IMG/VR virus record: IMGVR_UViG_3300030109_000416
Coordinates: 1-32,681 of that record
Direction: 5' to 3' (one strand)
DNA: 32,681 nt
Origin: a virus
The notes under the pieces: generated by a model
Told to the model about the DNA's origin: nothing
The model's database searches: none
Seen by the model: the letters and a program-made list of their open reading frames with translations, nothing else
Made by a program: the position numbers and the translations under genes
In this document: in pieces, positions 1 to 32,681 of the stretch
Numbering within the stretch: the stretch's first letter is position 1
Layout of the letters: each line of letters opens with the position of its first letter

Positions 1-129
1 TGTTGAAAAAGCAGATTTACTTTCTGCCTTTGAAACAATGGGTGCTGCAAACATACCAGAAGATGGACAGCGATATATTGCTATGCATCCTAAAGGTTTT
101 GCAGATTTATTTCTCATTACTGAATTTGC
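1..129. repeat. Terminal redundancy, left copy
   Basis: These 129 bases match 32553-32681 except at positions 52, 58, 61 and 88. All four differences are in the third codon position of the capsid gene and are silent (AAC/AAT, CCA/CCT, GAA/GAG, CAT/CAC). The overlap shows that the molecule is circular or terminally redundant. The mismatches suggest the two ends were assembled from slightly different genomes of the same population. Confidence 0.93.
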
Positions 130-406
130 ATCAAGTGATTTTGTCGGAGATCAAAACCTACCCTACGCAGGTGGAATGACAATGAAACAATTCTTAGGTT
201 TCAATATCTTTTCTACGTCTGCTGTAGCAGCAGGTAAGAGTATGGTGTATCATAGCTCTGCTGTTGGTCTTGGCATTAATGCAGATGTTTCTACAGAACT
301 TAATTATGTTGCTGAGAAAGTATCTCACCTTGCAACCTCTTCGATGTCTATGGGTGCTGCTGTCATTGATGACAATGGTATCTATGAACTCTTAGATAAT
401 AACTAA
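1..406 (+). CDS. Major capsid protein, C-terminal part (gene continues from the window end)
   Basis: These are the last 134 residues of the major head protein, read from base 2 to the TAA at 404-406. The N-terminal part lies at 32146-32681. Joining the two through the 129-base overlap gives an in-frame 270-residue protein, the usual size for small podovirus capsid subunits that build the icosahedral shell. The fragment shows the conserved run YIAMHPKGFADLFLI near residue 170 of the joined protein. Assignment rests on that sequence character and on position: it follows portal and scaffold and precedes the tail tubular proteins. The strong RBS of the next gene starts right after the stop, so the two are probably co-translated. 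Confidence 0.88.
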   Translation, partial: VEKADLLSAFETMGAANIPEDGQRYIAMHPKGFADLFLITEFASSDFVGDQNLPYAGGMTMKQFLGFNIFSTSAVAAGKSMVYHSSAVGLGINADVSTELNYVAEKVSHLATSSMSMGAAVIDDNGIYELLDNN

Positions 407-420
407 TAGGAGGGTTTTAC

Positions 421-684
421 ATGGCTTATGCAGCAAGTGGTCTTTGTAGATTGAATGGAGATTCAAATGGGAATCTTTGGACTTACAATACAACCGATGC
501 TATTGCAGCTGTAAATAGTGCAAACTATTTTAATGATGCAGCAAATATGTTGAAGGTTCGTGATGTAATTATTGTCAAAGACACTAATACACCAACCACT
601 AATTTTGTTACTGTTCTTTCAAATAATGGTTCAGCTGTCGATGTTTCAGACGGAACTGCTATTGCAGAAACAGATGGTGACTAG
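421..684 (+). CDS. Small head protein downstream of the capsid gene, possible decoration protein
   Basis: An 87-residue acidic protein rich in Asn, Asp, Thr and Ala, with no membrane segment and no cysteine pair. It begins 14 bases after the capsid stop and has a strong Shine-Dalgarno (AGGAGGG, 408-414) seven bases before its ATG. Proteins of this size directly after the capsid gene and before a terminator are often capsid decoration or head-fibre subunits, made in amounts close to that of the capsid. That role is inferred from position. I do not recognise a catalytic motif. The C-terminus is unusually acidic (AIAETDGD). Confidence 0.7.
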   Translation: MAYAASGLCRLNGDSNGNLWTYNTTDAIAAVNSANYFNDAANMLKVRDVIIVKDTNTPTTNFVTVLSNNGSAVDVSDGTAIAETDGD

Positions 685-688
685 GGGG

Positions 689-720
689 AATGGGGGGATA
701 ACACCCCCCATTTTATTATT
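689..720 (+). terminator. Rho-independent terminator after the capsid genes
   Basis: AATGGGGGG (689-697) pairs with CCCCCCATT (704-712), a nine-base-pair stem with a six-base loop, followed by TTATTATT (713-720). It lies between the small head protein and the tail tubular gene, so it should limit expression of the tail genes relative to the capsid. The hairpin tail runs directly into the next start codon at 721. Confidence 0.85.
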
Positions 721-1311
721 ATGGTAACAAGCACACCTGCAAATAGTGCAGTCGATATTGCAAGCAGAGCATTAATTTTAATTGGTGCTGAACCTATTAC
801 ATCTTTTGGTGATGGTACAACGGAATCACTTATTACTTCTAATCTTTATGAAGATATAGCACGAACAGCATTAGTTAATGCACGTTGGAGATTTGCTACA
901 AATCAAGCTGTATTAAATTTATTAAGTGATGCACCAACAGGTCGTTATGATAAAGCTTACCAATTACCAGAAAATACATTAATGGTTCATGCTGTAACAG
1001 TTAATGATGCTTTAATTGATTATCAAATCTATGGTAATATGATTTACGCAGATACAAATGAAGCTGATTCTGTTGTTGTAGATTTTACATTTAGAGCAAG
1101 TGAAGTTGATTGGGCTTCTTATTTTTCTCTTGCTGTAGAATATGCACTGGCAGTTCCTTTATCTTTTTCTTTAGCTAGAGATGCAAGTCTGGGTAATTTA
1201 ATGCAACAGCAAGCAACAGCACTTATGGCTAAAGCAAGAAGTATAGATTCACAACAACAAACAACACGCAAACTTGTAACATCGAGATTCATTACGAATA
1301 GGAGGAGTTGA
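721..1311 (+). CDS. Tail tubular protein A (T7 gp11-like)
   Basis: This protein forms the adaptor ring that joins the portal to the tail nozzle. At 196 residues it is the same length as T7 gp11. The N-terminal signature SAVDIASRALILIGAEPITSF is typical of the family, and an aromatic/Arg-rich segment ARTALVNARWRFATNQ follows near residue 50. The ATG at 721 follows the terminator hairpin at once and has no Shine-Dalgarno, which is odd. No better start exists because the family signature begins at residue 9. The stop codon shares a base with the next start (TGATG). Confidence 0.9.
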   Translation: MVTSTPANSAVDIASRALILIGAEPITSFGDGTTESLITSNLYEDIARTALVNARWRFATNQAVLNLLSDAPTGRYDKAYQLPENTLMVHAVTVNDALIDYQIYGNMIYADTNEADSVVVDFTFRASEVDWASYFSLAVEYALAVPLSFSLARDASLGNLMQQQATALMAKARSIDSQQQTTRKLVTSRFITNRRS

Positions 1312-3884
1312 TGCAAAAAGCAAAAATTCCTATTCAAAATTTTCAATATGGTGAAGTAAGTCCTGCACTTGTTTCCAGAACAGATACAGAGATTTATAGA
1401 AATTCTGCTCAACGATTGCAGAATTTTTTTCTACGAGCAGAAGGTGGTGTTGTAAAACGATCAGGTACAAAACATATTTATACCTATGACATTACGCAAA
1501 ACAATACAGCCTGTACAATTACAGTAACAGATTATGCTAATATAGCTGTAGGTGCATTTATAACATTAACAACATCATCAGGAGTTGAAGTTGTTTTTAC
1601 AGCAGAAACAGCAGGTGCTTCATCACCTTCTGATTCTCAAGGCTTTAGACCAAATACAAATAATGATACTACAGCAGATAATATTCAAGCAGCTATAAAT
1701 ACTCATGCAAGTTTTACAGTAGCTAATCCTGCTTCTAATGTTATTACAGTTACAGAAACGTCACCCAATCCAACAGGTTTTTTAACAGCAACAAGTTCAG
1801 ATGGAACACGATTAGCTGTTACAAGTCAGGCTAGAAATAGAACACAACAAGCAAGACTTGTTCCTTTTATTTTCTCAGATGACGAGCGATATATAATATC
1901 TTTAGAAAATGCAAAGATACGATGCTTTCAAGTAAGCACAGCAAATGTTGTATCATTGGTTGCAACCATTACACAGGATACAGATAGTGCTGCTGTACCA
2001 TTCTCAGATGAAAAAATACATGAAATATCTTACGCTCAATCTGGTGATACAATGTTTCTTGCACATCAATCATTTCCAATTAAAAAACTTGTAAGAACAG
2101 GATTAACATCTTTTGAATTACAAACATTTGATTTTGATACAAATGCAGATAGCACTCTTATTCATCAACCTTACAGTAAATTTCATACTACAGGATTAAC
2201 AATAGACCCAAGTGCTTCAACAGGAAGTGGTGTTACAGTAACAGCAAGTGCAAGTTACTTTGAATCAAATCATGTAGGTGTAACATTACGTTATCATAAT
2301 AGTGAAATACTTATTACTGGATTTACAAGTGCTACTGTTGTTACAGGAACAGTACAAGGTAATTTAAAACAACAATTAGATATAAATGCTTTAAGAACAA
2401 TAGATGGTTCTGCATCTATAGAAATTACTCATGTAGCTCATGGATTAAGTACAAACGATTCAATAGCTATAACAGAAGCTGCAACAGTTGCAGGATTATC
2501 AGCAGGTAATATTAATGGTACACGCACAGTTACATCTGTTGTCGATGAAAATAGATATAGAATTGCTGCTGCAAGTGGTACAGCAAACGCATCTATTGAT
2601 GGTGGAGGTGCGCCTGTTATAACAACTCATGCACCAACAACAGATTTTAGTGAGCAGTCTTATTCTTTAGTTCGTGGTTATCCTGCTGCTGTTGCTTTCC
2701 ATGAAGGACGATTATGGTTTGGTGGATCAACATCACAGCCAGATACATTATGGGGTAGTAAGTCAAATGAGTTTTTTAACTTTGATTTAGGTACTGCTGC
2801 TGATAATGATTCTATAGAATTGCTTGCAAGTATAGGTGAGATTAATACAATACGACATATTGTTTCTAATCGTGATCTACAAGTGTTTACATCTACATCA
2901 GAGTTTTATGTACCTGCTTTTCAAAACTCACCTATTACTCCTACAAATGCACAGATAAAAAGACAGACACCATTTGGTGCTTCGTTTGCTAAACCTTTTG
3001 TGTTTGATGGTTCAACATTATATGCTCAAGCATCAGGTTCAGCAGTAGCAGAATATTTATATAATGATTCTCAAAATGCTTATGCTTCCCAAAGTATATC
3101 AACAGTATCATCTCATTTAATTAAATCACCACATCAAATGGCTGTTCTTCAAGGATCAACAACACGACCAGAAGCATATCTCTTTGCTATTAATAGCGAT
3201 GGAACAATAGCAGTATTTAATGCAAATAGAGCAGAGGGTAAAGCAGGATGGACTGAGTTTACAACAAATGGTGTGTTTGAATCTATTTGTGTTATTGATA
3301 CCAATGTATATGTAACAGCTTGGTTTGATACTGGTGCAGGTACAAAGAAGTTATATATAATGCAATTTGATTCAACAAAGAATTTAGATTTAAGTCGTGA
3401 TTATGTAACAAGTGCAACCAGTACAATAGCAGGTGTATCATCAGATTGGGTTAATGGTGCAGTCTTAGATGTAATAACAGAAACAGATTATGTAGGTCAG
3501 TTTACTATGGCAAGCAGTAAGATAGATACAAGTTCAAGAGAAGCTGTACCTATTAATAGAAAAGTAGAAATAGGGTATACATTTCCTGTAAGTTTAAAAC
3601 TTAATCCTCTTGATATAGCTTTACAACAAGGACCACTTACAGGTGAGCCACGATCTGTTAATAAAGTTATTGTTGATATGAGTGATACTGGTGCAATATC
3701 AGTTAATAATAATAGTTTAATTATACGACAAACAACAGATGATTTTAGTACAGGTCGTTCTAATTTTACAGGTAAGAAAGAGTTTCGATTGCTTGGTTAT
3801 TCTAAAGACCCACAGGTAACAGTTAGTCAATCTGCACCTCTTTCTTTGCAGATCAATGGTTTAGTAGCGGAGGTAACTTTCTAA
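1311..3884 (+). CDS. Tail tubular protein B / tail nozzle protein (T7 gp12-like)
   Basis: An 857-residue tail nozzle or stabilisation protein that extends the tail tube. The N-terminus (IPIQNFQYGEVSPALVSRTD, then LQNFFLRAEGGVVKRSGT) is the family hallmark. The C-terminal part contains an Ig- or beta-propeller-like region with AVAFHEGRLWFGG near residue 450. An insert around residues 370-430 (THVAHGLSTNDSIAITEA, then NGTRTVTSVVDENRYRI) resembles the FCCH-type beta domain often annotated in such proteins. The start is ATG 1311, with GGAGGAG at 1301-1307. A TTG three bases earlier is too close to that site. The protein is longer than T7 gp12 (794 residues) because of beta-rich inserts. Confidence 0.9.
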   Translation: MQKAKIPIQNFQYGEVSPALVSRTDTEIYRNSAQRLQNFFLRAEGGVVKRSGTKHIYTYDITQNNTACTITVTDYANIAVGAFITLTTSSGVEVVFTAETAGASSPSDSQGFRPNTNNDTTADNIQAAINTHASFTVANPASNVITVTETSPNPTGFLTATSSDGTRLAVTSQARNRTQQARLVPFIFSDDERYIISLENAKIRCFQVSTANVVSLVATITQDTDSAAVPFSDEKIHEISYAQSGDTMFLAHQSFPIKKLVRTGLTSFELQTFDFDTNADSTLIHQPYSKFHTTGLTIDPSASTGSGVTVTASASYFESNHVGVTLRYHNSEILITGFTSATVVTGTVQGNLKQQLDINALRTIDGSASIEITHVAHGLSTNDSIAITEAATVAGLSAGNINGTRTVTSVVDENRYRIAAASGTANASIDGGGAPVITTHAPTTDFSEQSYSLVRGYPAAVAFHEGRLWFGGSTSQPDTLWGSKSNEFFNFDLGTAADNDSIELLASIGEINTIRHIVSNRDLQVFTSTSEFYVPAFQNSPITPTNAQIKRQTPFGASFAKPFVFDGSTLYAQASGSAVAEYLYNDSQNAYASQSISTVSSHLIKSPHQMAVLQGSTTRPEAYLFAINSDGTIAVFNANRAEGKAGWTEFTTNGVFESICVIDTNVYVTAWFDTGAGTKKLYIMQFDSTKNLDLSRDYVTSATSTIAGVSSDWVNGAVLDVITETDYVGQFTMASSKIDTSSREAVPINRKVEIGYTFPVSLKLNPLDIALQQGPLTGEPRSVNKVIVDMSDTGAISVNNNSLIIRQTTDDFSTGRSNFTGKKEFRLLGYSKDPQVTVSQSAPLSLQINGLVAEVTF

Positions 3885-4342
3885 TGTGTCATCCAGCAGT
3901 AGGAGCGATAGCAACAATAGCAGGTACAGCTGCTCAAATGAAAGCAGCAAAAGATCAGGGAAAAGCAGTTCAAGAAGCTGCAACATTAAATGCAAAGCAA
4001 GCACTTATAGAGCGTGAGCAATCTCGACTTGAAGTAAATCAATTTGTTAATGATCGTCTTGAAGATTTAGATAATGCTACTGATACAAATAATGCTATGT
4101 TTGGTTTTTTAAATAGAGACATGGACGGTTCTATTAATGCTTTTAGAAAAGGGCAAATAGATATTGCTAATAGAGATATAGTAAGAGCAAAAGTATCTGG
4201 TGTTTTAAGAGAAGGGCAATCTGTTATGAGTGCAGGTAGAGAAATACAAAGAGGTAAAAATGCTTTAGCAGCAGGTAAAATTAATTCTATTTCTATGATG
4301 GCTTCTGGTTTATATACTCTATCTAAAATAGGAATTACATAA
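3884..4342 (+). CDS. Internal virion protein, small (T7 gp14-like)
   Basis: A 152-residue protein occupying the position of T7 gp14, the smallest of the three ejection proteins that leave the head and help form a DNA channel through the cell envelope. The N-terminal stretch (AVGAIATIAGTAAQMKAAKDQGKAVQEAATLNAKQA) is Ala-rich and helical, a hydrophobic start followed by an amphipathic helix, as in gp14-type proteins. It has a GGAGGT ribosome site at 3870-3875, and its ATG overlaps the previous stop by one base (TAATG). The same overlap links it to the next gene. Confidence 0.72.
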   Translation: MCHPAVGAIATIAGTAAQMKAAKDQGKAVQEAATLNAKQALIEREQSRLEVNQFVNDRLEDLDNATDTNNAMFGFLNRDMDGSINAFRKGQIDIANRDIVRAKVSGVLREGQSVMSAGREIQRGKNALAAGKINSISMMASGLYTLSKIGIT

Positions 4343-7314
4343 TGGTTCAAAGAGTAATTAAACAAAAGACACAGTTTAGAAATAATCCTGTTGGATTAAC
4401 AAAGTTTAATAGTGTTGATGCAGGTAAGTCACAAGCAATAATAAATTTAGCAGGTCAAGCTAAACAAATTATTGAAGAAGTTCGTATTCCTCAAAGACAA
4501 CAAGAAGCAAAACAAGATGCTGCTGCATTAACAGTAGAAGATCTTTTAAATACTGATGAAGAAGGTAATCCAACTGTTGTAAATACTGACCACCTAAGAG
4601 GTAAGGGAAGTGTATATTCTAGAACATTTAAAGAAAGTGTTTTATCTAATCAGTATGATGCTATTGAAAATAAAATAGGTTCTAAGTTTGCTTCACTTGC
4701 AGCTGCAAATAAATTTACATCTAATGGTGTAGCACAGTTTGAAGCTGAAGCATCTAATTTTTTACTTGAATTATCTCAAAAATTAAAAGGTAATCTTGAA
4801 GTTTTTGCAGGTAACGCAGGTAAACAAAAGTTACTTGATACAAGTGCTGCATTACAAAATGCAAGAGCAGCAAGAACATATCAACAAACACATGAAAAAG
4901 CAGTTGAAGGATTACAATCAGAAATAAATAATTTACGAGTAAGAATTATTAATGGTGATTTGGATGGTGAAGGACAATTTGTTAATTCATCAGATGCTAA
5001 AGTACAAGAGTTTCTTAATGCTCCTAATGGTATTCTTGAAAGATTAGAACGTACTAAAGAAGGTCCATTTAGAAAACAAGCAGAATTAGATTATCAAAAG
5101 TTTAAGGGTATGCTTGGTATTAATAGTTTAAAAAAATTAACAAGTACACTTACTCGACAACAACAAACTCTTGTAAATAAATTTCTTAATAATGAAGATG
5201 GAGTAAAACTTCATAATTTAAAAGACGAAACTGGTAAATATTTTGTTCCTAAAGAAATACATGAAGATATAAAAGCTTTTATTGCTATTGATGATTTACC
5301 TTTTAGAAATCAAATGATTAATGATATTAAGCAAACATATACAAAAGCAATTCAAGATAAGTTAATTAATAATAATGAAGAACAACTTGAAGTAAAATTA
5401 AGTATAAGTGAATTAATTACTACATCTTCAAGTGAAACTATAAGTGATATTACAGAAAATATAACAGCAGGAGGAAGTGATTCTTTTTTTCTTAGAGGAT
5501 CATCAGGAGATATAGATCGTGCTACTAAAGAATATATGGCAAACTTTGAAAATAAACTTAGATCAAATCCTCTTTTTAAAACTTTAAGCACTCAACAAGT
5601 AGAAAACATTCTTACAGCAGAACGACAACAAGCACCTACTCGTCTTGCTCAAACATTTATTCAACAGTCAATGATCTCTAATAATTTAACAAAACCACAA
5701 AAACAAATGCTTGCTATGTGGTTACGCAATGATGATGAAAATCAAAAAAAAGCACTTATAAAATCATTAACTGAAGGAAGAGAAGATTCTTTAAATATAG
5801 AAGGTTTAGATAAAAAATCATTTCTTGGAATGATTTCTATGTTAGATGATTATAAAAAATCAAACAGAACAAAATCATCTTATGAGCAATTTTTAAAAAC
5901 AGTTAGTAATGCAAACGATCAATATAAAGAAATAAGTGATGCTGAACGAAAAGATATAGACCGATCAATAATAACATCTGAGGTTGGACAAAATATACGT
6001 CAATCAAAAACACAACAAGAAAATCCTGATTTATTAGAAGAAGTTTTAAATGAAACACAGTTATCTCTTATACAATTAACACCATCTGATGTTCAAGAAT
6101 TTATAAAAGATATAGATAATAATCATTTTTTATCTGAAAATAATTTAGATTTAATCAAAGCATTTTTAAATAACCCAAGTAAGTTTGAGCAAATGGCAGT
6201 AGGTCAAGGTGTAAATCCTGAACAGGCATTTAATCAAATGGCATCAATATTAAATACATTACATGCATTACCTAATTTAGAATCAGGTAAGCCACAAGGT
6301 CAAAGTCTTATTCATAAAATTAATAATAATGAATGGAGAAAAGAGTTATCGTTTGATGTTGAAAGAGTTACATCTTTATTTGGAGCATTAAATGCTTATG
6401 GCGATGTTGGAGCTATGAAAGAAATTATAAATAATGTTAAAGAAAAAGTTTATAGAAATGCAACTTCAACTGTATTTGGTGATCCATCAGCTAAAATAAT
6501 ATCTGATATAATAGATAGAACTAAATATCCTGAAGCAGAAATACAAGCAGAGTACAATGAATTCTTTGATGCTATATCTCATGCAGTAAATAAAACTTTT
6601 ACTATGAGAGGTGGCTTTCAAGATGAAGATCAATTAAATGAAGCTGTTCAAGAAAAAGTTAAAGAAATTTTTCTACAGAAAATAGAACTAGATTATAAAC
6701 CTCCACATAGATTTCAAACTGATTTAAATGGAGCGCAGAGAGTAGATAAGGTTGGTCCACTTATGCGTAACTCTTTAGATGTTTTATTACCAGAAGGTGA
6801 TGCAAGAAGAAAAGAATTTTTTGCAGTAGCAAATATAGAGCTTGCAACAGTTAATGCTCCATCTATACAAAATGTTACTGACCAAGTTAAGTATACATTT
6901 GATTATGATCGTGAATTAAATATCTGGAAAAATAATGGTGGAGAAGAAAAGTTATTTCCATTTAGAAAAGCAAGGCTATTAACTGTTTCTGCTTTTGGTG
7001 CAAACCCAATTTTTATTGCTGTTGATGAAGATAATGAAGTTATATTGTGGAGAAAAAATTCTCAATCAGAAGAAGATTATTTAATGTGGACAATAGAAGA
7101 AATAAATACAACACCTCCTAATTTATTACCTGAGGAAGATTTAACAAACTTTACTATTCGCAAAACAGAAGAAGAATATAATTTATTAATGAAAGATAAA
7201 ATTAAAGAAAAAGCAAAACCAGAAGATGTTCTTAAGAAGAAAGGTTTTGAAAAAGCATTTCGAGATGGCAAGATTACAGAAGAAAAATATCTTGAATTAA
7301 TTAAGGATTTATAA
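4342..7314 (+). CDS. Internal virion protein, medium (T7 gp15-like)
   Basis: A 990-residue, mostly helical, Gln-, Asn- and Lys-rich protein without obvious enzyme motifs. It lies between the small and giant internal proteins, as gp15 does in T7 (747 residues), so it is probably the middle ejection/core protein. The N-terminus RVIKQKTQFRNNPVGLTKFN resembles internal core proteins of marine podoviruses. The C-terminus is highly charged (KGFEKAFRDGKITEEKYLELIKDL). TAATG couplings join it to both neighbours. Assignment depends largely on size and gene order. Confidence 0.68.
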   Translation: MVQRVIKQKTQFRNNPVGLTKFNSVDAGKSQAIINLAGQAKQIIEEVRIPQRQQEAKQDAAALTVEDLLNTDEEGNPTVVNTDHLRGKGSVYSRTFKESVLSNQYDAIENKIGSKFASLAAANKFTSNGVAQFEAEASNFLLELSQKLKGNLEVFAGNAGKQKLLDTSAALQNARAARTYQQTHEKAVEGLQSEINNLRVRIINGDLDGEGQFVNSSDAKVQEFLNAPNGILERLERTKEGPFRKQAELDYQKFKGMLGINSLKKLTSTLTRQQQTLVNKFLNNEDGVKLHNLKDETGKYFVPKEIHEDIKAFIAIDDLPFRNQMINDIKQTYTKAIQDKLINNNEEQLEVKLSISELITTSSSETISDITENITAGGSDSFFLRGSSGDIDRATKEYMANFENKLRSNPLFKTLSTQQVENILTAERQQAPTRLAQTFIQQSMISNNLTKPQKQMLAMWLRNDDENQKKALIKSLTEGREDSLNIEGLDKKSFLGMISMLDDYKKSNRTKSSYEQFLKTVSNANDQYKEISDAERKDIDRSIITSEVGQNIRQSKTQQENPDLLEEVLNETQLSLIQLTPSDVQEFIKDIDNNHFLSENNLDLIKAFLNNPSKFEQMAVGQGVNPEQAFNQMASILNTLHALPNLESGKPQGQSLIHKINNNEWRKELSFDVERVTSLFGALNAYGDVGAMKEIINNVKEKVYRNATSTVFGDPSAKIISDIIDRTKYPEAEIQAEYNEFFDAISHAVNKTFTMRGGFQDEDQLNEAVQEKVKEIFLQKIELDYKPPHRFQTDLNGAQRVDKVGPLMRNSLDVLLPEGDARRKEFFAVANIELATVNAPSIQNVTDQVKYTFDYDRELNIWKNNGGEEKLFPFRKARLLTVSAFGANPIFIAVDEDNEVILWRKNSQSEEDYLMWTIEEINTTPPNLLPEEDLTNFTIRKTEEEYNLLMKDKIKEKAKPEDVLKKKGFEKAFRDGKITEEKYLELIKDL

Positions 7315-10300
7315 TGGCAACAAGTCTTTATTCATTAAGAGAATACAAGCCAATTACTGACCAGTTAGTACCTCCTAATGATCCTACTTTCTTAGAAACA
7401 TTTAGAGCGCAGACAGCTTACTCATATAATCCTCTTGTTTCTACGCTTGAAGCGTACTCAAAGTTTGGTGGTATGGGTAAAGGTAGGTTGTATCGTGATG
7501 AAGATTTTAATCCTTTTGATATGGATTTTACAGGATATGAAGGGCATGAACAATTTCTAATTGAAAATTCTGCTAATAAAAATCATATGGCTCATCTTAT
7601 GACGCAGATTGATGTTGCTAATAAAGCTAGAGAAACATTATCAAGAGCATCATTTTTAAAACAAATAGGTGCAGGTTTACTTGATCCCATTAATCTTGTT
7701 ACCTTACCTTTTGGTGGTCCTACTATTGGTTTTGTTAGATCAGCAGCTAGAGTTGGTTTAGGTGTTGGTGCAATTACAGCTGTACAAGAAGCAGCAAGAG
7801 TTCCTTTTGATCCTACAAATCAAGGAGCATTAGAACCTGCAATGAATATAGGATTAGGTATAGCAACTGGTGCTGTTCTTGGTGGTGCTTTGTCGTTTGT
7901 AGCTATAACTCCTAGAGAAAGAATGAGAGTAAAAAAAGCAGAAGAAGATTTGCGTAAAGATATAGAAACTTTTGCCTTAGATAAAACAACAATGAATAGA
8001 CAAGAGTACGATCAACGTGCGCCTGTTGCTGATAGAATATATGGTAAACAAACAGATGACCAAGTATTTGATCTTGTTAAACGACAAGAAGCGACTGTTA
8101 GAAATAAACAAAATTTAATTGATAAAGCAATAGAAAAAATAGAAGTTGCAAAGAGTAGAATAAATGCAAGTTCAAATGTGAAATTAAAACCTTTAGAAGA
8201 TAAAATAAATAAACTTGAAATAGAAGAAGAAGGAATTATTAAATCAATTCGTGACGTAGAAAGTATAGTAAAAGAAATAACTGTACGAGGTACAGATACA
8301 CCAATCGTTAAGAAAACTGATCGCAAGTTAAGTAAAACAAAAGATGTAAAAGATAAAGCTGATCTTACAAATGCAAAAGAAACTCTTACAAAATTACAAA
8401 AAAGTAAAGCAAGAGTGTCAGGTGAGTTATCTACTGTAAGAACAAAAGCATTTAAAATTTATGGTAAAGCAATAGATAAATTAGATAAGCAAAGATTAGG
8501 TGTTGAGAAAACATTAATTGAAGATGAAGATATATTAAGGTCTTTAAAAATTGAAGAAGATTTAAGACTAATGGAAGCATCTGAATTTGGTTTTGATTTA
8601 ATGCAAGATCAAAATTGGTTTAACAAATCTGCATTTTATAAGTTTGTTCCTACTCCTATGAAGAGTATGTTTAATAGTTCTGCTCCTAATTTTGTAAAAA
8701 AAGTATTATATGATATTGGTGCAGATGGAGGCATGGTAGCTAATGCACATAAAATGGGATTAAGTCTTGGACAATCTGTTTATATGAAGTCAGTTCCATA
8801 TAAAGGAGAAGTTTATAAAGCTATTACTGAATTAAGAAATCTATGGTCAGAAGCAGGTAAAAAGAATCAAAAGACTTTTTTAACATTTAATGTATCTAAT
8901 GGTTTAACAAAGCTAAGTAATGTTGGTCGATCTGTAGATGCTAAAGATATGACCTTTGAAGAGTTTGTTGTTAATATAAATCGTATGCGAGTAATGGAAG
9001 ATGTACAAGGTAGAACAGATATTGATGAACGAGCTATAGAAGTTATAAATAATTTTTATAGTAAGTGGGAAGAAAGATTATCAGCAGCAGGTATGATTGG
9101 CGATACAAAATTTTTTAAAAAAATGGTTGCTCTTCGTAATGATAAGATAAAAGAGTATGAAGATAAAATAGAAGATATATTAAATATGTCAGATGCAGAT
9201 GGTAATTATACTCTTGCTCAAGAAAATTATATTAAACGTATTAAAGAAACAATTCTTCCTAGATTAAAAACTGAACGTAATAATATGCAAGAAGCTTTAG
9301 ATAGTTATAAAGATGCTAGACTTATGCCAGCTAATGAAACTGTTATGCACCCACGTTATTTTAATAAAGGAGAAATACAAAAGAACAGAGGTAAGTTTAA
9401 ACAAATACTTGTTGATTGGTATAGAAATAATCCTGTTATTTATAATAGAAAGTTTGATGGTTCATATGACAAACAAATTATACAGGGTGAAGATAAGTTA
9501 GATAAGTATGCTGATGATATAATTGAAAAAATATTAAATGATAATGATGAACTTGGATTTGATAGTGCTTATTTTGGTATGGGTAAATCAAAACATCTTA
9601 CACATAGAACAATAGATATACCTAACAAACTTGTCTTTGATTTTATACAGCAGAATCCAGTACAGGTGATGGCTGCATATATAGGTAGGACTGCATCTGT
9701 TTATGAGTTTAATCAAAAATTTGGTGGTCGTTCTTATGATGATCTTGTAGATCAAATAAGAGATGTTTCTTTTAAAGCAGGTAAATCAGAAGAAGAAGTA
9801 AATAAGTATGTTATGCAGTTTTCTCATATGTATGATCGAGTTGTTGGTGCTGCATTAAAAAATCCTGATCGTTGGAGTATTAAACTTGCTAATGGGTTGC
9901 GTAATGCAGCTCAATTAAATTTTTTAGGAAGTGCAGGATTGTCTGCTATCTCTGAACCTTTTAAAATTATATTAGAAAATGGTGCAGGTAATACATTTCG
10001 TGGATTTTACACAGGATTAGATGTTCGATTAGGAAAAATTAAAGCAATAAAATCTGCTGAAGAAGCTATGATTTCTGGTGAAGCTTTGGATTCTGTATTT
10101 GGTTCTGTGCATATGAGATTAGTAGATGATCTTATGACAAACCCTTTTAATAATACTATATGGGATACAGCTAAAGATGCTTTTTATATTTTAAATGGTT
10201 TAGGTCCAATAACAAATGCTTTTAAACAATGGACAGGAATTGTTAATCAACATTCTATAATAGATCAATCAATAAAATTTGTAGATGGTAAAGCTACACC

Positions 10301-11198
10301 ACAAGAACGCACCTTCTTAGCTCGTTATGGCATTGAATATAGTGATGCTGTAAAAATAAAAAAGTTAAAAGATGATGGCGTTATAGAAATGGGTGAGCGT
10401 GGATTGTATTACGCAAATACAGAAGCGTGGACAAATCAATCTCTTGTATCTACATTTCGTACAGCGTTATCATCAAACATAATGAATACAATTATGATGG
10501 GTACACCTGCTGATAAACCAATACTTGTTGATGGAGTTTCTTATATACCTATGAGAGTTGCTAGAAAGTTTGGATTGAAAGAAGATGAAAGAGTTGCAGG
10601 TTATTCTCGTATAGAGAATGGATTAATGGGATTACCATTTCAATTCTATAGCTATTCTTTAGCTGCTGTAAATAAAGTAAATTCTACAACAGCATCTGGT
10701 CAAAGTAAAAGTAAAGCAATGGCTGTATTAACAGCTATATCTTTAGCATACTTTGGTCAGTATGTACGAACACCAAGTTATGTTTGGGATAATTTAGAAA
10801 CAGAAGATAAAGTTGCAAGAGCAGTAGATTATTCTGGTTTAGCTTCTTTATATAGTGGTTTATTCTATGAAGGTATGCACAGTTCTTTAGCTTTAGGTGG
10901 TCCTGATATTAGTGGTGGTTTGTTAAAACCTAAATTTAGTGTAGAAAATAAAGGTATAGAAAATACTATAGGACTGTCTGGTGCAGGTCCATCTTGGTTC
11001 TATGATTTTTCTACAAATGCTTTTGAACTTGCTTTTGATAAAAAAATTGACTATTCAGAAGGTGTATTTCAATTTGTTGAAGGTGATAGAGGTAACGCTT
11101 TAAAAGCATTAATGAGGTCTTTACCGTTTGCTAGAATTCCTTGGTGGAAAAATGAGGTTTATCAATTAACAAATGCAATAGATAGGAATGTGGATTAA
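7314..11198 (+). CDS. Internal virion protein, giant (T7 gp16-like DNA ejection protein)
   Basis: A 1294-residue protein, close to the 1318 residues of T7 gp16, which is ejected first and spans the inner membrane. Residues about 115-200 form Gly/Ala-rich hydrophobic stretches (LVTLPFGGPTIGFV, IGLGIATGAVLGGALSFVAI) suited to membrane insertion. Residues about 250-400 are a Lys/Glu-rich coiled coil. The middle and C-terminal parts are long and helical. I see no transglycosylase motif at the N-terminus, unlike T7 gp16, so wall digestion during entry must come from elsewhere. The TAATG overlap couples it to the previous gene. Confidence 0.75.
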   Translation: MATSLYSLREYKPITDQLVPPNDPTFLETFRAQTAYSYNPLVSTLEAYSKFGGMGKGRLYRDEDFNPFDMDFTGYEGHEQFLIENSANKNHMAHLMTQIDVANKARETLSRASFLKQIGAGLLDPINLVTLPFGGPTIGFVRSAARVGLGVGAITAVQEAARVPFDPTNQGALEPAMNIGLGIATGAVLGGALSFVAITPRERMRVKKAEEDLRKDIETFALDKTTMNRQEYDQRAPVADRIYGKQTDDQVFDLVKRQEATVRNKQNLIDKAIEKIEVAKSRINASSNVKLKPLEDKINKLEIEEEGIIKSIRDVESIVKEITVRGTDTPIVKKTDRKLSKTKDVKDKADLTNAKETLTKLQKSKARVSGELSTVRTKAFKIYGKAIDKLDKQRLGVEKTLIEDEDILRSLKIEEDLRLMEASEFGFDLMQDQNWFNKSAFYKFVPTPMKSMFNSSAPNFVKKVLYDIGADGGMVANAHKMGLSLGQSVYMKSVPYKGEVYKAITELRNLWSEAGKKNQKTFLTFNVSNGLTKLSNVGRSVDAKDMTFEEFVVNINRMRVMEDVQGRTDIDERAIEVINNFYSKWEERLSAAGMIGDTKFFKKMVALRNDKIKEYEDKIEDILNMSDADGNYTLAQENYIKRIKETILPRLKTERNNMQEALDSYKDARLMPANETVMHPRYFNKGEIQKNRGKFKQILVDWYRNNPVIYNRKFDGSYDKQIIQGEDKLDKYADDIIEKILNDNDELGFDSAYFGMGKSKHLTHRTIDIPNKLVFDFIQQNPVQVMAAYIGRTASVYEFNQKFGGRSYDDLVDQIRDVSFKAGKSEEEVNKYVMQFSHMYDRVVGAALKNPDRWSIKLANGLRNAAQLNFLGSAGLSAISEPFKIILENGAGNTFRGFYTGLDVRLGKIKAIKSAEEAMISGEALDSVFGSVHMRLVDDLMTNPFNNTIWDTAKDAFYILNGLGPITNAFKQWTGIVNQHSIIDQSIKFVDGKATPQERTFLARYGIEYSDAVKIKKLKDDGVIEMGERGLYYANTEAWTNQSLVSTFRTALSSNIMNTIMMGTPADKPILVDGVSYIPMRVARKFGLKEDERVAGYSRIENGLMGLPFQFYSYSLAAVNKVNSTTASGQSKSKAMAVLTAISLAYFGQYVRTPSYVWDNLETEDKVARAVDYSGLASLYSGLFYEGMHSSLALGGPDISGGLLKPKFSVENKGIENTIGLSGAGPSWFYDFSTNAFELAFDKKIDYSEGVFQFVEGDRGNALKALMRSLPFARIPWWKNEVYQLTNAIDRNVD

Positions 11199-11201
11199 GC
11201 T

Positions 11202-14200
11202 ATGACAATAAGTGTATCAGACAATACCCCTCGTGTTTCGTATTCTGTTTCAGAGGGAGCAACACAAACATCATTTACAGTTTCATTTGAATTTTTTGCA
11301 GATGCAGATTTAAATGTTTATGTTGATGGTACAAAGAAAACGCTTACGACTCACTATAGCGTAACAGGTGGGGATGGTTCTACTGGTTCTATTTCTATGT
11401 CTGTTACAGGTGCAAGTGGTGGATCGACTGTTGTTATTACCAGAGGTATAGCTTTAGAAAGAACAACTGACTTTCCTGTATCTGGTGCATTTGCTGTTGG
11501 TACATTAAATACTGAGCTTGATAGATTTGTAGCTATACAAGCTGACCTTAATGATACCATTACTCGTTCAGTTAGATTACAAGATGACGATAGTGCTGTA
11601 AGTATGGAGTTACCATTAAAAGCTGCACGATTAGGAACTGTGCTTGGATTTAATGCAAGTACAGGTGCAGCAGAAGCAGGTCCAAAAATTACTGCTGTTC
11701 AATCTTTATCAGAAATAACAACATCTGTTAATTTATTAGGCACAACAGCCGTTGTAGAGGACATGGGCTTACTAGCTACAAGTGCAGTAATTGAGGATAT
11801 GGGTTTATTAGCTACGTCAGCTAACATTACAGCTATGGGATTGCTTGGAGTAAGCAGTGTTATTACAGACATGGGGATTTTAGGAACGGCAGCTATTGTA
11901 GAAGATATGGGGATTCTTGCTACATCTGCAAATGTAACGGCAATGGGTTTGCTAGGTACAGCAGCCGTTGTAGAGGACATGGGACTGTTGAGTGCTTCTG
12001 CTGTTATTACTGATATGGATTTATTAGCAACAAGTGCAAATATAACAGCGATGGGAGTGCTAGGTACATCGGCAAATGTAACAGCAATGGCTGCATTAAG
12101 TGCGTCAGCAGTCATAGCAGATATGGCTTTATTAGCGACAACTGATGTAATTGCAGATATGGCTTTGCTTGCTAATTCTGATGTAATTGCTGATTTAAAT
12201 ACATTGGCTACATCTGACATTGTTTCTGATTTAAACACACTTGCTACATCTGATATTGTGAGTGATATAAATACACTAGCAACAAGCGATATTGTAAGTG
12301 ATTTAAACACATTAGCTACATCTGATATTGTTACGGATTTAAATTTACTTGCAACATCTGCAATTGTTGAAGATTTAAATTTACTTGCTACATCTTCTGT
12401 TATTGCTGATATGGCTACATTAGCAGGGTCAGGTGCTACTCCAAATATAACATCTTTAACTGCATCTGGTGCAGTCACAGCAGGATCATTTGTTATTGGT
12501 AGTGCTGATATAAATGAAAATGATTTAGAAGCTATTGATGGTGTAACAGCAGGAACAGTAGCAGCAAGCAAAGCTGTTGTTGTAAATACAAATAAAGATA
12601 TTTCTTCTTTTAGAAATGTTACTCTTACAGGTGAGTTAAATGCAGGTTCACTAGCTGTATCAGGTGACTACTCATCTACAACATCTGGAACATCAAACTT
12701 ACGTTTAGGTGTTAACGCAGGTAATAGTATAGCTTCAGGTGGTGATAAAAATGTTCTTATAGGAGATGAAACTGGTACTGCAATTACTACTGGTGATAGA
12801 AATACAGCAGTAGGCTTTGAAGCATTAAAGACAGAAGATGCAGATGGTAGAAATGTTGCTATAGGATACCACGCATTAGAAGATTTAAACGCAGGTACAA
12901 ATGGTTTAAACGTAGGTGTTGGTTACAATGGAGGCTCAAACCTTACAACAGGAATACAAAACACTTTAATAGGTGCTAATGCAGGTGATGATTTAACAGA
13001 CGCTGACGATAATGTAGCTGTTGGACGAGCAGCTTTAACAGCAGATACTTTAGGAAGCAAGTCTACAGCAATAGGTAGTTCCGCTTTAGCAGCACAAAAC
13101 TTCACGACAGCTACAGACAGCCATAATGTAGCTGTTGGTTATGTTGCAGGTGGAGCTATTACTACAGGTTTATCAAATACATTAATTGGAAGTTTAGCAG
13201 GTGATGCTCTTACTGATGCGGACAGTAATACAGCAGTAGGTCAACACTCTTTAAGTGCAGATACACAAGGAAGTAATACTACAGCTATAGGTGCAGGAGC
13301 GTTGCAAGCTCAAAACTTCACGACTGCTACAGATAGCTTTAACACAGCAGTAGGAACTTACGCAGGAGCTAGTATTACTACAGGCACAAACAATACGCTT
13401 ATTGGAAGGGCATGTGGTGATGCTTTAACTAATGTTCATCACAATGTAGCAGTTGGAAGTAATGCTTTAGGTGCAGATACAATGGGAAGTAGGTCAACTG
13501 CTATTGGAACATCAGCTTTAGCTGCACAAAATTTTACAACAGCAACTGAAGTATATAACACAGCCGTTGGCTTTGAAGCAGGTATGTCAATTACAACAGG
13601 CATACAAAACACTCTTGTTGGTAGTCTTGCAGGAGATGCACTAACAACAGGCTCTCTCAATGTTGCTATTGGATACGCTGCTTTAAGTACCGAAGATGCA
13701 AACGATGGTAACGTAGCGGTTGGTTATAAATGTTTGGAAGATTTAAATGCAGGTACAACAGGTGACAATGTTGCTGTGGGTTATGTTGCAGGACCAAATT
13801 TAACCACAGGAGTTAAAAATACATTAGTAGGAAGTAATGCAGGTGATGCCTTAACTGATGCCGACAATAACACAGCAATGGGTAAAAACGCTTTAGGTGC
13901 AGATACTCTTGGAAGTTTGTCTACAGCAGTGGGCTACCAAGCCTTATTATCACAAAATTTTACTACGGCAACAAATTCTTATAACGCAGCTTTTGGAGTT
14001 TCGGCAGGTGCTAGTGTTACTACAGGAACTAAAAATACTTTTTTGGGTGCAGAAGCAGGTAATAGTATTCAAAACGGTTCTGAAAATATTATGATTGGTT
14101 TTAATGTTGACGCAAGTGCTGTTGGTTCTTTTCATCAATTTGTAATGGGAAGTGGTATTACAGGTGGTGAAGATAATCAATTTATATTTGGCAAAGCTAG

Positions 14201-14612
14201 TAATACTGTAGCTAATGAATTTGACACAGATAATGCTTGGACTAGAAGTTCAGATGTTCGCAAAAAGAAAAACATAGAAAATGCTACACTAGGCTTAGAC
14301 TTTATTAACGATTTAAGGACGGTAACTTTTGAATGGAAACCAAACAATGAGTTTCCTAAAGATTTTGTAGAATATGGTGAAGAAAATCATATGACAACAG
14401 GCGTAACGATGCACGGTATGGTTGCTCAAGAAGTAAAAGCAGCATTAGATAAAGCAGGTGTAAATACATTTGGTGGTTGGAAAGAAGATAAAGATGGTTC
14501 GCAAAGAATATCTCAAGAAATGTTTGTATATCCATTAATAAAAGCAATACAAGAACTAACAGCATTAAATACAGCACTCACAGCTAGAATTAAAACATTA
14601 GAAGATGCTTAA
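11202..14612 (+). CDS. Tail fibre with 12-residue repeats, head-like repeats and S74 chaperone domain
   Basis: An 1136-residue receptor-binding fibre. Residues 1-165 resemble the T7 fibre N-terminal domain that docks to the tail (VSYSVSEGATQTSFTVSFEF, then GTLNTELDRFVAIQADLNDTI). Residues 178-405 hold nineteen 12-residue repeats. Residues about 499-970 hold YadA-head-like repeats (NTAVG, NTLIG, STAIG). The C-terminus is a peptidase S74 intramolecular chaperone. The conserved SDVRKKKNI starts at Ser1017, the expected autocleavage nucleophile, and HGMVAQEVKAAL follows. After trimerisation the last 120 residues or so should be cut off. The ribosome site is weak (TAGGAA at 11183), three bases separate it from the previous gene, and coupling is likely. 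Confidence 0.88.
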   Translation: MTISVSDNTPRVSYSVSEGATQTSFTVSFEFFADADLNVYVDGTKKTLTTHYSVTGGDGSTGSISMSVTGASGGSTVVITRGIALERTTDFPVSGAFAVGTLNTELDRFVAIQADLNDTITRSVRLQDDDSAVSMELPLKAARLGTVLGFNASTGAAEAGPKITAVQSLSEITTSVNLLGTTAVVEDMGLLATSAVIEDMGLLATSANITAMGLLGVSSVITDMGILGTAAIVEDMGILATSANVTAMGLLGTAAVVEDMGLLSASAVITDMDLLATSANITAMGVLGTSANVTAMAALSASAVIADMALLATTDVIADMALLANSDVIADLNTLATSDIVSDLNTLATSDIVSDINTLATSDIVSDLNTLATSDIVTDLNLLATSAIVEDLNLLATSSVIADMATLAGSGATPNITSLTASGAVTAGSFVIGSADINENDLEAIDGVTAGTVAASKAVVVNTNKDISSFRNVTLTGELNAGSLAVSGDYSSTTSGTSNLRLGVNAGNSIASGGDKNVLIGDETGTAITTGDRNTAVGFEALKTEDADGRNVAIGYHALEDLNAGTNGLNVGVGYNGGSNLTTGIQNTLIGANAGDDLTDADDNVAVGRAALTADTLGSKSTAIGSSALAAQNFTTATDSHNVAVGYVAGGAITTGLSNTLIGSLAGDALTDADSNTAVGQHSLSADTQGSNTTAIGAGALQAQNFTTATDSFNTAVGTYAGASITTGTNNTLIGRACGDALTNVHHNVAVGSNALGADTMGSRSTAIGTSALAAQNFTTATEVYNTAVGFEAGMSITTGIQNTLVGSLAGDALTTGSLNVAIGYAALSTEDANDGNVAVGYKCLEDLNAGTTGDNVAVGYVAGPNLTTGVKNTLVGSNAGDALTDADNNTAMGKNALGADTLGSLSTAVGYQALLSQNFTTATNSYNAAFGVSAGASVTTGTKNTFLGAEAGNSIQNGSENIMIGFNVDASAVGSFHQFVMGSGITGGEDNQFIFGKASNTVANEFDTDNAWTRSSDVRKKKNIENATLGLDFINDLRTVTFEWKPNNEFPKDFVEYGEENHMTTGVTMHGMVAQEVKAALDKAGVNTFGGWKEDKDGSQRISQEMFVYPLIKAIQELTALNTALTARIKTLEDA
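11733..12416 (+). repeat. Nineteen tandem 36-bp units in the tail fibre gene
   Basis: The reading frame is built from exactly 36-base units that encode LLATSAVIADMG-type 12-mers, with Leu at position 2, a hydrophobic pair at 7-8 and Asp/Ala-Met/Leu at 10-11. Units 14-17 are nearly identical (TLATSDIVSDLN). The DNA of neighbouring units differs mostly at silent sites. The array probably forms the trimeric shaft of the fibre and can change length by slippage or recombination. Confidence 0.9.
12696..14115 (+). repeat. Head-like beta repeats in the tail fibre gene
   Basis: The sequence alternates NTAVGxxAL, STAIGxxALxAQNFTTAT, NxAVGxxAG and NTLIGxxAGDALTDAD. A superunit of about 70 residues is repeated about four times. 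The pattern is that of left-handed beta-prism or YadA-head repeats in trimeric adhesins, so this is likely the outer receptor-facing part of the fibre. Confidence 0.8.
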
Positions 14613-14632
14613 CAAATTAAAGGAGATAACCA

Positions 14633-14908
14633 ATGGCTGAAGCAAGAACAACAGAACTTAAAGCACGAAATTATGCAGCAATGCTTGATGGTGCTAATGT
14701 TATTACAACCGTAATAGCAACGTATGACAAGGGCAATAACGCAACAAGTGATGATTTTGCACATGAAATGACCCATGACGAAAAGAAAGCCAGAGTGTCA
14801 CGTTCAATGGGTTATCTTAAACATATGGTTGCTTTAGATGATTGGGGTTCAGAGGATATGACTAAAGTAAATGCTGCAATTACAGCAGGTACAACTTTTG
14901 TTGGATAG
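14633..14908 (+). CDS. Conserved small protein after the tail fibre, unknown function
   Basis: A 91-residue soluble protein with a strong ribosome site (AAAGGAGATAACCA before ATG). It contains an alpha-helical charged middle (ATSDDFAHEMTHDEKKARVSR) and no membrane span or cysteine motif. Its place directly after the fibre and before the oxygenase-like gene is compatible with a fibre assembly partner or minor tail protein, but nothing in the sequence proves this. Its last 38 bases overlap the upstream end of the next reading frame. Confidence 0.65.
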   Translation: MAEARTTELKARNYAAMLDGANVITTVIATYDKGNNATSDDFAHEMTHDEKKARVSRSMGYLKHMVALDDWGSEDMTKVNAAITAGTTFVG

Positions 14909-15551
14909 TACAGAACTACAACTTATTCCTAGACAACTTCCAAACTTAGGTGTGGTTGAAGGTATGTTGCCAAAAGATATTATGGATAATATTTGGAAGC
15001 TCGTGAAAGAAGCAAAGAAAAAACCAGACAATATGAAAAGTGAATTAGCAGGTAATATTAACTCTAGTATACGATTAGATACACAATCACCTTTTCTTGC
15101 AGATTTTATGCAAGATATTTTACCTGCGTTTATTAACAATCATATTCAATCTTATGGTGCGCCTTGGCGAGCTACAATGCAAAAAGATGATCGATGGAAT
15201 TTAGAAAGTTTTTGGGTAAACTTTCAGAAGAAGCATGAGTTTAATCCACCACACGATCATGGTGGTTTGTTTAGTTTTGTTATCTGGTTGCAGATACCTA
15301 CGTCTTATCAAGAACAAAAGAAATTGCCGATAGCTGTTGATTCTAATGCAGATAATCACATATCTAACTTTGCTTTTACTTATACAGATATATTAGGCAA
15401 GATTAAAACTTTTGCTTACAACATGGAAAAGGAAGCTGAGGGATATATGGTTATGTTTCCATCACAGCTTTTACATCAAGTCTTTCCTTTCTACGAAAAC
15501 AAAGGAGAGCGTATTTCAATCTCAGGAAATATAGATATTAAGGGAGTTTAA
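14871..15551 (+). CDS. 2OG-Fe(II) oxygenase-like protein
   Basis: Up to 226 residues. The C-terminal half carries a double-stranded beta-helix oxygenase signature: FNPPHDHGGLFSFVIWLQ with H128 and H130, then FPSQLLHQVFPF with H202, and R214 in ERISISGN. These are the expected iron ligands and the 2-oxoglutarate-binding Arg. It resembles the phage family often annotated as putative 2OG-Fe(II) oxygenase, whose substrate is unknown. The start is uncertain. ATG 14871 overlaps the previous gene by 38 bases, TTG 14901 would begin just before the conserved LQLIPRQLPNLGV, and ATG 14964 would cut into it. The second ligand is His rather than the usual Asp. Confidence 0.78.
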   Translation: MLQLQQVQLLLDSTELQLIPRQLPNLGVVEGMLPKDIMDNIWKLVKEAKKKPDNMKSELAGNINSSIRLDTQSPFLADFMQDILPAFINNHIQSYGAPWRATMQKDDRWNLESFWVNFQKKHEFNPPHDHGGLFSFVIWLQIPTSYQEQKKLPIAVDSNADNHISNFAFTYTDILGKIKTFAYNMEKEAEGYMVMFPSQLLHQVFPFYENKGERISISGNIDIKGV

Positions 15552-15552
15552 T

Positions 15553-15780
15553 ATGTCTAAAGAACAAGCAAATGTAATTTCAATTAATGGCACAAATCAC
15601 GATGTAGATACTTTAACTGATGAACAAAAGCATATTATTAATCAGATTAGAATTTGCCAAGCTAAAGCTAATAGTTTGAAAGCAGAGTTACAAATATTTG
15701 AGGTCAGCCTTCAAGGTTTTACAAATACTTTAATCAAAAGTGTAGAGCTAGAAGAAGTTGAGGAAGCAGTAGCTAATTAA
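15553..15780 (+). CDS. DUF6447-like small protein
   Basis: A 75-residue acidic, helical protein starting MSKEQANVISINGTNHDVDTLTDEQKHIINQI. This pattern (a short beta start with the name-giving NVI-INGT, then LTDEQK and a coiled-coil helix) is common in marine phages and fits DUF6447. Function is unknown. It has a GGGAG ribosome site one gene end upstream. The next gene begins at the base after its stop, which suggests coupled translation. Confidence 0.7.
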   Translation: MSKEQANVISINGTNHDVDTLTDEQKHIINQIRICQAKANSLKAELQIFEVSLQGFTNTLIKSVELEEVEEAVAN

Positions 15781-16200
15781 ATGGAACCAATTTCTGCTGC
15801 ACTCTTAGCTTTTGGTGCTATCAAAAAAGGAATTAGTATGGGTAAAGAACTTCATACTATGGGAAAAGATATTAATAATCTTTTTTCTTTTATTGATGGA
15901 GCTAAAGAAGCACAGAAGTCAGGTAAAAAAGGTGATCCTCTCTCTGATTATATAGCCTATGAGAAAGCATTAGATTACGAGAAGCAATTAATGGAGCTTA
16001 TCTGGCAGACCAGAGGAAGCAAGGGAGTTGCAAAGTTTAATGAGTTTCGTAAACGAGCTAAAGAAAAAGAAAAAGAAGGTAGATATTTAGCTACAAAAAG
16101 AAAGAATCAAATTGTAAATGCAATTGGGTGGATTGTTTCTATCTGTATAACTGGTGGTGGTGGTTATCTAATGTATCTTTTTGCAATGAAGTATAAATAA
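15781..16200 (+). CDS. Membrane-anchored helical protein at the head of the lysis genes
   Basis: A 139-residue protein with a hydrophobic N-terminus (ISAALLAFGAIKKGI), a long charged helical body (residues 25-110, Lys/Glu-rich) and one clear membrane segment at residues 112-135 (IVNAIGWIVSICITGGGGYLMYLF). It starts directly after the previous stop without spacing. Similar proteins occur in many marine phages as conserved hypotheticals. Location before two holin-like genes and the lysozyme suggests a lysis accessory or spanin-like role, but there is no lipobox and no spanin partner is evident. Confidence 0.6.
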   Translation: MEPISAALLAFGAIKKGISMGKELHTMGKDINNLFSFIDGAKEAQKSGKKGDPLSDYIAYEKALDYEKQLMELIWQTRGSKGVAKFNEFRKRAKEKEKEGRYLATKRKNQIVNAIGWIVSICITGGGGYLMYLFAMKYK

Positions 16201-16209
16201 TTATGATGA

Positions 16210-16314
16210 ATGATTATACCAAACAAAGTTATAATTTTTTTTGCATTAGCTTTGCTTCTTCTCAGTTATTTAGATTCTATTACTTATGAACCTTATTGGA
16301 TATTAATTAAATGA
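16210..16314 (+). CDS. 34-residue single-span membrane peptide
   Basis: The short gene MIIPNKVIIFFALALLLLSYLDSITYEPYWILIK has a strong membrane segment at residues 7-21 and a C-terminal aromatic tail. Its TGA overlaps the ATG of the next holin-like gene by four bases (ATGA), the same coupling used through this cluster. That coupling is the main reason to believe it is real. It could be a small antiholin or a pinholin-like peptide. Two other ATGs just upstream (16203, 16206) are in another frame that makes no membrane segment. Confidence 0.55.
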   Translation: MIIPNKVIIFFALALLLLSYLDSITYEPYWILIK

Positions 16315-16511
16315 CACCAGAATATTTAGACAAGTGGAGAATTATACCTAGACTTATTATGTTAGCTTTAATTGTTATGACATTTAGAGTTATCGAATGG
16401 TTTATTTCTTTACCTGATCCCTCACTTGAGCAAGCAGCATTACCATCTGTTATGACAGGTGCATTAACTGGTGCTTTTGCTGTGTTTCTAGGAAGTGGAA
16501 AGAAAGAATGA
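16311..16511 (+). CDS. Holin-like small membrane protein
   Basis: A 66-residue protein with two predicted membrane spans, residues 13-34 (IPRLIMLALIVMTFRVIEWFI) and 44-62 (LPSVMTGALTGAFAVFLGS), and a short charged C-terminus (GKKE). This layout matches class II holins. It is coupled by ATGA overlaps to the 34-residue peptide before it and the three-span holin after it. A holin makes holes in the inner membrane at the end of infection so that the lysozyme can reach the wall. It may instead act as an antiholin, since a second holin follows. Confidence 0.65.
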   Translation: MTPEYLDKWRIIPRLIMLALIVMTFRVIEWFISLPDPSLEQAALPSVMTGALTGAFAVFLGSGKKE

Positions 16512-16909
16512 GTATAGTTGCAAATCTAATTGGTCCTGTTACTGGTCTGCTTGATAAGTTTGTGGAAGATAAAGATCAGAAAGCAAAGCTTGCACATGAG
16601 TTAGCAACAATGGCTGACACTCATGCACAGCAGTTAGCTCTTGCCCAGGTGCAGGTAAACTTAGCAGAAGCACAATCTGGTTCTGTGTTTAAAGGTGGGT
16701 GGCGACCTTTTGTTGGGTGGGTGTGTGGCATTGCATTGCTGTATCATTTTATTTTAACTCCTTGTATCTTGTTTGGTGTAGCTTTGTTAGGTATAGATAT
16801 ACCACCACTACCTGCGTTTGACATGAGCAGTTTGTTAACTGTGTTAATGGGTATGCTTGGGTTAGGTGGGTTAAGAACATTTGAAAAGACTAAGGGAGTA
16901 AGCAAATGA
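16508..16909 (+). CDS. Three-span holin (GTA_holin_3TM type)
   Basis: A 133-residue protein matching the 3TM holin family known from gene-transfer agents and alphaproteobacterial phages. It has an N-terminal helical region (LIGPVTGLLDKFVEDKDQKAKLAHELA), the conserved GGWRPFVGWVCGIALLYHFIL starting near residue 62, a second hydrophobic span around 83-97 and a C-terminal span (LLTVLMGMLGLGGLRTFEK). It should permeabilise the inner membrane and release the lysozyme. It overlaps its neighbours on both sides by four bases. Confidence 0.82.
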   Translation: MSIVANLIGPVTGLLDKFVEDKDQKAKLAHELATMADTHAQQLALAQVQVNLAEAQSGSVFKGGWRPFVGWVCGIALLYHFILTPCILFGVALLGIDIPPLPAFDMSSLLTVLMGMLGLGGLRTFEKTKGVSK

Positions 16910-17349
16910 ATATAAATAAATTAAGACGACAGCTTGAGATTGATGAAGGTGTTAAGTACGAAGTGTACCTAGATCATTTAAATAAAAAAACGTTTGGTAT
17001 AGGTCATTTAGTCTTGGATAAAGACCCAGAATCTAAGATGGAAGTAGGTGATCCTGTATCTGAGAGAAGAGTAGAAGAAGCATTTGATAAAGATATTCAA
17101 TCTGTAATTGATGATTGTCAAAGATTATATTCTAACTTCAATGCTATGCCAGAAGAATGCAAACAAATTACAGCTAACATGATGTTTAATATGGGCTTGC
17201 CAAAAATGAAAGCATTTAAGAAAATGAATGCAGCTATAGAAGATGAAGATTATTTAAAAGCTTCAGAAGAAATGGTTGATAGCAAATGGTATCGTACTGT
17301 ACCTAACAGGGCTGATCGTCTTGTTCAAAGAATGAAGATGGTTAGCTAG
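16906..17349 (+). CDS. T4-type lysozyme (glycoside hydrolase family 24 endolysin)
   Basis: A 147-residue muramidase that cuts the glycan strands of peptidoglycan. The catalytic triad of T4 lysozyme is conserved with identical spacing: E14 in LEIDEG, D23 in YLD and T29 in KTFGIGHL (T4: E11, D20, T26). The C-terminal WYRTVPNRADRLVQRM is also typical. There is no signal peptide, so it needs the upstream holin for export. It is the last gene of the rightward unit and is followed by a strong terminator. Confidence 0.93.
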   Translation: MNINKLRRQLEIDEGVKYEVYLDHLNKKTFGIGHLVLDKDPESKMEVGDPVSERRVEEAFDKDIQSVIDDCQRLYSNFNAMPEECKQITANMMFNMGLPKMKAFKKMNAAIEDEDYLKASEEMVDSKWYRTVPNRADRLVQRMKMVS

Positions 17350-17377
17350 AGATATTCCTCCCAATCTCTAGGAAACT

Positions 17378-17422
17378 AACCACCGACTTGAGCTTTTAGT
17401 TGCTCCGTCGGTGGTTTTTTTT
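17378..17422 (+). terminator. Terminator of the rightward (late) unit
   Basis: AACCACCGAC (17378-17387) pairs with GTCGGTGGTT (17407-17416), and an inner stem GAGC/GCTC lies in the loop. The hairpin runs into an uninterrupted T tract to 17422. It lies 28 bases after the lysozyme stop. Confidence 0.9.
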
Positions 17423-17461
17423 ATAAAAAGAACGAGGGTTGCCACAACAAAACAACCCTCG
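17422..17461 (-). terminator. Terminator of the leftward unit
   Basis: On the minus strand CGAGGGTTG (17461-17453) pairs with CAACCCTCG (17441-17433) over an 11-base loop, followed by TTCTTTTTAT. It lies about 50 bases beyond the last leftward gene and back to back with the rightward terminator, insulating the two convergent units. Confidence 0.85.
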
Positions 17462-17510
17462 CCCAAGTTGAGGCATAAAGATTAGCGTTTGGAGAACACT
17501 CTCAGCCTCG

Positions 17511-17918
17511 CTAAAACGGTATCTCATCTTCCATTTGTTTACCAGTAGATTCTTCTTGTTCATTATTAGAAGCTTGATGTCCACCAGAGTTTTGTTTTTC
17601 TGAGATACTTATGCTTAGATAATTGTTGCCTGTATTTTCCTGTTGTCTTTTCCAAGCAGCAATTTTCATTTCTTCTTTTAAATGATCTTGAATTGTACCT
17701 GAGTAATTAGGCGCTCTTTCATTATCACTTTCGTTTTCAAACATTATACCTAGCTCTTGGTACACACGCATAACTCTTTTACCTCCTTGCGTTGTACCTG
17801 CAATATAAACACATTGCTTTTCTATGCCTTCGATATTCAGCTTGCCAGATAAAACAAACTTCTGATCTGGAAAAGGTGCAAATGCAGCACCCTTGTTTGT
17901 GTTGTCGTAATCACTCAT
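17511..17918 (-). CDS. SSB-like small protein with acidic DEIPF tip (DUF736-like)
   Basis: A 135-residue protein. Residues 20-108 (FVLSGKLNIEG, then APNYSGTI, IAAWKRQQ, NNYLSISIS) resemble a small beta-barrel of the DUF736 kind. Residues 109-128 are a Gln/Ser/Asn-rich linker. The last residues, MEDEIPF, copy the C-terminal tip of bacterial SSB (DDDIPF), the docking site for host replication and repair proteins. Together with the ERF protein one base upstream and the YqaJ nuclease, this suggests a phage single-strand-binding protein. It is the last gene of the leftward unit. The SSB role is inferred, and direct OB-fold homology cannot be shown by eye. Confidence 0.65.
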   Translation of the reverse strand: MSDYDNTNKGAAFAPFPDQKFVLSGKLNIEGIEKQCVYIAGTTQGGKRVMRVYQELGIMFENESDNERAPNYSGTIQDHLKEEMKIAAWKRQQENTGNNYLSISISEKQNSGGHQASNNEQEESTGKQMEDEIPF

Positions 17919-18388
17919 TAGAAATCTCCTTCTGTTTGAGTTTTTTCTTTGGTTGGTATTGGTAAATCTTTGCGTGGTGTCTTTGATGCTTCATTACCAT
18001 CGTCATCTTCTGGTGCTATACCTGCCATTTGTAATGCACCATACCTACGAGCGTAAGTAATTGCTGAACCTAGTCCTTGCATGGTTTGTTTTTCTATGAC
18101 AAGGTATACTCTTGATGTAAATGATTTATCTGTTATATGAGTAACAACTGTATCTACATAGTCACCATGTTCATCACGACCTGATGGTTGTGTAACCATA
18201 AAACCATTGTTGTTAAATGCTTCCATACAAGCATCAAGTACATTAGAAAGATCAGCATACGCACTACCTTGTGGTCTGCCCTGACTTTTATAAAATGGAT
18301 TATGAGATTGCTTTAATGCTTTGCCCATTTCTTTTTGTGCTGTAACATAACAGTCAATCGCTGATTGTTTTTCTGCTTTGGTTGCCAT
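17918..18388 (-). CDS. erf: ERF-family single-strand annealing protein
   Basis: A 156-residue recombination protein that binds single-stranded DNA and anneals complementary strands. The ERF hallmark is clear: NPFYKSQGRPQGSAYADLSNVLDA at 30-53, VVTHITDKSFTSRVYLVIEK and QGLGSAITYARRYGALQMAGIAPEDDDGN at 104-132. It lies between the SSB-like protein (sharing one base) and the YqaJ exonuclease (two-base gap), forming a Red-like pair in which the exonuclease resects and ERF anneals. Such pairs help circularise or concatenate phage DNA and drive mosaicism. Confidence 0.9.
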   Translation of the reverse strand: MATKAEKQSAIDCYVTAQKEMGKALKQSHNPFYKSQGRPQGSAYADLSNVLDACMEAFNNNGFMVTQPSGRDEHGDYVDTVVTHITDKSFTSRVYLVIEKQTMQGLGSAITYARRYGALQMAGIAPEDDDGNEASKTPRKDLPIPTKEKTQTEGDF

Positions 18389-18390
18389 CT

Positions 18391-19194
18391 TTAGTTCTCC
18401 TTTTGTGATGGTGTTATTCTTAAAGAGCCACGCTTATCCCTCTTGATAGTAATTACAGGTGAGTAAACCTCGCTCTCGTTTGGTGCTACCAATTCTTTAA
18501 GCATCTTACCATATGCTTGATGAGACTTGGCATCTTTCATAGTATCTATATAATCATGTGCGATACTAATGAACTGGTTGTCGGCACTTGCATCTCTGCG
18601 TACCATGTCATTGATTAATATTTTGTCTGTCATATGGGTCGTATCAATTTCGACTTGATCTGTAGGTGCAGTATCATCTTCTACACAGGTCCAGAACGCT
18701 CTGATTGTTTCGTTCATATGATGTACATACTCTTCATCACAAGATATTTTTCTGTAATCCCATGTGCTGTTACCAAAGATACAGGATAAGTAACACTCTA
18801 CTGCTCCAGATATGTGCATATAGAATTGTAGCTGTGGCATATAACGAGCAAGCTGTTCTTTCATATTGGTAAAAGCATTGGTGTGTTTGCATTCAAGAAG
18901 TTTTTCATGTGTAATAGCATCTTTTATGCGTGCATCAACTGTACCTTTATATGGTACACCATTTTCAATACATTCGTATGTTACTTGTTTTCTAATATGT
19001 TCTGAGTTTACTTTATTTTCTTTACAAAACCAATCAATGTGAAATAATTCTGTATGTGTACCTAGCTGTACTGCTAAATTGTTAGACAAATCTTCTGGTT
19101 CTTTGCGACCTGTTTTCTCAGCCCAAAGGTCATACCAATTACCTGTCATGATTCTTGTGGCATCACTGCCACCGATAAAGCCTAATCTATTCAT
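18391..19194 (-). CDS. YqaJ-type viral recombinase / lambda-exonuclease-like nuclease
   Basis: A 267-residue PD-(D/E)XK exonuclease that resects double-strand ends for the annealing protein. The motifs appear in order: GFIGGSDATRIM at 5-16, LGTHTE with E49, GTVDA with D87, LLECKHTNA with E101 and K103, and PQLQFYM with Q121-Q123. That is the full YqaJ pattern. Length is normal for the family. The C-terminal tail after about residue 185 is charged and unassigned. Its ribosome site is the shared GGAGAACAC leader. The upstream gene overlaps its start by four bases. Confidence 0.88.
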   Translation of the reverse strand: MNRLGFIGGSDATRIMTGNWYDLWAEKTGRKEPEDLSNNLAVQLGTHTELFHIDWFCKENKVNSEHIRKQVTYECIENGVPYKGTVDARIKDAITHEKLLECKHTNAFTNMKEQLARYMPQLQFYMHISGAVECYLSCIFGNSTWDYRKISCDEEYVHHMNETIRAFWTCVEDDTAPTDQVEIDTTHMTDKILINDMVRRDASADNQFISIAHDYIDTMKDAKSHQAYGKMLKELVAPNESEVYSPVITIKRDKRGSLRITPSQKEN

Positions 19195-19394
19195 AAGTGT
19201 TCTCCTTCTCCATAGAATAGCGGAATGTTTGGTCGTGGTAAAGGTTTATTTTCAATATAATTAAATTGTTTAAAGCATGGTTCAGCACCATACTGTACAT
19301 TCTCAGCTGTATAAATTAACTCTGCATATCTTTCGCATTGCTCAAGCGTTCCAAAGTTCATGACCAATAACAAACCATATGTAACTACTTCCAT
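19191..19394 (-). CDS. Small protein of unknown function in the leftward unit
   Basis: A 67-residue protein (MEVVTYGLLLVMNFGTLEQCERYAELIYTAE) with a short hydrophobic beta segment followed by an acidic helix, then a Pro-rich C-terminus. I do not recognise a family. It is held between two real genes by a four-base overlap with the exonuclease start and a one-base overlap with the gene before it, which supports translation. The last codons cover the ribosome site of the exonuclease gene. Confidence 0.6.
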   Translation of the reverse strand: MEVVTYGLLLVMNFGTLEQCERYAELIYTAENVQYGAEPCFKQFNYIENKPLPRPNIPLFYGEGEHL

Positions 19395-19555
19395 TATTTA
19401 TTATTTCCCTCCCATACTTTAACGATTGCAATCATTGTACTAATATCATGCTGTACTTCTAAGTGAGGGTGAGTACCTTCTGCATACATTATTAGTCCTT
19501 CTCTTAAGTAGCTAGGCATTGCTCTAAGATCAGTTTCTGTTAATTTTATTTCCAT
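19394..19555 (-). CDS. 53-residue small protein
   Basis: This gene encodes MEIKLTETDLRAMPSYLREG and continues to VKVWEGNNK. It is acidic and helical with no known motif. Its start shares a base with the previous stop, and its TAA shares a base with the next ATG (TAATG at both ends). A frame that exactly fills the gap between two genes with this coupling is good evidence of a real gene despite its size. Confidence 0.6.
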   Translation of the reverse strand: MEIKLTETDLRAMPSYLREGLIMYAEGTHPHLEVQHDISTMIAIVKVWEGNNK

Positions 19556-20178
19556 TAGGATAACCTTTCTGTTTCTCTATCTAATGCTAATAAGATTTGT
19601 TTGCGTGATTCATATCTCCATAAGATATGTTTATAAAATACAGAGTAACTAGGAAAATATCTTTCTGTTTTTTGTATTTCATCAATAGCTTTGATGACAA
19701 TATCAGCAGGATAATTCTGTAGTTGTGTAGCTGTACTATTAATTCTTACTTCTAAGTCCTCTGGGCTATCTCCAAACTGCCTCTGTACGAGCGTAGAAAG
19801 CATCAGGAGACGTTGTTTAATGTCTTGGATAGGCAACCCTACCATCGTCATAAAAACTTTAGTGTATGCCTCGTTTAAATTATCACGATCTTTGCAGATA
19901 ATTGTACACCTTGCTATGCTACCAATGCTACCAATCTTAGGACGTACTTCAATGTCTGATTCTGTTAGCGATCTTATGGAAGTAAGAAGGTCTGTTTGTG
20001 TTTGATCTGGGTTGGTTCGCTTGACTAGATAAGCCTGTGCTTTTTTGATTTGATTCGTATCTAACCTTGTGCCTAATCCAAGTTCTGAAAGCTGCATCGA
20101 AGATGGCAAGGAGTGAGCCGTTGGCTTGGTGGTAATCAATGAACTTATCTGTTTCATCTGCGTAATCCATTTCTCCAT
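19555..20178 (-). CDS. Replication-associated protein, helicase-loader-like (start uncertain; may be the second half of the upstream gene)
   Basis: Up to 207 residues. The C-terminal segment (LQNYPADIVIKAIDEIQKTERYFPSYSVFYKHI, then LLALDRETERLS) resembles C-termini of phage replication or helicase-loading proteins found next to DnaT-like genes. The N-terminal 46 residues overlap another frame for 230 bases and are Ser/Thr-rich and unlike folded protein. No start in this frame has a Shine-Dalgarno. Protein-like sequence begins at about AQAYLVKRTNPDQTQ, just after a run of six A on the coding strand (20046-20041). This suggests that the real product is made by a +1 shift from the upstream frame, or that a base is wrong. 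Confidence 0.55.
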   Translation of the reverse strand: MEKWITQMKQISSLITTKPTAHSLPSSMQLSELGLGTRLDTNQIKKAQAYLVKRTNPDQTQTDLLTSIRSLTESDIEVRPKIGSIGSIARCTIICKDRDNLNEAYTKVFMTMVGLPIQDIKQRLLMLSTLVQRQFGDSPEDLEVRINSTATQLQNYPADIVIKAIDEIQKTERYFPSYSVFYKHILWRYESRKQILLALDRETERLS

Positions 20179-20266
20179 ACATATCGTACAGCTTATCTAG
20201 TGTTTGTTGTTTGGGTTGATAGTTATCTGGTACTGGATAGCGTGGTAATTCTTTACGCTTTGCCAT
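19949..20266 (-). CDS. DnaT/replication-initiator-like protein, N-terminal part (possible frameshift partner)
   Basis: A 105-residue frame starting MAKRKELPRYPVPDNYQPKQQTLDKLYD with an AGGAGAAACCAC ribosome site. Residues 39-68 (ETDKFIDYHQANGSLLAIFDAAFRTWIRHK) match the motif seen at the C-terminus of many phage replisome organisers and DnaT-like helicase loaders, FxDYxxAxG...W..AFRTWIR. After residue 75 the sequence (STGLSSQANQPRSNTNRPSY) looks non-native. Skipping one base in the A6 run at 20046-20041 would fuse it to the downstream frame, giving one protein of about 236 residues. Otherwise it is a short stand-alone protein. Confidence 0.6.
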   Translation of the reverse strand: MAKRKELPRYPVPDNYQPKQQTLDKLYDMYGEMDYADETDKFIDYHQANGSLLAIFDAAFRTWIRHKVRYESNQKSTGLSSQANQPRSNTNRPSYFHKIANRIRH

Positions 20267-20429
20267 GTGGTTTCTCCTGTGCTTTCATCAAAGCTTCATT
20301 AGTTCGCTCATGTAATTTTATTTCCGGTTCACCTTCATAATCATAAATATCACTCCCATAACAACGCATTGCTTCTAACAAATGGAAATATTGAGATTCA
20401 GTTAATTTTGGTGTGTAGTATTTAGTCAT
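20253..20429 (-). CDS. 58-residue small protein
   Basis: The gene reads MTKYYTPKLTESQYFHLLEAMRCYGSDIYD and ends in KAQEKPHGKA. It has a strong ribosome site, AAGGAGAACACAC, directly before the ATG at 20429, and its last 14 bases overlap the next gene and carry part of that gene's ribosome site. It is mixed charged and helical with no recognised family. The RBS and neat tiling make it a confident gene with unknown function. Confidence 0.65.
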   Translation of the reverse strand: MTKYYTPKLTESQYFHLLEAMRCYGSDIYDYEGEPEIKLHERTNEALMKAQEKPHGKA

Positions 20430-20667
20430 GTGTGTTCTCCTTCCATTTTATTTTTCCTTCCATGTCTTGTTGGTTGAAGCAACCAACACATAGGCAATCG
20501 TAATTACCCATGTCATAATCTTCTTCAATGTCACCATGCCAATAAAAGTAAAGGTTTGGTTTGTAATGAGGGCTTTCTTCCATAGCTTTATCTTGAGCAT
20601 CATTACCTTTTGAAATGTTGTCTATATGATTGTCATCGTAGTCATTGCAAATTTCACATTCAGCCAT
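20422..20667 (-). CDS. Small zinc-ribbon-like acidic protein
   Basis: An 81-residue protein with two cysteine pairs, CEIC at 4-7 and CLCVGC at 58-63, that could bind one zinc ion. The middle is very acidic. The start is the ATG at 20667, because the shared leader GGAGAACACAC lies right before it; an ATG 24 bases upstream lacks that site. It ends KENTHD because the ribosome site of the next gene is read through in its frame. Function is unknown. The layout fits a DNA- or protein-binding accessory factor. Confidence 0.65.
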   Translation of the reverse strand: MAECEICNDYDDNHIDNISKGNDAQDKAMEESPHYKPNLYFYWHGDIEEDYDMGNYDCLCVGCFNQQDMEGKIKWKENTHD

Positions 20668-20992
20668 GTGTGTTCTCCATAAATTTTTCAAAAGATTCTT
20701 GTGTAAATATTACAAGCACCTGTGATTCGTTATCGACTTTGTGCCTACGTTTAAACAGCACTATGTCTTTGTTTTTAAACAAGGAAAAAGGGCTAGGGAA
20801 TGTAGACTTATCTCTATACTTTACCTCGCAAATAAATCGTTGATTGTTATGTTCGATTAAAAGATCACCGATGTATTCACCACCTAAAGCACCAGACATA
20901 GGCTGACGTTTAACTTTTATTCCTATTTTTTTGAGCCATTTTTCAAACCACTTCTCGTGGTAGATTCCCTTGTTGCGATTTTTATTTGCCAT
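20660..20992 (-). CDS. PDDEXK-type nuclease, Holliday-junction-resolvase-like
   Basis: A 110-residue basic protein. It shows the nuclease core RQPMSGALGGEYIGDLLIE with D43, then FICEVKYRD with E56 and K58, preceded by a helix containing E13 (YHEKWFEKWL). This is the PD-(D/E)XK arrangement found in small phage Holliday junction resolvases and related endonucleases. It may resolve recombination intermediates before packaging and so complement the YqaJ/ERF pair. The start is ATG 20992 with GGGAGAAAG upstream. An earlier in-frame ATG at 21007 lacks a ribosome site. The last residues MENTHG cover the next ribosome site. Confidence 0.75.
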   Translation of the reverse strand: MANKNRNKGIYHEKWFEKWLKKIGIKVKRQPMSGALGGEYIGDLLIEHNNQRFICEVKYRDKSTFPSPFSLFKNKDIVLFKRRHKVDNESQVLVIFTQESFEKFMENTHG

Positions 20993-21120
20993 GTATCTTT
21001 CTCCCAACAGTCAAGGCATATTGTTTGATACACAGGTGGTTTCATATCCACCTGCATATCAAGCCAATAGATTGTGCGTGATCCACACGCATAACATTCT
21101 CTGACTTTATTGTTAGTCAT
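20923..21120 (-). CDS. Small zinc-finger protein
   Basis: A 65-residue protein with CYAC at 9-12 and CLDC at 35-38, a classic four-cysteine zinc ribbon, followed by a basic Ser/Thr/Lys tail. The start is ATG 21120 with GGGAAA upstream; the longer frame to 21186 runs over the upstream gene. Its last 70 bases overlap the nuclease gene in another frame, the largest reliable overlap in this unit. Function is unknown, perhaps a nucleic-acid-binding helper. Confidence 0.6.
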   Translation of the reverse strand: MTNNKVRECYACGSRTIYWLDMQVDMKPPVYQTICLDCWEKDTWQIKIATRESTTRSGLKNGSKK

Positions 21121-21349
21121 GTACATTTCCCATGAAATATTCTTTGATACGCTTGCCATTATCAAGAGTAATCCAAATACTATCAACAGGAAAACCTTGA
21201 TCTTTTAACTCTGATAATCTTCCAGATAATCGAAAGCAACCAAACTCATTAAGTGCAGATAAAGCAGTTAGTCTTTTACCTGCTTCAAAATGTGCTTTGA
21301 TTAATTTATTTTGAGATAAAGTTTTTTTCTCATTAGGATTGTAGTTCAT
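21113..21349 (-). CDS. Helix-turn-helix DNA-binding protein (HTH_39-like)
   Basis: A 78-residue protein. NKLIKAHFEAGKRLTALSALNEFGCFRLSGRLSELKDQGFPVDSIWI fits the HTH_39 family: a first helix, the TALSALNEFGCFRLSGRI-type turn and recognition helix, then a wing ending DNGKRIKEYFM. It starts at ATG 21349 with the shared AGGAGAACACAC leader. Such small proteins are common in phage early operons and may regulate transcription or aid replication. No lysogeny genes are present, so a repressor role in lysogeny is unlikely. Confidence 0.75.
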   Translation of the reverse strand: MNYNPNEKKTLSQNKLIKAHFEAGKRLTALSALNEFGCFRLSGRLSELKDQGFPVDSIWITLDNGKRIKEYFMGNVHD

Positions 21350-21767
21350 GTGTGTTCTCCTTGTTGTTTGCTAATGCGTACATGGTTACATCATACCTTA
21401 TCTTAGAATTAGGAGCTGGCATTAGCTTGATAAGTTCACCTCGTCTTACAGCATGATATAATTTTGAAGTTACAGCGTTTGATGGTTCACCTAAACGTTC
21501 ACCTATCTGCCTAGCTGTTAAGGCATTAAACTTTTTTAGCAAAGAAACAATTCGATAATCTTTCTTACCAAATGTTTGTTCGTTTCTTTTTACATCACAT
21601 GGCAAAGGATACTTACGTTTTCCTTTCATAAACCTTTCACGTTCTATATCTGTTTGCCATGTGCTAAATCTTTCTGCCAATTCATCTGCAAGTTTTTTAG
21701 GTAGCTTGCTTATTATGTCCTGTGTTTTTTGACAGTAATAAGATTTAAAATACTGCTCGAGTCTCAT
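21333..21767 (-). CDS. Winged-helix DNA-binding protein
   Basis: A 144-residue basic protein. Residues 72-118 (RIVSLLKKFNALTARQIGERLGEPSNAVTSKLYHAVRRGELIKLMP) form a likely winged helix-turn-helix, with the wing leading into KIRYDVTMYALANN. The N-terminal half (DIISKLPKKLADELAERFSTWQTDIERERFMKGKRK) is helical and basic. It may be an early regulator or a replication accessory protein. It overlaps the gene before it by four bases and the next by 17, and its C-terminus NKENTHELQS covers the shared ribosome site. Confidence 0.65.
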   Translation of the reverse strand: MRLEQYFKSYYCQKTQDIISKLPKKLADELAERFSTWQTDIERERFMKGKRKYPLPCDVKRNEQTFGKKDYRIVSLLKKFNALTARQIGERLGEPSNAVTSKLYHAVRRGELIKLMPAPNSKIRYDVTMYALANNKENTHELQS

Positions 21768-22072
21768 GGGTGTGTATCTCCCTTGTTAAATTTATATTGT
21801 GATTCCATCTCATCTATGTGAGCTGAATAAAAACTTTCCCATTTGTTGATAGCAAGTGCAACAATTTTTTCTTTAGGGAATGAATTAGGAAACGCATGAT
21901 CTGGTATGTTAGAAACAAAAGCTTCGATAGCTTGAGGTGAATCAAGATTAGCAAGTGCAGTCTGCAATACAGCTACGTTTATATCTACAGTTGGAACTTG
22001 AGAAGCTATTCTTTCAATCTGTTCAAGCAGTTTGTTTTGTATACGATCTACATTATTAAATGGTATTGGCAT
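21764..22072 (-). CDS. Conserved-looking small protein of unknown function
   Basis: A 102-residue helical protein (RIQNKLLEQIERIASQVPTV, then SPQAIEAFVSNIPDHAFPNSFPKEKIVALAINKWESF). It lacks cysteines, membrane spans and catalytic motifs I can name. The start at 22072 has the shared leader GGAGAACACT. Its position after a long palindrome (22099-22132) and before the winged-helix gene makes it the first gene of a sub-block of small DNA-binding proteins. Confidence 0.6.
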   Translation of the reverse strand: MPIPFNNVDRIQNKLLEQIERIASQVPTVDINVAVLQTALANLDSPQAIEAFVSNIPDHAFPNSFPKEKIVALAINKWESFYSAHIDEMESQYKFNKGDTHP

Positions 22073-22098
22073 AGTGTTCTCCTTTGCTATGCTGTTGT

Positions 22099-22132
22099 CA
22101 TGGGTGATTAATAGCGTATTTAATCACCCATG
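22099..22132. repeat. Perfect 13-bp inverted repeat between two leftward genes
   Basis: CATGGGTGATTAA (22099-22111) and TTAATCACCCATG (22120-22132) pair perfectly over an eight-base loop. No T tract follows on either strand, so this is not a simple terminator. It could be an RNA processing or stability hairpin between the DUF932-like gene and the next gene, or a dimer-binding operator. Confidence 0.8.
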
Positions 22133-22153
22133 TTGTGAGTTAATTAATCGAGG

Positions 22154-23110
22154 TTATGAACCTACAAGTTCTAAGTTGTTGGTTTTGCGTAATAAACTAG
22201 CGACCTGCACATCTCTACGATCAGAAGCATTGATAAGTTTAGCTCCATCATTAAGAGTTGATTGTCTTGTATCGCCAGTTTTATCTGGGTGTGATGCCCA
22301 CCAAGTAAGAGAATTGTACAAAGTCCATTTGTTTTCTCCAAGCTCTTGAACTTGGTCACGATAGATACGCATAAGAGTTTCTAACTTACTCTTATTGGTA
22401 TCATCTGCGTACCTGCGTGTGTAGGTATGCTTGTCTTTGCATAACATATTCAAGACAATCTCTGCATCTTCAAATGTTATGCGTTCATTGCACCAGTTGT
22501 TGTACAAATCTTTGTTATCTAAAAATGTATCAACACCTTTTTGCATTGTGCTAATACCAATACCTGCATTGATATTACCTTTATGTTTCTGAGTTGTACC
22601 TGCAATCTTATCAATAGTCGTTTGACTATTCATACATACAATACGTTTCTGATGTACGTTTGTTTGGAGTGACCACATACTATCGTATGCGTTGCGATAC
22701 AAAGCAAACATACCTATGTCATCACCTACTTGTAATGATTTAACAGTGTAAGTATTGCTTGGAAACCAAGCACTTAACTGTAGCTTAGATGTATCATCAA
22801 TGTGGTCAACACGAAACTTTACGTCATTGCTAATAACTTCGCAAGCTTCTATCCATCTTGGTATAGTTTCACTGTGATATGAATCACCAATCCTATGTGT
22901 AGCTGTAGTATTACAGATTGGTTTACCTGTATTCTTATCATAATACTTCCATGAATCTGTATTATGTTTACCTGTTATTGGACAAGCTAGTTCAAGCTTG
23001 ACTACATTAGCTTCTATTGCTTCTGCAATACTTGGTTGATCGTAGATATCATTTGCTGTCATAACATAACGATCAAAGTATCTATCAAATTGTTTAGGCA
23101 TATGGTTCAT
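22154..23110 (-). CDS. DUF932-family protein
   Basis: A 318-residue protein. The middle (VGDDIGMFALYRNAYDSMWSLQTNVHQKRIVCMNSQTT, then HKGNINAGIGISTMQKGVDTF) and the C-terminal segment (WTLYNSLTWWASHPDKTGDTR) fit the DUF932 phage/plasmid family, whose members sit in replication or early regions and whose function is not settled. The start at 23110 has GGAGAACAGT before ATG; a second in-frame ATG at 23101 is less well placed. The gene is preceded by a run of tiny frames with coupled stops. Confidence 0.75.
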   Translation of the reverse strand: MNHMPKQFDRYFDRYVMTANDIYDQPSIAEAIEANVVKLELACPITGKHNTDSWKYYDKNTGKPICNTTATHRIGDSYHSETIPRWIEACEVISNDVKFRVDHIDDTSKLQLSAWFPSNTYTVKSLQVGDDIGMFALYRNAYDSMWSLQTNVHQKRIVCMNSQTTIDKIAGTTQKHKGNINAGIGISTMQKGVDTFLDNKDLYNNWCNERITFEDAEIVLNMLCKDKHTYTRRYADDTNKSKLETLMRIYRDQVQELGENKWTLYNSLTWWASHPDKTGDTRQSTLNDGAKLINASDRRDVQVASLLRKTNNLELVGS

Positions 23111-23175
23111 ACTGTTCTCCTTTGGTATGAATGTTGATATAAAACTAGCTTACTATTTACTGTACTATTAATCAA
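23107..23175 (-). CDS. Possible 22-residue leader peptide
   Basis: A TTG-started frame, MINSTVNSKLVLYQHSYQRR with a two-residue tail, follows a perfect Shine-Dalgarno (AGGAGGTGAT) and stops with a TGA inside the ATGA of the DUF932-like start. The coupling and the very strong ribosome site are suggestive. The distance from the AGGAGG to the TTG is about 11 bases, a little long, and there is no homology support. Confidence 0.25.
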   Translation of the reverse strand: MINSTVNSKLVLYQHSYQRRTV

Positions 23176-23183
23176 ATTAATTA

Positions 23184-23288
23184 TCACCTCCTTTCAAATA
23201 AAGTAAAAATAAATAATGGAATCATGAGCCATAATAGCCATGATATATACCCACTAGTAAATAAAATATTATACAAAATTTCATACAT
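23184..23288 (-). CDS. 34-residue single-span membrane peptide in the leftward unit
   Basis: MYEILYNILFTSGYISWLLW continues to LMIPLFIFTLFERR. Almost the whole peptide is hydrophobic and aromatic, ending in two arginines, the expected inside-facing charge. A GAGG site lies seven bases before the ATG. The final codons AGG AGG TGA double as a perfect ribosome-binding site for whatever follows. It is a plausible early membrane peptide, for example one that changes host membrane or receptor state, but it has no recognised family. Confidence 0.45.
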   Translation of the reverse strand: MYEILYNILFTSGYISWLLWLMIPLFIFTLFERR

Positions 23289-23419
23289 GAATCTGCCTCG
23301 TTCTGTTGTTGAATAAACTATTGGTCGCTACCATACACTGCTTTGTCGCTTCGTGGCTTATCCTTTTCTTTTGTGCATAGTTTGAATCATTGTAGTTTTA
23401 GATTAGGAGTTCTTTGAAG

Positions 23420-23539
23420 TTAGTGTGAGCGACTAGCGAACTCCATTACGAATCTGTTGAGAGTGGGTGGGTGGGTGGAACGAGACAGATTCGCTTTGAT
23501 AGTTGTTGTTGAGTGTTGTTGTTTGTTTTGATTAGTCAT
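23420..23539 (-). CDS. Possible 39-residue peptide
   Basis: A short frame begins MTNQNKQQHSTTTIKANLSR behind an AGGTG site five bases from the ATG. The composition is polar, basic and low in complexity, and the frame passes through a G-tract inverted repeat. That could mean the repeat, not the peptide, is what is conserved. Listed at low confidence because the 480-bp gap here otherwise has no gene over its right half. Confidence 0.22.
   Translation of the reverse strand: MTNQNKQQHSTTTIKANLSRSTHPPTLNRFVMEFASRSH
23427..23439. repeat. GAGCGACTAGCGA, copy 1
   Basis: This 13-base sequence is found again in the same orientation at 24714-24726. It contains AGCGA twice, separated by CT. Both copies lie in non-coding or weakly coding DNA on either side of the 260-residue gene. 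Confidence 0.7.
23449..23493. repeat. Inverted repeat enclosing four G tracts
   Basis: CGAATCTGT (23449-23457) pairs with ACAGATTCG (23485-23493). The 27-base loop holds GTGGGTGGGTGGGTGG, a candidate G-quadruplex on the plus strand. A related sequence, GAATCTGCCTCGTTC at 23289-23303, matches the reverse complement of 23478-23492 with one difference. The arrangement resembles a replication-origin or regulator-binding element. Confidence 0.7.
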
Positions 23540-23557
23540 GTTGCACCTGTGTGTTGC

Positions 23558-23581
23558 GAGGGTGATACAAGTACCACCCTC
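23558..23581. repeat. Hairpin after the 260-residue gene
   Basis: GAGGGTG (23558-23564) pairs with CACCCTC (23575-23581), ten bases apart. On the minus strand it lies about ten bases after the stop of the first leftward gene and has no T tract, so it is more likely an RNA stability or attenuation hairpin than a full terminator. Confidence 0.6.
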
Positions 23582-23590
23582 TGAGTTGAG

Positions 23591-24373
23591 TTAAAGTATA
23601 TCCGCTTGGCTCTCTTTGTAAGCCTTTGCGATGTCTTCTAATGAGACTGCTGTTACTGTCTTTTTATCTTTGCCAGACAGTAGCTTCTCGATTCTGTCGT
23701 ATTCTTTAGCAAGAGGTGGGTGTACATAAGGTGTACGAACTTCTACTTCGTGAGTAGCGATGACTTTACCCATAGCGTCAGTCTCAATGGTTCGTTTACC
23801 TGAGTAATCGTAGAACAGTTGTTCTAAGGTTGCTTGCATTGCACGACTTACTATGTATTGAGCCTTTGCTCTGTTGTGCATATTGCGTGTGGTGTTAGCC
23901 TTGTTTTGCAATCTGGCTAGTTTTGATAGATCAGTAGGTTGTTCTGTGTCTAGTCGTACTTCACCTGTTTGATCGTCCACTATCTCTTGTACTGTAGTAC
24001 GATTGTCCTGTACGTCTGCTCTCTCTGTATTGAACTGAGCGTCAGCTACTTCCATAGTGTGCTTTGCTTTGAGATAATACTGTCGTTCACCTGTGTACTT
24101 ATCGTTGAAGTAAGGCAGTGTTGCATCTTCGTCCTGTGCTTCTATGTCAGTGATGTGGTTGAACAGAATGTTCTCTGCCTTCTTCTTCTTCTTATAGTCT
24201 GAACTTTGAAGCTCGATGAAGTTCTTGGTGTTGTAGATTGTATCGTCTACAATCTTTTGAATAGCAGGTGTGATAGTTATCTTATCAGTAGCGAACATCT
24301 TGGTTAGTGTTCTGTTTACTTTGAATTCTACTGTTGTTGTTTTTACTGCTCTTGTTTTTGTTTTAGTACTCAT
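23591..24373 (-). CDS. First gene of the leftward unit, unknown function
   Basis: A 260-residue highly charged, mostly helical protein (MSTKTKTRAVKTTTVEFKVN at the start). There is a Lys run at 60-65 (YKKKKKAENI), an Asp/Glu-rich middle (ITDIEAQDEDATLP) and a C-terminal helix ending SLEDIAKAYKESQADIL. I do not recognise a family. Its codon use is less AT-rich than its neighbours. It has the shared ribosome leader GGAGAACACG before the ATG and is the first product after the long structured non-coding region, so it is probably made earliest in infection, as host-takeover or replication proteins are. The role is inference. Confidence 0.65.
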   Translation of the reverse strand: MSTKTKTRAVKTTTVEFKVNRTLTKMFATDKITITPAIQKIVDDTIYNTKNFIELQSSDYKKKKKAENILFNHITDIEAQDEDATLPYFNDKYTGERQYYLKAKHTMEVADAQFNTERADVQDNRTTVQEIVDDQTGEVRLDTEQPTDLSKLARLQNKANTTRNMHNRAKAQYIVSRAMQATLEQLFYDYSGKRTIETDAMGKVIATHEVEVRTPYVHPPLAKEYDRIEKLLSGKDKKTVTAVSLEDIAKAYKESQADIL

Positions 24374-24460
24374 TTTCGTGTTCTCCTAAGTTTGATTTAA
24401 GTTTATAGAATATAGTATTACTAATTCTACCCTCCAGAAAACCATACTTTGTCGTGGATT

Positions 24461-24607
24461 CTAGCAGAAGTTATCGCCATTGACCTGTGAAACTCCTCTT
24501 TGTCGAGATCACACATCGTGTCGCGCTCTTAGCGACCCCTTACCGTCACTCTTGTGACGGAAACGTGGCGAGGGTGTTTCTCAGCCGATGGCGATCAGTT
24601 GTGCTAG
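24461..24607. repeat. Large imperfect inverted repeat with inner hairpins
   Basis: CTAGCA (24461-24466) and ATCGCCAT (24473-24480) pair with ATGGCGAT (24588-24595) and TGCTAG (24602-24607) around a six-base internal loop. The stem continues with CTG/CAG and GAAAC/GTTTC (24485-24493 with 24576-24584). Inside lie GTCGC/GCGAC (24520-24536) and CCGTCAC/GTGACGG (24543-24560, loop TCTT). The layout is a long stem with a multi-hairpin head, as in a folded RNA or a cruciform origin. Confidence 0.75.
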
Positions 24608-24645
24608 AAGGGACGGAGTGCTGACCTATCCACATGTGCTTGGTT

Positions 24646-24937
24646 GCTTCGCTCCACGTAAGAAGTGTGGTTCACTGTTTAAAGTGGCGTGCAGGTCAGG
24701 GCGCATTCCTTTAGAGCGACTAGCGAGTGTTTTTACAGGATGCGTCAGGGCTATATTGTTAAAAGCATGAAGGCGTTGAGCCGACAATCCCCGATTGTCA
24801 TGTGTTAACAAGATAGTCCTAAAGCCGTTAGGCTTTTCGCTTTCTTACGCATCGTGTGTAAACACCTTGTGAGAAACACCCATTGGGGGTTTCTTGCAAT
24901 AGCCCTGACCTGTAGCCAAAGAGGGATAATGCGAAGC
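24646..24937. ncRNA. Candidate structured RNA, nested stems
   Basis: Outer stems GCTTCGC/GCGAAGC (24646-24652 with 24931-24937) and CAGGTCAGGGC/GCCCTGACCTG (24692-24702 with 24902-24912) enclose further stems. These are CGCATTCCT/AGGATGCG (24702-24744, one bulge), TTGTTAA/TTAACAA (24756-24811) around GACAATC/GATTGTC, AAAGCC/GGCTTT (24821-24836), GTGT/ACAC with a GTAA loop (24854-24865) and a ten-pair hairpin at 24872-24894. Nesting over 290 bases without a gene suggests a large folded RNA. The transcribed strand is unknown, and an alternative pairing of 24744-24752 with 24901-24909 exists. Confidence 0.4.
24714..24726. repeat. GAGCGACTAGCGA, copy 2
   Basis: Identical to 23427-23439 and in the same orientation. 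It lies in the loop of the stem CGCATTCCT/AGGATGCG. A shared binding site for a regulator or replication protein is possible. Confidence 0.7.
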
Positions 24938-25062
24938 TCCAGACCTTTCCAGAAGTACAGGTGTTGAGAACGTGTATATTTGAAAGCGTTGAAGCTTACC
25001 GTTGAGTTATTATCTGTTTGCAAAGATGTGATATGTTTATAACATTGTTGCAACATTACGTC

Positions 25063-25092
25063 TTGACATGGTATTTGAGAGTAGTCCATAAG
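25063..25092 (+). promoter_or_regulatory. Sigma-70-like promoter for the rightward unit
   Basis: A perfect -35 box TTGACA (25063-25068) is followed 18 bases later by CATAAG (25087-25092), which keeps the central ATAA of the -10 consensus. Transcription would start near 25100, about 18 bases before the terminase small subunit ATG. Since the phage has no RNA polymerase, host-type promoters are expected. Confidence 0.6.
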
Positions 25093-25108
25093 GGGGGGTA
25101 AGGGGGGG
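25089..25108 (+). repeat. Tandem TAAGGGGGGG repeat before the terminase gene
   Basis: Two exact copies of the ten-base unit stand head to tail, overlapping the -10 box on the left and serving as a G-rich Shine-Dalgarno on the right. Seven-G runs are exceptional in this AT-rich genome. The repeat could be a terminase recognition or cleavage signal, or a slippage-prone start region. Confidence 0.85.
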
Positions 25109-25117
25109 ATCAATGGT

Positions 25118-25489
25118 ATGAATCAGATTGTTAAGTTAACTGAGAAACAGATGAAGTTGGTTGATACACTCGTAGCAACAGGATGTAGTATAACAGAAGC
25201 GTCAAGGATTGCAGGATATGCAAAGGGTGATGCAGGTAGAGTGACTGCTAGCAAGGCTTTGAAGATACCACATGTGCAAGAGTACATGATGAGATGTATA
25301 CAGGATAGTATAGGATTGAATGCTACGATTGCTTCCAGTAAGTTAGTGAGACTTGCCAAAGGAGCTAAGAGTGAGTATGTACAGCTTGAAGCAAGTAAGG
25401 ACATACTAGACAGAGCAGGATTCAAAGCACCAGACAAACATCTGCATCTACATCAGGGCGACATTAAAGTTAGTATTGATCTTGGGTAG
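25118..25489 (+). CDS. terS: Terminase small subunit
   Basis: A 123-residue DNA-recognition subunit of the packaging motor. The N-terminal pattern LTEKQMKLVDTLVATGCSITEASRIAGYAKGDAGRVTASKALKIPHVQEYM is the usual TerS helix-turn-helix, followed by a helical oligomerisation region (SKLVRLAKGAKSEYVQLEASKDILDRAGFKAP) and a His-rich tail. It binds the packaging site and brings in the large subunit. It is separated from the large subunit by six small genes, which is unusual, since the two are often adjacent. The start at 25118 follows the G-rich repeat; an ATG at 25113 hits a stop after two codons. Confidence 0.85.
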   Translation: MNQIVKLTEKQMKLVDTLVATGCSITEASRIAGYAKGDAGRVTASKALKIPHVQEYMMRCIQDSIGLNATIASSKLVRLAKGAKSEYVQLEASKDILDRAGFKAPDKHLHLHQGDIKVSIDLG

Positions 25490-25496
25490 AGTGTAT

Positions 25497-25613
25497 TTCC
25501 TTCATATGAGTTTGACGAAGGAATAACTCATGGAAATTCACGATTGGTATGTATGAAGTTACTAGGGGTGGTCCAAAAAGTACGACACTAAATATACTAG
25601 TATCTCCACCCCT
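25497..25613. repeat. Alternative hairpins after the terminase small subunit
   Basis: TTCCTTC/GAAGGAA (25497-25503 with 25517-25523) and ATGAGTT/AACTCAT (25506-25512 with 25525-25531) cannot both form. Further on, AGGGGTGG/CCACCCCT (25564-25571 with 25606-25613) encloses the palindrome ATACTAGTAT (25594-25603). No T tract follows directly. The mutually exclusive stems look like an attenuation or RNA-processing element in the 181-bp gap. Confidence 0.5.
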
Positions 25614-25621
25614 CACATTAA

Positions 25622-25650
25622 TTGTTAAAAAAGCTTTTCAAAAATATATT
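25622..25650 (+). promoter_or_regulatory. Sigma-70-like promoter before the small basic protein cluster
   Basis: TTGTTA (25622-25627), a 17-base spacer and TATATT (25645-25650) give four and five matches to the consensus boxes. The expected start is close to 25657, 14 bases before the next ATG, with AAAGGT as ribosome site. The A/T palindrome AAAAATATATTTTT (25640-25653) overlaps the -10 box. Confidence 0.6.
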
Positions 25651-25670
25651 TTTACTGTAAAGGTAAAAAC

Positions 25671-25964
25671 ATGAAAACACCTGCATGGACTAGATCAGAA
25701 GGAAAGAATCCCAAAGGTGGATTAAACGCTAAGGGTCGTGCTTCTTATAAGAAGGGTACATTAAAGCCACCAGTAAAGCGTGGTGATAATCCTCGTCGTG
25801 CTTCTTTCTTAGCTCGCATGGGTGGTATGAGAGGACCAGAAAAGGATAGTAAGGGTAAGCCTACTAGACTTCTTCTCAGCCTAAGAGCGTGGGGTGCAAG
25901 TAGTAAAGCTGATGCTCGAGCAAAGGCAAGAGCGATTAGTAAACGCAATAAAGCAAAAGCATAA
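25671..25964 (+). CDS. DUF6321-like small basic protein
   Basis: A 97-residue strongly basic protein beginning MKTPAWTRSEGKNPKGGLNAKG and containing GDNPRRASFLARMGGMRGPEKDSKGKPTRLLLSLRAWGASSKADARAKA. This pattern is that of DUF6321 proteins, found in many marine phages and some bacteria, function unknown. The charge and the position beside the packaging genes suggest nucleic-acid binding, but that is inference. It has its own promoter (25622-25650) and an AAAGGT ribosome site. Confidence 0.8.
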   Translation: MKTPAWTRSEGKNPKGGLNAKGRASYKKGTLKPPVKRGDNPRRASFLARMGGMRGPEKDSKGKPTRLLLSLRAWGASSKADARAKARAISKRNKAKA

Positions 25965-25975
25965 GGAGTATTGAT

Positions 25976-26110
25976 ATGCCGATGGGTAAAGGGACTTATG
26001 GAAGTAAGAAGGGTAGACCACCTGCTAAGAATGGTGCTAAGAAAATGACTGCTGCACAAAAGAAGTTACCTCCTTCTTTGCAAAAAGCTATTATGAAAAA
26101 GAAGAAGTAA
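25976..26110 (+). CDS. 44-residue basic AT-hook-like protein
   Basis: The gene reads MPMGKGTYGSKKGRPPAKNG and ends AIMKKKK, after an AAGGAG site. The block KKGRPPAK resembles an AT-hook (a Gly-Arg-Pro core between basic residues), which binds the minor groove of AT-rich DNA. Short proteins starting MP-GKGTYGS are frequent in marine phages near the terminase. The gene is coupled by TAATG to the next one. The AT-hook role is inferred from the motif only. Confidence 0.75.
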   Translation: MPMGKGTYGSKKGRPPAKNGAKKMTAAQKKLPPSLQKAIMKKKK

Positions 26111-26286
26111 TGGCTGTAAACGAAGCAGGTAATTACACCAATCCAACAATGCGCAAGAGAATGTTTGCTGCTATTAAGCGTGGTACAAAGGGTGGTCGAG
26201 CAGGTCAATGGTCTGCTCGTAAAGCACAGTTACTAGCGTTGCGTTATAAAAAAGCGGGTGGTGGTTATACCACTAAGAAGGCATGA
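26110..26286 (+). CDS. 58-residue basic protein
   Basis: The gene begins MAVNEAGNYTNPTMRKRMFA, then AIKRGTKGGRAGQWSARKAQL, and ends with a Lys/Gly-rich tail. This pattern is conserved in small proteins of marine phages next to terminase genes, whose function is not known. It is strongly basic and may bind DNA. It overlaps the previous stop by one base and the next start by four (ATGA). Confidence 0.75.
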   Translation: MAVNEAGNYTNPTMRKRMFAAIKRGTKGGRAGQWSARKAQLLALRYKKAGGGYTTKKA

Positions 26287-26525
26287 AGAAGTCTCAAAGA
26301 AGTTTAAAGGCATGGACTGACCAGAAGTGGAGAACTAAATCTGGTAAACCTTCTTTAAAAACTGGTGAAAGATACTTACCAGAGAAAGCTATTAAGGCTT
26401 TAAGTGATGAAGAGTATCGCAGAACAACAAGAGCAAAGAGGGCTGCAATGAGAAAAGGCAAGCAGGTTTCCAAACAACCTAAGTCTATTTCGAAGAAAAC
26501 AGCTAGTTATAGAAAGTTTAGTTAG
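26283..26525 (+). CDS. 80-residue basic protein
   Basis: A very basic protein with SLKAWTDQKWRTKSGKPSLKTGERYLPEKAIKAL, then DEEYRRTTRAKRAAMRKGKQVSKQPKSISKKTASYRKF. The GERYLPEKAIKALSDEEY-type segment is conserved in related phages (possibly the DUF5872 group, not certain). It is coupled by an ATGA overlap. Four consecutive basic genes before the terminase large subunit suggest a role in DNA condensation or packaging. Confidence 0.72.
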   Translation: MKKSQRSLKAWTDQKWRTKSGKPSLKTGERYLPEKAIKALSDEEYRRTTRAKRAAMRKGKQVSKQPKSISKKTASYRKFS

Positions 26526-26534
26526 GAGATAGAT

Positions 26535-26801
26535 ATGGCAGTTGATAAGAAAGCAATAGCTGCAATGGGTAGAAAGAAAAAAACAAAAATTCCTAAAGCA
26601 TCTACTAAAGATTTAAAAGCTCTTGAAGTTGCAGGTGCAAGTGATGATTTAAAACAAAAATTATTTGGTGGTAAATCTATTAATAGTAAAAAAGCTTTTG
26701 AAATTTATATGCGTTATAGAAAAAATGGATTAAGTCCATTACAAGCATATCAAGATGTATTTGATATATCAGTAACTGATAAACAATTTATTCTTAAATA
26801 A
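26535..26801 (+). CDS. 88-residue protein, unknown function
   Basis: The protein has a basic N-terminus (MAVDKKAIAAMGRKKKTKIPKASTKDLKAL) and a helical C-terminus (KKAFEIYMRYRKNGLSPLQAYQDVFDISVTDKQF) that could fold as a small helix-turn-helix. It has a TTAGGAGATAG ribosome site and a one-base overlap with the next gene. I do not recognise a family. Confidence 0.65.
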   Translation: MAVDKKAIAAMGRKKKTKIPKASTKDLKALEVAGASDDLKQKLFGGKSINSKKAFEIYMRYRKNGLSPLQAYQDVFDISVTDKQFILK

Positions 26802-26995
26802 TGGCTTGGCTTCACAAACTATCGCAGGAAGATAGAAACATTCTAAGGACTGTTGTAAAACAGGTACACATGAAACACTTTCCAAAAGATTTCTGTACTG
26901 ATTATGAAGCTGATAAATTAATCTCTTCCCTAGCTCCTTCTACTTTAGAAAAGCTAGAGAAAATAGGGAAGGACTATAAGGTTGATAGAATTTAA
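26801..26995 (+). CDS. 64-residue protein before the terminase large subunit
   Basis: The protein begins MAWLHKLSQEDRNILRTVVKQ and continues with VHMKHFPKDFCTDYEADKLISS. The first 45 residues resemble a small conserved protein directly before the terminase in marine phages. It is helical and charged. Its last 14 bases overlap the terminase start, which uses TTG, so translation is probably coupled. Confidence 0.65.
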   Translation: MAWLHKLSQEDRNILRTVVKQVHMKHFPKDFCTDYEADKLISSLAPSTLEKLEKIGKDYKVDRI

Positions 26996-28499
26996 GTACA
27001 AGCCTGATGGTCAGGTACTTAAAGACTTTATGCGTGATGATACTTTCTTTCGTGGAATAAGAGGACCAGTAGGTAGTGGCAAGTCTGTTAGTTGCTGTGT
27101 TGAAGTCTTTCGCAGATCATTAATGCAAAAACCAAATAAAGATGGAGTTCGTAGAAGTCGGTGGGCGATTATACGAAACACCAATCCTCAGTTGCGAACC
27201 ACCACAATAAAGACTTGGCTTGATTGGTTTCCAGAAGATGAGTGGGGAAAGTTTATGTGGTCTGTACCATTTACGCATCACATTAAAAAAGCTGATTTGG
27301 ATATGGAGATTTTGTTCTTAGCTCTTGATCGCCCAGAAGATGTAAAGAAACTTCTATCATTAGAACTTACTGGTATATGGATTAACGAAGCAAGAGAAAT
27401 ACCAAAGAGTATTATTGATGCGTGTACCATGAGAGTTGGTCGTTATCCTTCTATGCGAGAAGGTGGACCAAGTTGGTCAGGAGTTATTGCAGATACTAAT
27501 GCACCAGAAGAAGATCATTGGTGGGCAATTATGTCAGGGGAAGTACCTATACCAGATCATATTCCAATAGATCAAACTCGTATGTTAGTTAAACCTGATA
27601 ACTGGAACTTCTATTCTCAGCCTCCTGCTATGGAAGAAAAGCTAACAGACGAAGGTACAGTTGATAGTTATCAGGAAAGTTCTAAAGCAGAGAACAGAAG
27701 GAATATGCTTAAAACATATTATCCTAACTTAGTAAGAGGTAAAACGAAAAGTTGGATTGATGTTTATGTTATGAATCGACTTGGAACTATACAGGAAGGT
27801 AAACCTGTGTATCCACATTTTGTAAGCGAAACACATATAGCTACAGAAGAAATACCTATTGCTGTTGGTGTTCCTTTGTATATTGGAGTTGATTTTGGTT
27901 TAACTCCTGCTGCTGTATTTGGTCAGAAGGTAAGAGGTCGATGGCTTATACAGTCAGAGATTGTAGCTATTGATATGGGGATAGTTCGTTTCTCAGAACT
28001 TCTTAGACAGGAAATAGCAACACGCTTTGGTAATCTTGAAGTGCATATCTATGGCGATCCTGCAGGAGACTTTAGAGCGCAGACAGATGAAAGCACACCA
28101 TTTCAAATATTAAGAGGTGCAGGACTACGAGCAACACCTGCTCCAAGCAATAGTGTAGACCTAAGATTAGAAGCTGTTTCTTCTCAGCTTAATAAAATGG
28201 CAGATGGTAAATCTGCTTTTTTAGTTGACCGACGATGCCCAAGTCTGATAAAGGGTTTTGAAGGTGGTTACGCCTACAAAAGAATACAAGCCTCTGGAGA
28301 ACGATACGATGATAGACCAGAAAAGAATATGTATTCACACATACATGATGCCTTACAGTATTTACTTATTGGTGCAGGGGAAGGTAGAAGTCTAATGAAT
28401 AATCAAAAGATGGCAATGCCTTTTCAAGCTCGTACAGGATTTGATGTATTTAAACGTAAGCCCACTGCTCAACGTAAATCATTTTGGTCGAGGATGTAA
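26982..28499 (+). CDS. terL: Terminase large subunit
   Basis: The 505-residue packaging motor ATPase and nuclease. The Walker A motif GPVGSGKS is at residues 28-35 and the Walker B-like LELTGIWINEARE has E136. The C-terminal RNase H-like nuclease shows YIGVDFGLTPAAV with D304, HIYGDPAGDFRAQ with D359 and SHIHDALQYLL with D456. It cuts concatemers and pumps DNA through the portal. It starts with TTG at 26982 (GGGAAGGA upstream), overlapping the previous gene. No ATG is available before the conserved N-terminal VLKDFMRDDTFFRGIRG. Confidence 0.95.
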   Translation: MIEFKYKPDGQVLKDFMRDDTFFRGIRGPVGSGKSVSCCVEVFRRSLMQKPNKDGVRRSRWAIIRNTNPQLRTTTIKTWLDWFPEDEWGKFMWSVPFTHHIKKADLDMEILFLALDRPEDVKKLLSLELTGIWINEAREIPKSIIDACTMRVGRYPSMREGGPSWSGVIADTNAPEEDHWWAIMSGEVPIPDHIPIDQTRMLVKPDNWNFYSQPPAMEEKLTDEGTVDSYQESSKAENRRNMLKTYYPNLVRGKTKSWIDVYVMNRLGTIQEGKPVYPHFVSETHIATEEIPIAVGVPLYIGVDFGLTPAAVFGQKVRGRWLIQSEIVAIDMGIVRFSELLRQEIATRFGNLEVHIYGDPAGDFRAQTDESTPFQILRGAGLRATPAPSNSVDLRLEAVSSQLNKMADGKSAFLVDRRCPSLIKGFEGGYAYKRIQASGERYDDRPEKNMYSHIHDALQYLLIGAGEGRSLMNNQKMAMPFQARTGFDVFKRKPTAQRKSFWSRM

Positions 28500-28501
28500 T
28501 C

Positions 28502-28936
28502 ATGTGTAAAAGTCGAAGAAGAAGAAAACAATCTAATGCTCAAACTGGAATGACAGATGATGAAATGCGTGCTGAGATTGCAAGACTTAATGAAGAAACA
28601 AGAAGGATTCAAGCTAATACAGCTACAATACTTGCAGAAACAGAAGATATAAAAGCTGGTCAAGCAGGTACAATTATGAAAGAAGAAACAGCAGCACAAT
28701 CTACTGTAAGTTTAGATCAGCAACTTGCAGCTTTGGGTGGTTCTCAACAAGCTATAGCTGATATACAACAGGAAACTTTTCAAGAAGTTAAAGGTGCTAC
28801 AGATAAAGAGAAAATGGAAATTCGTAAAAGAAAAGAACAACAGTTACAAAGGGCGATTCGTCAAAGAAGAAAGTCAGGTTTTCAAGGTAGACGATCTTTA
28901 ATTACAGGACAATCTGGTGGTAGAGGATATGCTTAA
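28502..28936 (+). CDS. Small structural-region protein with a GRRSLITG motif
   Basis: A 144-residue protein. It has a basic start (MCKSRRRRKQSNAQTG), a long amphipathic helix (EMRAEIARLNEETRRIQANTATILAETEDIKAG), another charged helix and the C-terminal motif GFQGRRSLITGQSGGRGY, found at the end of many phage small head/neck proteins. The start is ATG 28502 with GAGG upstream; an earlier GTG in the same frame lacks a proper site. It lies between terminase and portal, overlapping the portal start by one base. Function is unproven. Confidence 0.7.
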   Translation: MCKSRRRRKQSNAQTGMTDDEMRAEIARLNEETRRIQANTATILAETEDIKAGQAGTIMKEETAAQSTVSLDQQLAALGGSQQAIADIQQETFQEVKGATDKEKMEIRKRKEQQLQRAIRQRRKSGFQGRRSLITGQSGGRGYA

Positions 28937-30525
28937 TGGAAATGATGGACGGTTCATTTGTAACAGATGATAATGTTAAATCATTATTAAGTCGTTATGA
29001 AAAAGCAACACATATAAAAGATCAGTTTAAAGATTTGTTTGAAGAGTGTTATGAAGTAGCATTTCCTCAACGAAAAGGATTCTATACAGAAACAATAGGT
29101 GAGCGTAGAGATGAAAAGATATTTGATGAAACTTGTGTCGTGGGTGTTCAGGAGTTCGCCTCAAGACTCCAACAAGGACTTGTCCCAAACTTTGCAAGGT
29201 GGGCAGACTTCCAAGCAGGTTCGGAAACCCCCAAAGAAGAAAAAGAAGCGATCAACAACGAACTCGACGAAGTAACAGAATATGTTTTTGAGGTATTACA
29301 AAACTCAAACTTTGCACAGGAAATACATGAATCCTTTATGGACTTAGCTGTTGGTACAGGAATACTTGGTGTAGAAGAAGGCAATGCTTTAAATCCAATT
29401 AACTTCTCAGCTATTCCTTTAACAGATGTAGTTCTTGATACAGGACCAGACGATAGAATAGATCATGTGTTTCGTGAAAGAGAAATGCGATATTCAGATT
29501 TACCTAATCAATATCCCAATGGACAATTTAATACTGAGTTGCTTAATGCAATTACTTCACATCCAGATACAAAAACTAAAGTATTAGAAATAGTTTGCAG
29601 AGATTATTCTAAAAAAAATGAAGATGCTTTTACACAAACAACAATACATGAGAAATCAAAGAGTGTAATAGATCACAAAGAGTTTAAAGGTGTAGGGTCT
29701 AATCCTTTTATTTGTTTCCGTTGGTCTAAATGTGCAGGAGAAATCTATGGTCGAGGACCACTTATGAATGCTCTCTCTGCTATTAAAACATCAAACTTAA
29801 CAATACAATTAATACTTGAGAATGCACAGATGGCTATCTCTGGTATTTATCAAATGGACGATGACGGTGTTGTTAATCCAGATACAATATCATTAATGCC
29901 AGGGACTATTATACCTAAAGCACCTAATAGTGCAGGACTGCAACCCATAAGGGCAGCAGGTTCTTTTGATGTTGCACAGCTTATTCTCTCAGATATGCGT
30001 TTGAATATTAAGAGAGCTTTGTATAATGATATGCTTGGTAATCCAGATCGTACACCTGCATCAGCTACAGAAGTTGCAGAACGTATGGCTGATTTATCCA
30101 GACGTATTGGTTCTGCCTTTGGACGATTGCAAGCTGAGTTGGTACAACCTGTATTGCAAAGAGTTGTGTATATATTAAAGAAGCAAGGACGTATAGAACT
30201 ACCTACTATTAATGGTAGAGAAATAAAAGTAAGGTCTGTTTCTCCATTAGCACAAGCACAGAATCAAGCAGATATTACTTCTATTGCTCGTTGGATGGAA
30301 TTAATACAAGCTAACTTTGGTCCACAATTATTAAATCTTTTAATTGATAGCGAAGAAACTGCTACTGTATTAGCTAAGAAGTTTGGTGTTCCTGATACTC
30401 TTATTAGAGATGAAGAACAAAGAAAACAGCTTATACAAATGGCTCAACAGATGGCAGAAAATAGAGGACAAAATATAGAACAACAAATGGTAGAAATGGG
30501 TGGAGGTCCAAATGTCGGGCAATAA
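28936..30525 (+). CDS. Portal / head-to-tail connector protein (T7 gp8-like)
   Basis: A 529-residue protein that forms the twelve-fold ring through which DNA enters and leaves the head; T7 gp8 has 536 residues. The family signatures are present: FEECYEVAFPQRKGFY at 33-48, the EFASRLQQGLVPNFARWADFQAG segment near residues 73-95, CFRWSKCAGEIYGRGPLMNAL near 260 and the C-terminal PEATEVAERM-type stretch (PASATEVAERMADLSRR). A 132-base patch inside (29137-29268) uses unusually C-rich codons. The start TAATG overlaps the previous gene. Confidence 0.92.
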   Translation: MEMMDGSFVTDDNVKSLLSRYEKATHIKDQFKDLFEECYEVAFPQRKGFYTETIGERRDEKIFDETCVVGVQEFASRLQQGLVPNFARWADFQAGSETPKEEKEAINNELDEVTEYVFEVLQNSNFAQEIHESFMDLAVGTGILGVEEGNALNPINFSAIPLTDVVLDTGPDDRIDHVFREREMRYSDLPNQYPNGQFNTELLNAITSHPDTKTKVLEIVCRDYSKKNEDAFTQTTIHEKSKSVIDHKEFKGVGSNPFICFRWSKCAGEIYGRGPLMNALSAIKTSNLTIQLILENAQMAISGIYQMDDDGVVNPDTISLMPGTIIPKAPNSAGLQPIRAAGSFDVAQLILSDMRLNIKRALYNDMLGNPDRTPASATEVAERMADLSRRIGSAFGRLQAELVQPVLQRVVYILKKQGRIELPTINGREIKVRSVSPLAQAQNQADITSIARWMELIQANFGPQLLNLLIDSEETATVLAKKFGVPDTLIRDEEQRKQLIQMAQQMAENRGQNIEQQMVEMGGGPNVGQ

Positions 30526-30781
30526 CTTTATTTCTCTTGATGGGTTTCAAAGAAATCGTATTGATGATTCTCGTATTAGTGTAAATACAGCTTCGTTATT
30601 TAATACAGATTTAGGACAGGAAGTATTTAAATATTTAAAAAGTATTACTATAGATGCTGTTAATGGTCCTAATGTTACAGACGCAGAGTTGCGTCACCTC
30701 GAAGGTCAGCGATATATAGTTGGCTTAATAGATCGAAGAATCCAACACGCACATAAGGTGAAAAATGAACGAGCAAGTTGA
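30512..30781 (+). CDS. Bbp19-like small protein between portal and scaffold
   Basis: An 89-residue protein. LNTDLGQEVFKYL-like and AELRHLEGQRYIVGLIDRRIQHAHKVKNERA segments fit the small Bbp19-like phage family, which commonly lies between portal and scaffold genes and has no settled role. The start is ATG 30512, five bases after GGAGG (30502-30506). A GTG at 30500 is inside the ribosome site. It overlaps the end of the portal gene by 14 bases and the scaffold start by 17. Confidence 0.7.
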   Translation: MSGNNFISLDGFQRNRIDDSRISVNTASLFNTDLGQEVFKYLKSITIDAVNGPNVTDAELRHLEGQRYIVGLIDRRIQHAHKVKNERAS

Positions 30782-31544
30782 ACAGAATACAGTTGCAGAT
30801 GTAATGGAAAAGAATGAATCAACAGAAAATGTTTCACGTGAAACATCTGTTGATGCAGCAATAGATACTGTTGCACCAGTTGAAAGACCAGAATGGTTGC
30901 CAGAAAAGTTTACTAAAGCAGAAGATTTAGCTAAGTCTTATACTGAATTAGAAACTATGGTTGGTAAAAAAGAAGAAGAGTATCGTGATAAGTTTCAAAA
31001 AGAATTAGAAGAAGAAGCTTTTAAAGATAGACCAGAATCAAAAGGTGAGTATGTAATTAGTGAAGAAGCACAAAAGCTTTTAGATATGGGTGCTGTTACA
31101 GATAACAAATTATTAGAATGGTGGTCACAAACTTCATTTGAAAATGGATATAACCAAGAAGAATTTAATTCTGGTATTATGATGTACTTAGAACAAATAA
31201 GTGAAACACTTCCTAATCCAGAACAGGAAATGCAAAAGCTAGGTGACAATGCAAATGTAAGAGTTGAAGCTGCATCTTTATTTGCTAATCAATACTTTCC
31301 TAAAAACTTAATCTCTACAGTTGAATTACTTGCATCAACAGCAGAAGGTGTTCAAGTATTAGAACATATTCAAGAACAAACAAAAGGAATAAATGTAAGT
31401 TCTCCTTCTCAGCCTATTAATCAAATTAATGAAGCACAGCTTCGTGATTTAATGGCATCAGATGAATATCATAATCCAACAAAAAGAAATCCAGAAGTAG
31501 TAAGGCAAGTTGAAAGTGGATTTAAACAATTATATAAATCGTGA
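30765..31544 (+). CDS. Scaffolding protein (T7 gp9-like capsid assembly protein)
   Basis: A 259-residue acidic, helical protein. ERPEWLPEKFTKAEDLAKSYTELETMVGKKEEEY at 40-73 is the common scaffold signature, followed by a Glu-rich body and a C-terminal helix ending VVRQVESGFKQLYK, the usual capsid-binding end. It directs capsid assembly and leaves the head before DNA fills it. It is located between portal and capsid, as in T7. Codons 22-27 (NVSRET) carry a perfect parS palindrome. Confidence 0.85.
   Translation: MNEQVEQNTVADVMEKNESTENVSRETSVDAAIDTVAPVERPEWLPEKFTKAEDLAKSYTELETMVGKKEEEYRDKFQKELEEEAFKDRPESKGEYVISEEAQKLLDMGAVTDNKLLEWWSQTSFENGYNQEEFNSGIMMYLEQISETLPNPEQEMQKLGDNANVRVEAASLFANQYFPKNLISTVELLASTAEGVQVLEHIQEQTKGINVSSPSQPINQINEAQLRDLMASDEYHNPTKRNPEVVRQVESGFKQLYKS
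30829..30846. promoter_or_regulatory. parS: Perfect parS-like ParB-binding palindrome
   Basis: The 18-base perfect palindrome ATGTTTCACGTGAAACAT contains TGTTTCACGTGAAACA (30830-30845), identical to the consensus bacterial chromosomal parS site bound by ParB. It lies in the scaffold gene, in frame as NVSRET. No ParA or ParB is encoded in the window, so it would be bound by host ParB if it acts. Confidence 0.75.
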
Positions 31545-32064
31545 TATTGTAGCTTCACTTAGAAATATATCTTTAGTAAAAGCAAAGATAGCCGATGTAA
31601 TGCCTGTTTCTCAAAACATGAGACTGCCAGATATAAGGGAGTGTGCTATATTTGGCACACAACCTTTTGAGTGTTTAATGGATGCTGTTATTAATCACCC
31701 AGATGAAACCTATACTATTTTAATTAACAAGCAACCTGTAGCTATGTGTGGTACTGCTCAGTATCCAGATTCAAAAGATAACGCTTCTGTATGGATGCTT
31801 GGTACAAATGATATTGATAAACACTACTTTATATTTCTTAGAGGTGCAAAGGAATGTATTAATATACTGCAAGCAGAGTATAAAAATATAGATAATATAG
31901 TTCCTGTGGACCATACAAAGACAATACAATGGCTACAATGGTGTGGTTTTAAATTTGAAGAACATATAGAAAATCATTATGGATATGACTTTTTACGATT
32001 TAATCGTTGCAATTTATTTCAATCTAGTATTTATAATGACACATCAAGGCCTGTAATACACTAA
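31510..32064 (+). CDS. T7 gp13-like internal virion protein with acyltransferase-like fold
   Basis: Up to 184 residues. RLPDIRECAIFGTQPFECLMDAVINHPDETYTILINKQPVAMCGTAQYP, WMLGTNDIDKHYFIFLRGAKECINIL and TIQWLQWCGFKFEEHI follow the order of a GNAT-type acyltransferase fold, as in the gp13/DUF2833 phage family that acts in virion assembly rather than as a proven enzyme. The start is uncertain. TTG 31510 or GTG 31516 (AAGG upstream) both overlap the scaffold gene. In T7 the equivalent gene follows the tail tubes, while here it lies before the capsid. Confidence 0.72.
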   Translation: MKVDLNNYINRDIVASLRNISLVKAKIADVMPVSQNMRLPDIRECAIFGTQPFECLMDAVINHPDETYTILINKQPVAMCGTAQYPDSKDNASVWMLGTNDIDKHYFIFLRGAKECINILQAEYKNIDNIVPVDHTKTIQWLQWCGFKFEEHIENHYGYDFLRFNRCNLFQSSIYNDTSRPVIH

Positions 32065-32145
32065 GCGACCCTATTGGACAATCGTGTTAAGGTGAGGATC
32101 AGATAACCAGAGATACCATGAAACTTAATATAAGGAGGTTTGCTA

Positions 32146-32681
32146 ATGGCAAACACAATAGACACAGCCTTTATTAAGCAGTTTGAATCTGAAGTGCATC
32201 TTGCTTATCAGAGAATGGGATCGAAACTACGAAACACCGTTCGTACAGTAAGTAATGTTGCAGGAAACATAGTTCGTTTTCAAAAAATCGGTTCTGGTTC
32301 TGCTTCAACAAAGTCTAGAAACGGTATGATTACTCCAATGGAGTTAGCGCATACCACAGTAGAAGCTACAATGTCTGACTTCTATGCTGCTGAGTACATT
32401 GATAAGTTAGATGAACTCAAGACAAACATAGATGAAAGACAAGCTGTAGCTAAATCGGCAGCTGCTGCTCTTGGTCGTAAGACAGATGAAATTCTTATTA
32501 CAGCTATGGATGCAGGTGCTAATTCAACTCAATTACATGACGCCAGTTCAGCTGTTGAAAAAGCAGATTTACTTTCTGCCTTTGAAACAATGGGTGCTGC
32601 AAATATACCTGAGGATGGACAGCGATATATTGCTATGCACCCTAAAGGTTTTGCAGATTTATTTCTCATTACTGAATTTGC
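32146..32681 (+). CDS. Major capsid protein, N-terminal part (continues at 1-406)
   Basis: The first 178 residues of the capsid subunit (MANTIDTAFIKQFESEVHLA, then QRMGSKLRNTVRTVSNVAGN). The pattern resembles the small capsid proteins of marine podoviruses. A strong AAGGAGG (32132-32138) lies seven bases before the ATG. The reading frame runs to the end of the window without a stop and matches the frame at the window start, giving 270 residues in total. The 81-bp gap before the gene shows no convincing promoter or hairpin. Confidence 0.88.
   Translation, partial: MANTIDTAFIKQFESEVHLAYQRMGSKLRNTVRTVSNVAGNIVRFQKIGSGSASTKSRNGMITPMELAHTTVEATMSDFYAAEYIDKLDELKTNIDERQAVAKSAAAALGRKTDEILITAMDAGANSTQLHDASSAVEKADLLSAFETMGAANIPEDGQRYIAMHPKGFADLFLITEF
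32553..32681. repeat. Terminal redundancy, right copy
   Basis: Matches 1-129 with four silent differences at 32604, 32610, 32613 and 32640. Circularising at this overlap gives about 32,552 bp. Confidence 0.93.

Follow-up and report, generated by a model that had tools for sequence, protein, structure and literature searches.

A host-type parS sequence in the scaffold gene of a probably lytic phage is a candidate site for host ParB

The window, which is the whole stretch of DNA analyzed here, is a record of a single virus contig of 32,681 bases with a GC content of about 0.35. When its end was joined to its start, an open frame of 317 amino acids ran through the joined ends, in the region of the major capsid gene (~32080-32681 plus 1-406), so the genome is probably complete and circularly permuted. 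Its late operon contains the following features, including a copy of parS, the site at which ParB loads onto DNA:

26982-28499, plus strand: terminase large subunit gene (PHROG 2), in the same late operon as the portal gene
28936-30525, plus strand: portal (head-tail connector) gene, the upstream neighbor in the late operon (PF12236, E 1e-94)
30765-31544, plus strand: scaffold (capsid assembly) gene of 259 amino acids (PF05396, T7 capsid assembly, E 4e-6)
30829-30846, no strand assigned: 18-bp perfect palindrome ATGTTTCACGTGAAACAT with parS within it, the longest palindrome of the genome
30830-30845, no strand assigned: parS core TGTTTCACGTGAAACA, an exact match and identical to the parS in rsmG of the likely host

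Read in frame, parS encodes NVSRET and occupies codons 22-27 of the scaffold gene, within a variable N-terminal linker. A PHROG search of the scaffold assigned no family to it. Nine-base arms ATCAACAGA and TCTGTTGAT flank parS (30818-30826 and 30846-30854) and give an extended RNA or DNA hairpin over 30818-30854.

The window site matches the 16-bp palindromic consensus TGTTTCACGTGAAACA exactly (consensus as in PMC7383237), and the second-longest perfect palindrome in the genome is 14 bp compared to 18 bp at parS. A sequence-only reading of the window had placed an exact parS and an 18-base palindrome inside the scaffold gene, and both were confirmed at 30830-30845 and 30829-30846, respectively. 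Its estimate of 1 in 10^5 also agrees with the 0.8-1.2e-5 exact copies per genome that we computed under independent-base models and Markov models of order 1-3. Across the whole window, no further match to parS was found with up to 3 mismatches allowed. Chance origin of the site was rejected, as 1e-5 copies are expected, yet the site recurs across several lineages. In the IMG/VR collection, at least 120 contigs carried parS and 11 carried a control palindrome with the same composition and the same CG center, an excess that is only suggestive because the collection contains prophages and probably some host fragments.

The closest relative of the phage by portal and terminase was Pelagibacter phage EXVC031P Hodr (61% and 63%, respectively), which together with the GC content of about 0.35 makes a SAR11 (Pelagibacteraceae) host likely. 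A direct host link was also sought in SAR11 genomes, where only portals of ~25% identity were found. A Pfam scan of 38 window ORFs returned no ParA, ParB or integrase, bearing out the earlier remark that neither ParA nor ParB was visible, and it identified ERF and YqaJ recombination proteins, a holin and a lysozyme. The phage is probably lytic. Other genes in the window encode a 2OG-Fe(II) oxygenase (14871-15551), a GTA-type holin (16508-16909) and a weak sigma-70 region-4-like protein (21333-21767). The locus tags in the Hodr record (L122, OQ414635.1) bear the name of another phage, EXVC032PBaldr, and the labels may be swapped.

Canonical parS occurs essentially once per genome in Pelagibacteraceae. 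The exact 16-mer was present in 14 of 26 genomes in a first set, and the 16-mer with at most one mismatch was present in 65 of 118 genomes in a second set, counts that come from collections in which many genomes are incomplete single-cell assemblies. Host mismatches were confined to bases 1/16, 2 or 5 (or the mirror positions), and the central CACGTG was invariant. At 14 of 15 host loci inspected, the site lay close to the start of rsmG and read VSRET, in the frame that the phage also uses; the remaining locus had a variant site in an unrelated gene. Most host sites are flanked by A and T, as in the phage 18-bp palindrome, and the one SAR11 locus that was fully read has the gene order mnmG, rsmG (with the site), parA, parB. 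The phage and rsmG copies therefore share the 16-mer, the reading frame, VSRET and an N-terminal position, but the phage copy sits in a scaffold gene that by eye shows no similarity to rsmG outside the site.

SAR11 ParB matched Caulobacter ParB (6t1f) with an E value of 1e-56. The residues of ParB that distinguish parS from NBS recognition have been described (PMC7383237), and in our alignment SAR11 ParB has R173 and G201, which are of the parS type, with A at position 179, S at 184 and K at 204. SMC_N matches were obtained in all eight SAR11 genomes tested (G013, G031, G048, G043, G052, G099, G089 and G134), in a frame of ~857 amino acids, and the Pfam SMC hinge model had no match in the same eight genomes. 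The hinge of SAR11 SMC may be diverged, and on these sequences recruitment of SMC by the phage site is possible.

Homologues of the scaffold were collected mainly through protein homology. Two carriers of the exact site, L053 and L111, entered through a scan for exact parS and are biased in that respect; the remaining exact carriers used came by protein homology, through which the other members of the window's clade, L277 and L445-447 were entered. The exact site lies at +62 or +65 nt of the scaffold gene in the window's clade, at +44 nt in L277 (43% amino acid identity), at +44 nt in L053 and L348, and at +50 or +62 nt in L445-447, which are relatives of Hodr. The linker around parS varies in length and flanking residues, and these indels notwithstanding the site stays between +44 and +65. 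In a scaffold tree of 88 rows, exact parS occurred in three clades set apart from one another by many lineages that lack the site, a pattern that would fit either repeated gain or a single old gain followed by many losses.

The sequence-only reading turned on whether relatives keep NVSRET while freely changing its silent bases, and comparison of the scaffold genes gave the opposite outcome. In each of the 21 homologues that have V[SP]RET, V is encoded by GTT, R by CGT, E by GAA and T by ACA, with TCA for S and CCA for P, whereas at other conserved scaffold residues the codon identity between representatives was only about 37-77%. With codon usage in these genes taken into account, one independent draw would yield the full shared codon set with a probability of about 0.008; kin sequences do not count as independent draws, but at least four lineages that are well diverged agree on it. 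As judged computationally, codon fixation and recurrence show that selection acts on the DNA sequence.

Substitutions in intact phage variants were limited to the outermost base 1 or to T5C (TGTTCC), and the central CACGTG was kept. Three members of the L053 group were changed at base 1 only (CGTTTC.. or AGTTTC..). A distant homologue on a contig with a GC content of 0.53, L393, carries TGTTCCACGTGAAACA at +32 nt of the scaffold gene, read as VPRET in the same region, and this site may have been gained independently by a phage that infects a different host.

The site was also lost through a 9-bp deletion in L128/L129, and its center is broken (CACATG) in L130/L134. Within the Hodr subclade (L122, 5018-5033; L402-L440), several broken-center versions lie at the same scaffold position and read NVS[HNQ]ET or NVPQET; the natural variants of the Hodr type are TGTTTCACATGAAACA, TGTTTCAAATGAAACA and TGTTTCACAAGAAACA. 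Among the SAR11 genomes inspected, none had one of these broken-center forms as its rsmG parS. The decayed and deleted copies suggest that some lineages can do without the function. The expectation that relatives keep the site held for the exact copies in three clades and failed in some close relatives, where it is decayed or lost. The proposed search in other marine podoviruses indicated that the site is not general, and a general pelagiphage feature was rejected, as none of 16 pelagiphage isolates from other groups carried it with up to 2 mismatches. The Methylophilales phage MEP301 was likewise without the site, and no isolate bearing an intact site was found, Hodr being the sole close match among the matches listed.

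Exact parS was also observed on other low-GC viral contigs. One contig (L042) has two copies in a single repeat-like ORF (6704-6779), in another (L021) the copy at 107-122 overlaps a start codon (MFHVKQ), and a 201-kb contig (L068) has two copies in short ORF-free places at 4944 and 5819.

By far the best reading of the 16 bp, and one that we consider very probable, is that they are a selected site for host ParB. This reading draws on a sequence that is identical to the host site, on codons that are fixed, on substitutions that match those tolerated in host parS, and on the return of the site in lineages that lie apart in the tree. A further argument for host ParB is that SAR11 genomes have this same parS essentially once each, within rsmG and beside parAB. 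From these sequence comparisons we strongly infer that host ParB binds the phage site. That diverse relatives have kept or repeatedly acquired the site suggests that the phage uses the chromosome-sorting protein of its host.

During infection, host ParB-CTP clamps would load at the site and slide across the adjacent late (head) genes. The partition complex would then pass the DNA of the phage on to the host's ParA, perhaps also to SMC, and phage genomes would thereby be kept on the nucleoid and distributed like the host centromere. A non-integrating phage genome could in this manner be retained in slow-growing cells during delayed lysis, and the phage site would also pull ParB off the host's own single parS. 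We see this whole explanation, comprising loading, spreading and partition via host ParABS, as evenly balanced between right and wrong. That partition or tethering of phage genomes is the main benefit, as argued by analogy to phi29 and SGI1, is a plausible proposal that falls a little short of an even chance. It is doubtful that the host's single centromere was installed independently several times in the same scaffold spot, with ParB loading serving both partition in delayed lysis and copy-number timing of the head genes, an arrangement not described before.

Phage phi29 uses host Spo0J (ParB) to enter spores, according to the work of Meijer et al. (2005) as cited in PMC9437464. When we scanned phi29, four parS sites with one mismatch each were found (TGTTTCACGTGGAACA). 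Like the window phage, phi29 carries host-type parS without its own ParAB, its sites are partly inside late structural genes, and it is virulent, as the window phage probably is. In contrast to the four sites of phi29 and their use in spore entry, the window phage has one perfect site, in a scaffold gene, and its likely host is non-sporulating; the phi29 trait of multiple parS per phage genome is thus absent here.

A second parallel is SGI1, whose parS mimics hijack the ParABS system of an IncC plasmid, such that SGI1 is partitioned by the helper plasmid and also destabilizes it (PMC10954446). Both are parasite elements with copies of another replicon's parS, through which they can become more stable and damage the replicon that owns it, but SGI1 depends on a plasmid ParB and a different site, whereas the phage site would engage the ParB of the host chromosome. 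P1 and the extrachromosomal prophages of mycobacteriophages (PMC7157519) have their own partition systems. In these phage-plasmids and mycobacteriophages, too, the phage genome bears a site resembling a centromere, but they encode their own partition proteins along with the site; with no Pfam match to ParA or ParB in 38 ORFs, the window phage does not belong to the class with self-encoded ParABS. A literature search, which was noisy due to word-start matching on 'parS', found no paper tying pelagiphages or SAR11 to ParB or parS.

The benefit of binding ParB could instead be takeover of the cell, if replicating phage copies of parS titrated ParB off the single parS of the host and thereby stopped segregation and division. 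Since the host has essentially one parS per genome, a few phage copies would exceed it, and the effect of SGI1 parS copies on the helper plasmid is dose-dependent (PMC10954446). However, a subtle segregation defect would be of little gain to a lytic phage, and a single site per genome would be a weak sponge early in infection, making such a decoy unlikely as the main benefit.

The site could also time late gene expression, with loaded ParB restraining the head genes at low phage copy until replication dilutes ParB, in effect a copy-number sensor. The position of the site in the late operon, close behind the portal gene and not far into the scaffold gene, would suit this role, as would the loading and sliding of ParB on DNA (PMC8367383 and PMC7053999) and the ability of Pseudomonas ParB to repress promoters close to parS (PMC5521831). 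We nevertheless hold this role to be rather improbable, as no promoter-like site was found on the coding strand around parS. The effect of ParB on elongating transcription is also usually modest.

Explanations that do not involve ParB fared far worse. If the scaffold required the NVSRET peptide and the palindrome were a by-product, the recurrence of the peptide and the survival of NVSxET forms where parS is broken would be accounted for, but the V[SP]RET codons would not be fixed in 21 of 21 homologues. The peptide is moreover deleted in L128/L129 and missing from most homologues, and the neighboring residue (N, D, E or L) and the S or P vary while the DNA is still a legal parS. A protein motif is thus very improbable and was rejected on the grounds of codon identity, variable neighboring residues and the L128/L129 deletion. 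Similarly slim is the prospect that the scaffold mRNA forms a hairpin by which its translation or stability is controlled. The window segment does fold better than shuffled sequences (z -2.77), aided by the arms at 30818-30826 and 30846-30854, but the extended stem is found only in the closest relatives; L053, L348, L350 and L393 carry parS or one of its legal variants and lack this fold, and the hairpin was rejected because parS carriers beyond the closest relatives do not keep the stem. A site for a phage-encoded regulator that merely resembles parS has hardly any probability, for although a winged-helix protein (PF14090) and the weak sigma-70 region-4-like protein are encoded, the lone site lies away from any promoter, is identical to host parS and tolerates the same substitutions as host parS.

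A selected site for host ParB is thus the reading we prefer, and a selected host-type parS in this phage suggests that host chromosome partition is used directly by a probably lytic phage outside Bacillus. Hodr, with its naturally broken copy at the same position, provides a natural control for comparison. The scaffold gene further illustrates that the variable linker within a structural gene can maintain a DNA centromere site as an almost silent passenger. No bacterial group is more abundant in the surface ocean than SAR11, whose cells grow very slowly, and the site may bear on how SAR11 phages persist in them.
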